From positions 1 through 39,462 of IMG/VR virus record IMGVR_UViG_3300025289_000060: a stretch of 39,462 nt of DNA. One strand, written 5' to 3'. The stretch is from a virus. Positions within the stretch are counted from its first letter, which is position 1; the number at the start of each line of letters is the position of its first letter. Below the pieces are notes generated by a model that did not search any database, had not been told where the DNA came from, and saw nothing but the letters and a program-made list of their open reading frames with translations. The translations under genes and the position numbers were made by a program. Shown here in pieces: positions 1 through 39,462 of this stretch.

Positions 1-25
1 AAATCATGACAGTTAGGAGGCGGAG

Positions 26-301
26 ATGAGTGAGATAACTAGATACCCTAGATACCGCGTTATTGCAGGACTTGAGCAGGACCTTCATGGGATGATGACG
101 CGGCCCGATGGCTTCGTGTATGAGGAGGCCGAGGTTGCCATCGTTCGGGCGGCGGCAGAGATTACTAGGCTGACCGCCGATATAGCCCTAACGGCGGAGG
201 CGTTCATTGCAACAGATGAAGATGGGATGCAGGTGGCGACTGATGCCGAGTGCAAACAATGGAGCGAGGCTCTCCGCCGCTATGCGGAGTTGGCGAAATA
301 G
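26..301 (+). CDS. Small hypothetical protein, first of a tandem related pair
   Basis: 91 residues, start fixed by an AGGAGG Shine-Dalgarno site five bases upstream. I do not recognise a family. The protein is probably helical and soluble. Its middle (VRAAAEIT.LT) and its C-terminus (RRYAELAK) recur in the next gene, so the two are paralogs; the last 26 bases of the two genes are almost identical in DNA as well, which points to a recent duplication or gene conversion. The stop is 9 bases before the next start, so the genes are probably co-transcribed. No function can be assigned. Confidence 0.75.
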   Translation: MSEITRYPRYRVIAGLEQDLHGMMTRPDGFVYEEAEVAIVRAAAEITRLTADIALTAEAFIATDEDGMQVATDAECKQWSEALRRYAELAK

Positions 302-310
302 GAGGCAGGG

Positions 311-547
311 ATGGAACATGACGATCGGGTGAGAAGGCTAAATATCCTACTGGGTGCACTACCAGTTCAGGCAGAGATAGGCGACACCGAGAACCAATTG
401 GATCGATGGGAATGTGCCCTAGTGAGGGCCGCCGCAGAAATAACGGGGCTGACGCCTGAAGTAGCCCAGGAGGTCATCAATGGTCTAGCGCCCGCCTTTG
501 ATGAGGAGAGCATTATTCTCCGCCGCTATGCGGAGTTGGCGAAATGA
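311..547 (+). CDS. Small hypothetical protein, second of the related pair
   Basis: 78 residues with a GGAGG site shared with the stop of the upstream gene. It repeats the upstream paralog's VRAAAEIT.LT segment and its C-terminal RRYAELAK but differs at the N-terminus. Its stop overlaps the start of the next gene (ATGA), suggesting translational coupling. Function unknown. Confidence 0.75.
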   Translation: MEHDDRVRRLNILLGALPVQAEIGDTENQLDRWECALVRAAAEITGLTPEVAQEVINGLAPAFDEESIILRRYAELAK

Positions 548-723
548 GCAACGCAGACCCGCCCGAAGTGAGAGAGCGGCGCCTGGTTGAGCTTCGTCTT
601 GCGGCAGAAGCCGCCCTGCATTCTATTGGCACCATGCATGGGGCTAAATTGCCAGCATGGGCATACGTTGCGCAGGACTTACTGGATCTTATAGGTCGGA
701 CAGAGGAGGCCCAGCATGAATGA
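544..723 (+). CDS. Small hypothetical protein, 59 aa
   Basis: Starts inside the stop of the previous gene (ATGA) and runs 59 codons to a TGA that lies inside the start region of the next gene. Begins MSNADPPEVRERRL and ends EEAQHE. The whole stretch between flanking genes is open and codon-like, with the same overlap style as its neighbours. The final residues AQHE come from the recurring start box of the next gene. No recognised family. Confidence 0.6.
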   Translation: MSNADPPEVRERRLVELRLAAEAALHSIGTMHGAKLPAWAYVAQDLLDLIGRTEEAQHE

Positions 724-925
724 GCTAGAACCCGTTGAGCGTTGGGTCCTCGCCTGTCGGACACGCAATGGTGGGCCGTGGCACATCCACTTCTCCAGCA
801 TGATCTACCACGACTATGAGAGCGCGGCAAGACAAGCATTCGCATTCAACGAGGGCCTCGGTGTTGGCTATGAGAGTGCGCCGTTGAGAGTTCTCATCTC
901 GCCCGTGGATGCCCAGCATGAATGA
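716..925 (+). CDS. Small hypothetical protein, 69 aa
   Basis: Start ATG lies in the first 15-base start box, 8 bases inside the previous gene, with GGAGG upstream. It begins MNELEPVERWVLACR and ends DAQHE, the last residues being encoded by the next copy of the box. Rich in aromatic residues, no transmembrane segment, no recognised family. Position in a tightly overlapping operon supports it being real. Confidence 0.65.
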   Translation: MNELEPVERWVLACRTRNGGPWHIHFSSMIYHDYESAARQAFAFNEGLGVGYESAPLRVLISPVDAQHE

Positions 926-1214
926 GATGGAAGACCTGCGGCAAGTTGCGGGATACCTCGTGGACATTGACGAGGGGTACTATGCAAGGCGTGTGGATAA
1001 GGCCCTGCGTGCCTGGGAGGCCGACATCCAGGACAAGGAAATCGCCGGAGCGGCGATGGACAACCTTGCTCGCAAGTTGACTGACGCAGAAGCCCACATC
1101 GAGGCGCTGGAGCGGCGCCTGGAAGGTGCCGAGCTAAGGGCCGCCGCACTGCGTGACGCCGCACTCGATAACTGGAGCGCGCTACACCTGTGCGGGCAAG
1201 GAGGCCCAGCATGA
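918..1214 (+). CDS. Small coiled-coil protein
   Basis: 98 residues. The ATG at 918 was chosen over an in-frame ATG at 909 because it is the start of the repeated box used by its neighbours. The N-terminal half contains an AWEADI segment that recurs as AWEDDV and AWEADR in the next two genes. The C-terminal half (about residues 45-90) has heptad-like Leu/Ala spacing with many charged residues and is probably a coiled coil. The stop overlaps the next start. Function unknown. Confidence 0.65.
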   Translation: MNEMEDLRQVAGYLVDIDEGYYARRVDKALRAWEADIQDKEIAGAAMDNLARKLTDAEAHIEALERRLEGAELRAAALRDAALDNWSALHLCGQGGPA

Positions 1215-1498
1215 ATGAGCCAGGGCCGGAGAAGCTACGGGGTCTTTTGCCCCCGCATGAGAGCAAGGGTCTGTATGTGCGCCCGAGCCATATCCTTATC
1301 GGATACGATGATTTGTTAGCGTTTGCCGATGCCTGGGAGGATGACGTCAACGACGTCTGTACCATCAACGCCGAGTTGAACGGGACCATCATACGACAGC
1401 AGAAGCGCATCAAGGCGGTACGGGATCTGGATTGGCGACGATTTGGAAGCACCGCGGATTATCGACATGCTATTCTGGACGCCCTGAGAGCGCGATAG
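1211..1498 (+). CDS. Small hypothetical protein, AWE-motif relative
   Basis: 95 residues starting at the ATG of the third start box, preceded by AGGAGG. An upstream in-frame GTG at 1190 is less likely. Begins MNEPGPEKLRG and contains the AWEDDV segment shared with both neighbours, followed by a probably helical, basic C-terminus. No recognised family. The shared motif suggests the three genes from 918 to 1762 descend from one cassette. Confidence 0.65.
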   Translation: MNEPGPEKLRGLLPPHESKGLYVRPSHILIGYDDLLAFADAWEDDVNDVCTINAELNGTIIRQQKRIKAVRDLDWRRFGSTADYRHAILDALRAR

Positions 1499-1522
1499 AC
1501 TGGATATCGCAAGAGGCCCAGC

Positions 1523-1762
1523 ATGAATGACTTTACGCCGGATACGCTGAGGGTGGGCGTGCCCTTCCCAGTGGGTGAGCAGCCGGACGAACAGGACTGG
1601 TACGACGCCCACGCCGCCGCCTGGGAGGCCGACAGGCCGAATAGGCCAGGAAGGAAGGAAGGATCTGGAATGAGTGAGCAATTACCGCTGCTTTTCTACG
1701 TAGCAGGAAGCATCTGCTTTCTGGTCGGGTCCCTAATCTCATTGATGAGGTCGTTGACATGA
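1523..1762 (+). CDS. Small membrane protein with possible internal start, holin-like candidate
   Basis: 79 residues from the ATG of the fourth start box. Residues 31-40 carry the shared AWEADR motif. The C-terminal 30 residues form one hydrophobic segment (LLFYVAGSICFLVGSLISLM). A second in-frame ATG at 1670 is preceded by a purine-rich AGGAAGGAAGGA run and would make just this 30-residue membrane peptide. The stop overlaps the start of the lysin gene (ATGA), so a holin or lysis-regulator role is plausible from context only; dual starts are known in phage holins. It could equally be an unrelated membrane peptide. Confidence 0.55.
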   Translation: MNDFTPDTLRVGVPFPVGEQPDEQDWYDAHAAAWEADRPNRPGRKEGSGMSEQLPLLFYVAGSICFLVGSLISLMRSLT

Positions 1763-2589
1763 TATACGGCGCGATCGACACAAGCGAGAACAATGGTCTC
1801 CGATATGATGGTGCGGCCGCCGCGGCCGCTGGCGTGAAGATCTGGTGGGCACGCTCTACCATCGGGTGGGCAAGGTTGGACCCCGCGTACTTCATCGTCA
1901 AGAAGGTGGCGGAGGACAACAACATACCGTTTGGGACCTATGGCCTCAATTGGCCTCTCAACCGGGATGGACGCCGAGAGGGTCGGTACATGCTGGACCA
2001 TCTCGTCTCGGGCGCCTCGCCAAGGCCTCCCCGGTTCGTTGTGTGTGATGCGGAACTAGGATCAAAGAATGACTCTGTCCACAATATCGTCCCGGCCGAG
2101 ACCGTCGTTGTGAACATCCTTTACTTTCTGGAGACCCTCGCGACTTCGGGTATTGAGACTTTCCTATACACCGGGGGCTGGTTTCTGACAGATCCCCGCC
2201 TAGCGGCCGCATTCCAGAAGTACGCCCTTTATCTGCGCAAGTACGCCCTCATCCTGGCTGAGTATCCCTTCCAGAGTGCTGCCTACAAGTTGCTCCACGG
2301 CGGACCAATGAAGCCGGCGCAGTTCGACCCCTGGATTGCCAAGCCAACGCTTCCGAGTCCTCCAGTGTTCCCAAGGGTTCCTGCCCCATGGACCAAGGAT
2401 GACCTTCTCGGGGTTCAGTGGTCCAGCTATGGAAAACAGCAGGGGATCTGCTTCAACCCCGCTCCATGGGACCGGCTCGACTACTCGGCGTTCTTTAGAA
2501 TACCGGGAACACCACCAGAGCCGCCAGGGCCGACGCTGGAGGAGCGGGTAACTGCGTTGGAACAAAAGGCGCACACGCACGGAGGCTGA
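1759..2589 (+). CDS. Endolysin, GH25-type glycoside hydrolase
   Basis: 276 residues. The order of motifs fits glycosyl hydrolase family 25 (Chalaropsis-type muramidases), which cut the MurNAc-GlcNAc bond of peptidoglycan: AIDTSENNG at residues 5-13, a substrate-barrel strand FGTYGLNWP near 58-66, a candidate acidic pair in VCDAELG (D97, E99), YTGGWFL near 150, and a C-terminal GVQWSSYG...DRLDYS segment. No signal peptide is visible, so export probably needs a holin. The C-terminal tail after the catalytic domain is a Pro-rich linker then LEERVTALEQK, a short coiled coil. Overlaps the upstream membrane-protein gene by 4 bases. Confidence 0.8.
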   Translation: MIYGAIDTSENNGLRYDGAAAAAAGVKIWWARSTIGWARLDPAYFIVKKVAEDNNIPFGTYGLNWPLNRDGRREGRYMLDHLVSGASPRPPRFVVCDAELGSKNDSVHNIVPAETVVVNILYFLETLATSGIETFLYTGGWFLTDPRLAAAFQKYALYLRKYALILAEYPFQSAAYKLLHGGPMKPAQFDPWIAKPTLPSPPVFPRVPAPWTKDDLLGVQWSSYGKQQGICFNPAPWDRLDYSAFFRIPGTPPEPPGPTLEERVTALEQKAHTHGG

Positions 2590-2590
2590 G

Positions 2591-2707
2591 ATGATTGGGC
2601 GCATTCTATGCTTTCTTGGGCTGCATTGGTATACATCTTGGACATGGGGCAGTAAACCCTACTGTCGGTCAATGCGCTGCGGTAGATGCGGGCACGTCGC
2701 AAACTAG
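2591..2707 (+). CDS. Tiny zinc-ribbon-like protein, 38 aa
   Basis: Starts one base after the lysin stop, with GGAGG eight bases upstream. Begins MIGRILCFLGLHWY and ends CRSMRCGRCGHVAN. The layout (short hydrophobic start, C..GLHW, then C-x4-C-x2-C) resembles small phage proteins of the DUF1660 kind, probably binding zinc. The resemblance is by eye only and function is unknown. Confidence 0.5.
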   Translation: MIGRILCFLGLHWYTSWTWGSKPYCRSMRCGRCGHVAN

Positions 2708-2716
2708 GAGGCTGAG

Positions 2717-2821
2717 ATGAGGAGCGGGAATGAGTCGGAGGCGTGGGTCCTTGTCCTGTGTGGTTGGATCTCGGGGATCATTCTCGGTATTGTATTTGGC
2801 TTGAAGTTGGCGGGAGGCTGA
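2717..2821 (+). CDS. Tiny single-span membrane protein, 34 aa
   Basis: Strong AGGAGG site seven bases before ATG. After nine mostly polar residues comes one hydrophobic helix with Gly spacing (VLVLCGWISGIILGIVFGL). No cleavable signal is obvious; it is probably an inner-membrane peptide. It lies between the zinc-ribbon peptide and the SprT-like gene in the same operon. Role unknown; a lysis or superinfection role is only a guess from size. Confidence 0.5.
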   Translation: MRSGNESEAWVLVLCGWISGIILGIVFGLKLAGG

Positions 2822-2829
2822 GGGTCGGG

Positions 2830-3357
2830 ATGAGTTACCTTCGGCCCACCGATGATCCTCTTATCCAAAAGAGACATAAGAAGCAGAAGGGCGACCCTCA
2901 GGCTCATCTGGTCTACAGTGCTGAGAACAAGATCAAACCATATCACTGCTTTCGTTCGGAGAATGCTGCTCGGGCCTTCATTCGGGAGGTCGTTCATAGT
3001 CGTTGGTGGAAAGCCCATTTCCCTCATATCCAAGATGTCGCTATGGTAGTTCAGGACAGGGACAGGGGCTATGCAGATGCCATGCCAGGCTTCAAGGTTG
3101 GGGCCGTCCGACTTGATTGGACCTACCTCAGCCAAGATAACGCACTTCACGAACTGGCCCACACTATTGTTGAAGGTGGCAAGCCGAAGATTCGGCCTAA
3201 CGCCACCGTACATGGTAAGGAGTTCGCCGGAACCTACTTGGCATTGTTACGCAAGTTTACTACCCAAGAATACTATTTGTGCATGCGGGATTGTTTCGAG
3301 ACCGGTGGAGTAGAGTTCCTAGAACCTGATGTGGCCGAAGGCTTGTGGAGGAAGTGA
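2830..3357 (+). CDS. SprT-like zinc metallopeptidase
   Basis: 175 residues from ATG 2830; an earlier in-frame start at 2743 would overlap the membrane-peptide gene and is rejected. HELAH at residues 107-111 is the zinc-binding HExxH motif with E108 as catalytic base, and VHGKEF around 127-132 supplies the third His, the arrangement of the SprT/Spartan family and related phage peptidases. In cells such enzymes remove DNA-crosslinked proteins; in a phage the substrate is unknown. Length fits a minimal SprT domain. The stop is 1 base before the next start. Confidence 0.65.
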   Translation: MSYLRPTDDPLIQKRHKKQKGDPQAHLVYSAENKIKPYHCFRSENAARAFIREVVHSRWWKAHFPHIQDVAMVVQDRDRGYADAMPGFKVGAVRLDWTYLSQDNALHELAHTIVEGGKPKIRPNATVHGKEFAGTYLALLRKFTTQEYYLCMRDCFETGGVEFLEPDVAEGLWRK

Positions 3358-3358
3358 T

Positions 3359-3694
3359 ATGAGGGTCTATGTAGCTGGTCCGTACAGCGGCGGGGACATC
3401 ATCCTGAATATCCGGGCGGCCATTCGGGCCGCAAGTAGGATCATGGACGCAGGTCATGCTCCATTCTGTCCGCACCTGACGGGCATCTGGCATCTAGTAA
3501 GCCCAAAGGAGTACGAGCAGTGGCTTGCCTATGACTTCGAGTGGATTAGGGCGTGTGAGGCACTGGTGAGGCTGCCGGGGGAGTCTCCGGGAGCAGACCG
3601 GGAGGTGAAGATAGCCGAGGAGGAAGGGATACCAGTGTACTTCGGCGTGGGGGCATTCTTGGCGGCTCAGGCCCCGAAGAGGAAGACAAAATGA
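3359..3694 (+). CDS. DUF4406 / nucleoside 2-deoxyribosyltransferase-like protein
   Basis: 111 residues. It begins MRVYVAGPYSGG, the nucleotide-binding start of the nucleoside 2-deoxyribosyltransferase-like fold, followed by the PFCPHLT..WH segment and the SPGADREVKIAEEEGIPV segment typical of phage DUF4406 proteins. The family is thought to act on N-glycosidic bonds of nucleosides or nucleotides, for example in nucleotide salvage or base modification. The catalytic Glu cannot be confirmed by eye. The stop overlaps the NeuB-like gene start, so the two are probably coupled. Confidence 0.7.
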   Translation: MRVYVAGPYSGGDIILNIRAAIRAASRIMDAGHAPFCPHLTGIWHLVSPKEYEQWLAYDFEWIRACEALVRLPGESPGADREVKIAEEEGIPVYFGVGAFLAAQAPKRKTK

Positions 3695-4539
3695 CCCTAG
3701 CACCTTGGTTCGATGAGACCTATATCGTGGCGGAGATTGGGATCAACCACAATGGGAACTTCGAGATGGCCAAGGAGTTGGTCTTGATGGCTGCCCGATG
3801 TGGGGTGAATGCGGTCAAGTTCCAGAAGCGAAGCCCAGAGCTATGTGTCCCCAAGGACCAGTGGAATCTCCCAAAACAAACCCCCTGGGGCATAATGGAT
3901 TATCTAGGCTACCGCTATCTGATGGAGTTCAACTCAGCCCAGTACCGACAACTCCAATGCATCGCTCGGACTCATGACTTGGACTTCTTTGCTTCGGTCT
4001 GGGATGGGGAAGCTGTTGAATTCATGAAGCGCCTCGACCCTCCATTCATCAAGATACCCAGCGCCGTTCTAACCGACGCCAGCACGCTCCAAGCCGCCGC
4101 CAGCTTAGGCAAGCCTATCTTCCTGTCAACTGGCATGAGCACCATTAGGCAGATTCAACATGCCTTGGAGATCCTACGGTCGGCCGATGTCCTACTGATG
4201 CACTGCGTCAGCATGTACCCCTGCCCCGTTGAGAACCTGAACCTACAGATGATCCCAGCCCTCAAGCGCACGTTCGGTAGGCCCGTTGGGTACTCTGGTC
4301 ATGAGGTTGGCCTAGCTCCAACTCTGGCTGCTGTTGTCCTCGGAGCAGAAGTCGTCGAGCGCCACATTACCTTGGACAGGGCGATGTGGGGGAGCGACCA
4401 GGCCGCCTCCGTTGAGGAGCAGGGCCTACGCAAACTGGTCAAGGACATCCGCACGATCGAGAAGGCGATGGGGGATGGAGAGAAGCGCGTCCTGCCTGAG
4501 GAACTAGAGCAGGCGAAGAAGCTGAGGAGGGTATTATGA
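3691..4539 (+). CDS. N-acetylneuraminate synthase-like protein (NeuB/SpsE family), lacking SAF domain
   Basis: 282 residues forming a NeuB TIM barrel: VAEIGINHNG at 13-22, AVKFQKR at 41-47, FFASVWD, FIKIPSAVLTD, FLSTGMST, HCVSMYPCP, VGYSGHEVGL and VVERHITLDRAMWGSDQAAS in the expected order. NeuB condenses phosphoenolpyruvate with N-acetylmannosamine (or a related sugar) to make sialic or pseudaminic-type acids. Full-length NeuB proteins are about 340 residues and end in a SAF (antifreeze-like) domain that caps the active site across the dimer; here the protein ends at KKLRRVL just where that domain would start. It may be a barrel-only variant or use a partner. No other sialic acid gene is nearby. 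Confidence 0.85.
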   Translation: MTLAPWFDETYIVAEIGINHNGNFEMAKELVLMAARCGVNAVKFQKRSPELCVPKDQWNLPKQTPWGIMDYLGYRYLMEFNSAQYRQLQCIARTHDLDFFASVWDGEAVEFMKRLDPPFIKIPSAVLTDASTLQAAASLGKPIFLSTGMSTIRQIQHALEILRSADVLLMHCVSMYPCPVENLNLQMIPALKRTFGRPVGYSGHEVGLAPTLAAVVLGAEVVERHITLDRAMWGSDQAASVEEQGLRKLVKDIRTIEKAMGDGEKRVLPEELEQAKKLRRVL

Positions 4540-4670
4540 GCGAGAAGCTAGCCAAGACGACAGGCGAGTTGATCTTGACTGTGATCTTTGGACTCGTCGC
4601 GGCTGTTCTGGTTGTCGTTTTTGTGGCGATGATGGCCTTCTTCATCAGCGCCCTAATCTCAATCCTGTAG
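4536..4670 (+). CDS. Tiny membrane protein, 44 aa
   Basis: Starts in the stop of the NeuB-like gene (ATGA). Twelve polar N-terminal residues precede one long hydrophobic stretch (residues about 12-44) rich in Val, Ile and Phe, long enough for one helix or a tight helical pair. It heads a run of four short membrane or secreted proteins. No family recognised. Confidence 0.55.
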   Translation: MSEKLAKTTGELILTVIFGLVAAVLVVVFVAMMAFFISALISIL

Positions 4671-4678
4671 GAGGACCC

Positions 4679-4993
4679 ATGAGTACCCAGGTGCGCGCTC
4701 TTCTAATCCTAGTAGCCGTCATTCTCTTCGCGGCAATGGCTCCCGGATTATTGCCCACGGGCAACAACATAGGGAACAGAGGGTATATCTATCCCCCGTC
4801 ATTCGGTGCTGGATATGACGAAGATAGCATACCCTTCTGTAGTGACCCCATGTATTACACCACCCAGATTGGAGCGGTCCGGGCGGGCAGTCGGTGTGTA
4901 GTTATCGGTGATGGGAAGTTTGTGTGTGGGTTCCCTCCCGTGTCCGGCTACCCCTGCCATGGATATACTTTGTATGAAAGGAGGATACGATGA
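4679..4993 (+). CDS. Secreted or membrane-anchored hypothetical protein
   Basis: 104 residues with AGGAGG upstream. MSTQVRALLILVAVILFAAMA is a signal peptide or N-terminal anchor; the remaining 80 residues carry Cys residues in CSDPMYY, RCVV, VCGFPP and YPCHGY, suggesting disulfides outside the cytoplasm. Ends TLYERRIR. No family recognised. The stop overlaps the next start (ATGA). Proximity to a sugar synthase and a second secreted protein hints at a cell-surface role. Confidence 0.6.
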   Translation: MSTQVRALLILVAVILFAAMAPGLLPTGNNIGNRGYIYPPSFGAGYDEDSIPFCSDPMYYTTQIGAVRAGSRCVVIGDGKFVCGFPPVSGYPCHGYTLYERRIR

Positions 4994-5136
4994 AGACCTT
5001 AGGCATTGCTCTGATCGTTCTTGGAGCCATCATTGGATGTGGAGGAGCCGTCTTTACCGGCGGCCTCAGTGTCATCCTTGGCGGCTTCTTGATGGTCATC
5101 GGCGTTGTGCTGGTCGTAGCTGCCCCGAAGGAGTAG
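4990..5136 (+). CDS. Tiny two-span membrane protein, 48 aa
   Basis: Starts in the preceding stop (ATGA) with GGAGG upstream. Two Gly-rich hydrophobic segments (about residues 4-21 and 24-44) separated by a very short turn, then a polar APKE end. Gly spacing is typical of packed hairpins. Could be a holin-like or envelope-altering peptide; nothing in the sequence decides. Confidence 0.5.
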   Translation: MKTLGIALIVLGAIIGCGGAVFTGGLSVILGGFLMVIGVVLVVAAPKE

Positions 5137-5138
5137 GG

Positions 5139-5225
5139 ATGCTGTACTTCGCAGCGTTCACTGTCGGGTTTATCTTAGGAGGTATAGCCGTCCTCCATAC
5201 TTTCCGAAAGGAGATCCTTTCATGA
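5139..5225 (+). CDS. Tiny single-span membrane protein, 28 aa
   Basis: MLYFAAFTVGFILGGIAVLHTFRKEILS: one hydrophobic helix then a basic tail, so probably N-out, C-in. An AAGGAG site overlaps the previous stop, and its own stop overlaps the start of the secreted Pro-Thr protein (ATGA). The precise coupling on both sides is the main argument that it is translated. Confidence 0.45.
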   Translation: MLYFAAFTVGFILGGIAVLHTFRKEILS

Positions 5226-6037
5226 GAGGCAAGCTGATCGCACTGACCGTTGTTCTACTGGGCCTGATGCTGGGGACGGTGGGGGCCGTGCAGGCCACCG
5301 CGTCCTACTACGTCTGCCACATCACGGCCAGCCCGTGGTCTGAGCCCCACTACAACTACCTGGTGGTGGGCAACCTGAATGGGCACTTCTACGACGGGGA
5401 CCCTAGCCGCCCCAAGCACGGCGAATGGTCGTGGCGGCACTGGCGGGTACTGTATGACTTCGTGACCGTGGCCGGGGACACCGACTGCGACGGGGCCGGG
5501 CCAGTGCCCACTGCAACGACCGCCCCGACCGCGACGACTGTGCCCACCGCGACGTTGGTCCCTACGGCGATCCCAACCGAGATCCCGACGGACGTGCCGA
5601 CCGCCATTCCGACCGAGGTCCCGACTGAAGAACCAACCCCGACCTCCATCCCAACCGATCGACCCACTGATGAGCCCATCCCGACGGAGGTCCCTCCAAT
5701 CGAGACCGAGGAGCCCCCGACCGAGGGGTGCGTCGGAGCCTCCTACCACGTCTGGCTGTTCCAGACCGACGAGGAGATCGGGTGGTACTTCAGGGGCGGG
5801 GAATGCCAGATCTACACCAGAGGCTACCAGCCCTCGACTGAGGACATCAGCCGCCTGTGCGACGTACCCTGCCGGGACTACCGCTACGACGGCCGCTTGG
5901 TTGGTCATGGTGTGGTCGAGGTTGACTGCTACGGCAACGTCACGTCTCAGCCCAGGTGGCTCTACCGTACCGACGCCGCCTACGCCTTTGGGACCGATGC
6001 CCTGTACGGCGGGTGCGACGAAAGCTCATGTGAGTAA
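5222..6037 (+). CDS. Secreted protein with Pro-Thr-rich linker
   Basis: 271 residues. Residues 1-26 are a clear signal peptide (MRGKLIALTVVLLGLMLGTVGAVQA). A first domain (about 27-92) has YYVCHITASPWSEPHYN and GHFYDGD, like small extracellular domains found next to cell-surface proteins. Residues about 93-167 form a low-complexity linker of PTATTAPTAT and PTEIPTDVP units. A Cys-rich second domain (GCVGASYHVWLF to the end) follows. This linker style is common in exported Chloroflexota proteins, so the gene probably reflects the host. It may coat or alter the infected cell surface. It ends just before a terminator-like hairpin, so it closes this transcription unit. Confidence 0.7.
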   Translation: MRGKLIALTVVLLGLMLGTVGAVQATASYYVCHITASPWSEPHYNYLVVGNLNGHFYDGDPSRPKHGEWSWRHWRVLYDFVTVAGDTDCDGAGPVPTATTAPTATTVPTATLVPTAIPTEIPTDVPTAIPTEVPTEEPTPTSIPTDRPTDEPIPTEVPPIETEEPPTEGCVGASYHVWLFQTDEEIGWYFRGGECQIYTRGYQPSTEDISRLCDVPCRDYRYDGRLVGHGVVEVDCYGNVTSQPRWLYRTDAAYAFGTDALYGGCDESSCE

Positions 6038-6045
6038 TAGTTTGT

Positions 6046-6079
6046 CAGACCTCCTCTGACATTTGTCAGAGGAGGTCTG
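6046..6079. terminator. 15-bp perfect hairpin, probable terminator
   Basis: The arm 6046-6060 pairs perfectly with 6065-6079 around the four-base loop ATTT. It lies nine bases after the stop of the secreted protein and before the helicase gene. No long T tract follows (TCATTCCC), so it may be an intrinsic terminator without a strong U run, an RNase barrier, or a protein-binding palindrome. Within the 5' arm GTCAGA and TCTGAC can pair on their own, allowing an alternative smaller hairpin. Confidence 0.6.
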
Positions 6080-6101
6080 TCATTCCCAGAAGGACCCTTT
6101 A

Positions 6102-7436
6102 GTGGATCTTTATCCTTTCCAGAAGGATGCCCTGACCTTCCTCGACGAAGCAGGAGGACGAGGCATCCTTGGTGACGAGATGGGGCTGGGCAAGACGGTC
6201 GAGGCGTTGGCTTGGGCCAGGACCAAGCCGGATATCAAGCGCGCCCTGATTATCTGCCCAGCCTCAGTTCTCTACAAGTGGCAGGACGAATGCAAGCGAT
6301 GGTGGGGGAAGCCGTCCGAAGTTATCGTAACTTCCAAGGACCCGATCGGCTACTGCCCCGTCACCATTATGACCTACGGCATCCTGACCAACCGAGTCCT
6401 GGAACTGGTCGGGAAGGTGTGGGATCTTGTCATTATTGACGAGTTTCATTATGTAAAGTCCTACAAGGCCAAACGAACGATCGCCGTCCAGGCGGTTGCC
6501 GCGGGAATTCGATACATCCTGCTCCTGTCCGGTACGCCCATGCTGAACCGCCCAATGGAATTGTTCAACGGGCTGAACATGATCAACAAGAAGGTGTGGG
6601 GTAGCCCTTTCGCATTTGGCCATCGCTACGCCGGCGGCCTGACTGATCGGGGCTGGTTCCAAGGATCATCCAATGAGGGGGAACTCCAGCGCCGCCTCCG
6701 GCCCTACATGATCCGCCGCCTGAAGACCGAGGTGCTAGCTCAGTTGCCGGAGCTTCGACGTATCTATGTCCCTATTGACATACCCAACATGAAGGAGTAC
6801 AAGCAGGTAAGAGCACAGGTCCGGGCCGCCCTCAAGGAATTCGACCCCACACACAAGGGCTACTTCGTCAACGCCCTAGACAAGCTCAATGCCCTGCGCA
6901 GGGTCGTTGGGATAGGTAAGAGCACGGTTGCGATCGAGTGGGCGGAAGAGTTCCTATCCCAGACCGAAAGTAAGTTGGTCATCTTCGTCCACCACAAAGA
7001 GAACATGGACACGATCCAGAAGGCCCTGCACGAAAAGTACGGGGTCACTACCATATCAGGGGAGACCCCGGCCCGGTTCCGCTCAGATAGGATCGGCACG
7101 TTCCAACATCCCGGCCGGCCCCGTGTCATGATCGTCACCATGGCAGGGGGCGAGGGCATCGACCTGTTCGGGCTAAATGGGGTGGACTCCAGCACTCTGC
7201 TCATGGTAGAGCGAGAATGGAACCCGGCCCGAGAAGAGCAGATGGAGGCCCGGCTGCATCGCTTGGGTCAAAGATCTGCGGTCAATGCATACTACCTTTC
7301 AGCACGACGAACCGTGGACGACAAGTTCTACCACCTGGTCGAAGCCAAACGGGAGATCCTCAAGCGTATCATCGGGGCCGATGTTCCAACTACCCTGGTC
7401 AAAGACCTGATTGAGTCTCTGGAGATTGATACTTGA
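6102..7436 (+). CDS. SNF2-family DEAD-like helicase/translocase
   Basis: 444 residues from GTG 6102, chosen because AGAAGGA lies seven bases upstream and the domain starts immediately (LYPFQKDAL); the longer TTG start at 6063 would begin inside the terminator hairpin. Helicase motifs in order: GDEMGLGKT at 24-32 (Walker A), ICPASVLYKW, DEFH at 113-116 (Walker B), LSGTP at 142-146, MAGGEGIDLF (motif V) and EARLHRLGQRS (motif VI). This is the Swi2/Snf2 layout, closest in size to SMARCAL1-like minimal translocases. It probably remodels DNA-protein complexes or forks during phage replication. Confidence 0.88.
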   Translation: MDLYPFQKDALTFLDEAGGRGILGDEMGLGKTVEALAWARTKPDIKRALIICPASVLYKWQDECKRWWGKPSEVIVTSKDPIGYCPVTIMTYGILTNRVLELVGKVWDLVIIDEFHYVKSYKAKRTIAVQAVAAGIRYILLLSGTPMLNRPMELFNGLNMINKKVWGSPFAFGHRYAGGLTDRGWFQGSSNEGELQRRLRPYMIRRLKTEVLAQLPELRRIYVPIDIPNMKEYKQVRAQVRAALKEFDPTHKGYFVNALDKLNALRRVVGIGKSTVAIEWAEEFLSQTESKLVIFVHHKENMDTIQKALHEKYGVTTISGETPARFRSDRIGTFQHPGRPRVMIVTMAGGEGIDLFGLNGVDSSTLLMVEREWNPAREEQMEARLHRLGQRSAVNAYYLSARRTVDDKFYHLVEAKREILKRIIGADVPTTLVKDLIESLEIDT

Positions 7437-7460
7437 CAACCCGGAAAGTCGTGGTAACAT
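7433..7460 (+). promoter_or_regulatory. Sigma70-type promoter for the tRNA-like module
   Basis: TTGACA (7433-7438), 16-base spacer, TAACAT (7455-7460). The -35 is a perfect consensus and the -10 matches four of six. Predicted start is near 7467, within a base or two of the first TGGCGGG module, so the transcript would begin with that structure. The -35 overlaps the stop codon of the helicase gene. Confidence 0.6.
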
Positions 7461-7465
7461 GATGA

Positions 7466-7583
7466 TGGCGGGCGGCGTGAATATAGGACACGCAAAGGGT
7501 GAAGGGGCATGGGCCGGAGATGCGGCGCGAGAGCGTGACAGCGGTGGAGCCAGCCTAGAGCCGGTGCAAGTCCGGCCCCGCCA
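7466..7583 (+). ncRNA. tRNA-like structured RNA, module A
   Basis: TGGCGGG (7466-7472) pairs with CCCGCCA (7577-7583), a 7-bp end stem. Two bases later GCGTG/CACGC (7475-7479 with 7489-7493) forms a D-arm-like hairpin whose 9-base loop contains GG. At the 3' side GCCGG/CCGGC (7560-7564 with 7572-7576) encloses a 7-base loop and abuts the end stem directly, as a T-arm does. The middle, about 66 bases, is too long for a simple anticodon plus variable arm; it holds a GCGC-GAGA-GCGT hairpin. A promoter sits just upstream. It is not a normal tRNA: the T-loop lacks TTC and position 8 is C. No coding signal with a ribosome site is present. Confidence 0.5.
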
Positions 7584-7604
7584 ACTGACTGGGACAAGCC
7601 TGCG

Positions 7605-7790
7605 ATGCGCCTAGCATTCATGTTCGGACGAGGCTTTGTTGGCCTCGATAGCCCGACGGGCAGAAGCCGAATAGGCCTCCGCGTGGTAAATATCGGGGAC
7701 CGAACCGACCCAGACGGGGCGCTGAGAGCAGGCAAATTTACAACGGCTGTGAAGATGGCACTTTCGGTGAAGATGGCGGGCGGCGTGTGA
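7605..7790 (+). CDS. Doubtful small ORF between modules A and B
   Basis: 61 codons starting ATGCGCCTAGCATTC, without a convincing ribosome site. It ends in TGATG overlap with the HNH gene, which would allow coupling. Its last codons read through an 11-base direct repeat GTGAAGATGGC (7749-7759 and 7767-7777) and the 5' end of module B, giving VKMALSVKMAGGV. I recognise no family and regard it as likely non-coding; it is listed because nothing else accounts for 7584-7773. Confidence 0.2.
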   Translation: MRLAFMFGRGFVGLDSPTGRSRIGLRVVNIGDRTDPDGALRAGKFTTAVKMALSVKMAGGV

Positions 7791-8146
7791 TGAAACGATG
7801 TCCATCGTGTGATACCTACAGGCCAGAATCTGATTTCCATAGAGATGCATCCAGATCAGATGGCCTGGATTGGCGGTGCAAGCGATGTAAGTATGAAAGG
7901 GAAACCGCCAGGGCTCGGCGGGAAAGAGACGCCAGGCGCTATGCTAAAGACGCACGCCGGCCCCTTGCCAGATCGGCGGCAAAGGCTAAATGGGGCAGCC
8001 CCTTGAGCCATTCATGCTCTATCCTAGGATGTCAAAAGCAAGCCGAGGAATGGCATCATCTGAACTACAATCATGCGCTTGTTGTACTTCCTTTGTGCCG
8101 GGAACATCACACAATCGAGCGCGAACAGTAGCGCCCGGCCCCGCCA
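7774..8146 (+). mobile_element. Module B: same ends as modules A and C, interior replaced by an HNH gene
   Basis: The element starts TGGCGGGCGGCGTG (7774-7787), identical to the first 14 bases of module A, and ends CCCGGCCCCGCCAACTGACT (8135-8154), matching the 3' end of A and most of C. TGGCGGG and CCCGCCA form the same 7-bp end stem. The HNH ORF fills the interior almost exactly: its ATG is at base 17 and its stop is 4 bases before the conserved 3' segment. This looks like an endonuclease gene lodged in, or carried by, a structured RNA element. The mechanism is inference. Confidence 0.5.
7790..8131 (+). CDS. HNH endonuclease, homing-type
   Basis: 113 residues from ATG 7790 (an in-frame GTG lies one codon upstream). 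No strong SD is visible; translation may depend on the TGATG overlap with the upstream ORF. An N-terminal zinc ribbon uses CPSC at 4-7 and CKRC at 30-33, then a very basic helical region, then the HNH core: C76...C81, EWHHLNYNH at 87-95 and LPLCREHH at 100-107. His-His-Asn with Cys/His zinc ligands fits phage HNH nucleases that nick or cut DNA to spread themselves. It lacks a RuvC domain, so it is not IscB or IsrB. It is housed inside module B. Confidence 0.8.
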   Translation: MKRCPSCDTYRPESDFHRDASRSDGLDWRCKRCKYERETARARRERDARRYAKDARRPLARSAAKAKWGSPLSHSCSILGCQKQAEEWHHLNYNHALVVLPLCREHHTIEREQ

Positions 8147-8206
8147 ACTGACTAGGGTGCCCCTCCATGTGGTGCGCACGTCCCAGACACCACCGGAGAT
8201 GCACAA

Positions 8207-8315
8207 TGGCGGGCGGCCAATCCTGCGGGAACGGCCTATACGGGCAGATAACAGATAGCCGTAATGGAGCCTGCAACTGCCGACAACGAGCCGGGAGGAA
8301 GCCCGGCCCCCGCCA
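8207..8315 (+). ncRNA. tRNA-like structured RNA, module C, in the leader of the next gene
   Basis: TGGCGGG (8207-8213) pairs with CCCGCCA (8309-8315) as in modules A and B. A D-arm-like GGCC/GGCC stem (8215-8218 with 8233-8236) has a GGG-containing loop; the 3' hairpin GCCGGG/CCCGGC (8290-8295 with 8302-8307) sits one base from the end stem. GGCAG (8243-8247) can pair with CTGCC (8277-8281) to close the middle. Its sequence differs from A except at the ends and stems, which suggests conserved structure. It ends 20 bases before the next ATG, so it may regulate that gene. Confidence 0.45.
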
Positions 8316-8335
8316 ACTAACGAAGGAGAAGCACA

Positions 8336-8602
8336 ATGGCTGATAGGGTAGTTCGATTGATCCTCACAGAAATCAAACCAGATAGCGCCGATTACAAGAA
8401 CCGCCTGACTCTGAGCGGAAGTCCTATTTCGGTCGCCGTTGATGTTCCAGAGCCAATGCTGGAGGGCGACTCGTTGACTCCTCAGGGCCTAGCCTACGTC
8501 ATGACGGAGATCGATTTGGCTCTCCAGCGAGGCTATGCCCTGCGGAAGGCCGAGTACGACGACATCATCAGCGGAGCCTATGTCAAGAAATCAAAGAAGT
8601 AA
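8336..8602 (+). CDS. Hypothetical protein, 88 aa
   Basis: AAGGAG site upstream of ATG 8336. Begins MADRVVRLILTEIKPDS, mostly mixed beta/alpha character, ending in a basic YVKKSKK tail. No transmembrane segment and no recognised family. Its leader contains module C and the gene is followed by a second structured RNA, so it sits in an unusually structured transcript. Confidence 0.7.
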   Translation: MADRVVRLILTEIKPDSADYKNRLTLSGSPISVAVDVPEPMLEGDSLTPQGLAYVMTEIDLALQRGYALRKAEYDDIISGAYVKKSKK

Positions 8603-8609
8603 CCCGCGA

Positions 8610-8690
8610 GCTTCCCCGCCCGCGACAAGGTGATGGCCGCATAGATGCCTGGGACTGAGGTCATCAACCCAGGCTTGGCGGCGGGGAGGC
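8610..8690 (+). ncRNA. Structured intergenic RNA (11-bp outer helix plus inner hairpin)
   Basis: Bases 8610-8620 pair with 8680-8690 over 11 consecutive pairs, one of them G-T. Inside, GCCTGGG (8647-8653) pairs perfectly with CCCAGGC (8668-8674) around a 14-base loop. The element fills the gap between two genes and ends 19 bases before the next ATG, with the SD (AAGGAGG) outside it. No T tract follows, so it is more like a leader or mRNA-stability structure than a terminator. No known riboswitch class recognised. Confidence 0.5.
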
Positions 8691-8709
8691 CCAAACAGAA
8701 GGAGGACCG

Positions 8710-9033
8710 ATGTCTAGCAACTTACTCAAGAATGTACCCAAGTTCGTTTGGTATCAAGGGGAGAAGTGGACGGTAATCGCCGCGCCAAAACCGAACAAGA
8801 CCCAGCAGTTCCTTTTGGTACAGCGAGAAGCCGATACCGTTGAAGAGGATGGGAAACCAACCATCGAGATGATCGTTTTGTTTCCCCCCGATGAAGAGTG
8901 CTATCCAGACACTCCACATGTCCGAACACTCATGAAGAGTCGTGAGAAGGCAAATACACGACTAGAGGCGGCGCTCTTAGAGACTGAGCATCAGCTTGAC
9001 GATGCGTGGCTTGGGATGTTCCAGGAGGACTGA
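8710..9033 (+). CDS. Hypothetical protein, 107 aa
   Basis: AAGGAGG upstream. Begins MSSNLLKNVPKFVWYQGEKW; the first two thirds look beta-rich, the last third (about 75-105) is a charged helix. Soluble, acidic. No recognised family. Stop overlaps the next start (TGATG). Confidence 0.7.
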   Translation: MSSNLLKNVPKFVWYQGEKWTVIAAPKPNKTQQFLLVQREADTVEEDGKPTIEMIVLFPPDEECYPDTPHVRTLMKSREKANTRLEAALLETEHQLDDAWLGMFQED

Positions 9034-9218
9034 TGAACAAAAAGAATGCCCTTCGCATTTTGGTTGGAGCTCCCATAATTCTCATCGTGGGAGCCATATT
9101 CCTATGGAAGCCTATCATTCTGATTGGTACTTCGATGGTATCGATCGGCATATCCCTATCATGGATCGCAGGTGGGATGCTCCTTGCCGTTCTCTTTGGA
9201 GAGGAGAAATGGCTATGA
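9033..9218 (+). CDS. Small two-span membrane protein, 61 aa
   Basis: ATG 9033 overlaps the previous stop, with GGAGG seven bases upstream. MNKKNALRI is a basic N-terminus, followed by two hydrophobic helices (about 8-30 and 32-54) and the end GEEKWL. The charge pattern puts the N-terminus in the cytoplasm. The stop overlaps the next gene start. Function unknown. Confidence 0.6.
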   Translation: MNKKNALRILVGAPIILIVGAIFLWKPIILIGTSMVSIGISLSWIAGGMLLAVLFGEEKWL

Positions 9219-9514
9219 CCTTCAAACCCATCACCTACGAGACCTATGGGAAGACAGAGACCTGGGGCGTAGACTATGAGAACAACCTTGTCCTCACCCC
9301 AGGGGGGAATGTCCTTCCCGTGTCGGGCCTTATTGAATGGCTCCGGCATATCACTCACACGAATGATCTTTACTCTGAGCGACTCCAACGTGTGCGGCTC
9401 CTAGTAGGACCGGAGCAGCGGGCGTTGATTGAAAAGGACTGGGGTGAACGATGTAGAAGCGAGGCCGCAAGGCTTAGATCACAAGACACAGATAAGGAGA
9501 ACATAGATGCGTAA
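9215..9514 (+). CDS. Hypothetical protein, 99 aa
   Basis: ATG 9215 was chosen because GAGGAG lies eight bases upstream and the start overlaps the preceding stop (ATGA); ATG 9209 is too close to that site. The N-terminal half is probably beta-rich (TWGVDYENNLVLTPGG), the C-terminal half a charged helix (LYSERLQRVRLLVG to the end). No family recognised. Ends 8 bases inside the next gene. Confidence 0.65.
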   Translation: MTFKPITYETYGKTETWGVDYENNLVLTPGGNVLPVSGLIEWLRHITHTNDLYSERLQRVRLLVGPEQRALIEKDWGERCRSEAARLRSQDTDKENIDA

Positions 9515-10244
9515 GTACACAGAAAGGCCGCCGACACCCCAAGGGAGAGCCGAGGTCCGTCTGCTGAAGGACGAGATCAAGCTCATCGATCTAGATACGT
9601 CCGAGGTCCATCATATCGATCCGGCGGACATTGGCGAAGATACGGTCGTAAAGCCTGGCCGGAATCTGTTCTACCGCCTGTCATCCGATGGGCGCAAGCT
9701 ATACGGGCTCAACCCTTGGGATGGACAATACTTCCTCAAGGTGAAGGCGTTCCTGCCTCCCCCGAGGTCCGAGAACCAGACCATCCCCGCAACGTATGTC
9801 CTTCCTGGCGGCAAGGACATGGGCGGGTGGGTGTCTCGGGATCGATCCGTGTTCAATGTCCTCTTCGAGATCATCGGAGGGGAGTTCGAGGGGATGTCCG
9901 CCGTCAAGATGTTTACCTACCTGTTCCGCGCCGGTCAGGAAGACCTCGTGGAGATGGTGGGATCCGGAGGTAAGGCATACCAGGCGCTCGAAGAGTTCCT
10001 CGGGGCCGCCGGGTTCGACTGGGACAAGGATAACGTCCAGTTCTCGAACAACATCCTACCGGACCTACAGGACCTCCTCTTGAAGAGGGGCGTCGTGTTC
10101 CTGGGCAAGTTCGAAAAGGGCTGGCTGACCAGCTTCAGCAAACCTCCGGCAGGGATGGCTCCCCCAACCAAGAAGGTCCGCAAGCCGAGGGAAAAGAAGG
10201 TCGTGGTTGAAGGTGAACCGCGAGATGAGCCGGCGGAAGAGTAA
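9507..10244 (+). CDS. Hypothetical protein with charged tail, 245 aa
   Basis: Begins MRKYTERPPTPQGRAEVRL after an AAGGAG site. About 200 residues of mixed fold are followed by a Pro-rich strongly basic stretch (PPTKKVRKPREKK) and an acidic end (GEPRDEPAEE). A globular domain with a charged disordered tail is common in DNA-associated phage proteins, but I see no OB-fold signature or catalytic motif. It lies upstream of the RNA ligase and primase genes. Function unknown. Confidence 0.7.
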   Translation: MRKYTERPPTPQGRAEVRLLKDEIKLIDLDTSEVHHIDPADIGEDTVVKPGRNLFYRLSSDGRKLYGLNPWDGQYFLKVKAFLPPPRSENQTIPATYVLPGGKDMGGWVSRDRSVFNVLFEIIGGEFEGMSAVKMFTYLFRAGQEDLVEMVGSGGKAYQALEEFLGAAGFDWDKDNVQFSNNILPDLQDLLLKRGVVFLGKFEKGWLTSFSKPPAGMAPPTKKVRKPREKKVVVEGEPRDEPAEE

Positions 10245-10303
10245 GACCTACTTAGTAGGTCACATGACCTACTTTAGATAGCCGAGCGGCCTCGCTTCCG
10301 CTC
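10245..10303 (+). promoter_or_regulatory. Mutually exclusive hairpins and a third hairpin upstream of the zinc-finger gene
   Basis: Three alternating copies GACCTAC (10245-10251), GTAGGTC (10255-10261) and GACCTAC (10266-10272) allow either of two 7-bp hairpins but not both; the second is followed by TTT. This is the geometry of a simple terminator/antiterminator or of a protein operator. A further 6-bp hairpin pairs 10284-10289 with 10298-10303. The set starts directly after a stop codon and ends just before the SD of the next gene. Confidence 0.5.
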
Positions 10304-10320
10304 GCACCTTAGGAGGAACA

Positions 10321-10662
10321 ATGAACGTGGAAGGGTTCGTACCAGATTACACACCGGGCGTCGATACAAAGTGTGATATGTGCTTCGGAACAGGGGAAGC
10401 ACAGACCTACGTCACGGAAGACGGCGAACAGATTTGGGGAACAACCGATGTCAATTGGGAACTACCGGAGGGTGCTAAGATCGCTGAGGTTCTTTGTAGA
10501 ACCTGTGGTGGGACGGGTATCATGCCAGAGACTTTGAAGCCCGGTTACTGGCAACAGCGGATTGAGGAGTGCAAAAAGGGCAACAACCCTCTAAACGTTC
10601 TCAAGATGGCCATCAACCCTCTAAACGTTCTCAGGATAGCCATCAAAGCCATCGTTGGTTAG
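10321..10662 (+). CDS. DnaJ-type zinc-finger protein, 113 aa
   Basis: AGGAGG upstream. Two CxxCxGTG units (CDMCFGTG near residues 19-26 and CRTCGGTG near 60-67) match the zinc-binding repeats of the DnaJ Cys-rich domain, without a J domain. Such stand-alone modules are frequent small phage proteins. The C-terminus ends with NPLNVLKMAI followed by NPLNVLRIAI, the product of a 30-base tandem duplication. Upstream of the RNA ligase gene by 11 bases. Confidence 0.7.
   Translation: MNVEGFVPDYTPGVDTKCDMCFGTGEAQTYVTEDGEQIWGTTDVNWELPEGAKIAEVLCRTCGGTGIMPETLKPGYWQQRIEECKKGNNPLNVLKMAINPLNVLRIAIKAIVG
10584..10643 (+). repeat. Two tandem 30-base repeats inside a gene
   Basis: 10584-10613 and 10614-10643 differ at only two positions and stay in frame, duplicating ten residues (NPLNVLKMAI / NPLNVLRIAI) at the C-terminus of the zinc-finger protein. 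Looks like a recent slippage or unequal-crossover event. Confidence 0.85.
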
Positions 10663-10673
10663 TAGGAGGAACC

Positions 10674-11570
10674 ATGCATATCAGTTCGTATGCTACGGTG
10701 TACGCCCTGGGACACAAAGCTATTTTGGACATCTTCTCCAGTTCAGTAGTGGTGCAGGAGAAGATCGACGGCTCCCAGTTTAGTATGGCCAGGACAGAAT
10801 CAGGAGAACTGGTCTGCCGCTCCAAGTCCGCCGAGATCCAGATAGACGAGCCGGAGAAGATGTTCAAGAATGCCGTCGATACGGCCAAGTCACTTGATCT
10901 TCGTCCGGGCTGGGTCTACCGCTGTGAGTATCTAAGTAAGCCAAAACACAACACACTGGCGTACGATCGTACGCCCAACAAGTACCTAATCGTCTTCGAC
11001 ATAGACACCGGGACGGAAAGCTACGTATCGCAGGGGGGCCTGGCCCTTGAGTGCGAGAGGTTGGGCTTGGAATACGTCCCACTATTCTATGAGGGCAAGA
11101 TTACGGGAATGGCTGACCTGGACACATTCCTTGATCAGGTATCCGTCCTCGGGGGCTCCAAGATCGAGGGCGTCGTCGTCAAGAACTACGACCAATTCAC
11201 CCCAGAGAAGAAGGTGGCGATGGGGAAGTTTGTCTCCGAGCGGTTCAAAGAGATCCACAACGCCGACTGGAAGGAACGCAATCCATCTACCAAGGACATC
11301 GTTACCCGTATCGTAGACAAATACCGCTCGGAAGCCCGCTGGGAAAAAGCTATTCAGCACCTCCGCGACGTCGGGAACCTGACTGAATCTCCCAAGGACA
11401 TTGGGGCGCTTATCAAGGCAGTTCCAGAAGACATCCTGACGGAATGTGCAGATGAGATCATGGAAGCCCTATTCACCCACATTTGGCCGGACATTCGGCG
11501 TGGGGTGACCCGAGGGCTTCCCGAATGGTACAAACGAAAACTAGCAGAGACTTCCTTCCCGACTGGGTAA
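10674..11570 (+). CDS. RNA ligase, Rnl2-like
   Basis: 298 residues from ATG 10674, which has AGGAGG six bases upstream; a longer in-frame start would overlap the previous gene. Nucleotidyltransferase motifs are visible: QEKIDGS at 28-34 with K30 the likely AMP-accepting lysine, YRCEYLSKPKHNTLAY (motif III region), LIVFDID (IIIa-like), EGVVVK at 165-170 (motif IV) and KKVAMGKF (motif V region). The C-terminal ~100 helical residues fit the extra domain of Rnl2/DraRnl-type enzymes. In T4, RNA ligase repairs cleaved tRNA during infection; that role here is inference. Confidence 0.8.
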   Translation: MHISSYATVYALGHKAILDIFSSSVVVQEKIDGSQFSMARTESGELVCRSKSAEIQIDEPEKMFKNAVDTAKSLDLRPGWVYRCEYLSKPKHNTLAYDRTPNKYLIVFDIDTGTESYVSQGGLALECERLGLEYVPLFYEGKITGMADLDTFLDQVSVLGGSKIEGVVVKNYDQFTPEKKVAMGKFVSERFKEIHNADWKERNPSTKDIVTRIVDKYRSEARWEKAIQHLRDVGNLTESPKDIGALIKAVPEDILTECADEIMEALFTHIWPDIRRGVTRGLPEWYKRKLAETSFPTG

Positions 11571-11573
11571 GTT

Positions 11574-12440
11574 ATGGTAACTCTGGATGACCTCATCGTT
11601 GCAGGGCAGGGTAGGCGTTACCAAGGCTATTTGGCTCTTGTCTGCCCGTTTCACAAGTCCTACCCGATCAGGCAGTCGCTCTTTGCGTGGCAGGATGGGT
11701 GGTTCCGTTGTGCCTCCTGTGGCAAGTCCGGCAGGAACGAGTATCTGCTGGACATCCTGCGGGGCCGTCCCGTGCGCATCTCGGTCGATGAAGTCACGGA
11801 TTGGGTGCCTCCGACCCTCCCAACCGACCCTGCCGAGATCGACAAATTCTGTGGGAAGGCACATGAAACCCTAATCAACAACCCCGCCTTCGCCTGGTAC
11901 TACCAGATGCGGGGGGTGGAGGATATGATTGAAATCGCCCTGCTGGGGTGGTATAATGGATGGGCTACAATTCCCGTCCGATCCCAAGAAGGTTCCATCC
12001 AAGGTGTCATTCTCCGAGCGGGACCCCATATCGAGCAAGCCAACGACGGTGTTCGGTTTCACCAGCCCCGAGGGCAGAAGGGCATGATGTACTGCCCGAA
12101 TTGGGGCCTGCTGAACAGGAGCAATAAGGCCGCAATCGTGTTTGGCATCTTCGACGCTCTGGCTGTGGCCTCTATTGGCATCCCCGTCGTTACCCCAACC
12201 TCGGGCAAGGATTCCTTCAAGCCAAAGTGGTTGGATGATGTATGGCGCGGATCGGTGATCATCGTACCGGACAAGAAGGAGGAGGCGACCGCCTACAAAC
12301 TTCACAAGGACCTGTCTCTGTTCGGTATCCACAACGACGTTCTGCTTCTAGACTATCCGAGCGGCACCAAAGATCCGGCGGATTACCTCCGCATGGGGAA
12401 ACGCTCCCAGTTAGAAAAGGTTCTGCATACCTATATCTAG
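11574..12440 (+). CDS. DnaG-like primase-related protein with altered TOPRIM site
   Basis: 288 residues. A CHC2-type zinc finger is seen as CPFH (24-27) and CASCGKSG (46-53). The C-terminal half aligns with TOPRIM: IVFGIFDALAVA at 188-199, VIIVPDKKEEA at 228-238 and DYPSGTKDPADYL. In active DnaG/gp4-type TOPRIM domains the first motif is E-G and the second D-x-D; here they are F-G and D-K-K, so two metal-binding acids are missing. It may be an inactive accessory or prime in another way. No strong SD; starts 3 bases after the ligase stop. The DnaB-like helicase follows nearby. Confidence 0.75.
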   Translation: MVTLDDLIVAGQGRRYQGYLALVCPFHKSYPIRQSLFAWQDGWFRCASCGKSGRNEYLLDILRGRPVRISVDEVTDWVPPTLPTDPAEIDKFCGKAHETLINNPAFAWYYQMRGVEDMIEIALLGWYNGWATIPVRSQEGSIQGVILRAGPHIEQANDGVRFHQPRGQKGMMYCPNWGLLNRSNKAAIVFGIFDALAVASIGIPVVTPTSGKDSFKPKWLDDVWRGSVIIVPDKKEEATAYKLHKDLSLFGIHNDVLLLDYPSGTKDPADYLRMGKRSQLEKVLHTYI

Positions 12441-12449
12441 AGAGATAGC

Positions 12450-12659
12450 ATGAATCAGATAAAAGACGAACTACCAATTTGTCCCGTGCATAAGAAATAC
12501 AAAGCTACGAAAGCGCCAACTACTGGATGCCCAGGATGTTGGCTGCGATGGCTAGCACGACAAAATCATAGAGGTGATTGGGCACTAAAGACCGAATTGG
12601 ATTCTCACATCCAGTTCTGTCATTCCGCACCCCGCTATGGACGAGATTGGGGACTATGA
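12450..12659 (+). CDS. Small zinc-ribbon protein, 69 aa
   Basis: Begins MNQIKDELPICPVHKKY. CPVH (11-14) and CPGC (28-31) form a probable zinc site; a basic, aromatic C-terminal part follows. The stop overlaps the next start. One of several tiny Cys-rich proteins in the replication block. SD is weak (AGAGA). Confidence 0.55.
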   Translation: MNQIKDELPICPVHKKYKATKAPTTGCPGCWLRWLARQNHRGDWALKTELDSHIQFCHSAPRYGRDWGL

Positions 12660-12865
12660 TCAGACATTGCCAAGCCTGTTCCGGCGCAAATGGTCTCTAC
12701 TATGTATATCCCGCCGTCCATTTAGGATTCCGTTCATCTGAAGGCGTTCTACTATGTGAGGATTGTCGCAAGTTGGATCATGAAACACTCAAGGAGATGC
12801 TGAGTGACACACCTGTTCGGCCTCGCAGAAATCGTAACCGGGAAAGCACTCGCAGGGGAGATTGA
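12656..12865 (+). CDS. Small zinc-ribbon protein overlapping the helicase gene
   Basis: ATG 12656 overlaps the previous stop (ATGA). CQAC at 5-8 and CEDC at 34-37 form a four-Cys zinc ribbon. The C-terminus (RPRRNRNRESTRRG) is very basic and would suit nucleic-acid binding; it is encoded in 62 bases shared, in another frame, with the start of the helicase gene. If the overlap is real, the basic tail is constrained by two frames. Confidence 0.55.
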   Translation: MIRHCQACSGANGLYYVYPAVHLGFRSSEGVLLCEDCRKLDHETLKEMLSDTPVRPRRNRNRESTRRGD

Positions 12866-13982
12866 TCCAAACACGATTGATCCGTCCATCATGCCCTCCC
12901 CTTACGATGAGGTTCTGCTTGGCCTGCGGGAGGGAAAAGACACCACGGAGTTGATGGGGAAGGTTGGGGTCTCCCTCATCACGGGCTGCAAGAATGCTGC
13001 CGAGAAGGTCAATGGGGCGGGCCTGGACTACATCAGCGCCCTAGAACGTGCCTACATCCATGCCAGTGTCGGAAAGAAGCTAGAGCCGCTGGTAGACAAA
13101 CTGAGCCGGGGAGAGGAAGTCGATGTCGGGAAGGTCCTCTCCGAATTGGGCAGGCTGGAGAGAGAGCAGAAGGTTTTCACACCCCTGTCCCAGGTTGATC
13201 CCAAAGCGGCCATCTGGCGTCCTACCTTCTATGCGCCCGTCGATCGATATCTACAGGGTTTACCGGAATCGTCTATGTGTGTCTGCGGAGGTCCCCCAGG
13301 CACAGGCAAAACGACGTTCCTTCTTCGGTTGTTGATTGAGGCGGCCAAACACGGCAAACGTACAGCGTTCTTCTCCCTCGAGATGACGATGAACCAGATT
13401 GCGCATCGGCTGCTAGAGATTGAGAAGAAGCTAACGAAAAAGGAACGCTCCCTCATCCTCACTACCGATGCCATGCACACCCACGATGAAATCTATTCCC
13501 ATGCCAGCAAACTTGTAGTTACCCACCCCGATCTCTACATGATCGGCGTTGACTTTGCTGACATGATTGTCCCCGAGCGGCGGTCCTACAACGAAGTCGC
13601 CCAGATTGACGAAATCTACAGGACGATGGCCAGCCTCGCCAAGAGGGTTGGAGTGCCCGTCCTGGTTTTGTCCCAACTAAACTACAACTACGTCGGCGGT
13701 CGCCCTCGCCTGAACCACCTACGGGGCTCCCGTCTGATTGAGGCGCTGGCCGCCGTGGTGATCCTACTGTACAACCCGGATCAGGTAGACGTAGACCAAG
13801 GACAGGACAAGAGAGACAACTCCCTCCCCTGGCGACATGGAACCGCATACATTCAGATCGCCAAAAGCCGCTATGGCTACGTTCGTGGGACGACTGGGGC
13901 GGTGCGGGTGATGTGGGATGGGGCTCGGGGATGGGGAGCCGAAGATGGAGTCGATGGCTGGACTAGCCTAGCATCTGTTTAG
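12804..13982 (+). CDS. Replicative DNA helicase, DnaB-like
   Basis: 392 residues from GTG 12804, supported by AAGGAG seven bases upstream. After an N-terminal region of about 140 residues, the RecA-like motor has GGPPGTGKTT (162-171, Walker A), AFFSLEM (188-194), IGVDFADM (Walker B region), VLVLSQLN and the arginine/lysine finger-like IAKSRYG. This order is that of DnaB/gp4 helicases, which unwind the fork and recruit primase. A DnaG-related gene lies two genes upstream and family A polymerase two genes downstream. Confidence 0.88.
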   Translation: MTHLFGLAEIVTGKALAGEIDPNTIDPSIMPSPYDEVLLGLREGKDTTELMGKVGVSLITGCKNAAEKVNGAGLDYISALERAYIHASVGKKLEPLVDKLSRGEEVDVGKVLSELGRLEREQKVFTPLSQVDPKAAIWRPTFYAPVDRYLQGLPESSMCVCGGPPGTGKTTFLLRLLIEAAKHGKRTAFFSLEMTMNQIAHRLLEIEKKLTKKERSLILTTDAMHTHDEIYSHASKLVVTHPDLYMIGVDFADMIVPERRSYNEVAQIDEIYRTMASLAKRVGVPVLVLSQLNYNYVGGRPRLNHLRGSRLIEALAAVVILLYNPDQVDVDQGQDKRDNSLPWRHGTAYIQIAKSRYGYVRGTTGAVRVMWDGARGWGAEDGVDGWTSLASV

Positions 13983-13991
13983 GAGGAACCA

Positions 13992-14252
13992 ATGAACCTG
14001 TATGTATTTCCGGCCCTGTACTATGGAGGATATGGACGACATGTTTCTTGTGTTGTAATAGCCGACAATATAGAACAGGCGAAGGAACTTATGGTTGAAA
14101 GAATAGCCCTTTTGGCGGCGGTCGAGAAACACTCCGTCGTGGACTCGATACGCGCAATGCGAGAATGGATAGCCGGGGATGACAGGGGGAAAATCCAGGA
14201 GTATGTGTTGGATGATGCCCCATTGACGGTTATTGTTGAAACATACGAATGA
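13992..14252 (+). CDS. Hypothetical protein, 86 aa
   Basis: AGGAGG upstream of ATG 13992. Begins MNLYVFPALYYGGYGRHVSCVVIADNIEQA: a short beta strand, then a helix, resembling small alpha/beta phage proteins; ends LTVIVETYE. Its stop overlaps the polymerase start (ATGA), so it is coupled to polymerase expression. Function unknown. Confidence 0.65.
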   Translation: MNLYVFPALYYGGYGRHVSCVVIADNIEQAKELMVERIALLAAVEKHSVVDSIRAMREWIAGDDRGKIQEYVLDDAPLTVIVETYE

Positions 14253-15976
14253 AATTGACTAAAGGTCTGCCCAGGAAGGCCAACCCCAAAGAGCCGGTTG
14301 GCCTAGACATAGAACTCTACGGCATGGACGAGGCCAAGTTGCACCGTCCTACCGGTACCTTCGCCTGCCTATCCATCGCCTATGAGGATGGGACAGTCTA
14401 CCAGGTCTACGATCTGACCGATCTCCGGGCAGCAATCGAGATCGTCAACGATGGCCTCTGGGTCTTCCACAATGCCCTGTTTGATCTCAACCACCTGCGC
14501 CGCTTCACCACCTTCAGGCAGCGACCTATCTGGGATACGATGCTGATGGAGCAAAACTTATTTGGGGGGTATTATGACACTTTCCGCTTGAAGGACCTAT
14601 CTCGCCGCTGGATTCGTAAACCTATGGAGAAGGAGACGGTCCAACTCTTCATTGATGGCTCCAAGATGACCAAAGAGATGCAGACCTACGCGGCCCTCGA
14701 CGCCCTGACGGCTGTCCTCTGCGCGAGGATGCAGATGGAGTACATCAAGGAGCACGATCGGGAGATGGACTCCTACCACAAGATTGACGAGCCGGCGCTG
14801 TGGGCAGTGTTAGATTTACCTCCTGTCAAAGTAGACGTAGACGGATGGCTGGCCCTGGCCGATGAGAATGAACGCCTAGCAGAGGATGCCGAGAAGGACC
14901 TTGCCATCAATCCCCGATCCCCCAAGCAGGTCAAGGCGGCGCTGGAGAAAGTTCTGAGAACTTCGGTCAAGAACACAGAGGCGGGTACGTTGCAGGTCCT
15001 CTTGGAACGGGCTCAGGAGAAGGATAACAAGAAGGCCCAAGCCCTGATTGAGAAGATCCTAGAAGCACGGATGTACGAGAAGGCCGCCTCCACCTACGGC
15101 AAGTTCTGGATCGAGCAGCACGTTGAGGAAGGGAACCTGGTCTACCCCAACTACCTCATTACCCAGGCGGAGACGGGACGGATGGCCTGCCGATCCCCAA
15201 ACCTCCAGAACATCCCGGCCCGCCGGATGCCTCAGTTTCGAGAGCAATTCATCACCAGCTACCCTGGCGGGACCATGCTGGTTGTGGATGTGGCACAGCA
15301 GGAGCCTCGGGTGCTGGCCTACTCCTCCAAGGATCAGGAGCTTATCAAGGCTATCCTATCAGGCGAAGACCTCCATCTCACCACAGCCCAGACCATCTTC
15401 AATGATCCCACCATCACAAAAGATACGACGATAATGATCCTGGGGGAAGAGAGAAATTGTCGTTTTGTTGGGAAGACCATCAACTTGGGCACGTCCTACG
15501 GCCTGACGGCGATTGGGCTTGCCAAGCGGATCAAGGTCACGGAGGATGAGGCCCAGAAGTTCCTCAACCAGTATTTCAATAGGTTTCGGGCCGTGGCAGA
15601 TTGGACGCACCGGCAGCATAGCATGGGTCAGAGATTGGGTTATGTGGTGACGCCAATTGGTCGTAGGGTGTGGATCAATCCGTACTCGAAACAGTGGCAG
15701 AACAATGCGATCAATGCTCCAATCCAGGGTGGGGCAGCAGATATGACCAAGTACGCCCTCGCCTTCATTCACAAGGAGACCAAACGCCTGGGGTTGCCCT
15801 ATGGCGTCTGTCTGTTGGTCCACGATGAGTTGGTCTGCGATCTGCCGAAGGGGACCATCAGGGCGTACAAGGAGGTACAGAAGGAGGCTTGGAGCGCGGC
15901 AGGAAAGATAATGATACCAGGAATTCCAGTAGAAGTCGAGATGTACACCGGCCCTAATTGGGGGGCCAAGCACTAG
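14249..15976 (+). CDS. Family A DNA polymerase with 3'-5' exonuclease
   Basis: 575 residues. DEDDy exonuclease: D20/E22 in GLDIEL, D79 in NALFDL, Y147/D151 in TYAALDA. Polymerase: TGRMACRSPNLQNIP (309-323), motif A VVDVAQQEPR with D347 and E352 (usual DYSQIELR), motif B GKTINLGTSYG, motif C VHDE with H525-D526. The motif B residue equivalent to E. coli Phe762 is Leu413 (codon 15485-15487); Phe or Tyr there affects ddNTP choice, and Leu has been linked in the viral ecology literature with slower or temperate phages. No 5'-3' exonuclease domain, as usual for phage enzymes. Main replicase of this phage. Confidence 0.92.
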   Translation: MKLTKGLPRKANPKEPVGLDIELYGMDEAKLHRPTGTFACLSIAYEDGTVYQVYDLTDLRAAIEIVNDGLWVFHNALFDLNHLRRFTTFRQRPIWDTMLMEQNLFGGYYDTFRLKDLSRRWIRKPMEKETVQLFIDGSKMTKEMQTYAALDALTAVLCARMQMEYIKEHDREMDSYHKIDEPALWAVLDLPPVKVDVDGWLALADENERLAEDAEKDLAINPRSPKQVKAALEKVLRTSVKNTEAGTLQVLLERAQEKDNKKAQALIEKILEARMYEKAASTYGKFWIEQHVEEGNLVYPNYLITQAETGRMACRSPNLQNIPARRMPQFREQFITSYPGGTMLVVDVAQQEPRVLAYSSKDQELIKAILSGEDLHLTTAQTIFNDPTITKDTTIMILGEERNCRFVGKTINLGTSYGLTAIGLAKRIKVTEDEAQKFLNQYFNRFRAVADWTHRQHSMGQRLGYVVTPIGRRVWINPYSKQWQNNAINAPIQGGAADMTKYALAFIHKETKRLGLPYGVCLLVHDELVCDLPKGTIRAYKEVQKEAWSAAGKIMIPGIPVEVEMYTGPNWGAKH

Positions 15977-15985
15977 GAGGAAACA

Positions 15986-16222
15986 ATGGTCGAGTGGACT
16001 GAGTACGGCGACTGCATGATTTGTGGAACCAAAGCAACTCTAGAGGAAAACGCCTACGGCTGGCATACGTGCTCTAGATGTGGAGATAGTACGCCGTCCA
16101 TGAATAACGAGAAGACCAGGCGGGTTGGTCCAATAGAATACTTCTTCTGGTGGCTGTGTTGGAAGTTTTCAGATCCCGAGCATGGAGTTGTCCCTCCAGA
16201 ATGGAGATGGTTTCCAAAATGA
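15986..16222 (+). CDS. Small zinc-ribbon protein, 78 aa
   Basis: AGGAGG upstream. CMIC at 10-13 and CSRC at 29-32 form a probable four-Cys zinc ribbon; the C-terminal half is unusually rich in Trp and Phe (EYFFWWLCWKF, PPEWRWFPK). The stop overlaps the next start. Function unknown; possibly nucleic-acid or protein binding. Confidence 0.6.
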   Translation: MVEWTEYGDCMICGTKATLEENAYGWHTCSRCGDSTPSMNNEKTRRVGPIEYFFWWLCWKFSDPEHGVVPPEWRWFPK

Positions 16223-16473
16223 AGGTCATCATGAGATGTGGCCATGTGGCGATGGGAAGAGATATGGAGGACGGAACACCCGTCTGCCCAATCTGCATTG
16301 GCCTGACAGAGGATGCTCTGTTCGCCATGATCCCCCAACCCAACCTGGAAGGGCGACAGGCCACCTGTATTGTGTGTGAGGAAAACAAGCCCAGCAGCTT
16401 GTATCTGCCTTACTTCCAGTACCGGGAGAGCGGGGATGAGTTCTACTGTGGGTGTAGGGAGGCATTGGAATGA
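16219..16473 (+). CDS. Small protein with two Cys clusters, 84 aa
   Basis: ATG 16219 overlaps the preceding stop. CGH (7-9) with CPIC (23-26), and CIVC (50-53) with CGC (77-79), give one or two zinc sites. It begins MKVIMRCGHVAMG. Overlaps the start of the methyltransferase gene. Fourth tiny Cys-rich protein since 12.4 kb. Confidence 0.6.
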   Translation: MKVIMRCGHVAMGRDMEDGTPVCPICIGLTEDALFAMIPQPNLEGRQATCIVCEENKPSSLYLPYFQYRESGDEFYCGCREALE

Positions 16474-16961
16474 GTTTGCTTCCACGTCTCACTCGCGGTA
16501 GCAACGACCTTACTACGCCCGAGGAGGCCCTACTTCCGATCCTCCCCTACCTACCCCACAGGGTATGGGAGTGCGCCCCTGGGAAGTGGCCGGAGTGGAG
16601 GATGGTGCGGGAGTTGGAGGCCAGCGGGCGTTACGTTCTAGCATACGACGACCTCGACTTCCTACAAGACGAACCCCCCGACTTGGATACGTTTTGCGCT
16701 ATTGTGACAAATCCCCCATTTTCTACAAAGACGCAATTTATGGCTCGGTGTGCCGAGATCGGGAAGCCTTGGGCCTTGCTATTACCAGTTACAGCCCTAG
16801 GTGTATACAAGTGCCAACGCTATTTACACGATGCCGAGATTCTCTTCCTTCCCAAGCGCATCGACTTCACAGGCAAGAAGGCCCCATGGTTCGCCGTAGC
16901 CTGGTTCACATGGGGGCTGGGGATAGGACGGCAGATGACGTTCATGGAGGTCATGCGATGA
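16470..16961 (+). CDS. Adenine-N6-type methyltransferase-like protein, 163 aa
   Basis: IVTNPPFSTK near residues 78-87 is the catalytic NPPF motif IV of N6-adenine methyltransferases. WECAPGKWPEWRMVRELE near 33-50 sits where the SAM-binding motif I would be, though it lacks the standard FxGxG. The C-terminus has LPKRIDFTG and FAVAWFTWG, typical of phage Dam-like proteins that modify viral DNA against host restriction. Short but not obviously truncated. Overlaps the second methyltransferase gene by 4 bases. Confidence 0.7.
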   Translation: MSLLPRLTRGSNDLTTPEEALLPILPYLPHRVWECAPGKWPEWRMVRELEASGRYVLAYDDLDFLQDEPPDLDTFCAIVTNPPFSTKTQFMARCAEIGKPWALLLPVTALGVYKCQRYLHDAEILFLPKRIDFTGKKAPWFAVAWFTWGLGIGRQMTFMEVMR

Positions 16962-18043
16962 TCTCTCAGGCCAACGCCCGCCACATCCCGCTGGCGGACG
17001 AGAGCGTGCATATGTGCATGACCTCACCGCCATACTGGGGGTTACGGGACTACGGGCTGGCGACGTGGGAGGGTGGGGATGCGGGGTGCGACCACCTCGG
17101 GCCGCCGAAGTCGTCGGGGAAAAGTACGCTAAAGAACGACGGACGCCCGATGGAGATGGTTGGGCAAAACGACTACGAGCGGGGTGCCGTAACCCCGTTC
17201 CGAGAAACCTGCGGCAAGTGCGGCGCGGTTCGCCACGACTCCGGTATTGGGCTGGAGAAGACGCCCGAGGAATACGTGGCAAATATCGTCGCGGCGTTCC
17301 GTGAGGTGTGGCGGGTGCTGCGGGACGACGGGACGCTGTGGCTGAACATGGGGGACTGCTACACCGGAGGAGCAAACACGGGCGGCGCGGGCAAGCGAGC
17401 AGGCGGGGGGGTTCCCTACCGCATCTCTGGACTCGCGCCAAAGCTAGGTGACGGCCTCAAGCCCAAGGACCTGGTAGGTATGCCCTGGCGCGTGGCGTTC
17501 GCCCTGCAAGCGGACGGGTGGTATCTGCGAAGCGATATCATCTGGCACAAGACAAACCCGATGCCGGAGAGCGTGAGGGACAGGCCAACGAAGGCGCACG
17601 AGTACCTGTTCCTGCTGGCGAAGCAGCCGAGGTATTTCTATGACGCACAAGCGATTGCGGAGTCGGGAAGCCAAACGTCAGGAGGGTGGCAACAAAGGGC
17701 CGCTATGGGGAATAGAGCGCATGGCAATGGTGAGAGCGCGCAGGGGCGGGGACTCGGGGGCGTGGGGCTGGCCGGCGCAACCCGCAACCGTCGCGACGTG
17801 TGGACGATCCCCACCTCGCCATACAAGGGTGCACACTTCGCTACATTCCCGCCGAAGTTGGTCGAGCCGTGCGTGCTGGCCGGATCTCCCATCGGCGGGA
17901 TTGTCTTTGATCCCTTCTGTGGCTCGGGCACCGTGGGCCAGGTCTGTCGCCTACACGGGCGGCGGTTTGTGGGGTTAGACCTGTCGCTGAAGTACCTTCG
18001 GGAGCTGGCGTTACCCAGGGCCGAGGGGAAACAGAGACCATGA
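16958..18043 (+). CDS. Site-specific DNA methyltransferase, beta class (N4-cytosine or N6-adenine)
   Basis: 361 residues from ATG 16958; a much longer in-frame start would cross the whole previous gene. Catalytic motif IV comes first (TSPPYWGLRDYG, 22-33) and the SAM-binding motif I last (FDPFCGSGT, 317-325), the circularly permuted beta order. SPPY favours N4-cytosine but N6-adenine cannot be excluded. CGKCGAVRHD near residue 87 is a small Cys cluster inserted before the helical region. Parts of the gene (about 17.2-17.8 kb) are visibly richer in G and C than neighbours, suggesting separate acquisition. It probably protects phage DNA; no cognate nuclease is seen. Confidence 0.85.
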   Translation: MISQANARHIPLADESVHMCMTSPPYWGLRDYGLATWEGGDAGCDHLGPPKSSGKSTLKNDGRPMEMVGQNDYERGAVTPFRETCGKCGAVRHDSGIGLEKTPEEYVANIVAAFREVWRVLRDDGTLWLNMGDCYTGGANTGGAGKRAGGGVPYRISGLAPKLGDGLKPKDLVGMPWRVAFALQADGWYLRSDIIWHKTNPMPESVRDRPTKAHEYLFLLAKQPRYFYDAQAIAESGSQTSGGWQQRAAMGNRAHGNGESAQGRGLGGVGLAGATRNRRDVWTIPTSPYKGAHFATFPPKLVEPCVLAGSPIGGIVFDPFCGSGTVGQVCRLHGRRFVGLDLSLKYLRELALPRAEGKQRP

Positions 18044-18573
18044 GGGAGGAGTGCCCGATCTGTGGTAATCTGTTGGTCCTACCGGCTGGTCCGGAGGATA
18101 GCCCCATCATTCTGATTGGGGAGTTCCCCGGCTACTACGAGATCCTCAACGGCTGGCCGTTTGCTGGTCCATCTGGGGAGATCCTGGAGTCTGAGTTGGA
18201 TCGGGTCGGTATCCGCCTTAGCCGATGCCGGCAGACCAATCTCTGGCTCCATGCTATCCCCCCAGCCAAAGAAGGCCGAGGGGTCAACCCCCTATTCAGC
18301 GTGGAGGCGAAGTGGCATAATGACAAGATGATGGAGGAACTTATCCACCCGGCCCGTAAGGTTGCCCTCCTGATGGGATCGGATGTAGCCCGATATTTCG
18401 GCTACGGCAACATCAGCGACGTAACGAGCCTACCCGTAAAATCGAAACTGATACCTTCGAAATGCAGGGCAGTAGCTTCTTACAACCCAGCCATCGCAGA
18501 GTATGGGGCGGTAGGTGAAATCCGGCTAGCGATGGACACCCTAGCACGTTATGCGAAAGGACTATGGAAATGA
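18040..18573 (+). CDS. Uracil-DNA glycosylase superfamily protein
   Basis: 177 residues. CPIC (5-8) starts a short metal-binding N-terminus. IGEFPGYYE at 26-34 corresponds to motif A of family 4/5 uracil-DNA glycosylases (GEAPGxxE), WPFAGPSGEILESEL to the following conserved loop, and QTNLW to the usual ITNVV strand. The SYNPA segment near residue 147 takes the position of the H-P-S/A motif, with Tyr-Asn for His-Pro. Such enzymes remove uracil from DNA; activity here is uncertain because of these substitutions. Confidence 0.65.
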   Translation: MREECPICGNLLVLPAGPEDSPIILIGEFPGYYEILNGWPFAGPSGEILESELDRVGIRLSRCRQTNLWLHAIPPAKEGRGVNPLFSVEAKWHNDKMMEELIHPARKVALLMGSDVARYFGYGNISDVTSLPVKSKLIPSKCRAVASYNPAIAEYGAVGEIRLAMDTLARYAKGLWK

Positions 18574-18857
18574 ATGGCCTAATAAGATTCAGAGTTAGCG
18601 CAGAGTTACTAAGACAAGTGATGAATATGCCGGAGGACTGTACCATCGTCGGTGTAAAGGAACAACCTTTCGGATGGGGTACGGATGTGTGGTTCTTGGT
18701 GACATCTCCTTCCTTCCCTGATGTACTAGAGTCGTGTACCATCCCTGAGATAGTGCCCGTAGTCATTACTCACCATTTTGTGGCCGGAGAAGTTCCGCCA
18801 ACTACAACCTGGAATGAGAGCGAATGGCAGTGGAAGCTAGGAGAAGACAATGACTGA
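18570..18857 (+). CDS. Hypothetical protein, 95 aa
   Basis: ATG 18570 overlaps the previous stop, with AAAGGA nine bases upstream; ATG 18564 is also possible. Begins MNGLIRFRVSAELLRQ and has a beta-rich middle (WFLVTSPSFPDVL, VPVVITHHF) with an aromatic C-terminus (WNESEWQWKLG). No recognised family. Confidence 0.65.
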   Translation: MNGLIRFRVSAELLRQVMNMPEDCTIVGVKEQPFGWGTDVWFLVTSPSFPDVLESCTIPEIVPVVITHHFVAGEVPPTTTWNESEWQWKLGEDND

Positions 18858-19524
18858 TGAACTTGCAAGTCCTCATGACCAGCCCATGCTTCTGAGCGAG
18901 GCCGAATTGGACGTGATCACTTCTGTTGATAGGGTGATCGAAAAAAGTGTTACGACGGGCGATCCCCGTATTGCCTTAGCCTACATTGGGGACCTGCGAC
19001 GTTCGGGCCACGTCACCGGCCTGGCAATGGCAAAAGCCCTGTACGAGCTGAAGATCAGATGGGATAGTTTCCCCATTGACGATGACTTCGTAGACGTAGC
19101 CATGGCTGAAACCGGCTTAGGCGTTGGGACCATCCGCAAGTACGTTGACCTCTGGGAGGCCATCTTTATGAACCCCAAGGTCGAACAGAAGGTCAAGGAG
19201 GCCCTGTTCGGTAAGCCCATCGGGTCCCTGTATCTGCTGGCCCCCGCCGCCAAAGAGGGCCAACTGGACACGAACGATTGGCAGAAGGCTGTCATAGCCC
19301 CCGATCGTCAGGCCATCCGAGATATCGTTCAGGCCAAGCGGGGCGTTGTTGGTCCAGCTAGCACAACCATCGTCATCATGCTGGATCGGGATGGGACGCT
19401 CAAGGTCCGCAAGGGTCAAGGTCACTACGTCCCCTTTGGCTATCTGAACCTGAAGTTAGAAGACGAGAACGCCAAGACGGCCATCGAGCGTATCCTCAAC
19501 TATGCCCACGTTGTCAGGAGGTAA
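18850..19524 (+). CDS. Hypothetical protein, helical, 224 aa
   Basis: AGGAG upstream; overlaps the previous gene by 8 bases. Residues about 40-130 are helical, including a possible helix-turn-helix-like stretch (DVAMAETGLGVGTIRKYVDLWE). The C-terminal third has a TTIVIMLDRDGTLKVRKGQG segment that looks like two beta strands. The order suggests a DNA-binding helper, ParB/KorB-like in general architecture, but no diagnostic motif is present. Function unknown. Confidence 0.65.
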   Translation: MTDELASPHDQPMLLSEAELDVITSVDRVIEKSVTTGDPRIALAYIGDLRRSGHVTGLAMAKALYELKIRWDSFPIDDDFVDVAMAETGLGVGTIRKYVDLWEAIFMNPKVEQKVKEALFGKPIGSLYLLAPAAKEGQLDTNDWQKAVIAPDRQAIRDIVQAKRGVVGPASTTIVIMLDRDGTLKVRKGQGHYVPFGYLNLKLEDENAKTAIERILNYAHVVRR

Positions 19525-19525
19525 G

Positions 19526-19747
19526 GTGAGAATCGAGACGATCCTTCGGGCTATGATAGCAGCGAAAGAACAGGCCTTAGAGGCATCTTGGGCTCAAGGA
19601 TTCACAGGTCAGGGGAAGAAGAAGGAATCTCCGAAAGAGTATGCTGCCCGACTAGACTTCATAGCTCGACGGAACAAACAAGCCGGACGCTTCCGAGCGT
19701 ACATGTACCGAAAGGCGGGCTGGGATGCCGATACTCCTGGAAGGTAA
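19526..19747 (+). CDS. Small basic hypothetical protein
   Basis: 73 residues from GTG 19526, which has AGGAGG four bases upstream; an ATG at 19502 in the same frame lacks a site and lies within the previous gene. The protein is helical and strongly basic (GKKKESPKEYAAR, RRNKQAGRFRAYMYRKAG). It ends 23 bases inside the RecA-like gene. A nucleic-acid-binding role is possible; no family recognised. Confidence 0.55.
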   Translation: MRIETILRAMIAAKEQALEASWAQGFTGQGKKKESPKEYAARLDFIARRNKQAGRFRAYMYRKAGWDADTPGR

Positions 19748-20690
19748 GATCCGCGAAGAAGAACGAGTCCTGACAGGGTTGTACGGCGTGGATAGGGCCT
19801 TGGGTTTCTTAGGTAACTTGGGCGCTCCCCTGCGGGCTATCTATGAAATCTACGGCAGGGAGCAATCCGGTAAGTCTACCCTAGCCCTGTACCTGGCCGC
19901 AAGGGTGAAGCCAACGGGCAAGATCGTCGTAGCGGACTTGGAGGATTCCTACCGCCAGTCCCCTCACATTGAGCGGGCTGTTCACAACGCCGGCTTCAGT
20001 GGGACGGTCAGGATCGTTCCTAGCATGGACGAGAAGAAGAAGGGCCGCCCCCACGAGGATATCCTGGAGGAGGCTGCCGACAGTCTACTGGAGGATGATG
20101 TCAACGCTTGCATCATTGACAGCCTGGGCATGTTCGTCACCATAGCTGAGGCCGAGGCGGACCTGGAGGATCGAAACGTCGGCTCCCGAGCCTTCGAGAC
20201 AGCCCGCCTGACCAGACGCCTTATCAGCCGCCTGGGGACGGTCGTGGAGCCCAAGCTGGCCATCTACGTCAACCACATCCAGTCGGTCATTGGAGGCCGA
20301 GGCCACACCACCCCAGCAGGGGACACCAAGAAGTACGGGGCCACCGTCCGCCTATGGATGTTCCGGGCCGACAGCGACTTCGAGCACGGGGCCTTCGAGG
20401 CCCAAGTCAAGGTGGAGAAGCTACGTTGGGGCGGTCACGGGGACCGGATTGCCTCGGTGTTTGTGATCCCCGGCGTCGGTGTCCACCCAGGTATGACCGC
20501 CGTCATGGACTGCCTGCGGGGTGGCCTGGCCAAGCGGGAGAACGTGGTGAAGGTCAAATCTATCATCCGTGGGGAGGAGGAGTGGAAATCGGCAGGACGA
20601 ATGAAGCAGCTAGTCGAGTGGGCGATCGAGGGGGACGAAGCCAAATTCAATTCATTCCAGAGGGCATTGAAAGGAGATGCGGATGAATAG
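19725..20690 (+). CDS. RecA-like recombinase
   Basis: 321 residues. YGREQSGKST at 43-52 is Walker A, ACIIDSLGMF at 128-137 Walker B, and NHIQSVIGGRGHTTPAGD (183-200) followed by KKYGATVRL matches the RecA loop L2 and the strand after it. The glutamate after Walker A (E96 in E. coli RecA) corresponds to DLEDSYR. The C-terminal domain is a short helical tail (residues about 275-321). Works in strand exchange, replication restart and recombination; it is grouped with a RuvC-like nuclease two genes downstream. Confidence 0.85.
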   Translation: MPILLEGKIREEERVLTGLYGVDRALGFLGNLGAPLRAIYEIYGREQSGKSTLALYLAARVKPTGKIVVADLEDSYRQSPHIERAVHNAGFSGTVRIVPSMDEKKKGRPHEDILEEAADSLLEDDVNACIIDSLGMFVTIAEAEADLEDRNVGSRAFETARLTRRLISRLGTVVEPKLAIYVNHIQSVIGGRGHTTPAGDTKKYGATVRLWMFRADSDFEHGAFEAQVKVEKLRWGGHGDRIASVFVIPGVGVHPGMTAVMDCLRGGLAKRENVVKVKSIIRGEEEWKSAGRMKQLVEWAIEGDEAKFNSFQRALKGDADE

Positions 20691-20955
20691 TCAGCAAGAG
20701 TTGCCCAACATGCCCCCCAAAGTCAAGCCGATCGACGGACTGGCCGGGGCGGATCTAATAGCCTTCGCTGATGTTCTACGGCAAACCATACACCAGGGGG
20801 GCATCGTTACCTTCCACCAAGATGCCGAACTAGGAGTCGCCTGTGTCATGACTTTGGGTAGGTCAATCGCTGTAGGTAAGGGGAGCAACCTGCTCCGGGC
20901 CTTGGATCGAGCTAAGGCCAACTACGCAACCGATGTCCTATTTGGAGAGAGCTGA
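20683..20955 (+). CDS. Hypothetical protein, 90 aa
   Basis: ATG 20683 has AAGGAG six bases upstream and overlaps the RecA-like stop. After MNSQQELPNMPPKVKPIDG comes a helix and a beta-rich segment (GGIVTFHQDAELGVACVMT). No recognised family. Position suggests coupling to the recombinase. Confidence 0.65.
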   Translation: MNSQQELPNMPPKVKPIDGLAGADLIAFADVLRQTIHQGGIVTFHQDAELGVACVMTLGRSIAVGKGSNLLRALDRAKANYATDVLFGES

Positions 20956-20956
20956 C

Positions 20957-21385
20957 ATGAACAAAGCAGATGCCGAAGCACAGTATGATGGAATCACGAA
21001 GCTGCTGGCCGAGCGCCTGAAGAACCTCGACCGAGCCCGAAGGGATCAACTCAAGACCAAAATCTCCTTCGAGCGAGAGCAGGATGCCTTTGGTAAGACG
21101 GTGCGGGATCTGAAGATGACCTATGCCGACGACCCATCTATCCGTAGCCAGCCGGACCCCTCCACAGGCAAGCCCAACAAGGAATGGGCAGCTTGGCTGA
21201 TCGAGCGGGCCGTCGAGCGAGATCAGGAGTTCATCCAGGGGACGGGGCGCTTCTATGCCGTACAGGAGGGCTACTTTGGGGCCGAACTTGCCCTGCATCA
21301 GGCGGGCGAGGAACTCAACGCCGTCAAGGCCGAGATGTTGTTATTCGCTGCCTTGATGCGGTATCTTTCGACTCCAGAAGGATAA
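20957..21385 (+). CDS. Helical hypothetical protein, 142 aa
   Basis: ATG 20957 follows GGAGAG. Predominantly helical with charged heptads (residues 1-60, and 95-135), with a middle loop (DPSIRSQPDPSTGKPNKEW). Could be a coiled-coil partner of the recombination proteins. The stop TAA is followed after three bases by the first GGCNN array. Confidence 0.65.
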   Translation: MNKADAEAQYDGITKLLAERLKNLDRARRDQLKTKISFEREQDAFGKTVRDLKMTYADDPSIRSQPDPSTGKPNKEWAAWLIERAVERDQEFIQGTGRFYAVQEGYFGAELALHQAGEELNAVKAEMLLFAALMRYLSTPEG

Positions 21386-21388
21386 CAT

Positions 21389-21458
21389 GGCAGGGCGCGG
21401 CCCGGCAAGGTAGGGCAGGGCATGGCTCGGCCTGGCTTGGCGTGGCGAGGCAGGGTAC
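21389..21458 (+). repeat. GGCNN pentamer array 1, 14 units
   Basis: Reads as 14 uninterrupted five-base units, GGCAG GGCGC GGCCC GGCAA and so on, ending GGCAG GGTAC. Twelve units start GGC, two start GGT. The last two bases of each unit vary freely. It fills the gap between two genes almost exactly: it starts three bases after a stop codon and ends four bases before the next likely ATG. GG every five bases on the plus strand is also a two-tier G-quadruplex pattern. Confidence 0.95.
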
Positions 21459-21462
21459 AAGG

Positions 21463-22008
21463 ATGCTAGAAGTTCTTAGTCGTCTAAAGTTTGAAGATTC
21501 AAAGAAGATCGACTGGCTACCTGGGTCGCGAGTCAAGATGTTTATGGCGTTGGCTCCCGACATCAAAGCCTGGGCTGTTGGGATCGATCCCGGCAGGAAC
21601 TTTGGGATTGCGATCGCCACCAAGGGCTACGTTGTTGTCTATGATGGAAGCCTCCCACAGCAACCAGAAAAATGGAAGTATGGTGTCTTGGCGATCGATC
21701 TGGTCAAGCGCATCTTCTCGGGACCTCCCCAGAACTTCCAAGTGGGGATTGTTGAGGGTCCGGCGTTCAATGCCCGATATGGTCAAGTTTCGTTGGCCGA
21801 GGCGAGATTCGGATTCCTGTACGGACTGATCGAAGTTGGGGTCAAAGATGTTCGAGTAGCGGCCCCGGCTAGCATTCGAAAGGTCGTCTTGGGAGGAGGT
21901 CGATATCCGGTACCGTATGAAACTTGGCCCAGATTGTCCACAAATGGAACAGATGCGTTGCTAGCCCTAGGATTTGCCCTCTTGACAATGGACAAATCCG
22001 GCGTATAA
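21463..22008 (+). CDS. RuvC-like (RNase H fold) Holliday junction resolvase candidate
   Basis: 181 residues from ATG 21463, though the ribosome site there is poor and ATG 21538 is an alternative; the frame stays open through the upstream array, which I regard as non-coding. VGIDPGRNFGIAIA (39-52) supplies D42, IVEGPAF (96-102) supplies E98, and TNGTDALLALGFAL (160-173) supplies D164, the acidic triad of RuvC-type nucleases. Probably cuts branched DNA before packaging or during recombination. The stop codon TAA is part of the TATAAT box of the next promoter. Confidence 0.7.
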   Translation: MLEVLSRLKFEDSKKIDWLPGSRVKMFMALAPDIKAWAVGIDPGRNFGIAIATKGYVVVYDGSLPQQPEKWKYGVLAIDLVKRIFSGPPQNFQVGIVEGPAFNARYGQVSLAEARFGFLYGLIEVGVKDVRVAAPASIRKVVLGGGRYPVPYETWPRLSTNGTDALLALGFALLTMDKSGV

Positions 22009-22009
22009 T
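21982..22009 (+). promoter_or_regulatory. Perfect sigma70 consensus promoter
   Basis: TTGACA (21982-21987), 16-base spacer, TATAAT (22004-22009), both boxes perfect matches. Predicted start is near 22016, two bases before the first pentamer of array 2, so the transcript would have about 120 bases of GGCNN repeat at its 5' end before the phosphoesterase gene. The -10 box overlaps the upstream stop codon. Confidence 0.8.
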
Positions 22010-22017
22010 GGATTCAT

Positions 22018-22139
22018 GGCGCGGCTAGGCGCGGCTAGGCGAGGCAAGGCTGGGCAGGGCGAGGTACGTGGCGAGGCCAGGCAAGGCGAGGCAGGGCGTG
22101 GCGAGGCAAGGCGAGGCATGGCGGGGCGAGGCGAGGTAC
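22018..22139 (+). repeat. GGCNN pentamer array 2, 24 units in two blocks
   Basis: Block one, 22018-22067, has 10 units ending GGTAC; two bases GT; block two, 22070-22139, has 14 units ending GGTAC. All other units begin GGC. The phase shift of two bases happens only after GGTAC. The array lies between a perfect promoter and the metallophosphoesterase gene and forms most of the untranslated leader. The 14-unit block has the same length as array 1. Confidence 0.95.
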
Positions 22140-22167
22140 AGGGGTAGACTAACAACAAGGAGAGAAA

Positions 22168-22953
22168 ATGACCAAAAGGGTCTTGATTCTAAGCGATACG
22201 CACTGTGGGCACGAGGTTGGGCTGACACCGCCCAAATGGAATCCGCAATACCCAGAGTTTCCGGCCCTCCAGAAGATGTCGGACTATCGAGCCTACCTCT
22301 GGGACAAGTTCAAGTCAGAGTTGGACGAGTGGCGGCCCTTTGACGTTTGCATCGCCGACGGGGATATGATCGATGGTCGCGGTGAACGCATAGGTGGGAC
22401 AGAGGAAATCTTCGTCGACCGAGTACAGCAAGTCGAGATGGCAGCAGAAATCCTCGAAACCGTGAGGGCAAAGGAGTTGTATGTCGCTCGGGGTACGGAT
22501 TATCACGTCGGACCCTATGAGAACTTCGAGGACGGTATTGGTAAGTTGGTCGACGTAACGCGCACCGGAGATGTCCTGAACATCGACATCGCAGGTTTGA
22601 TGTTCAATGTGCGCCACCACGTTGGGGGTTCACAAGTACCCCACGGTAGAGCCACAGCGCTCCTCCGGGATTGGTCATGGAACATTATCTGGTCTTCAAT
22701 GCAGGAGTTTCCAAAGGCAGATGTGATTATCCGTGCCCATGTCCATTACCACCTGGCAGTAGATCAGCCCGGTTCGCTGGCGATGACCACGCCCGGACTC
22801 CAAGGCTACGGAACCCGTTATGGAGAACGCCGCCTGAGCGGCCTTATCCACTTTGGGTTCATTCTGTTCGATATCAATAGCAAGGAGGACTTTGCATGGA
22901 CGAAACGTATCTTCCCCTTCCCCAGACCCCCGGTCTCCGTATCCGAAGCATAA
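22168..22953 (+). CDS. Calcineurin-like metallophosphoesterase
   Basis: 261 residues, AAGGAG site upstream. Metal-binding motifs are SDTHCGH (9-15, D-x-H), DGDMIDG (64-70, GD), RGTDYH (108-113, in place of GNHD/E), RHH (149-151) and AHVHYH (190-195, GHxH-like). The fold hydrolyses phosphomonoesters or diesters, in some phages on nucleic acids. The GTDYH variation means substrate cannot be predicted. It is transcribed from the promoter at 21982 through array 2. Confidence 0.8.
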   Translation: MTKRVLILSDTHCGHEVGLTPPKWNPQYPEFPALQKMSDYRAYLWDKFKSELDEWRPFDVCIADGDMIDGRGERIGGTEEIFVDRVQQVEMAAEILETVRAKELYVARGTDYHVGPYENFEDGIGKLVDVTRTGDVLNIDIAGLMFNVRHHVGGSQVPHGRATALLRDWSWNIIWSSMQEFPKADVIIRAHVHYHLAVDQPGSLAMTTPGLQGYGTRYGERRLSGLIHFGFILFDINSKEDFAWTKRIFPFPRPPVSVSEA

Positions 22954-23312
22954 CGAAGACCGGATCAGAATTGCCATACTCTCTGGATAGCCTAGATGAG
23001 ATTATGGCAGCCGCCGCAATAGAAAAGAAGGAAAAGGAGGAGCACGATGTTGCAGGTCTTGAAAGTACGACTCTGTGGGGCGTCCCAGATGATTCTGCAC
23101 AACGGCCAAACAGCCAATCCCTTGAACAAGTTCGCCAAGCAACTGAAAGCCGTCAGCAGGAAGAAGAACAAGACGGAGGACGACATGGAGGAGCTGGCGA
23201 AGATCGAATTCTTGGCCGGCTGGTACCAGAATCCGGCGGGGGCGTACACACTCCCAGCCCACAACATCGAGGCAACGATGCTGGAGGGAGCAAAGAAGAA
23301 CAAGAACGGTAA
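22896..23312 (+). CDS. Possible overlapping small gene, 138 aa
   Basis: ATG 22896 has an AGGAGG site eight bases upstream, inside the phosphoesterase gene. The first 50 residues (MDETYLPLPQTPGLRIRS to EKKEKEEHDV) look protein-like; the rest overlaps the next gene in another frame for 266 bases and reads as a low-complexity polar sequence. It may be a real overprinted gene, a short protein whose tail is unselected, or an N-terminal part joined to the next gene by a shift at the A-rich 23021-23035 stretch. Confidence 0.35.
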   Translation: MDETYLPLPQTPGLRIRSITKTGSELPYSLDSLDEIMAAAAIEKKEKEEHDVAGLESTTLWGVPDDSAQRPNSQSLEQVRQATESRQQEEEQDGGRHGGAGEDRILGRLVPESGGGVHTPSPQHRGNDAGGSKEEQER

Positions 23313-23622
23313 GCTCATCCAGAGTGGGGCGTTCGTTGTCGATGACCCGATCCTAGTCTTTCCTGGATCGAATCTGAACCCAGAGGAGCTGTGGAAGCGG
23401 GGCGAGAATGCCCTGATGGTCTCCGTTCGAGTTCAGCGCAATCGAGTTATGAGAACTAGGCCGACCGTCCCTCAAGGATGGACAACGGAGGTGGAGATCA
23501 GGTTCGATCCCCAAATCATCGAACCCCCGGCGATTGTCCAGGCTCTTGAGGTTGCCGGTTTGGAGCGGGGCTTGGGGGATTGGCGACCTAAGTATGGTCG
23601 GTTTCTCGTAGAGCAAGTCTAG
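23047..23622 (+). CDS. Hypothetical protein, 191 aa, last gene of the plus block
   Basis: AAGGAGG upstream. Begins MLQVLKVRLCGASQMILHNGQTANPLNKFAK and ends GLGDWRPKYGRFLVEQV. The fold appears alpha/beta with strong conserved-looking pieces (LPAHNIEATMLEGAKK, DDPILVFPG, RVQRNRVMRTRPTVP), and the final GDWRP..GRF element is one I associate with an uncharacterised phage family. No catalytic motif. The stop codon overlaps the first GGTAC of array 3. Confidence 0.7.
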   Translation: MLQVLKVRLCGASQMILHNGQTANPLNKFAKQLKAVSRKKNKTEDDMEELAKIEFLAGWYQNPAGAYTLPAHNIEATMLEGAKKNKNGKLIQSGAFVVDDPILVFPGSNLNPEELWKRGENALMVSVRVQRNRVMRTRPTVPQGWTTEVEIRFDPQIIEPPAIVQALEVAGLERGLGDWRPKYGRFLVEQV

Positions 23623-23874
23623 GTACGCGGCCCGGCGCGGCAAGGCTCGGCAGGGCAGGGCATGGCGAGGCGAGGTACGTGGCAAGGTGCGGCGTGGCTT
23701 GGCTGGGCGCGGCTTGGCGAGGCAGGGCGAGGTACGAGGCGTGGCGTGGCTAGGCTTGGCCGGGAGAGGCTTGGCAAGGCCCGGCAGGGCGAGGCGAGGC
23801 GAGGTACGTGGCAAGGCTTGGCCTGGTGGGGCGTGGCTCGGCGAGGTGAGGCAAGGCTGGGCGAGGCAAGGTAA
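23622..23874 (+). repeat. GGCNN pentamer array 3, 49 units in four blocks
   Basis: A leading GGTAC (23622-23626), then blocks 23629-23678 (10 units), 23681-23735 (11), 23738-23807 (14) and 23810-23874 (13). The first three blocks end GGTAC, the last ends GGTAA. Blocks are separated by GC, GT, GA and GT. Five internal units deviate (GGTGC, GGAGA, GGTGG, GGTGA and the final GGTAA). The array begins on the last base of a stop codon and runs to six bases before the terminator hairpin, so it is the 3' untranslated end of the plus-strand unit. Confidence 0.95.
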
Positions 23875-23880
23875 ACAAAA

Positions 23881-23899
23881 GGCCCGAATGACTCGGGCC
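23881..23899 (-). terminator. Intrinsic terminator for the minus-strand unit
   Basis: GGCCCGA (23881-23887) pairs with TCGGGCC (23893-23899) around ATGAC. On the minus strand the hairpin is followed by TTTTGTTT, the U-rich tail of an intrinsic terminator. It would stop transcripts coming from the virion genes before array 3. Confidence 0.75.
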
Positions 23900-23912
23900 A
23901 CAATAGATGTGG

Positions 23913-23936
23913 AAGGGCGGCCCTAGAGCCGCCCTT
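23913..23936. terminator. Strong hairpin, probable bidirectional terminator
   Basis: AAGGGCGGC (23913-23921) pairs perfectly with GCCGCCCTT (23928-23936) over nine bases around CCTAGA. On the plus strand it is followed by CTTCGTT. It lies 5 bases from the stop of the minus-strand holin candidate, between the convergent units, and probably works with the neighbouring hairpin. Confidence 0.7.
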
Positions 23937-23941
23937 CTTCG

Positions 23942-24250
23942 TTACCCTTCGTTGATTTCGCTTGACCGAACCGAGATACCCATCCGCTCGGCCAGGGGCT
24001 TCACGGCATATCCATATCCGAGCGTAGCGGTCAGGATTGCCGAGATGGCCACGACAACGGCGTTGACGTAGACTTCAGACTCCGGGACGAACTGGATCAG
24101 GAACCACATGGCCGCAAAGCCAAGGGCTCCACCCAAGGCCCCAAGCCGAAGGTGCGTCTCTTGTTCAACCCCCAAAAACTTCAAACTCTGAACGAACAGA
24201 ATGACGAACGCGCCGATCTGAACACCCGCAAGAGCAATTGACAGATCCAT
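23942..24250 (-). CDS. Holin candidate, three membrane spans
   Basis: 102 residues with three hydrophobic helices (about 6-23, 36-54 and 61-83) and a charged C-terminus (ERMGISVRSSEINEG), the general layout of class I holins. Last gene of the virion block and preceded by its own promoter-like sequence. Holins form pores that release the lysin at the end of infection. The identified lysin is on the opposite strand 21 kb away, so the link is inference. Confidence 0.6.
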   Translation of the reverse strand: MDLSIALAGVQIGAFVILFVQSLKFLGVEQETHLRLGALGGALGFAAMWFLIQFVPESEVYVNAVVVAISAILTATLGYGYAVKPLAERMGISVRSSEINEG

Positions 24251-24278
24251 TCATGCCTCCATAGCTATGGTTAGGTCT

Positions 24279-24308
24279 ATTATAGCACCTATGCTACCCG
24301 GTAGTCAA
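24279..24308 (-). promoter_or_regulatory. Sigma70-type promoter before the holin candidate
   Basis: On the minus strand TTGACT (24308-24303), 18-base spacer, TATAAT (24284-24279). The -10 is perfect. The predicted start near 24272 gives a short leader before ATG at 24250. It overlaps the end of the upstream gene and could give the holin candidate separate expression late in infection. Confidence 0.6.
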
Positions 24309-24831
24309 TATCCATGATGAAGTAGCTTCCATTGCGTGTCCAGATAGAACCACCTCCTGCTTGGGGGTAGATGCCGGTCAGGAAGCCGGGTCCGGCGTTC
24401 AGCGGCGTCCATAGCATGGTGAAGTAGTAGTTGGGATCCGCAAAGCCGATAATCGATTGCCCACCCGTGATCGAACCCTGCCCTTCCGCCCACAGGCGCA
24501 GATTGCCAACGGCGCGGCGGATAGGCTTCACCCGGCCCGTGAGCGGGTACAGCACCCACTGCGACGTTGGATTGGGTGTGCTCCAGCCGTTTCCAAACCG
24601 GGCCGAGACGTGCAACTTGCATAGGCCCGGCAGGAAGTAGGCTTCGGCCACGAACTCTCCATCGCCTACGTTGATCCACTTCGCGTGTTCCCCCCGGACA
24701 GTGAACAAGAAGTCTGCCCTCACATCCTGCCACCCCAGATCAGGAAGGCTACCACCGCCCCCTCCTAGATCATCATAGATGCGCTTCTCAAGGTCTACTA
24801 GATCCTGTGTTACGGCAATGTCAAGTGGCAT
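24289..24831 (-). CDS. Virion-associated hypothetical protein, 180 aa
   Basis: ATG at 24831, chosen because AGGAG lies nine bases upstream; a longer in-frame start would overlap the previous gene. Begins MPLDIAVTQDLVDLEKRIYDDLGGGGGS, a helix then a glycine linker, followed by about 140 beta-rich residues ending SYFIMDIDYRVA. A trimerising helix plus beta domain suits a tail-fibre or adhesin tip. No specific family recognised. Confidence 0.65.
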   Translation of the reverse strand: MPLDIAVTQDLVDLEKRIYDDLGGGGGSLPDLGWQDVRADFLFTVRGEHAKWINVGDGEFVAEAYFLPGLCKLHVSARFGNGWSTPNPTSQWVLYPLTGRVKPIRRAVGNLRLWAEGQGSITGGQSIIGFADPNYYFTMLWTPLNAGPGFLTGIYPQAGGGSIWTRNGSYFIMDIDYRVA

Positions 24832-24841
24832 TGGTTGTCTC

Positions 24842-25234
24842 CTACTGCCTACTAGCAATGACGCCCGAAATGGCCGCCGCAATCGCCCCAATCACGCTGG
24901 CAATGACACCAACTTGCTTATCCGATACCCGGAGTTCGACAATCTTGTTGTCTATGATATCCAGCCTACCTCCAACCTTATCTATTTCCAACATCCTATC
25001 CATGAGACCACCGGGCTTGTCCCGCAAGTCCTGTAGCACCTGTAGGCCAACTTGTACGCCGGCGTACTGATTCGTTACCCGCTCCCTGTTCTCCATCACA
25101 GCCACCAAAAGACCGTCCAGCTTGGCACTGAGCTTGCTGTCCAAATCTGCGACAGATTTCCCCAGCCCCTCTCCAAGCCTGGTGAGGTCCTCGTAGTGTT
25201 GCCTTTGGGAAACCTTGCTACCATTCGTCTCCAT
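24842..25234 (-). CDS. XhlA-like coiled-coil protein with C-terminal membrane helix
   Basis: 130 residues. Residues about 10-105 are helical with heptads (LGEGLGKSVADLDSKLSAKLDG, RMLEIDKVGGRLDIIDNKI); residues 109-128 form one membrane helix (VGVIASVIGAIAAAISGVIA). This order matches XhlA-type haemolysin/holin-helper proteins of Gram-positive phages. It lies two genes upstream of the holin candidate, so a lysis role is plausible; a tail-associated membrane protein is the alternative. Confidence 0.55.
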   Translation of the reverse strand: METNGSKVSQRQHYEDLTRLGEGLGKSVADLDSKLSAKLDGLLVAVMENRERVTNQYAGVQVGLQVLQDLRDKPGGLMDRMLEIDKVGGRLDIIDNKIVELRVSDKQVGVIASVIGAIAAAISGVIASRQ

Positions 25235-25245
25235 ATCCCACCTCT

Positions 25246-25581
25246 CTATGTTGCTTGGGCTACTTCCATGATAAACTGATCCGACTTGGTAAGCGTCGTC
25301 GTGCTGATCCTCAACTCTACCGTCCCAACCCAGTCTCCAGACTCCGATAGGTCTCCAGCAGCAAAGGCAAACGAGATCCGACCATCTGACCCATCCGACG
25401 TAAACGATGCGGTGCAGCTAACTTCCTTGTTGCTCTTAGGAGAACGGAAGAGAACATTCTTGGTCCCTGTATAGGATGAGATATTCTGGACCGTGCCCGC
25501 AAGGTCCTTGCAAGTTAGGATGATGGTCTTGTTGAATTCCCCTACGACACATCCCTTTAGTTTCGCAACACTCGTCGCCAT
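25246..25581 (-). CDS. Baseplate/tail-associated beta protein, 111 aa
   Basis: Begins MATSVAKLKGCVVGEFNKTIILTCKDLAGT; the middle FAFAAGDLSESGDWVGTVELRIS and the end TKSDQFIMEVAQ resemble the Ig-like N-terminal domain seen in BppU-type baseplate proteins. No signal or membrane segment. Located in a series of fibre-like genes. Family match is by eye. Confidence 0.55.
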   Translation of the reverse strand: MATSVAKLKGCVVGEFNKTIILTCKDLAGTVQNISSYTGTKNVLFRSPKSNKEVSCTASFTSDGSDGRISFAFAAGDLSESGDWVGTVELRISTTTLTKSDQFIMEVAQAT

Positions 25582-25590
25582 GGCCCGCTC

Positions 25591-26007
25591 CTATATTTTG
25601 TCGAAGACGACCCCATAGATCGGGTCGGGATCGATCGTCACGTCGTCCGCAGGTGCCCCATCCACCACAACCCCCACACTTGGGGCGGCGGTGATATAGA
25701 TGTCTACGGGCTTGATCCTACGTCGTAGGATGTCCCCAACGAAAGTTAGAGCACCAGCAAGGATCTTCTTGGTCTTCCTAACCAACGTACCAGTGAATGT
25801 CAGAGCCCCAACAAGCGCCGTTTTTGTCTTCTTCACCACCGTCCCCACAAAGGTCAAGGCCCCCACCAATGGCCTAGATAATTTCTTCGCTATCGTTCCC
25901 ACGAATGTTAGCGTGCCGAGTACGGAAACGCTGGAGAGGCCCGTAGCCTGGAAGGCATCGGATTGGAAGGTGGTTCCCCCGCCCTGAAAGGCTCTATAGG
26001 TCGGCAT
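25591..26007 (-). CDS. Virion protein with four short internal repeats, 138 aa
   Basis: Residues about 30-100 hold four copies of a 17-residue unit, LVGALTFVGTVVKKTKT in one form: LGTLTFVGTIAKKLSRP, LVGALTFVGTVVKKTKT, LVGALTFTGTLVRKTKK and LAGALTFVGDILRRRIK. The alternation of beta-strand and basic turn suggests a beta-solenoid or fibre. The start (FQSDAFQATG) is a frequent motif in phage tail proteins. Start ATG follows directly on the upstream stop. Confidence 0.65.
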   Translation of the reverse strand: MPTYRAFQGGGTTFQSDAFQATGLSSVSVLGTLTFVGTIAKKLSRPLVGALTFVGTVVKKTKTALVGALTFTGTLVRKTKKILAGALTFVGDILRRRIKPVDIYITAAPSVGVVVDGAPADDVTIDPDPIYGVVFDKI

Positions 26008-26658
26008 TTAGGGCCACCATATAACAGATTGGCCGCCAGCCGGGAGTGCCGGCACCAGCGGCACGGCCGCCGCATACCAGGTGGCAGCCCCCGTCCAGGT
26101 CCAGGTCATCGCCGTCGAGACGCCGGCGGCAATCTCGTCTGAACACCCGAATCCAGGCCAGGTTCCACCTGATCCACGATCGGTTTGTGAAGCTCCGACA
26201 GTTATGCCCGAGGGTGCCGCCTCGACCACTAGGCCATCAACCACTCTATCGCCCGCTACGGTCGTCGCCGTAACACTTGATGCAGATGCGCCGCCTCCGC
26301 CTGCGGTAGCAGCCGTTCTGGTCGGCGTCGTTTGGTCTACCCCATTCCACGAGGAGGCGACGAAGTAGTTACCGTAAGTCGAAGGCGCATACGTGACGAC
26401 AACATTATTCGCCCCGGACGCCGGGGCGAGCTTGCCCCACAACTTCAACTCGTACCACACACTTTCCGACGCGGCAAGCAGGGTCATCGCCGCACCGGCG
26501 TAAGTAACCCCGGAAACTCCGGCAGCCTCATTGTTTGGCCTCGTGGCCGTCATTACGACTAGGTACGTTTGGCTCCCGGACACTGTATGGGAAAAGGTGC
26601 ATGGGCTTGCTACACCATATCCGCCCCCAAAGGTTGCGGCATCGAAGGTGATCGCCAT
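26008..26658 (-). CDS. Adhesin-like beta-rich virion protein, 216 aa
   Basis: AGGGAGA upstream. Rich in Ala, Gly, Thr and Val; YLVVMTATRPNNEAAGVSGVTYAGAAMTLLA and LWGKLAPASGANNVVVTYAP are typical of phage surface beta-sandwich proteins in environmental phages. No catalytic motif. Probably part of tail tip or fibre. Confidence 0.6.
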   Translation of the reverse strand: MAITFDAATFGGGYGVASPCTFSHTVSGSQTYLVVMTATRPNNEAAGVSGVTYAGAAMTLLAASESVWYELKLWGKLAPASGANNVVVTYAPSTYGNYFVASSWNGVDQTTPTRTAATAGGGGASASSVTATTVAGDRVVDGLVVEAAPSGITVGASQTDRGSGGTWPGFGCSDEIAAGVSTAMTWTWTGAATWYAAAVPLVPALPAGGQSVIWWP

Positions 26659-26669
26659 TCTCCCTACCT

Positions 26670-27161
26670 TTAGGTTGTCGCTGCCAAGGGTGTAAAACCT
26701 AATGACAAGATGAACCCCTTAGCAACAACCCCTGCCGTTAGCGTATCAATATCCACTCGGATGATATCGCCCGCCGCTATTGTATCAGCATCCGTGTTGA
26801 TTGATAGTTGGGTTGTCGCATCAGATGTATAGAGTTCTCCTAACTCAATACTGATTGGCTGAATCAGTATGTCCAAGCTGTCACTGACATTCCATAGCTG
26901 GGCCTCCAGAGGCCCATCACTCGTTCCGGCTGTTCCTACGGCCCCCCAAACCGATGACAGATAGTACCCATCAACCGTATTAGGGCAGTACAGATACGCT
27001 TTGCCGTCCCCAGTTGTACAATCTGCATCTGGAGCAAAGACCGTCAGTTGGACGTATTTGATGTCCTTGTCTACGTGGTCGGCATTCCAGTCCACGGGGC
27101 GAACAACCGCCGTGTCGGCCCCATCCGCCACACCAGAAACGAAGGAGTGAACAATAGCCAT
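26670..27161 (-). CDS. Tail-fibre-like protein, 163 aa
   Basis: GGAGG upstream. MAIVHSFVSGVADGADTAVVRPVDWNADH is a start shared by many phage tail proteins (the DWNADH element); the remainder is a beta-rich receptor-binding-like domain ending SLGFTPLAATT. No enzyme motif seen. Confidence 0.6.
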   Translation of the reverse strand: MAIVHSFVSGVADGADTAVVRPVDWNADHVDKDIKYVQLTVFAPDADCTTGDGKAYLYCPNTVDGYYLSSVWGAVGTAGTSDGPLEAQLWNVSDSLDILIQPISIELGELYTSDATTQLSINTDADTIAAGDIIRVDIDTLTAGVVAKGFILSLGFTPLAATT

Positions 27162-27162
27162 A

Positions 27163-27795
27163 CTAGCCTCCAGCAGTCACAGTCATAGAGTACGTGAACT
27201 CGATGGAGTCTCCGTTGACAACGTTGACCGCACCAAACACATGCCGGTCCAGCAAGGTACCTGCCGTAGCATCGTTGAACAGGCCGTGCTCGGTGATGGC
27301 CTTGGTCGTTGTGTAGGCAATGGTTCCTACGGACCGATAGATGACACTGGTCGCCTCAACCTGCGTTCCGGTTGCCCGGCCCTCGCCATCTGTCGTCTCA
27401 ATACCTGTATCACCGATGAGGGCTCCAGTTGTACCAACACCACTATCGTGGAACTTGAAATCCCCCCAGACAGAGGTCTCCGTGATGAGCTGGTCTACCA
27501 TCAATTCACAGAACGCCGTGGTTACGACTCTCCGACTCAAAACACCGTAGTTCGTTGCTACGCCGCCCCGGCTGTAGTGGATGGCTCGTAGCTCCCCAAC
27601 AGCCGTCATCAGGCCCAGGGTCTTAGCCAGGGGCCTGCCGACCCTCCAAGCCAATTCGCCCTTGATGTAGGCCCAACGAAGGGCATTCCTCAGCTTCCAG
27701 GACAGGGAAGCCGCCTGTCGAACATAGAACCGACCAGCGACCTGGATTCCCTTCCGGATTGTCAACGTCCCAATAGGTGAAAGGCTGCTATGCAT
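27163..27795 (-). CDS. Conserved-type phage tail protein, 210 aa
   Basis: AGGAGG upstream. After a basic N-terminal region comes DFKFHDSGVGTTGALIGDTGIETTDGEGRATGT, then AITEHGLFNDATAGTLLDRHVFGAVNVVNGDSIEFTY. This segment is a widespread signature of uncharacterised tail-region proteins. Role probably structural. Confidence 0.65.
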   Translation of the reverse strand: MHSSLSPIGTLTIRKGIQVAGRFYVRQAASLSWKLRNALRWAYIKGELAWRVGRPLAKTLGLMTAVGELRAIHYSRGGVATNYGVLSRRVVTTAFCELMVDQLITETSVWGDFKFHDSGVGTTGALIGDTGIETTDGEGRATGTQVEATSVIYRSVGTIAYTTTKAITEHGLFNDATAGTLLDRHVFGAVNVVNGDSIEFTYSMTVTAGG

Positions 27796-27804
27796 CCGAA
27801 CCTC

Positions 27805-28200
27805 CTACTTGATTGAACCGTCAGGGAAGAGTTGCCTTTTGGCAATCTCCTCCACAACGATGCACATGATCTCGGCATCCTGATACGATACGTTCTTGCG
27901 CATCCAGCCAAAGTTCTGGCGATGCGATCGATAGGTAATACAGAGCTTGGTGTCTGGATCCATCCCCAGGGTGTCAAGTTCCTCCCTGGGATCGGACCAC
28001 CCCACCATCCTCTTTAGTGTACACGCTAAGGCCACCTCACGGCAAGTTACCAGAACTTCCCAGTCGTTCATTCCCTGGGCGGAATATGTCGTATGTCTAG
28101 ACCCGTCCTCCTGGACTTCCAACTTGATGCACAGATGGCCGGGGGTCTCGAAGAGGTCGGCCATTCTCATGATCTGGGATTCAGGAACAAGAGCAAGCAT
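27805..28200 (-). CDS. Hypothetical protein in the tail gene block, 131 aa
   Basis: AGGAGG upstream. MLALVPESQIMRMADLFETPGHLCIKLEVQEDG; mixed alpha/beta and not fibre-like, with five Cys residues. Unlike its neighbours it appears to be a globular intracellular-type protein. Not recognised; could be a chaperone or a small enzyme. Confidence 0.6.
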   Translation of the reverse strand: MLALVPESQIMRMADLFETPGHLCIKLEVQEDGSRHTTYSAQGMNDWEVLVTCREVALACTLKRMVGWSDPREELDTLGMDPDTKLCITYRSHRQNFGWMRKNVSYQDAEIMCIVVEEIAKRQLFPDGSIK

Positions 28201-28209
28201 CTGATCCTC

Positions 28210-28797
28210 CTAGTTTTTACTGCACCAAACAACGGTGAGGTAGGGCGGGTTGTTGCTGGCCGTTCCCGATGTGCCACCTCCCGCCGACGCGTTTGCCATG
28301 GCCCCAGAGAGTACCCCGGCGTGATTGTGGCTGGGCCAACTTCCGGATATTGTGTCTGCGCTGGTATAGCGCCTAGCATTGCTACTTCCACTTGTACGGT
28401 TCCCAAGGCTTGCGGGTGTGTCATAAGAATGGTTGTGGGAGCCCCCAGATTGGATAGTTAGAGTGCCGGCGGAGTGAGTGTGTGCGATGACGCCGGCGAT
28501 GCTATGGGTATGGGTTGTAGCCCCTCCCGTCCCGCCGTAAGTTGCCTTCCCTACCAGGAACTTGTCGTCGAAGGCCGTTACCGTCGTCCATCCCACAGGA
28601 CAGGCCGCGTTGAACATCCCAATGAAGTTCCCGCCCGTAGGAACGGCGTTTGCTGTTGCATACGCAGTTACGCGGTTTTCCAGGGCCAGAACGTCTCCAT
28701 AAGTGGCTGTATCGATGGGCTGATCTGATATGCCTCCAGACAAGAGTTGTTCCAGGCGATCCAGATTGGCGAGAACTTCGTCTGCCGATACGGTCAT
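28210..28797 (-). CDS. Tail-collar-like fibre protein, copy 3
   Basis: 195 residues. A helical start (ADEVLANLDRLEQLL) is followed by FIGMFNAACPVGWTTVTAFDDKFL, a tail-collar-type motif, then a His/Thr/Ser-rich domain with HTHS, HNHS and SHNHA repeats that could bind metal, as in long-tail-fibre tips. It shares the ACPxGWT, TYGGTGG and NPPYLTVV elements with the next two genes. Probably receptor binding. Confidence 0.75.
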   Translation of the reverse strand: MTVSADEVLANLDRLEQLLSGGISDQPIDTATYGDVLALENRVTAYATANAVPTGGNFIGMFNAACPVGWTTVTAFDDKFLVGKATYGGTGGATTHTHSIAGVIAHTHSAGTLTIQSGGSHNHSYDTPASLGNRTSGSSNARRYTSADTISGSWPSHNHAGVLSGAMANASAGGGTSGTASNNPPYLTVVWCSKN

Positions 28798-28798
28798 T

Positions 28799-29374
28799 TC
28801 AGTTCCTCGAACAGAACACTACTTCGATATATGGAGGAAGCATTGTATTCGTTCCACTGGTGGCTGATGCATCTCCGGCGCTGGTTGTATTCCCAGTTAG
28901 ACTATGGTCATGACTTCCCCCACTGCCCGTAGTCGTAGTTGATACACTACCGATTATGTCCGAGACGCCCGCTCCGGCGGTTGTAGATGCTATGGTCGTG
29001 ACAACGGTGTAGCTATGGTCATGACTTCCATCACTTCCAAGGTTTAGAGTTCCAGCCCCATGGGTGTGAGCGATGACTCCACTATACGAGTGGGTGTGGG
29101 TTCCACTACTGCCGCCGGTCCCCCCATACGTCGCCGCCCCCCGAATGAACTTATCATCCCAGGCCGTTACTCTAGTCCACCCGGTCGGGCAGGTAGTATT
29201 GAACACGGCAATTAGCTTGTCCCCCGCCGGTAACAACACTCCGTGCCCTATCGCACTGCTGTAGGCAACCTCGATGTCCCCAAGGTTCCCCAACTGCTCT
29301 GTTTGGTTTGAAGCATCCGGAACGAGCCCGATCAGAGCTAGAACCTCGTTGTTGATGTCATCTAACGTTCTCAT
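28799..29374 (-). CDS. Tail-collar-like fibre protein, copy 2
   Basis: 191 residues. Same order as its neighbours: N-terminal helix, TTCPTGWTRVTAWDDKFIRG, TYGGTGGSSGTHTHSYSG, His-containing repeats (SHDHSYT, SHDHSLT), and the end MLPPYIEVVFCSRN. The start overlaps the stop of copy 1 (ATGA), pointing to tandem duplication followed by divergence of the tip. Confidence 0.75.
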   Translation of the reverse strand: MRTLDDINNEVLALIGLVPDASNQTEQLGNLGDIEVAYSSAIGHGVLLPAGDKLIAVFNTTCPTGWTRVTAWDDKFIRGAATYGGTGGSSGTHTHSYSGVIAHTHGAGTLNLGSDGSHDHSYTVVTTIASTTAGAGVSDIIGSVSTTTTGSGGSHDHSLTGNTTSAGDASATSGTNTMLPPYIEVVFCSRN

Positions 29375-29961
29375 GGTACGGCCTTACAAATCACAACGTC
29401 AATGTAGGGAGGAAGCGTTCCACCGGCCGCCGATGTTTGGCTGGCCTCTCCCGATGAACCCGTGCTCCCCGCTACTGTATGGGTATGTCCGCCTCCCGAT
29501 CCAGTTGTACCAGATGTAGTCCCAGCGTAACGAAGGGCAACACCCACCCCAGAAACGGTAGCCTGTGCTCCATCTTTGGTATAGCTGTGGGAATGCGAAG
29601 ACGAGTCGTTCCCTATCACCATATCGGTTCCGTGTGTATGGGAACCGATGCTATCATAGCTGTGGGTATGGGATGACGCCCCTCCTGCCGTTCCATACGT
29701 CGCGCCGCCCATAGGGAACGTGTCATTCAGAGCCGTCACGTTCTCCCACCCACTAGGACAGGCCGTGTTGAAAATCCCGAGGAATATCCCCGTGTTCGGC
29801 ACGCACGCCGCCGCTACAATGTCCCCCAAGGAGTCGATCTGTTCCATGATGTAGCTTTGGGTCACGGCATCGGGAAAGATGTCCTCTCCCAACACCTTCA
29901 TCCGCTCGATCTGATCCCTCAGGATTTGTACTCTCTCCCGCACCTGCGTTATCGTCGCCAT
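29371..29961 (-). CDS. Tail-collar-like fibre protein, copy 1
   Basis: 196 residues. Helical start (RVQILRDQIERMKVL), TACPSGWENVTALNDTFPMGG, THSYDSIGSHTHG and a GHTHTV repeat, ending LPPYIDVVICKAVP. Overlaps the upstream nuclease-fold gene by 13 bases. Order of the three copies follows transcription. Confidence 0.75.
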   Translation of the reverse strand: MATITQVRERVQILRDQIERMKVLGEDIFPDAVTQSYIMEQIDSLGDIVAAACVPNTGIFLGIFNTACPSGWENVTALNDTFPMGGATYGTAGGASSHTHSYDSIGSHTHGTDMVIGNDSSSHSHSYTKDGAQATVSGVGVALRYAGTTSGTTGSGGGHTHTVAGSTGSSGEASQTSAAGGTLPPYIDVVICKAVP

Positions 29962-30635
29962 TGCTCAAAGATGTCCCTTATGACCTGCAAGTCGTCCCAA
30001 ATCCGATCGATGTCCCCACCCTCTGTCGGCTCCTGAATCGTATCCATCTTGGGGGTCGTGCCACCTGTTCCTCCGGCGGGAATGCCTCCCAGTCCAAACA
30101 GCCTTCTGATCCAGTCCTCAAACGCGTACTCGTCGTAAACCGTCTTCTCCTCTATGTCGAAGACGGTGTAGCCCATCTCCTCCAGGATCAGTTTTTGCTC
30201 TTCGTCCTTTCGGAACTGGAATGGTCCTTGGTGGGTTGGTCCCTGTACCCGAAGAATGAACATATGGTCAGGCAGAATGAAGTCGGCAACGAGCCCGCCC
30301 AGTTCGAGTCTTCCACCTTGAAGACTGGATTGGAAGTCAAAGTAGACACGAAGTTGGGTAAGACGAAGGTATAAGATGCGCTCTGGTAGGCTTCCATAGA
30401 CCTGTTCCTTAGAGACCGCTCGGGCCTCTAGTGGGTCCTCTCCAATGAGAGGTCTCCGTAGTCCCCTCCGGTGCCCTATCCACCACCAAGGGTCGTCTTT
30501 GAGAAGGTCTTCTCGAATGACATCTCGACGGATGCGCCAGGGCATCTTGAACCGAGGAGGAGCCCGTAGACGCTCCTCTCGGGACATAATCTTCTGTTCA
30601 CGAGCCCGAACCCGACCATACTTTCTCCTGTCCAC
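29949..30635 (-). CDS. Nuclease-fold (PD-(D/E)XK/Vsr-like) protein with altered active site
   Basis: 228 residues. A basic N-terminus (MDRRKYGRVRAREQK) precedes SLPERILYLRLTQLRVYF, GGLVADFILPDHMFILRVQGPTHQ and DEEQKLILEEMGYTVFDIEE, the order of Vsr/DUF559-type domains. In those enzymes the strand after the Asp carries an acidic residue (IEVDG..H); here it reads LRVQG, so the catalytic pair is probably lost while D and H remain. The C-terminal 60 residues are a Gly linker then a helix. Sitting in the fibre block, it may have a structural or DNA-ejection role. Confidence 0.6.
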   Translation of the reverse strand: MDRRKYGRVRAREQKIMSREERLRAPPRFKMPWRIRRDVIREDLLKDDPWWWIGHRRGLRRPLIGEDPLEARAVSKEQVYGSLPERILYLRLTQLRVYFDFQSSLQGGRLELGGLVADFILPDHMFILRVQGPTHQGPFQFRKDEEQKLILEEMGYTVFDIEEKTVYDEYAFEDWIRRLFGLGGIPAGGTGGTTPKMDTIQEPTEGGDIDRIWDDLQVIRDIFEQWRR

Positions 30636-30637
30636 AT

Positions 30638-32548
30638 CTAGCCGACCTCTGCGAGGTTGACGTTGATCCGAGCCTCGATGTTGGGGGACCCTCTGCTGGA
30701 AGCATGTTCCTCAACCGCCGACAAAGAAACCGCCGTCACATAGACCTGGTGCTCGTGTCCATATGGGTCGACATACTTCACCGGACTTGCGCTATCCCGC
30801 GCGTCCTTCAGATCCGTGACGATTTGGTCTGGAGTTCGGTTGTCGGAATAAGGGCCGTATTGGACATCCTGGGCCGCAACGATCGTTGCCGCAAAGCCCC
30901 AGAGCGTTTGAGGGCGTAGGAGCAGCCGGACGGCGATCGCTTCCAGAACGGGGGTTTCAGTCGCCGTGGCGGTATAGAAGTGGATCCTCAGTTGCATGTA
31001 GTTGTACTCTAGGGTGGAGGGCTCATAGCCCAATGGGTTCTTCAATTCCGTTACTCCATCCGTTACAACAACATTGGTTGTTCCATCCACACCGCCCCAA
31101 GCGTGCCATGTACTTTCTCCGTCTAGGGCGTAGAATACCGATAGGTAGGTATTACCTACAGCAAGGTTGCTACCCTCGATGATGATGGAAGGTGTCGATT
31201 TCTTGACACGCCTAAAGCCGGCATCAATGCGTGGGGTAAACAGTCGATTCTGGCCCGAGGTTGGGAAGTTGGCGTAGGCGAACTCCGAGTTGTCCTGGAA
31301 GGGGATATAAGAGGTCAGGTTCGATGCCGCCTTGGTAACGTGATACCAGAGGTAGTTCCGGGACGTGTCGAAATACATGGCCGTGACCGATCCGTCACCA
31401 TCCGTAATTGGATCCATTAGGCGATGCCAACCAACCCCATCCCATACCACAATGCTCTCGGTGTAGGTCGTCTCGTTGGTCCTGGCCGTCATGAATAGAT
31501 AGGAGCCTACAGTCACGAAGTTCCGGAACCGGCCGTAGGTAGTGTAGGGGAACTGTTCGGTCAGCCTGGGCGGGGTGATGTTGGTGACGCGCATTCCGTT
31601 CCAGGAGTACAAGGTGTTCCGGATAGGGTAGACGTAGGCATTATTGTAAATCGCCCCGGAAGCAAAGTTCTCAGAACTTGTCTGATCCCCGTAATCCAAG
31701 ACCTTGCGGATAGCCGATTTGTCCCGGTCCATCTTCCAAAGACCATCAGGACGACGAAAGTCTATATCTCCAAGGAAGGAGAAGGCCCCAAGAATCTGCA
31801 TTCCATCTATCCCCGCATATAGGACATTGGGATCATCCGATGCTACGGTGTATAGATCCGACAAATCCACCGCATCTGAGTAGTGAACCTGGTTGCCCAA
31901 GAGACCACTGGCATTCAACTGCCGACCAGAGTAGACAAAGCCGTCATGATGCTGGATCCAATAGGTATCGATCTGAGCCGTCGTAGCCCCGGCCCCCGTC
32001 CAATCGGTGGCGGCAGAAGTCGGGTTGGTAGTGTAGTAGGGCTGCTCATCATCAACAAAGGCGAACAGGTACTTCCCATTCGACCACCCAGTATGGATAG
32101 CAGCGGAGGTGGCTAGCGGCTCGGCTTCTGTCCATGTAGGGGTTGCCGTGTCGGCCAAGGCTGTATCAGACACCCGGCCGCCCTTGTCCGTCCAGGCGAA
32201 CAGGTGATCATCAAATAGGGTGAAGCCGTTCTTCTGCTCGGCCGCCGTATCGCTGGCAGTCGCTTGGGTCATGAGTGTTACAAGGCCCATATGTCGGGTG
32301 TCTAGATTGCCCGTCGTCCGCAGGTAGCCGGAGGCAGCCCCAGCCTCGGTCATCCACTGGAACCCAAAGCCCCGGCTCCAGTCCGTCATGACCAAGACCT
32401 GATACAGTCCCATCTCCCCAAACACGATCCCGCCCCCAGGTGTCGATGAGCGTGGGGAGAAATCGGTAACGTCCCTAGCCTTGTACGAAGCTAGATCGAT
32501 CCGATAGTCCTTGCCATTCAGGTGGATGTTGCCACGCTTCTCATCCAT
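30638..32548 (-). CDS. Large virion/tail protein, 636 aa
   Basis: Begins MDEKRGNIHLNGKDYRIDLASYKARDV. Beta-rich throughout with recurrent Trp/Gly segments (LFAWTDKGG, YLFAFVDDEQPYY, LYSWNGMRVTN, YLFMTARTN), suggesting a multi-bladed or multi-sandwich structure. The size and the place after the 390-residue gene fit a tail nozzle/tube partner as in short-tailed phages, but no family motif proves it. The C-terminal LSAVEEHASSRGSPN may be a surface part. Confidence 0.6.
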   Translation of the reverse strand: MDEKRGNIHLNGKDYRIDLASYKARDVTDFSPRSSTPGGGIVFGEMGLYQVLVMTDWSRGFGFQWMTEAGAASGYLRTTGNLDTRHMGLVTLMTQATASDTAAEQKNGFTLFDDHLFAWTDKGGRVSDTALADTATPTWTEAEPLATSAAIHTGWSNGKYLFAFVDDEQPYYTTNPTSAATDWTGAGATTAQIDTYWIQHHDGFVYSGRQLNASGLLGNQVHYSDAVDLSDLYTVASDDPNVLYAGIDGMQILGAFSFLGDIDFRRPDGLWKMDRDKSAIRKVLDYGDQTSSENFASGAIYNNAYVYPIRNTLYSWNGMRVTNITPPRLTEQFPYTTYGRFRNFVTVGSYLFMTARTNETTYTESIVVWDGVGWHRLMDPITDGDGSVTAMYFDTSRNYLWYHVTKAASNLTSYIPFQDNSEFAYANFPTSGQNRLFTPRIDAGFRRVKKSTPSIIIEGSNLAVGNTYLSVFYALDGESTWHAWGGVDGTTNVVVTDGVTELKNPLGYEPSTLEYNYMQLRIHFYTATATETPVLEAIAVRLLLRPQTLWGFAATIVAAQDVQYGPYSDNRTPDQIVTDLKDARDSASPVKYVDPYGHEHQVYVTAVSLSAVEEHASSRGSPNIEARINVNLAEVG

Positions 32549-33721
32549 TTACCACCCCAAGGGGTTCCCTATATCATCCCCCGCCGAAGAGACGTGTGTT
32601 CCATCTTCATCTTCATCCTGCCATAGCGAGCCCGCCAGCACACGCCGTCGATGGAGCCTAGCGTACTCCGCAGCCCGATCGGCGTAGTATTCTGCCGTCC
32701 CCCCATGCATCGTCCGATCAACCCGGTTGTCCCCAATCATGCTGTCGTGCAGGGTCGCCAGAGCCTTGTTGACTACAAACTCCTTCGGTACTGAGGTCAC
32801 ATCCGAGTCCGCAGACAGAGCTGATGGCCACCCAAGATACGTCTGCCGGAACCGGAACCCATACACGCTCGGCATAAGATTCTGGAGATACATCTTGTCC
32901 GGATAATCCTTGCGGTTGAAGTGGATGCCAAGCAGGCTTACCCAGTCGTGCCACTGCTCGTCCGCATCCCACCAGCGGTACTTCGATGTTGAATCGGCGT
33001 CCGTCGTCAAATAGGTTGCCGCCGAGTTGCCTACCGTGATGAGGTTAGTCAAGGTGTCCCCAGAGATGACAGAGCGAACCTGACCCTTTCCAGGGCCATC
33101 ATAGATCGAGACGTACCAATCCGTATCAATCCCCGACAGGTCATCGTCCGTATCGACCCCAACCACCGCAGAGGTACAAGCAGACGTACACGTTCCTGTA
33201 ACTGACTTACTGGATCTTTCTACCCGTATCTGAAGCATCTTCCAGGGTGTCACGGATAAGCCAGAGATATCGTAGGCCAGCCGGTCCTCCACCACAATCA
33301 TAGACTCATCAACCGTCTGGGCGGGCCAGTATTCCCCACCCTCCTCGAGGGCGTCGTTGATAGCAGAGTTGATCTGGGAAGGAGGCCAGATGTGATAGAT
33401 CTCAATACGGTCTGCGGCAGCCGGAGCAGTATCAAACGGCCACTCGGGGATGATCTTGTTCCCACTTCGCTCGAACGCTTGGATACGCCGCTCTGTGCCG
33501 TAGACCCCGGCCGAATCGGAAACGTATACCCAGGCATTCTGCCAGAAGTTCTCTGTTTGGGTTAGAGACGGAGCGTAGATCACGTCCGTCGTCTGGATAG
33601 TTGCGGACGTGGGATCAGCTAAGGCAACATCCGTGTCCCCATAGGCAAGGAAGAATGGCATCCTGGCCTTCAGGGCGATTGCCCGTCTCAATGCTTGTCG
33701 AGTTGCGGTCGGTTCGGTCAT
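32549..33721 (-). CDS. Virion structural protein, 390 aa
   Basis: Helical start (RQALRRAIALKARM), a beta-rich middle, and the INSAINDALEEGGEYW segment followed by a second helical region near the C-terminus (YYADRAAEYARLHRRRV). The INxAINxAxxE style occurs in tail-tube/head-completion proteins of environmental podovirus-like phages. Stop directly abuts the next gene start. Function by context only. Confidence 0.6.
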   Translation of the reverse strand: MTEPTATRQALRRAIALKARMPFFLAYGDTDVALADPTSATIQTTDVIYAPSLTQTENFWQNAWVYVSDSAGVYGTERRIQAFERSGNKIIPEWPFDTAPAAADRIEIYHIWPPSQINSAINDALEEGGEYWPAQTVDESMIVVEDRLAYDISGLSVTPWKMLQIRVERSSKSVTGTCTSACTSAVVGVDTDDDLSGIDTDWYVSIYDGPGKGQVRSVISGDTLTNLITVGNSAATYLTTDADSTSKYRWWDADEQWHDWVSLLGIHFNRKDYPDKMYLQNLMPSVYGFRFRQTYLGWPSALSADSDVTSVPKEFVVNKALATLHDSMIGDNRVDRTMHGGTAEYYADRAAEYARLHRRRVLAGSLWQDEDEDGTHVSSAGDDIGNPLGW

Positions 33722-33730
33722 GCGCCCATC

Positions 33731-34456
33731 CTATGCTAATGCTATGCCCCACTTGTCGGATAGATAGGTTTCCACAAGGCCCCTGTTGGCACTAGAGAGT
33801 GCGCCCGTGTAGACGACGACCTCATAGAGTTGACCATCGAACCCATACTGGGTCATGTCATACTCGCGCCCCATACCCACCGTCCCCCCAAGAGCCTTCT
33901 GCGCCCACGCCTTACCGGTCGCTATGGACGCCCCATCACGGAAGACGCTTGCCCCCGCATCATCAAAAACAAACGAGAGGATTTGAACGGCATTGGTTGC
34001 CGCAACGGCGTTGTTCCATCCCTCCGGAAGAGTGATCCAGCCGACCCAGCCGACTGTCGCCGTAACACTAGAGACAATGAACCTCCCGGTCTGAAAGTCA
34101 AAGAGCCGTTGATCCGCGTTTACATTTGTTGTCTCTGTTTTGGTAGCAAAGATGAAGGTGTAGTCTTGTGCGCTCACTCCCGTAGAAAAATCGACCAGCA
34201 TCCCATGATTGGTGCGGTCGAAATCTACCCCCGGTAGGCCATTCTGCTGGTTGGTCATGTAGATCGGCTTCTTGGCCTCAGTGGTCTGAGTGGCATGACG
34301 AGCGTTGCCGCTCAGGTCACTCCAGGAGGCGACGGGGTCGTTATTCGCCAGTCCTGTTATCTCGCTGGCGTCCAGCCACAAGACAAGCCCCACAAGATCC
34401 GTAGGTGCCCAAGCGGCCGCAGCTATACCTTTTGATCGACGAACTCTACGCATCAT
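33731..34456 (-). CDS. LamG/concanavalin-like carbohydrate-binding virion protein
   Basis: 241 residues. LVLWLDASEITGLANNDPVASWSDLSGNARHATQ and PGVDFDRTNHGMLVDF are the typical opening of LamG-type jelly rolls in surface proteins; VFRDGASI and FDGQLYEVVVYTGALS form the closing strands. Likely binds glycans on the host or capsid surface. A basic N-terminus (MMRRVRRSKG) is unusual and may aid assembly. Confidence 0.7.
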   Translation of the reverse strand: MMRRVRRSKGIAAAAWAPTDLVGLVLWLDASEITGLANNDPVASWSDLSGNARHATQTTEAKKPIYMTNQQNGLPGVDFDRTNHGMLVDFSTGVSAQDYTFIFATKTETTNVNADQRLFDFQTGRFIVSSVTATVGWVGWITLPEGWNNAVAATNAVQILSFVFDDAGASVFRDGASIATGKAWAQKALGGTVGMGREYDMTQYGFDGQLYEVVVYTGALSSANRGLVETYLSDKWGIALA

Positions 34457-34464
34457 CTTACTCC

Positions 34465-34947
34465 CTATGTCGTCACAGAGCGGACGGTCGCTACTCTCCC
34501 CAGGACGAATATCTCCAGCTTGTCCGAATCCGCCGCGATCGAGTCACAGTCAAGGATCTTCATCGACCAGTGGTTCGGCATGATGATGTCCGGTAGCGTT
34601 CGGGTCAGATGGTCGGTATCGACAAAGGAGGTCATATCCTGGCCCCCAACGAAGAAGTTGTAGTATCGAACTCCACTACCCGCCGTAGCACTGTCCGCCG
34701 CCGCCTGATTGACCGCCGACACCGCTCGGAAGATAGGGTCCTCATCTGAGTCCTGATAGATGACCTGGAGCCTACGGTTCCCTGCCGTATCTGTCGTGGC
34801 AGTCATTTGTATCCGAATGGAATCAATCAGGTAGATCAGGTTCCCGTCAGTCGGGGCGCTGGATGTCCCAAACACCCATTCCCCATCCGCCGCCCCAGCT
34901 GCTGTGTCCGAGTATAGAAAGGGTCTCCATTCATAGTCAGCGGCCAT
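34465..34947 (-). CDS. Virion protein of the RFYNFG family, copy 2
   Basis: 160 residues from ATG 34947. It aligns along its whole length with the next gene: ADYEWRPFLYSD, TAGNRRLQVIYQDSDEDP, GVRYYNFFVGGQDMTSFVDTDHLTRTLPD and SDKLEIFVLG. Similar length and order argue for tandem duplication. Probably a beta-barrel decoration or tail protein. Confidence 0.7.
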   Translation of the reverse strand: MAADYEWRPFLYSDTAAGAADGEWVFGTSSAPTDGNLIYLIDSIRIQMTATTDTAGNRRLQVIYQDSDEDPIFRAVSAVNQAAADSATAGSGVRYYNFFVGGQDMTSFVDTDHLTRTLPDIIMPNHWSMKILDCDSIAADSDKLEIFVLGRVATVRSVTT

Positions 34948-34948
34948 G

Positions 34949-35365
34949 TTACGCCTCGTATCCGGCGATCTCGCCAAAGACCTGAAGTTCCATCAGGTCG
35001 CTGCCAGGGTCTAGGGCCGACTGTTCTAACACAACCAGGTTGCAGCCCTCGGGCAACCAAACGTCCGGCAGGGTATTGGTCAGTTGGTCAGTGTCTACGA
35101 AGGCTGTCTGGTCGGCAAGGCTGGTCCCGAAGTTGTAGAACCGAACCGCCGACGCAGCTAGCACCGCTCCACCCCGAACCTCCAACACGATGTCCCCATC
35201 CGAGTCTGTCATCCGAACCACGGGGGTCCGGTTCCCTACCGTATCGGACGCTGTGTACTTCAGATGGACCCCAGTGATGTGAAGGATTCGCCCAGTGGGA
35301 ACGGGGAGCGTATCCCCTGCCCCCGTCAACGTGCTGTCATTGTGAAAGTAAGGCTTCCAGTCCAT
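34949..35365 (-). CDS. Virion protein of the RFYNFG family, copy 1
   Basis: 138 residues from ATG 35365. DWKPYFHND, TVGNRTPVVRMTDSDGDI, AVRFYNFGTSLADQTAFVDTDQLTNTLPD and SDLMELQVFG match copy 2. An upstream in-frame start would overlap the preceding gene by 60 bases and was rejected. Confidence 0.7.
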   Translation of the reverse strand: MDWKPYFHNDSTLTGAGDTLPVPTGRILHITGVHLKYTASDTVGNRTPVVRMTDSDGDIVLEVRGGAVLAASAVRFYNFGTSLADQTAFVDTDQLTNTLPDVWLPEGCNLVVLEQSALDPGSDLMELQVFGEIAGYEA

Positions 35366-35369
35366 TTGC

Positions 35370-36164
35370 TCACCTCGCGTTATCCACCGCCAAAATCTGT
35401 GATTGATACTGGCGGTCCCTACCCGTCCCAAGCCGGACGGAAATCCTATCCTGTTCAGCCTCTAAGTCCCGCGATCTCATCCCCGAAGTCAGGGCGGCCT
35501 CTCGGGCGGCCTCGTCATCCATTGCCGTCTTCACATGTCGATAGCGGTCCGCAAAGACTGAAGGCACCCCAAGGTTGTGGCCGGGCTTCAGGTCGTAATA
35601 CTGATGCATAATCCGTACCCGGATCGGCAGGAGCCTAGGCGTCGGAGTACCATTGACCATAATCGTCTCCACCACCCCTGGGCACTGCACGTCTTCTTTT
35701 GGCCCATTGGCGATCATCCAGTCCAGTTGCAGCTTCTTAGATTCCCTGGTAGCAACAGACTTGGTCCTAGCGTCCTGATACATCTTGGACGCCCGAGCTT
35801 CCATTTGGGCCTTCTTATCGCCCGTAGCAATCCGCTTCTCGGCGTCCGACCAAACCTCGTCATAGAACTTCACCGGATCCTCAGACCACCGACGCTCGGC
35901 GTCTTCAATCTCAGAGGCCCGTGCCCGCATCTTGTTGATGTGATCGGCATACTTCGGGTTCTCTAGGACTGACTGATCCCCCATCAGGTACCGATCCAGA
36001 GCTAAGGCAAGCTCCATCGCCTCTGCCTGCTTGGCCGTCGGCATCTTGGTCAGGAATGCCCTGACCGCCGGGTCTTCCCCAATCCCATCCAGACGGACCT
36101 TGGAACGAAGAATCTCCTCAGCCCGCTGCTGGGCTGCCGCTCGGCGCTTGCGTCGGCTGCTCAT
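35370..36164 (-). CDS. Charged helical virion-block protein, 264 aa
   Basis: ATG 36164 with GGAGG upstream. MSSRRKRRAAAQQRAEEI is very basic; residues about 40-150 are helical and charged; the C-terminal part has PRLLPIRVRIMHQYYDLKPGHNLGVPSVFADRY, which looks like a small beta domain, then a helical end. Overlaps the previous gene by 47 bases. Could be a scaffold-like, head-tail or ejection protein; undecided. Confidence 0.6.
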   Translation of the reverse strand: MSSRRKRRAAAQQRAEEILRSKVRLDGIGEDPAVRAFLTKMPTAKQAEAMELALALDRYLMGDQSVLENPKYADHINKMRARASEIEDAERRWSEDPVKFYDEVWSDAEKRIATGDKKAQMEARASKMYQDARTKSVATRESKKLQLDWMIANGPKEDVQCPGVVETIMVNGTPTPRLLPIRVRIMHQYYDLKPGHNLGVPSVFADRYRHVKTAMDDEAAREAALTSGMRSRDLEAEQDRISVRLGTGRDRQYQSQILAVDNAR

Positions 36165-37275
36165 CTGGGACCTCCTCCCCGTCGTAGTAATCAATGTACT
36201 CCTCAATCAGCTTGAGGTTCTTTTCTTTCTCTTCCTTCTTAGGGTCCTCAATCTTGTGTCCGTTCGGGTCGTAGAGGACCGGGCCTTCTTGTTCCGATAG
36301 ACGAACATCGGCCCCAAAGGTTGGGGCAATCTGCCTATCTATACGGTTCAGCAACCCATTGATATACTGACGAGCACCCGTTACGGCATTCAGCCTTCCG
36401 AACGATTGCTCAATTTGCTTCATGGCGTTCTCAAGTTCTGTCTCCCAGCGGGCCTTCTCATCCGGCGTCTTTGCCGCCTGGATTTGTCCTGCAAAGTAGT
36501 TCCTGACCCCCTGAACGGAATTGAGCTTTGCCATCGCCTGGCCCTCTTCATTCTTCATCCGGACCAGATCAAACTCAATGGCCTGCCGCCCGACGTTTGG
36601 GAGCCAGTCGAACCCATACCGCTGCCCCCGTAGCAGGTTGGCTTCCTTGGGCAGATGTATCTTGACTCCCCGCCCCATCATGAAGCCAATCCAGAACTCC
36701 CCATTCGGTCGCTGATACTTGTACTCGGTGTCACTGGCCATCTCGACACCATACATCCCGACTTCCTTGTAGCCCATCCAGGCCGCAAGTCCCAGCATAT
36801 AGGATATGGAACTACAGTAGTAGTTGATCCCCAGGTCCCTCTCGATCTCATCTAAGGGGAACTTGATGGATGCGGGAACGTCGGCAAACTGATCCTGCAT
36901 GTAGATCGGGAATGCCTTGGGCTCCCCGAGAGGTTTCTGTGCTCTCAACCACTCCGGGTGCTTAGGGTCGTTTGGATTGCCTTGGCGCATGAAATCGAGG
37001 TAGGGGTGTATCTGGAACCATCGGTCCCAGCGCCTCATCCACTGGAAGCGGTACTCCTCATTGAGACCCCAGATTTCCCATGTAGGGTCGTCAAATGGAG
37101 CAAAGTGGCGGGTCGTCTTAGAGAACGCAACGATCGCCACCTTATCGGTCACGCGTTTCCAAGGATCGGTGACCCTACCAGTCGGACCTGGCCTCTTCTC
37201 CCGTGCGGGGACCTCCCGACGCTCAACAGGGATATCCTCCACGGGCATCGTGAAGATCTTATCGTCCATGTTCAT
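36118..37275 (-). CDS. Rossmann-like protein of a phage family, 385 aa
   Basis: ATG 37275 follows AGGAGG. DKVAIVAFSKTTRHFAPFDDPTWEIWGLNEEYRF and RWDRWFQIHP resemble the nucleotide-binding part of MptE/DUF115-like and phage relatives. INYYCSSISYMLGLAAWMGYKEVGMYGVEMASDTEY continues the alpha/beta fold. The last 100 residues are a helical, Gln- and Glu-rich region. A sugar or nucleotide transferase role is possible but no active site is certain. Confidence 0.6.
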   Translation of the reverse strand: MNMDDKIFTMPVEDIPVERREVPAREKRPGPTGRVTDPWKRVTDKVAIVAFSKTTRHFAPFDDPTWEIWGLNEEYRFQWMRRWDRWFQIHPYLDFMRQGNPNDPKHPEWLRAQKPLGEPKAFPIYMQDQFADVPASIKFPLDEIERDLGINYYCSSISYMLGLAAWMGYKEVGMYGVEMASDTEYKYQRPNGEFWIGFMMGRGVKIHLPKEANLLRGQRYGFDWLPNVGRQAIEFDLVRMKNEEGQAMAKLNSVQGVRNYFAGQIQAAKTPDEKARWETELENAMKQIEQSFGRLNAVTGARQYINGLLNRIDRQIAPTFGADVRLSEQEGPVLYDPNGHKIEDPKKEEKEKNLKLIEEYIDYYDGEEVPDEQPTQAPSGSPAAG

Positions 37276-37278
37276 AGG

Positions 37279-37294
37279 ACAACCTCCTGGTTGT
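37279..37294 (-). promoter_or_regulatory. Hairpin that hides the ribosome site of the Rossmann-like gene
   Basis: On the minus strand ACAACC pairs with GGTTGT around AGGA, so the AGGAGG site sits in the loop and the start of the 3' arm. It is 8 bases before ATG 37275. The structure could reduce or time translation of this gene within the virion operon. Confidence 0.45.
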
Positions 37295-37376
37295 TGTCGG
37301 GGAGAGGACACGGAACTCCAGGATAGCTCCGCCTCGGGATCTGGCCCTAGTCCCCTCCCCTAACTATGGTAGATTG

Positions 37377-37817
37377 TTACCGGAAAGCACCCGTTACCCA
37401 AGACTGCTTTCCGCTATTCAGACGGTAAAGCAACACGGGGGTAACAACACCAGCACTCGCACCAGAACCCCACACGAAACTCAGGGTCGCTCCATCGGGA
37501 TAGTCCGTATCCGTGTACTTCTCGAACCTCCAATAGAACGGCCTGGAATCTGTGTCTGCTAGGGTTCCTTGACCAAGATTGATCAGATGGTTTCCATCTG
37601 AGTCGTCAACGGTTGCCGTGATGTAGTCGGCCCATGCTGTGCTAACACGAAACCCGATACCCACGACCTCGCAGTTACCAGGAAGCGTGAACATTGCGGC
37701 CGGGGACGTATCCGAGTAGGTGATAGCATCACCATAGGCTTCCCAGAGCATCGCCTCAGCCAGTTCTTGGGCAGGCCAACCGAGTTTTGGTGCAGGCTTG
37801 ATAAGCACTACTGACAT
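37377..37817 (-). CDS. Small virion protein, 146 aa
   Basis: GGAG upstream. MSVVLIKPAPKLGWPAQELAEAMLWEAYGD, then a beta-rich domain with YITATVDDSDGNHLINLGQ. Shares general beta layout with the two paralogs that follow the capsid gene but little sequence. A decoration or head-completion role is possible. The 100 bases after it hold only a leader for the next gene. Confidence 0.6.
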   Translation of the reverse strand: MSVVLIKPAPKLGWPAQELAEAMLWEAYGDAITYSDTSPAAMFTLPGNCEVVGIGFRVSTAWADYITATVDDSDGNHLINLGQGTLADTDSRPFYWRFEKYTDTDYPDGATLSFVWGSGASAGVVTPVLLYRLNSGKQSWVTGAFR

Positions 37818-37829
37818 GGTTGGTCTCCT

Positions 37830-38318
37830 TTACCTGGCCATCGAGTAGATGAGGATGAACTTCGTCAGTCCAGCATCACAGGCAGTCGTGCTGAGGGGGA
37901 ACGTAGCCGCGATGGTCGCTCCCGTGTCGTAGAACTTGCCTAGTGCGTTGCTAGCTTGCCGACCGATCCCCGTAGGCCCGTTGGCCGAGTCGTTCGGGGC
38001 GAGTTGAGTGTCAGTGAACCAGGTATCTACGCTGGACGTATCTCCAACGGTGATGTTTCCATCATCACTGGTTCCCCAAGAGTCCGGGGTGATGCCATAG
38101 ATGCCGTGAACAAAGACCCCCGCAGGTAGTGTCCAGAGGCTCACGGTTTGTGCGGCCGAAGAGCCGGTCACGGCGATGTCGTCACTATCGACATCCGTAC
38201 CCCACGTCACAGCCGATGTGTTCCGACCCGTCAGGTACATGATGACTTCGTCGGCTCTCTCCGCCCAGGGGTTGTCCCCTAGGTAGATGTCACCGTAGGG
38301 AGGAATAGTTTTAGCCAT
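37830..38318 (-). CDS. Virion protein, tandem paralog 2
   Basis: 162 residues, GGAGG upstream. MAKTIPPYGDIYLGDNPWAERADEVIMYLTGRN is nearly identical to the start of paralog 1; GNITVGDTSSVDTWFTD, GKFYDTGATIAATFPL and GLTKFILIYSMAR also match. Probably a capsid decoration protein because of its place just after the capsid gene. Confidence 0.75.
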   Translation of the reverse strand: MAKTIPPYGDIYLGDNPWAERADEVIMYLTGRNTSAVTWGTDVDSDDIAVTGSSAAQTVSLWTLPAGVFVHGIYGITPDSWGTSDDGNITVGDTSSVDTWFTDTQLAPNDSANGPTGIGRQASNALGKFYDTGATIAATFPLSTTACDAGLTKFILIYSMAR

Positions 38319-38328
38319 TATTCCTCCC

Positions 38329-38820
38329 TTATCGAGCCATAGACCAAACGAGTACGAACTTGGTCAGTCCAGTCACAACGGCCGAGTGGGCAAGCGGGAA
38401 GGTGGCGGAGATGGTTGCACCCGTGTCATAGAACTTTCCGGCCGGAGGCGTCAAGGCGTTGGTCTTGAAGACGCCAGCGGCATCGGTCGCGCAGGGGGCG
38501 AGCAGCGTGTCCGTAAAGTACGTATCCACTGCGCCTGTGTCCCCAACCGTGATGTTGCCATCGTCGCTGTTGGTTCCCCAAGAGTCGGCCGTGTTGGCAT
38601 AGATCGCTTTCACGAACGCTCCCGCAGGTAGAACCCACAGGCCCACCGTCTGGGCCGCCGAAGACGCCGTTACAGCGATATCGTCGCTGTCCACGTCCGT
38701 CCCGTAGGTCACAGCCGATGTGTTCTGGCCTGTCAGGTACATGATAACCTCGTCCACTCGCACGGCCCAGGGGTTATCGCCTAGGTACTGATCTCCATAC
38801 GGAGGAAGGGTTTTAGCCAT
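38329..38820 (-). CDS. Virion protein, tandem paralog 1
   Basis: 163 residues, AAGGAG upstream. MAKTLPPYGDQYLGDNPWAVRVDEVIMYLTGQN and the end GLTKFVLVWSMAR define the pair with the next gene; the two differ mainly in a surface loop (LAPCATDAAGVFKTNALTP). First gene after the major capsid protein. Confidence 0.75.
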   Translation of the reverse strand: MAKTLPPYGDQYLGDNPWAVRVDEVIMYLTGQNTSAVTYGTDVDSDDIAVTASSAAQTVGLWVLPAGAFVKAIYANTADSWGTNSDDGNITVGDTGAVDTYFTDTLLAPCATDAAGVFKTNALTPPAGKFYDTGATISATFPLAHSAVVTGLTKFVLVWSMAR

Positions 38821-38844
38821 TGCAAAATCTCCTTACTTACCGGA

Positions 38845-39462
38845 TTACGAGCTAACTGCGTGCTCTAGTGCGCGGACCCAAACGGCATTCAGAACCGCGG
38901 ACTTGTGGACCATCTTCCAGCCGATCGTCCCACGCTGCTTCAACGGGTCGAACCCAGTCCCACCAAGGTCATTGATGATGAGTTCAACCGGTTTTTGCTG
39001 CGGGCGTCCGGTCTGGACAGCCAGTTCCCCACCGCCTGCATCCAAACTCACGTTCGGGGTCAGTGCCGCGATCCCTGCCGCTCCGATGGCCTCGTTACCC
39101 ATGAAGAGGGTCGTATACACATCGATCGAACTGGTGCCCGCGGCCGAGTTCACATAGGCATTACTGGTCACATAGATCTTGCAACGCAGAAGGCTACCCA
39201 TCTCGCCACGTCGGTACGCCTCTCCGCCCTCACGAGTGATAAGCGTAGCGAACATCGAGTCCTGCATCAGGGTGAGCCAGGTGAAGGGGTGAGCCACAAC
39301 CCAGTAGCTATTACCCTCGATGGGCATGGCATTCGCACTGTCGAGGTTCGCCACCTGGGATAGGAAGTCGGAGAACGCGATCTTGTCATTCGTGGAGTCA
39401 ACCGTAGCGGTCGTGGTGGCCCCACCTGCGTAGTCCGCCGTCGCCCCAGCCTTAAGAACGTC
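38845..39462 (-). CDS. Major capsid protein, N4-gp56 family, C-terminal part
   Basis: Reads open to the right edge, so the N-terminal part lies outside the window; the visible part is 205 residues. YWVVAHPFTWLTL, GEAYRRGEMGSLLRCKIYVTSNAY and DPLKQRGTIGWKMVHKSAVLNAVWVRALEHA match the second half of the N4-gp56-type HK97-fold capsid family. It makes the icosahedral shell. Its place at the start of this block indicates that portal, terminase and scaffold genes are beyond the right edge. Confidence 0.85.
   Translation of the reverse strand, partial: DVLKAGATADYAGGATTTATVDSTNDKIAFSDFLSQVANLDSANAMPIEGNSYWVVAHPFTWLTLMQDSMFATLITREGGEAYRRGEMGSLLRCKIYVTSNAYVNSAAGTSSIDVYTTLFMGNEAIGAAGIAALTPNVSLDAGGGELAVQTGRPQQKPVELIINDLGGTGFDPLKQRGTIGWKMVHKSAVLNAVWVRALEHAVSS

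Follow-up and report, generated by a model that had tools for sequence, protein, structure and literature searches.

Genomic context of the putative leader region

The window analysed here, the whole 39,462-nucleotide stretch of virus record IMGVR_UViG_3300025289_000060, is a phage fragment kept as a virus record. A second contig of the same phage (G001), found via its polymerase, is 99.6–99.96% identical and is the only relative found; it spans the window from position 9396 onward plus 18.6 kb beyond, and thus begins downstream of the module region described below. Protein searches with the helicase or the HNH protein gave no useful close relatives.

Between the end of an SNF2-type helicase gene and gene 8336 lies a stretch of about 900 nt with a weak coding signal, as judged by codon score. 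It contains in order a promoter, module A, a small frame (7605–7790), module B (7772–8153) and module C, and the coordinates are collected in Table 1. The product of gene 8336 matches no PHROG family. The rightward operon continues with small genes, followed by genes for an RNA ligase (10569–11570), a DnaB-type helicase, DNA polymerase A, a methylase and a UvsX-like recombinase; the ligase gene is the one that the initial annotation had placed at 10674. No strong intrinsic terminators were found on the plus strand of the operon downstream of module A.

Table 1. Features at the head of the rightward operon (window coordinates).
Feature	Position	Strand	Remarks
SNF2-type helicase gene	6063–7436		upstream limit of the ~900-nt stretch
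Promoter TTGACA-N16-TAACAT	7433–7460	+	extended −10 (TGG before TAACAT); consensus match only; predicted start ~7467
Module A, putative structured RNA	7466–7589	+	closing stem 7466–7472/7577–7583; H1 7475–7493; middle 7494–7559; H3 7560–7576; tail 7584–7589
5' end of module B, GATGGCGGGCGGCGTG	7772–7787	+	identical to module A 7464–7479
HNH/endonuclease VII-like gene	7790–8131	+	N-terminal zinc ribbon; between the two ends of module B; PHROG
3' end of module B, CCGGCCCCGCCAACTGACT	8135–8153	+	identical to module A 7572–7590
Module C	8207–8321	+	closing stem 8207–8213/8309–8315; H1 8215–8218/8233–8236; H3 8290–8307; tail ACTAAC
Gene 8336 (88 aa)	8336–8602	+	first well-supported coding gene past the leader region (codon score); GAAGGAG upstream

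Several other features of the window deserve mention. A 40-nt imperfect palindrome (6043–6082) lies just upstream of the annotated start of the helicase frame and overlaps it. A cluster of small genes (26–1762) has repeated start regions, GAGGCCCAGCATGAATGA, at 704, 907, 1199 and 1513, and a 29-nt repeat with a 6-bp hairpin at the gene ends at 271 and 517. With the gene at 3691–4539, of the NeuB family (Pfam PF03102, E 9e-74), this phage encodes a synthase of the sialic-acid type. Three arrays of the form (NNGGC)n, with GGC every five bases and hence a period unfit for coding, are present at 21386–21462, 22018–22140 and 23613–23873, and are possibly repetitive phage RNAs; the second begins 9 nt past a 12/12 promoter (TTGACA-N16-TATAAT, 21982–22009) and the third is followed by two hairpins. 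A sub-threshold match to the cyanobacterial RNA Yfr1 on the minus strand at 23879–23934 (28.8 bits against 38, E 0.0046) is probably a pair of terminator hairpins.

Module A and its predicted promoter

The initial annotation held that a promoter of its own starts an RNA directly at the first stem of module A, and this is supported by the sequence. The site matches 10 of the 12 consensus positions, with a TG extension in addition, and the predicted transcription start coincides with the first base or two of the closing stem. Sites of at least 10/12 are rare on the plus strand of the window (five are listed, and two of these represent the promoter itself at alternative spacings). It is therefore improbable that such a site would by chance place its start no more than one or two bases from the stem (∼4e-4 by our own estimate). 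When the cut-off was lowered, promoter-like sites as a class were no commoner than in shuffled sequence.

The tRNA-like layout that had been described was recovered exactly at 7466–7583. TGGCGGG (7466–7472) and CCCGCCA (7577–7583) form seven Watson-Crick pairs, and a CG linker separates this acceptor-like closing stem from H1, a D-arm-like hairpin of 5 bp (GCGTG, 7475–7479, with CACGC, 7489–7493) whose loop, AATATAGGA, contains GG. A middle region of 66 nt (7494–7559) leads to H3, a T-arm-like hairpin with a 5-bp stem (GCCGG, 7560–7564, with CCGGC, 7572–7576) and the 7-nt loop TGCAAGT, which abuts the closing stem. The minimum-energy fold of 7466–7583 consists of this junction plus the middle region folded as an irregular arm, with a stability that is ordinary for shuffled sequence (z −1.0). 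The extent first given, 7433–7583, covers the stems and misses both the conserved 3' tail (ACTGAC, 7584–7589) and two further copies of the ends.

A loose scan for tRNA geometry with G-U pairs allowed gave six matches on the plus strand, compared with four to ten in shuffled sequences; since such geometry is common under these limits the scan was uninformative, and it was replaced by one restricted to Watson-Crick pairs. In the strict scan 7466–7583 is the sole match in the window on either strand. A strict match turned up in 1.3% of 150 Markov-simulated windows when the D-stem had to reach 3 bp, and in none when it had to reach 4 bp, compared with 5 bp in module A. Since the geometry was chosen by eye before the test, this chance figure serves as a guide only.

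Repeated module ends and the HNH gene of module B

Both ends of module A occur in three copies within 900 nt, the 5' end (ATGGCGGGCGGC) at 7465, 7773 and 8206, and the 3' end at 7572, 8135 and 8304 (CCGGCCCCGCCAACTGAC or a slight variant of it), and no further exact copies are present in the phage. The 5' and 3' ends are mutually complementary (TGGCGGG/CCCGCCA) and can pair with each other. Module C has the same 7-bp closing stem as module A. Both also have a GCCGG/CCGGC hairpin adjoining the stem's 3' strand and a second hairpin immediately inward of its 5' strand, albeit with different H1 sequences (GGCC/GGCC in C, GCGTG/CACGC in A). Module C folds better than its shuffles (z about −2.0 to −2.5) and ends directly before the ribosome-binding site of gene 8336. 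It is flanked by a near-identical 16-nt repeat, GGAGAWGCACAATGGC, at 8195–8210 and 8325–8340, which covers the ribosome-binding sites of the frame in C and of gene 8336.

When the interiors of the three modules were aligned locally, no significant similarity emerged; the global alignment of A with C exceeds all 300 shuffles (z 5.3). The 5-bp partner of H3 is present exactly in both A and C, and shuffled interiors yield the same in 3.0% and 2.6% of cases, respectively; the corresponding figures for H1 are 2.8% for the 5-bp stem of A and 16% for the 4-bp stem of C. Selection on RNA structure in the modules is supported but not proven.

Inside module B, between its two ends, lies a gene whose HNH/endonuclease VII-like product matches PHROG families 1035 (E 1.4e-9), 2255 (E 4.6e-9) and 2340 (E ∼1e-9), the kind of protein expected of a homing HNH insertion. 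Its codon usage is atypical for the phage. Modules A and C are paralogues and not alleles of an empty site. The most plausible reading of the HNH gene is a homing-type insertion into one copy of the module, which it took over.

A probable relative in a second phage

A covariance model built from module A alone (R1) was searched against 662 kb, made up of the remainder of this phage and of loci from other phages that carry a helicase of the same family. The best match outside the module region is L158:2058–2168 (16.6 bits, E 1.2 for the 662 kb), an E-value that is not significant taken alone. The match shares TGGCGaGGCGGCGTG, CACGCAA, AGCCGG and CCCCCGTCAATTAA with module A in register. At L158:2057–2169 the closing stem spans nine positions (TTGGCGaGG/CCcCGTCAA) with one A/C mismatch, the CG linker and the GCGTG/CACGC hairpin are the same as in A with a longer loop, and a 3' hairpin, GCCGG/CCGAC with one C/A mismatch, abuts the closing stem. 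The 3' part resembles module C as well (GCTGATAATTAGCCGG compared with GCCGACAACGAGCCGG).

The match is made credible by its genomic context. The stretch has 54–56% GC in a 41% GC contig and is intergenic, directly upstream of an operon that encodes a GTP-binding-domain protein (per PHROG), a helicase, a primase and a replication initiator. The helicase is of the same family as that of the window, with 33% identity; the L158 phage, whose contig also carries a terminase small subunit and a partition protein, is otherwise unrelated to this one. Evidence for a promoter there is weak (about 8/12, judged by eye).

Ranked by combined similarity to A and C, L158 came first among 295,064 sequence windows, half of them reversed controls, albeit by a small margin over GC-richer controls (114.2 compared with 113.2). 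Global alignments of L158 with A (z 4.0) and with C (z 3.5) each beat all 300 shuffles. A second model built from C and L158 (R3) found A as its best match outside its own sequences and the duplicate contig (17.9 bits, E 0.3), a result driven by the ends shared with C. Taken together, we consider L158:2057–2169 a probable true homologue of module A, and hold this with reasonable confidence.

Nucleotide similarity searches in phages and plasmids gave short chance matches only. Among the listed matches that were inspected, exact and gapped patterns of the ends in viral and genome collections yielded no further member: with the exception of L158's own contig (L216), these matches fall in coding-type sequence or look like chance. 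A last viral scan with the 3' end pattern likewise added nothing beyond that contig. A run of R1 over the whole records of 12 phages with the helicase missed even the known L158 match, and its outcome has no negative value.

Known RNA classes

At gathering score, Rfam returned no families in the whole window. ARAGORN reported no tRNA and no tmRNA (a tRNA-like domain with a tag frame), and with Rfam relaxed to E-values of up to 10 neither a tRNA nor a tmRNA model appeared; module A is neither of the two. A match to the Twister-sister ribozyme (RF02681) reached 16.2 bits against a gathering score of 34 and covers only model positions 15–64 of 81, leaving out the outer stem and the cleavage-site strands. 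For group II introns only group-II-D1D4-4 was matched, at 10.9–12.7 bits against 49, with no match to domain V. These two were the only sub-threshold matches at module A, and both depend on the UGCAAGU hairpin, whose T-loop-type motif is a common one. A group I intron and a transposon were likewise rejected, there being no model match, exon or transposase.

Alternative explanations

The initial annotation had suggested that module A could be a tRNA mimic, a decoy for tRNA-cleaving host defence or a substrate of the phage RNA ligase. On this reading it would be made as a free RNA of about 118 nt that occupies such nucleases or tRNA-binding proteins, or on which the ligase acts. The tRNA-like spacing of acceptor, linker, D-arm and T-arm in A is indeed rarer than chance, the 7-nt T-loop-type loop keeps T54, C56, R57, A58 and T60 at their positions, and the phage does encode an RNA ligase; moreover, L158 retains the CG linker and the abutting 3' hairpin. 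However, the combined acceptor, D and T arm geometry is found in module A only, where an anticodon arm of normal size (5-bp stem, 7-nt loop) is missing, tRNA matches are absent from ARAGORN and Rfam, and in place of a free 3' NCCA there is only a CCA paired inside the closing stem and then ACTGAC. No terminator or processing signal was found that would release the RNA. The loop TGCAAGT is confined to A, its counterparts being AGGAAG in C and AGTAGCGA in L158. With the T-loop absent from C and L158 and the CCA inside the stem, tRNA mimicry is without comparative support, even though the layout of stacked hairpins recurs in L158, and we regard it as very improbable. What stands of the proposal is a structured RNA with a promoter of its own, its layout recurring in the probable homologue. 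A leader is a better fit than a decoy for an element at the head of an operon, and so it is for C and L158, whose 3' ends are followed by a ribosome-binding site at a distance of a few to about 30 nt.

The main rival to a leader RNA is that A, the frame at 7605–7790 (ORF2), the HNH gene and C are ordinary small phage protein genes, short and overlapping, with duplicated start and end regions, in which case the HNH gene would have interrupted a third member and the complementarity of the ends would be incidental. It owes this standing to the other repeated starts (GAGGCCCAGCATGAATGA, four times) and the repeated 29-nt gene end elsewhere in the phage. A (MAGG...RPRQLT...) and C (MAGG...GPRQLT...) each have an open frame that starts at an ATG and runs on through the conserved end, in the same phase in both. 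Two synonymous third-position changes (CTG/CTA and ACT/ACG) separate their PRQLT codons, a good SD precedes C (GGAG-N7-ATG), and stops and starts overlap along the row. On the other hand, neither conserved end of B lies in a long frame, AGCCGG is common to A and C but in different frames, the predicted transcription start falls inside the start codon of A, and the matching stretch of L158 is intergenic; the peptides of A, ORF2 and C have no family or tblastn match beyond chance (tblastn with ORF2 and C only). By codon score the A frame lies in the 12th–21st percentile of genes and the 91st–95th of wrong frames and the C frame scores poorly (5th percentile of genes), a test that is not decisive here because the HNH gene, whose coding status is certain, itself scores as wrong frames do. 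On balance we find this explanation unlikely.

A third possibility, which we consider decidedly improbable, is that the ends matter at the level of DNA: they would be the terminal inverted repeats of a mobile HNH element, or the boundaries at which it recombines, A and C would be its relics, and the RNA fold would be a side effect. In its favour, the two ends are complementary in inverted orientation, an endonuclease gene of atypical codon usage lies in B, and the near-identical 16-nt repeat lies on both sides of C. Against this, the interiors of the modules are unrelated, no transposase is present, H1 and H3 within A and C are left unexplained, and homing genes usually lack terminal inverted repeats.

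A proposed leader RNA at the head of the replication operon

The repeated copy and the probable relative in L158 suggest a new kind of leader RNA and not a tRNA decoy. We favour, at close to even confidence, a reading in which A is a structured promoter-proximal leader RNA of the replication operon and one of a small family, duplicated in this phage, with one copy invaded by a homing-type HNH gene. Module A would then form the first ∼118–124 nt of the rightward operon transcript. In the proposed family layout the 5' end and a 3' end of the CCCGCCAACTRAC type form the terminal stem. One or two nt further in there would be a first hairpin, followed by a variable middle arm and by another hairpin that stacks on the terminal stem or lies next to it. 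The elbow of A that recalls a tRNA may simply result from a compact four-way junction that includes a hairpin of the T-loop type. Following duplication, C would have come to adjoin the ribosome-binding site of gene 8336, and B would have kept its ends only, around the HNH gene that replaced its interior.

We infer that such a leader acts in cis on its own transcript, either on RNA polymerase in the manner of put RNA or by closing the extreme 5' end against attack by exonucleases or RNases. The antitermination version is weakened by the lack of strong plus-strand terminators in the operon; protection of the 5' end would be a simpler role and fits equally well. More tentative, and in our view somewhat unlikely, is the broader proposal of a new phage RNA family with a tRNA-like four-way junction that starts replication-operon transcripts in unrelated phages and that an HNH homing gene can invade, much as such genes settle in introns and tRNA clusters. 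If confirmed, a second, unrelated leader family in two distant phages would offer a direct test of whether phages repeatedly control long replication operons via nascent leader RNAs. A tRNA-like outline in a single sequence should be compared with relatives before it is read as mimicry.

Comparison with known systems

To our knowledge, few RNAs act from the very start of phage early transcripts, and put is the textbook case. The put RNA of HK022, a promoter-proximal leader of ∼70 nt folded into two stem-loops, renders RNA polymerase resistant to terminators; each phage has more than one copy, of which putL follows closely on its promoter and affects terminators over 10 kb distant (PMC9378689). 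Module A, of which there is more than one copy, would similarly be a structured RNA near the transcription start of an early operon, which its position fits, and may act from the nascent transcript, as we propose here by analogy. It differs in its size of ∼118 nt and in having a closing stem plus at least three inner arms, the sequences having been compared via Rfam only.

The 7-bp closing stem, two-nt linker, D-arm-like hairpin and stacked 5-bp/7-nt hairpin of module A are like those of tRNA and tmRNA, whereas the normal anticodon arm, the free CCA, the tag frame and any ARAGORN or Rfam match are missing. Its hairpin CCGG-UGCAAGU-CCGG resembles the conserved hairpin of Twister-sister, but the UGCAAGU hairpin is missing from C and L158. 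The small stable RNAs C and D of T4 are small structured phage RNAs that lie near tRNA genes and homing genes in a tRNA cluster. Module A, putatively structured, is of about the same size and near a homing-type gene, although there is no tRNA cluster here. As for module B, the ShiLan element is an HNH insertion in a phage methylase gene with no recognisable intron or intein (PMC11855218). The HNH gene of module B is likewise inserted in phage sequence that has no recognisable intron or intein, but here it sits between the ends of a repeated, structured intergenic module.

Follow-up and report, generated by a model that had tools for sequence, protein, structure and literature searches.

A candidate structured-RNA element in a tailed phage with an HNH gene nested in one of its copies

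Among described systems, HEARO, the OMEGA RNA of IscB/IsrB, resembles the locus reported here in being a structured RNA with an associated HNH-domain ORF. HEARO ORFs contain RuvC and HNH domains together with many zinc ribbons (PMC9755519), whereas the ORF of this locus is 113 aa long, is endonuclease VII-like and has no RuvC match, and the locus has no Rfam HEARO match. Group I introns with a nested homing endonuclease offer a second likeness, an HNH gene in a variable part with the core stems left unbroken. However, there is no Intron_gpI match up to an E value of 5 and no detectable catalytic core, a 12.7-bit group II fragment falls far below cut-off, no interrupted gene or coding exons are seen around the module, and the module itself is far too small. 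The ESAS/SAS repeats of cluster K mycobacteriophages likewise lie upstream of start codons and consist of inverted repeats with a variable spacer (PMC3203893). In ESAS, 17-bp repeats are separated by 4-13 bp (PMC3203893); the module described here differs in having a 7-bp stem, an interior of about 100 nt with hairpins, and no 13-bp SAS. Its GCCGGUGCAAGUCCGGC hairpin resembles one of the conserved hairpins of the twister-sister ribozyme. That candidate was rejected, since its model scores 16.2 bits where 34 bits are required (E 0.5-2.3) and the alignment covers only positions 15-64 of its 81. Also set aside, on searches and on their known motifs, were FMN, cobalamin, group I, hammerhead, HDV and tmRNA. 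As the original prediction required, no Rfam family accounts for the element: none of the 4227 tested reaches its gathering threshold in the window or at the homologous locus L099.

A repeated module with a nested HNH gene

The window, the whole stretch of DNA analysed, is an IMG/VR virus record, linear and 39,462 bases long, from a tailed phage that encodes an SNF2-like helicase (6063-7436), an RNA ligase, a DnaB-like helicase, a family A polymerase, a methyltransferase and a UvsX-like recombinase. The nearest helicases among named phages, those of Rhodothermus phage RM378 and Thermus phages, are 30-33% identical, so the lineage is poorly sampled. The phage helicase is closest to those of thermophile phages, and the RNA ligase (10569-11570; Pfam RNA_ligase, E 1e-14) might serve in mending cut RNA or have some other bearing on the RNA elements. 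Beyond the helicase gene, a module, M, occurs three times and alternates with a second conserved element, X, in the order M_A-X1-M_B(HNH)-X2-M_C-X3(remnant)-P0003. The features are as follows.

7433..7460, + strand: sigma-70-like promoter TTGACA-16-TAACAT, 10/12 consensus positions, a consensus match only
7466..7583, + strand: M_A; end stem P1 7466-7472/7577-7583; hairpin H1 7475-7479/7489-7493 with loop AATATAGGA; variable middle; hairpin H4 7560-7564/7572-7576
7583..7772, + strand: X1; AACTGACTGGG (a), GCCTG 7598-7602 (b), GCGCC 7607-7611 (c), long variable insert, CCCAGAC 7709-7715 (a'), GGCGC 7718-7722 (c'), CAGGC 7729-7733 (b')
7774..8146, + strand: M_B; usual 5' and 3' ends, P1 7774-7780/8140-8146, possible H4 8097-8102/8134-8139; HNH ORF in place of the middle
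7790..8131, + strand: P0001, HNH/endonuclease VII-like ORF of 113 aa with an N-terminal zinc ribbon
8146..8205, + strand: X2; AACTGACTAGGG ... CTCC ... ATGTG-GTGCG-CACGT ... CCCAGAC 8182-8188 ... GGAG-AT-GCAC; compact, with other b and c stems
8207..8315, + strand: M_C; P1 8207-8213/8309-8315; first hairpin GGCC/GGCC; H4 GCCGGG-AGGAAG-CCCGGC
8316..8335, + strand: X3 remnant, AACTAACG-AAGGAGAAGCACA with the ribosome-binding site of P0003
8336..8602, + strand: downstream gene P0003, 88 aa, without family match, phage-like codon usage

The three pairs of ends, predicted at 7466/7583, 7774/8146 and 8207/8315 with one shared 7-bp stem, TGGCGGG/CCCGCCA (P1), are borne out and lie far beyond chance by shuffling. 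The 5' end ATGGCGGGCGGC is exact at 7465, 7773 and 8206 and is found nowhere else in the window, while the 3' end CCGGCCCCGCCAACTGACT stands at 7572 and 8135, with a diverged copy at 8303-8325; zero are expected in 100 shuffles even with 3 mismatches. M_A and M_B have 20 nt of the 5' end and 22 nt of the 3' end in common (95% each), and M_C retains 12 nt of the 5' end next to its diverged 3' end. The middles differ among all three copies. Likeness extends beyond the ends to the hairpin directly 5' of the 3' strand, GCCGG-UGCAAGU-CCGGC in M_A, where the loop UGCAAGU is T-loop-like, and the H4 of M_C. In M_B, a corresponding pairing of GCCGGG with CCCGGC is possible (p about 0.016), and since the GCCGGG partner sits in the last codons of the HNH ORF it may be due to chance. 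Measured against shuffles, the folding energy of M_A is not significant (z between -0.3 and -1.0), and that of M_C is moderate (z between -1.7 and -2.2). The right boundary falls at the exact end of P1, beyond which M_A and M_C run into X and the L099 copy into unrelated sequence. Just 5' of M_B (window 7750-7785), GTGAAGATGGC is present as a tandem duplicate with an 18-nt period.

P0001 matches PHROG families 1035, 2340 and 2255 (E 1e-9 to 5e-9), which identifies it by profile as an HNH/endonuclease VII-like nuclease; in Pfam only a zinc ribbon is seen, below cut-off. Its start and stop each lie within a few bases of the conserved 5' and 3' segments of M_B; the gene fills the variable slot exactly. 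With a GC3 of 0.50 against 0.72 in the phage helicase and polymerase, and a codon score of -19 bits against positive scores for phage genes, P0001 has foreign codon usage and looks acquired.

The element X that follows modules M_A and M_B includes the motif ACTGACT. Its paired segments are a (CUGGG/CCCAG), b (GCCUG/CAGGC) and c (GCGCC/GGCGC), in the interleaved order of an H-type pseudoknot, which is the fold we predict. X2 keeps this plan with GUGC/GCAC and CUCC/GGAG, although shuffles match the nested stems in 3.8% of trials, a marginal result, and one G is possibly common to a and b, so that b may have 3 pairs. The end of the X3 remnant repeats the end of X2, giving a 16-nt direct repeat (8195-8210/8325-8340, 15/16 bases) that flanks M_C.

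A homologous copy in a second contig

Modules homologous to M were anticipated elsewhere and were found in one contig. A search of all IMG/VR contigs with TGGCGGGCGGCN{78,108}GGCCCCGCCA gives four matches, three of which (L096-L098) arise by chance within Gly/Ala-rich coding sequence. The true fourth copy, L099, lies on the - strand at 1862-1763 of IMGVR_UViG_3300025087_000255, within G002. Three stretches of M_A recur in M_L099, namely TGGCGGGCGGCGTG, the CGTG..GGACACG hairpin and GCCGGT..CAAGYCCGGCCCCGCCA, with little likeness in between. M_L099 retains the P1 end stem, the first hairpin and the hairpin before the 3' strand, while the middle is unrelated. Across the stem columns, 32/33 positions are identical between M_A and M_L099, the sole change turning a G-C pair into G-U, compared with 23/49 in the middle plus 17 gaps. 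M_L099 is predicted to fold as a closed P1 with four hairpins, cloverleaf-like (z -3.96; 0/200 shuffles as good).

The locus order in L099 is X-M. X_L099, AACTGACTGGGCCAAGCCTGTGAGGCGCCT..CGACCCAGACGGGCGCTGTGGGCAGGCAAAA, sits 5' of M, and the same segment order recurs 3' of M_A with a longer insert. The segment plan of X1 is thus also present in L099: a, b and c are in common, the inserts are unrelated, and there is a one-base shift. X2, 3' of M_B, follows the segment order of X_L099 but has other helix sequences. The two contigs also have other coding genes in common and are partly related. A further intergenic, noncoding element, D, is conserved in both phages at window 8609-8689 (z -3.1) and at L100, 14441-14508 of G002; it consists of GCTTCCCCGCYCGCGACAA, a variable hairpin and CTTGGCGGCGGGGAGGC, and has no Rfam match. 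Another match to its pattern, L111, was rejected as a chance match in coding sequence.

No copy of the window HNH gene is present in M_L099 or detectable in its contig. Instead, X-M lies between an upstream gene for an HNH_3 protein with a DNA-binding domain and a downstream gene for a T5orf172/GIY-YIG-like protein. Dependence of the element on the window HNH gene, a part of the original prediction, is not borne out by a relative that sits beside other endonuclease genes, although the placement of M/X next to such genes in two contigs is suggestive, short of proof, of dependence on a nuclease. Between M_L099 and the T5orf172-like gene lie about 267 nt without a gene (1762-1496, - strand) that are strongly folded (z -2.9), have no Rfam match and represent a possible further structured RNA. 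Within the HNH_3 gene (about 2552-2535, - strand), TGGCGGGCGGCC/TGGCGGGCGGCCGAATCCT resembles the start of M_C, probably by chance.

The M/X element is known from these two contigs only. Single-protein searches with the helicase, polymerase and HNH gene yield one near-identical contig, G001, whose polymerase is 97% identical and which starts at window position 9396 and so misses the M/X locus, and in addition a 42% zinc-ribbon match. A helicase profile search gives 80 loci (best 37% identity), with no further modules by simple end patterns or, in a subset of the loci, by an RNA model. Scanning the genome collection for X gives nine matches, none with both convincing structure and a module. No convincing homolog is found among named phages or plasmids, and none in 299 genomes of one phylum (weak evidence); these negatives indicate that the element is rare there, no more.

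RNA, DNA or protein

Comparison of the copies supports M as one family that behaves like structured RNA and matches no known RNA family. The segments able to pair are the conserved ones, and the hairpins occur at fixed places. Covariation in the end stem was sought and is absent: P1 is invariant in sequence in all four copies, and the H4 stems are nearly so, in a sample of two contigs that is too small for covariation. Of the suggestion that an HNH gene is lodged in a structured RNA with solo copies, the single family, the HNH gene in the variable slot of one copy and the structured-RNA-like behaviour are supported. We rank RNA first and a DNA element second.

That same invariance makes a DNA-level element with terminal inverted repeats (TGGCGGG..CGGC/GCCGG..CCCGCCA) a serious rival, if an unlikely one. 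M would be a small non-autonomous insertion, M_B its gene-carrying version, and the HNH or another enzyme would move it. The ends, including the unpaired flanking A and CGGC, never vary among the four copies on two contigs, the inverted repeat marks the edge of the element, the near-perfect direct repeat lies on either side of M_C, and GTGAAGATGGC is doubled 5' of M_B. However, a constant target duplication is missing, with none at all around L099 or M_A, and the direct repeat at M_C can also be explained by homologous ends of X2 and X3. The internal H1 and H4 are also conserved as hairpins, X has an RNA-like pattern of its own, and HNH enzymes are not known to mobilize inverted-repeat elements on their own. 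It is decidedly improbable that M and X make up a new kind of mobile element, transferred at RNA or DNA level through its P1-bounded ends, in which the HNH protein is the element's own nuclease and the copies M_A, M_C and M_L099 are its non-autonomous forms.

We consider it just as improbable that A and C are small genes (MAGG...RPRQLT and MAGG...GPRQLT) within a tightly packed operon whose genes overlap at their starts and stops. Here A, C and L099 all have an open ATG frame, codon scores are +6.4 bits in A and +3.9 in C, P0004 over X1 scores +10, and ORFs overlap by a few bases; the phage-like codon scores of the small frames in M_A and X1 count against the RNA reading. Yet the middles lack similarity, the M_B frame is broken after five codons, and the conserved stretches show no synonymous changes between the phages (ATGGCGGGCGGCGTG and CCGGCCCCGCCA are identical). 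Indels between copies, 1 base in X and 2 in the H4 region of A versus C, are not in threes, which argues against protein constraint. It is highly improbable that M is the decayed remains of a phage tRNA or tRNA-like decoy into which an HNH gene moved, as such genes do in phage tRNA clusters. In favour of this, M_A fits once in the window a strict descriptor that asks for an acceptor of 7 bp, a D-arm whose loop has GG and a T-arm that follows the T-loop consensus (UGCAAGU in M_A), and M_L099 folds as a cloverleaf. The descriptor, written after seeing M_A, matches 53 times among 16,249 shuffled windows, a rate of about 0.003 each. However, ARAGORN at its default score reports neither a tRNA nor a tmRNA, whether or not introns are allowed, M has no anticodon arm, CCA or U8, and the T-loop is lost in C and L099. 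The tRNA-likeness of M_A is accordingly treated as a resemblance of fold and not as membership.

Proposed arrangement and meaning

On balance we lean towards M and X as the two parts of a phage structured-RNA element in a leader or intercistronic region, one M of which was later invaded by a free-standing gene of the HNH homing type. M would be an RNA of about 100-120 nt closed by P1, with the H1 hairpin, a variable middle and H4 adjoining P1; X would be a pseudoknot, 60-190 nt long, that ends just 5' of an ATG. The promoter-like site ends a few bases 5' of the M_A end stem, so that a transcript, predicted to start near 7467 within the first bases of M_A, would begin with P1 and carry M-X, M-X and M-X(remnant) at its start. 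X2 and X3 end on ribosome-binding sites, and the GGAG of X2 lies inside a predicted helix. Together with the promoter-like site, this makes a leader the simplest role, one that would protect the start of the transcript and adjust translation; most likely, the leader and intercistronic structures would either give such protection or regulate how the following gene is translated. The HNH gene would have landed later, through a putative homing activity, in the middle of the second M, a slot tolerant of insertion, leaving P1 and H4 unbroken.

The locus thus presents a phage element that has had no name and is probably an RNA, in part a pseudoknot and in part cloverleaf-like. An HNH gene enclosed by the ends of such an element is rare outside introns. 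Should the element prove mobile, it would offer a testable system for the joint travel of small nucleases and structured sequences.

What the first reader, a model, noticed from the sequence alone, without database searches (positions are those of the whole stretch)
21389..23874. Three arrays of a GGCNN pentamer (87 units) in consecutive gene gaps, with GGTAC block ends
Read directly: 21389-21458 (14 units), 22018-22139 (10+14) and 23622-23874 (1+10+11+14+13). 74 of 87 units are GGC plus two free bases; GGTAC occurs seven times, always as a block boundary, and within each array the phase shifts by two bases only after GGTAC. This two-level design (fixed triplet, variable pair, punctuation unit) fits neither a simple microsatellite nor a CRISPR. 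I know of no described phage element like it. Possible roles: multi-site protein binding, replication origin, recombination or cassette-exchange sites, packaging or RNA structure.
Basis: partly seen in the sequence, partly recalled or inferred. Interest (0 to 1): 0.92.

Follow-up and report, generated by a model that had tools for sequence, protein, structure and literature searches.

The report
Phage VIPR guide-RNA arrays (GGY/NN repeats)
The odd GGCNN repeats are almost certainly the guide-RNA genes of a VIPR system, a CRISPR-like weapon first described in 2026 that phages carry to switch off competing phages; this is a new, slightly unusual member of that known kind.

Summary
The element has been described since April 2026 as VIPR (PMC13142463): a small RAMP protein (Vipr) plus guide RNAs made of 9-16 GGY/NN repeats.

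Contigs picked only by the repeat's DNA pattern carry one protein family next to the arrays: 101 of 136 array loci against 1 of 71 control loci. Arrays lie on the vipr strand 381 to 7. The window has that gene at 23047-23622. It matches PDB 36pp 'SUSP1 Vipr' (E 5.6e-26), and its AlphaFold model (pLDDT 97) resembles Csm3/Cas7.

The seven blocks of 10-14 units are best read as seven guides whose NN pairs specify gapped DNA targets. A perfect sigma-70 promoter precedes array 2; strong hairpins follow array 3.

Less standard: no structured tails between blocks, no known accessory gene, and a metallophosphoesterase gene in its place, which also adjoins distant viprs in three other contigs. Target searches were inconclusive. 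Verdict: new member of a known kind.

The parts
21389..21458 (+). Array 1: 14 GGY-NN units, one predicted guide (B1), ending GGTAC
   Evidence: sequence
21463..22008 (+). ORF of 181 aa between arrays 1 and 2; a GIDPG motif hints at a RuvC-like nuclease, not confirmed
   Evidence: motif only; Pfam and PDB searches gave no support; homologue only in L131 and weakly L050
21982..22009 (+). Sigma-70 promoter TTGACA-16-TATAAT, ending 8 bases before array 2
   Evidence: 12 of 12 consensus bases; consensus match only
22018..22139 (+). Array 2: blocks B2a (22018-22067, 10 units) and B2b (22070-22139, 14 units), two predicted guides
   Evidence: sequence
22168..22953 (+). Metallophosphoesterase gene, candidate accessory (vap) gene
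   Evidence: PF00149 found with its homologues, best 9.9e-6, window itself 0.0023; homologues adjoin vipr in L059, L085, L116
22896..23312 (+). Overlapping ORF of 138 aa with a good ribosome-binding site; status unclear
   Evidence: ORF list; no family match
23047..23622 (+). vipr gene: RAMP-family protein of 191 aa
   Evidence: PDB 36pp SUSP1 Vipr, E 5.6e-26; phrog_4652; AlphaFold pLDDT 97.4; Foldseek to Csm3 RAMPs
23622..23874 (+). Array 3: leading GGTAC, then blocks B3a 23629-23678, B3b 23681-23735, B3c 23738-23807, B3d 23810-23874 (10, 11, 14, 13 units), four predicted guides
   Evidence: sequence
23881..23943 (+). Two strong hairpins directly after array 3, probable transcript end
   Evidence: RNA fold -40.5 kcal/mol, z -5.3

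Best explanation
The arrays are the guide-RNA (vrRNA) genes of a phage VIPR system. Shown here: seven blocks of 10-14 GGY-NN units on the gene strand, beside a gene for a Vipr-family RAMP protein. Inferred from the published system: Vipr subunits line up on the transcript, one per five-base unit; the GGY bases do not pair with the target; the NN pairs read double-stranded DNA as NNxNNx with one skipped base. The complex then sits on a gene of a competing phage or satellite and represses it. My own proposal, untested: GGTAC plus two bases is the end signal of one guide. It breaks the five-base register, so a filament laid on one guide cannot run into the next.
For: DNA-only selection of arrays recovers the Vipr family in 101 of 136 loci, median distance 18 bp, 381 of 388 arrays on its strand, against 1 of 71 control loci. 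The window's own protein matches PDB 36pp 'SUSP1 Vipr' and is predicted with pLDDT 97.4 to have a Csm3/Cas7 RAMP fold. Block lengths 10-14 lie in the published range 9-16, and GGY fixed with NN hypervariable matches the published vrRNA. Perfect promoter before array 2, hairpins after array 3. The Vipr tree places the window in a clade with wV8. Blocks elsewhere are also delimited by locus-constant, register-breaking punctuation.
Against: No convincing target was found for six guides. No structured tail of the type II kind lies between blocks, and neither common accessory family is present. Expression is not shown. Arrays also occur in 32 contigs where no Vipr was detected, although several of those are simple repeats or fragments.
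Confidence: 0.92

Rival explanations
1. A decayed VIPR locus: the arrays and vipr descend from a VIPR system, but guides are no longer produced, having lost tails and accessory gene.
For: No tail and no vap1-like gene; no target found.
Against: vipr is intact with all nearly invariant residues in a confident model; seven blocks keep the repeat strictly; the promoter before array 2 is perfect; an independent 99.87% identical contig has identical arrays.
Confidence: 0.05
2. DNA-level binding sites: an iteron-like origin, partition or packaging site bound by a phage protein every half helical turn.
For: Five-base spacing is about half a turn; the region lies near recombination genes.
Against: Strand is fixed to the vipr gene, 381 to 7; the linked protein is an RNA-binding RAMP; the variable pairs are the published guide positions.
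Confidence: 0.02
3. A TRAP-like leader: a ring protein binds the triplets with two-base spacers in nascent RNA and controls the neighbouring genes.
For: Triplet plus two free bases repeated about 11 times resembles TRAP sites (own knowledge).
Against: The linked protein is a RAMP, not TRAP; array 3 follows the last gene of its strand, so it has nothing downstream to control; pairs are hypervariable between phages.
Confidence: 0.01

Closest known systems
VIPR of Escherichia phage SUSP1 (type II; PMC13142463, PDB 36pp) and its near twin in phage wV8
   Same: Vipr homologue at about 33% identity across its length, same clade; GGY/NN repeats of 9-16 units; arrays on both sides of vipr in the same orientation
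   Different: Window has no structured tail between blocks, mostly GGC instead of GGT, contiguous blocks with GGTAC+2, no vap1 homologue, and a metallophosphoesterase gene directly upstream
VIPR types with staggered arrays and overlapping vrRNAs (PMC13142463, fig. S18)
   Same: Blocks follow each other without tails, with a register shift, as in the window
   Different: The supplement could not be read, so it is unknown whether GGTAC arrays are this class
Class 1 CRISPR-Cas effectors (Csm3/Cas7)
   Same: RAMP fold of the protein; a protein filament on a guide RNA
   Different: No repeat-spacer array; the guide is noncontiguous pairs in a fixed scaffold; a single small protein
TRAP binding sites of trp leaders
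   Same: Triplets spaced by two free bases
   Different: Different protein, variable pairs carry information; resemblance from memory only

Membership tests
VIPR | Vipr protein (RAMP family, about 20 kD) encoded at the locus | tested here: met
   23047-23622, PDB 36pp SUSP1 Vipr E 5.6e-26, AlphaFold and Foldseek
VIPR | Arrays of 9-16 GGY-NN tandem units with fixed GGY and hypervariable NN | tested here: met
   seven blocks of 14, 10, 14, 10, 11, 14, 13 units; 86 of 87 GGY
VIPR | Arrays in gaps flanking vipr, on its strand | tested here: met
   arrays upstream and directly downstream of vipr, all +; general pattern
VIPR | Repeat tract followed by an invariant, structured 3' tail (as in type II) | tested here: inconclusive
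   no such tail between blocks; only GGTAC plus two bases, and hairpins after array 3; other VIPR types are said to have overlapping vrRNAs
VIPR | Vipr-accessory (vap) gene | tested here: inconclusive
   neither of the two common downstream families present; metallophosphoesterase is a candidate
VIPR | Arrays transcribed and bound by Vipr | not testable with these tools
   only indirect: promoter and hairpins
VIPR | Targets matched by the one-nucleotide skip rule | tested here: inconclusive
   six guides searched, no hit beyond chance
CRISPR-Cas | Direct repeats separating unique spacers | tested here: not met
   five-base period with two variable bases and no spacers
CRISPR-Cas | Cas1/Cas2 or a multi-subunit cas operon nearby | tested here: not met
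   none among flanking proteins in Pfam and PHROGs

The most novel reading that the evidence does not exclude
This locus represents an undescribed VIPR variant in which a metallophosphoesterase, possibly a nuclease, replaces the usual accessory protein and adds target destruction to repression, and in which guides are delimited by a register-breaking GGTAC unit instead of a structured tail. In support, the phosphoesterase adjoins vipr in two very distant Vipr clades (window; L059, L085, L116), and GGTAC ends blocks in two distant clades (window; L032, L129 and kin).
Probability: 0.25. Interest if true: 0.6.

Novelty: new member of a known kind. Interest (0 to 1): 0.42.

Why it matters
VIPR is a recently reported RNA-guided DNA-recognition system, proposed as ancestral to CRISPR. 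This locus adds a seven-guide member in an uncultivated phage. It also suggests two testable additions: a phosphoesterase accessory gene, and punctuation that works by breaking the five-base register. The survey here shows that a plain DNA pattern, (GGYNN)n, finds VIPR loci in viral contigs efficiently and exposes contigs that carry array-like repeats without a detectable Vipr.

Tried and rejected
Literature searches for 'pentanucleotide repeat' and 'GGCNN' found nothing relevant; the link to VIPR came from the PDB match.

Targets: six guides as eight-unit one-skip patterns in viral contigs gave only chance-like hits. L311, one of two B3a hits, matches the first 8 units with the skip base at the wobble position of an unannotated open frame at the contig end, and carries its own Vipr. 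But one Vipr locus in 71 hits is near any plausible base rate, so I do not claim it. Comparing all collected guides with all fetched DNA for skips 0-3 gave no clear targets: the top matches involve simple or coding repeats, the rest look like chance.

Rfam and ARAGORN found nothing in the loci searched. The AlphaFold model of the phosphoesterase was poor (pLDDT 58), though Foldseek still pointed to metallophosphoesterases. RuvC for 21463-22008 rests on a motif I recognised; PDB and Pfam searches did not support it. Apparent vap1 hits in the window were array translations.

Microsatellite, CRISPR, iteron and TRAP readings were considered and set aside. Genome-contig hits of the pattern were largely from GC-rich genomes and I took most to be coding repeats; only 3 of 120 carry a Vipr.

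Full report
1. Observation. Inside arrays 2 and 3 the register moves by +2 after GGTAC (GGTAC+GN). In 50 order-2 Markov simulations the longest chain in the window was 4 units. Two refinements: GGTAC is itself a GGY-NN unit, and the last one or two pairs before it are nearly constant (GA), so the free pairs are the earlier ones. The last block ends GGTAA, followed at once by strong hairpins.

2. The pattern elsewhere. The GGTAC boundary form hits 18. Most hits are multi-block arrays. The punctuation differs between phages but is largely constant within one: GGCA (a 4-mer), GGTAC+2, TCAG, CGCA, CCTCAG, GGAACGC. Of 232 short gaps between blocks, 220 are not a multiple of five. The counting method absorbs single in-register substitutions, so in-register gaps are undercounted; the per-locus constancy (for example 11 of 11 gaps of +7 in L123) does not depend on that. 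Named phages also carry arrays: Mycobacterium Saal, Donkeykong, Brocalys and LittleE, Gordonia UmaThurman, cyanophage Cy-LDV1.

3. The protein partner. The named phages have the same unknown gene family near the array (phrog_4652). A profile from these and the window, iterated, finds the family in 101 of 136 array loci that were picked by DNA alone. The median distance is 18 bp, and 381 of 388 arrays are on the gene's strand. As a control, 71 viral loci fetched for unrelated patterns contain one. Searching the PDB with the family profile returned 36pp, 'SUSP1 Vipr protein', E 1.9e-46; the window's own protein gives 5.6e-26 over residues 3-189. AlphaFold is very confident (pLDDT 97.4), and the best structural matches are Csm3-type RAMPs.

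4. What it is. PMC13142463 (preprint, April/June 2026) describes VIPR: Vipr, a RAMP proposed to be older than CRISPR, with guide RNAs of 9-16 GGY/NN repeats. The NN pairs read double-stranded DNA with one base skipped between pairs. The complex represses transcription, and natural targets are competing phages and satellites. The window fits the protein, repeat unit, repeat number, hypervariability and location. Its Vipr groups with wV8, which is nearly identical to SUSP1 Vipr, in a 24-member clade (support 94/92), though on a long branch.

5. How this one probably works. Shown: seven blocks, intact vipr with a good ribosome-binding site, a 12-of-12 sigma-70 promoter ending 8 bases before array 2, and hairpins after array 3. 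Inferred from the published system: seven guides (B1, B2a, B2b, B3a-d) loaded by Vipr and directed at DNA by their NN pairs. My own proposal: GGTAC plus two bases marks the end of a guide by breaking the five-base register that neighbouring Vipr subunits need; the published type II guides use a structured tail instead.

6. What is unusual. Two families sit directly downstream of vipr elsewhere: phrog_15946 in 30 of 31 loci and phrog_5926 in 23 of 23 that also have a vipr. The latter includes wV8 gp95 and so is presumably vap1. The window has neither. Directly upstream is a metallophosphoesterase gene (PF00149). Homologues 36-41% identical adjoin vipr and arrays in L059, L085 and L116, whose Viprs belong to a very distant clade. 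Recurrence with distant Viprs suggests a functional link, but n is small, and I could not check whether this is one of the preprint's named vap genes.

7. Targets. Six guides were searched as one-skip patterns in viral contigs. Hits numbered 0-34, with no clear extension beyond the searched units. There is no self-target. The target question is open.

8. Verdict. Real, non-random and functional-looking, but a member of a system already described. Interest lies in the variant features and in contigs with arrays but no detectable Vipr.

Noticed in passing
L017, L083, L120, L111, L113, L074 and other loci, whole records searched: 32 of 35 array-bearing records without a Vipr in the fetched stretch also showed none in the whole record, among them contigs of 35-105 kb. 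Some are simple repeats or fragments, but others look like real GGY-NN arrays without their own Vipr (satellite-like solo guides, or a Vipr too diverged to see).
   Followed up: partly
L349 (Gordonia phage MakoManhole) about 1650-1692 and twice within 2880-3240: The segment between its arrays, GCTCGGATGGTCGCAGGTGGGGTTCGACTCCCCACCCGAGC, resembles a tRNA T-arm plus acceptor stem. If it is the guide's tail, tRNA-processing enzymes might cut it. ARAGORN and Rfam call nothing there.
   Followed up: partly
L267 (Mycobacterium phage LittleE) 4004-5775: vipr, its accessory gene and arrays lie as a cassette on the strand opposite to the tail genes around it. Annotated gp35 lies over an array on the opposite strand, and Donkeykong gp48 (L270) also covers an array. 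GGY-NN arrays contain almost no stop codons, so such gene calls are probably false.
   Followed up: partly
L059 10336-11763, L085 10243-11664, L116 1089-2557: Metallophosphoesterase genes directly beside vipr and arrays in a Vipr clade far from the window's.
   Followed up: yes
window 22985-22997: The only differences from the 99.87% identical contig L131 across 21371-23890 are 8 substitutions packed into 13 bases, inside ORF 22896-23312 and just before vipr.
   Followed up: no
L311 6094-6116 and 792-1589: A one-skip match to the first 8 units of guide B3a, at wobble phase, in a contig with its own Vipr; may be chance.
   Followed up: partly
window 10584-10646: A 30-base direct repeat in 2.1 copies (93% match) across the overlap of two ORFs.
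   Followed up: no

What the first reader, a model, noticed from the sequence alone, without database searches (positions are those of the whole stretch)
21982..22139. Perfect sigma70 promoter fires straight into pentamer array 2
TTGACA-N16-TATAAT places +1 at about 22016 and the first pentamer starts at 22018. The leader of the phosphoesterase mRNA is thus almost all repeat. The array may be a functional RNA. The TATAAT also contains the stop codon of the RuvC-like gene.
Basis: partly seen in the sequence, partly recalled or inferred. Interest (0 to 1): 0.7.

Follow-up and report, generated by a model that had tools for sequence, protein, structure and literature searches.

The report
Promoter driving phage VIPR guide RNAs
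The promoter and five-base repeats are real and belong to a virus-encoded RNA-guided system (VIPR, first described in a 2026 preprint) in which the variable two bases of each repeat spell out a DNA target, probably a competing virus, while a CRISPR-like protein encoded next door binds the RNA.

Summary
A perfect TTGACA-N16-TATAAT (21982-22009) ends 8 nt before a GGYNN pentamer array (22018-22139); chance expectation for such a promoter is 0.007 per window. The array is not a private oddity. Degenerate GGYNN arrays occur in many phage genomes, lie on the sense strand between genes, keep GGY and randomise NN. Clustering genes around 125 array loci showed one protein family (phrog_4652) beside the array in 65 of them; the window's member is 23047-23622. 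Its predicted fold (pLDDT 96.8) is a Csm3/Cas7 RAMP, and it is 33% identical to the Vipr protein of phage SUSP1. This matches VIPR (PMC13142463): Vipr plus vrRNAs of 9-16 GGY/NN repeats, whose NN pairs read DNA with one skipped base. The window holds seven guide modules in three arrays, vipr, and a phosphoesterase that recurs beside vipr elsewhere. The promoter most likely makes the array-2 guides and the rest of the operon. No targets were found for the two guides searched. New here: bare GGTACRY separators and a metallophosphoesterase partner.

The parts
21982..22009 (+). sigma70-type promoter TTGACA-N16-TATAAT, overlapping the 3' end of the upstream gene; predicted +1 about 22016
   Evidence: direct sequence; unique in window; expectation 0.0068
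21389..21458 (+). array 1: 13 GGYNN pentamers then GGTAC; NN = AG GC CC AA AG AG AT TC CT TT GT GA AG (one predicted vrRNA guide)
   Evidence: sequence
22018..22139 (+). array 2: two guide modules of 9 and 13 pentamers separated by GGTACGT; predicted vrRNAs made from the promoter
   Evidence: sequence and TRF
23622..23874 (+). array 3: four guide modules (9, 10, 13, 12 pentamers) separated by GGTACGN, starting on the last base of the vipr stop codon
   Evidence: sequence and TRF
23047..23622 (+). vipr: 191-aa RAMP (Cas7/Csm3-like) protein, phrog_4652 family
   Evidence: phrog_4652 E 1.6e-45; 33% identity to the SUSP1 protein, E 1e-34; AF2 pLDDT 96.8; Foldseek E 2.5e-6 to Csm3; VIA Z 11.5
22168..22953 (+). 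calcineurin-like metallophosphoesterase, probable vipr accessory protein (vap)
   Evidence: PF00149 E 0.0023, below the cut-off; homologues beside vipr in L055, L081, L112 and in five further independent contigs
21463..22008 (+). ORF flanked by arrays 1 and 2; RuvC-like by eye only
   Evidence: no Pfam or PHROG match, AF2 model failed at pLDDT 38.7
23881..23899 (.). hairpin GGCCCGA-N5-TCGGGCC; terminator for the convergent minus-strand genes (TTTTGTTT tail)
23913..23936 (+). strong hairpin, likely plus-strand transcript end after array 3
   Evidence: fold -22 kcal/mol; T tract weak

Best explanation
The region 21389-23936 is a phage-encoded VIPR locus. Arrays 1-3 encode seven vrRNA guide modules of 9-13 GGY/NN repeats. 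The protein at 23047-23622 is Vipr, a RAMP protein that should coat the RNA with one protomer per pentamer, gripping GGY and exposing NN. The successive NN pairs should then recognise double-stranded DNA with one skipped base per pair, often the codon wobble base, and repress competing mobile elements. The promoter at 21982-22009 most likely transcribes array 2, then the phosphoesterase accessory gene, vipr and array 3, ending at the hairpins near 23.9 kb. Shown here: promoter sequence, arrays, Vipr homology and fold, linkage, NN statistics. Inferred from the SUSP1 work: RNA expression, RNP formation, DNA recognition, repression. Inferred only: use of this promoter, processing at GGTACRY, and the role of the phosphoesterase.
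For: Of 125 array loci, 65 carry a phrog_4652 protein, nearly always abutting the array. The window's member is 33% identical over its full length to SUSP1 ALH47069.1, whose locus holds GGY repeats and is the published VIPR model. AF2 plus Foldseek and VIA give Cas7/Csm3 RAMP throughout the hit list. Modules in GGTAC-separated arrays are mostly 9-14 pentamers long, within the published 9-16. Viral arrays have NN entropy 3.0 bits against 0.9 for GGCNN repeats in cellular genomes, and neighbouring NN are uncorrelated. Arrays run co-directionally with both flanking genes in 81 cases against 7 fully opposed. NN composition is nearest to codon positions 1-2 read in sense (KL 0.15 against 0.21-0.48 for other registers), as the wobble-skip rule predicts. 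Searching from the phosphoesterase independently of arrays returned vipr and usually arrays next to it, against arrays in 0 of 45 background viral loci.
Against: No target was found: exact 8-pair, 1-skip cores of two guides gave only chance-level extensions in IMG/VR, and pooled tests over 1.3 Mb showed no skip-1 excess. The window lacks the structured 3' tail described for type II vrRNAs. Vipr is RAMP-like, but the G-loop and thumb were not examined residue by residue. No expression data exist and the host is unknown.
Confidence: 0.88

Rival explanations
1. The array is a cis-acting 5' leader (translation or attenuation control, for example a TRAP-like protein binding triplets spaced by two bases) of the phosphoesterase mRNA.
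For: A promoter lies directly upstream, and 80% of the leader is array. Arrays generally lie between co-directional genes.
Against: Arrays also follow vipr at the operon's 3' end (array 3) with no gene after them. They associate with one protein family rather than with one regulated gene. The linked protein is a RAMP, not TRAP.
Confidence: 0.05
2. The pentamers are neutral tandem repeats spread by slippage or recombination.
For: GGCNN microsatellites do exist in cellular genomes. Blocks of array are gained and lost between close F1 mycobacteriophages.
Against: Viral NN are near-random with no neighbour memory while GGY is kept; strand and position are biased; linkage to vipr.
Confidence: 0.02
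3. The array is translated into an Arg/Gly/Ala-rich peptide; array 2 has an ATG at the predicted +1 and an open 42-codon frame.
For: The frame 22016-22144 is open, and GGCNN encodes similar peptides in all frames (sequence).
Against: GGCNN repeats are almost stop-free by construction. Stop-making TA pairs are not arranged to keep a frame open (165 open frames against 163.7 +/- 2.0 shuffled). Register slips are common.
Confidence: 0.02
4. The locus is VIPR, but the promoter-like sequence is accidental coding sequence at the end of the upstream gene; array 2 is transcribed by read-through from upstream.
For: Most arrays have no such promoter. Arrays typically start a few nt after the upstream stop codon, here also. 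The hexamers lie partly inside the ORF.
Against: Chance expectation is 0.007 per window and about 1e-5 at arrays. 0-1-mismatch promoters are enriched at arrays (4/161 against 1/400). SUSP1 has one too.
Confidence: 0.2

Closest known systems
VIPR systems, type II model of Escherichia phage SUSP1 (PMC13142463)
   Same: Homologous Vipr (33% identity), GGY/NN arrays flanking vipr, an accessory gene next to vipr, a sigma70-type promoter upstream of the first array.
   Different: The window has seven modules, those within an array joined by a bare 7-nt GGTACGN instead of separate units with a structured 3' tail. Its neighbour is a metallophosphoesterase rather than the SUSP1 vap1 gene.
GGTACRY-separated arrays in three other IMG/VR virus groups (L028/L040, L252-like, L264)
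   Same: Same separator, mostly 9-14-pentamer modules, vipr next to the array in the L252 group.
   Different: Different flanking genes; no perfect promoter seen just upstream.
Type III CRISPR Csm3/Cas7 effectors
   Same: RAMP fold of the protein (Z 11.5, rmsd 3.8 over 155 residues to 6xn3_F); periodic RNA scaffold.
   Different: No repeat-spacer CRISPR array at this locus; 5-nt GGY/NN code instead of a contiguous spacer.

Membership tests
VIPR (Viral Interference Programmable Repeat) | vipr gene encoding a small (~20 kDa) RAMP homologue | tested here: met
   191 aa; phrog_4652; 33% identity to SUSP1 Vipr; Cas7/Csm3 fold
VIPR (Viral Interference Programmable Repeat) | Intergenic arrays of 9-16 GGY/NN repeats flanking vipr | tested here: met
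   seven modules of 9-13 pentamers in three arrays, one abutting the vipr stop codon
VIPR (Viral Interference Programmable Repeat) | GGY conserved, NN hypervariable | tested here: met
   NN entropy 3.0 bits in viral arrays, no neighbour correlation
VIPR (Viral Interference Programmable Repeat) | NN pairs match DNA targets with a 1-nt skip, mostly at the wobble position | tested here: inconclusive
   NN resemble codon positions 1-2; no target found for two guides; no self-target
VIPR (Viral Interference Programmable Repeat) | vrRNA is expressed and co-purifies with Vipr | not testable with these tools
   needs RNA data; shown for SUSP1 and a P. fulva prophage in PMC13142463
VIPR (Viral Interference Programmable Repeat) | vipr accessory (vap) gene | tested here: inconclusive
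   phosphoesterase recurs beside vipr; whether it is one of vap1-6 is in a supplement that could not be read
VIPR type II (SUSP1 / P. fulva clades) | conserved structured 3' tail after each repeat tract | tested here: not met
   modules are joined by GGTACGN and directly followed by the next module; the locus is therefore not filed as type II
CRISPR-Cas class 1 | array of identical direct repeats separated by unique spacers | tested here: not met
   only pentamer arrays with 7-nt separators found in this region

The most novel reading that the evidence does not exclude
This is a VIPR architecture not yet described in detail: polycistronic guide arrays with no structured tail, cut or read at a 7-nt GGTACRY boundary, made from one sigma70 promoter and paired with a metallophosphoesterase nuclease, so that the viral system cuts its targets rather than only silencing them.
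Probability: 0.25. Interest if true: 0.75.

Novelty: new member of a known kind. Interest (0 to 1): 0.62.

Why it matters
It places an uncultivated virus in a newly found class of RNA-guided systems proposed to predate CRISPR. It was reached independently, from repeats and gene linkage rather than from protein structure. It gives a locus with seven readable guides, a defined promoter, a bare separator and an enzyme partner, so guide processing and target cutting become directly testable.

Tried and rejected
Self-targets of the NN code with 0-3 skipped bases in own contigs: no excess. Targets in the pooled loci: none above shuffles. IMG/VR scans for two guides: chance level. RNA structure of arrays: no selection on NN order, no G-quadruplex gained. 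Translation of arrays: no stop avoidance by phase. Rfam: no family for the array, and only a sub-threshold Yfr1-like hit on the terminator. Early literature searches by repeat sequence found nothing; the wording 'pentanucleotide, RNA-guided, phage' found the VIPR preprint. AF2 of the RuvC-like ORF without an alignment failed. Host assignment from replication genes was not informative.

Full report
Observation. It is the only perfect match in the window, and about 0.007 are expected by chance. Array 2 starts at 22018 and ends at 22139. If transcription starts near 22016, 80% of the leader before the phosphoesterase is array.

Anatomy. The window is an IMG/VR virus record, with a near-identical twin contig that has identical arrays. 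Three plus-strand arrays lie at 21389-21458, 22018-22139 and 23622-23874. They hold seven modules of 9-13 GGYNN pentamers; modules within an array are joined by a 7-nt GGTACGN that shifts the register by two. Gene order is array 1, RuvC-like ORF, promoter, array 2, phosphoesterase, a 191-aa protein, array 3, hairpins, then convergent minus-strand genes.

How widespread. BLAST also found such arrays in F1-type mycobacteriophages, where blocks of array vary between otherwise near-identical flanks. In cellular genomes the same pattern mostly hits plain microsatellites: median NN entropy 0.9 against 3.0 bits in viral arrays. Viral arrays lie on the sense strand: 81 arrays have both flanking genes co-directional, 7 have both opposed. 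Many start within about 20 nt of the upstream stop codon. NN pairs show no neighbour correlation, and stops are not arranged to keep a frame open. Structure is not selected at NN level.

The protein. I clustered ORFs around the array loci with arrays treated as hard stops. One family was present in 65 loci, nearly always next to an array, and the window's 23047-23622 belongs to it. It is phrog_4652, of unknown function. AlphaFold2 gave pLDDT 96.8. All 50 Foldseek rows shown (62 matches had E below 0.001) are CRISPR effector proteins or complexes, type III or VII, best E 2.5e-6. VIA-align gave Z 11.5 to Csm3. So it is a RAMP-fold protein.

Identification. Only then did a literature search find PMC13142463, a 2026 preprint that names VIPR: a phage-encoded ancestral RAMP (Vipr) with vrRNAs of 9-16 GGY/NN repeats that recognise double-stranded DNA through NN pairs with one skipped base. 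The window protein is 33% identical over its length to the protein at the SUSP1 locus, and SUSP1 shows the same GGY repeats in its intergenic regions. It also has TTGACA-N16-TATACT upstream of its first array.

Independent tests of the VIPR model. NN frequencies in viral arrays are closest to codon positions 1-2 in sense (KL 0.150 bits) and further from every other register (0.212-0.476). That is what wobble skipping predicts, from data chosen without regard to targets. Starting instead from the phosphoesterase, a scan returned 14 loci. Eleven have vipr beside it, and ten of these have arrays, whereas 0 of 45 unrelated viral loci have arrays. Leaving out the window's twin and seed or duplicate loci, 5 of 8 new loci have vipr. 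The phosphoesterase is thus a probable accessory gene. Targets were not found: two guides searched in IMG/VR with exact 8-pair cores gave chance-level extensions, and no self-target exists.

The promoter. Across 161 viral arrays, 4 have a 0-1-mismatch promoter in the 70 nt upstream, against 1 of 400 intergenic controls (p 0.026). A promoter at the array is therefore more common than chance but not the rule. In this locus it would make the array-2 guides first and then the accessory gene, vipr and array 3. This is inferred.

Verdict. A real, functional-looking element and a member of a very recently described system. The bare GGTACRY separator and the phosphoesterase partner may mark a sub-type; the supplement with the seven types could not be read, so this stays open.

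Noticed in passing
L269 3704-3752 and 3849-3897; L270 2984-3026 and 3101-3143: In actinophage VIPR loci (LittleE, MakoManhole) the GGY arrays are interspersed with ~43-nt tRNA-like minihelices (acceptor-like stem, D-loop-like GG stretch, T-arm with GGUUCGA), which resemble minimal RNase P substrates and may be guide-processing signals.
   Followed up: partly
L020 3755-4207, L106 1655-2140, L002 3925-4380 and 19 other loci: A second small family (phrog_15946, motif EWDD..AA..YR..QAR.LI) recurs beside vipr and arrays in 22 loci; probable accessory protein.
   Followed up: partly
window 23879-23934 (-): Sub-threshold Rfam Yfr1 match (28.8 bits against a cut-off of 38) on a two-hairpin convergent terminator.
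   Followed up: no
window 24308-24279 (-): 11-of-12 sigma70 promoter TTGACT-N18-TATAAT upstream of the minus-strand gene 23942-24250.
   Followed up: no
window 22985-22997: The near-identical twin contig differs at 8 positions within 13 bases just after the phosphoesterase gene, against 4 other differences in 12.8 kb.
   Followed up: no
window about 12211-12232 (-): The NN pairs of array 3 module 2, joined without skips, match 18 of 22 bases of the window's own sequence; likely chance given 383 guides tested.
   Followed up: no
L142, L148, L150, L166, L204, L209, L238: High-entropy GGCNN arrays also occur on a few bacterial genome or MAG contigs (Fibrobacteres, Patescibacteria, Desulfobulbaceae and others), possibly proviruses.
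   Followed up: no
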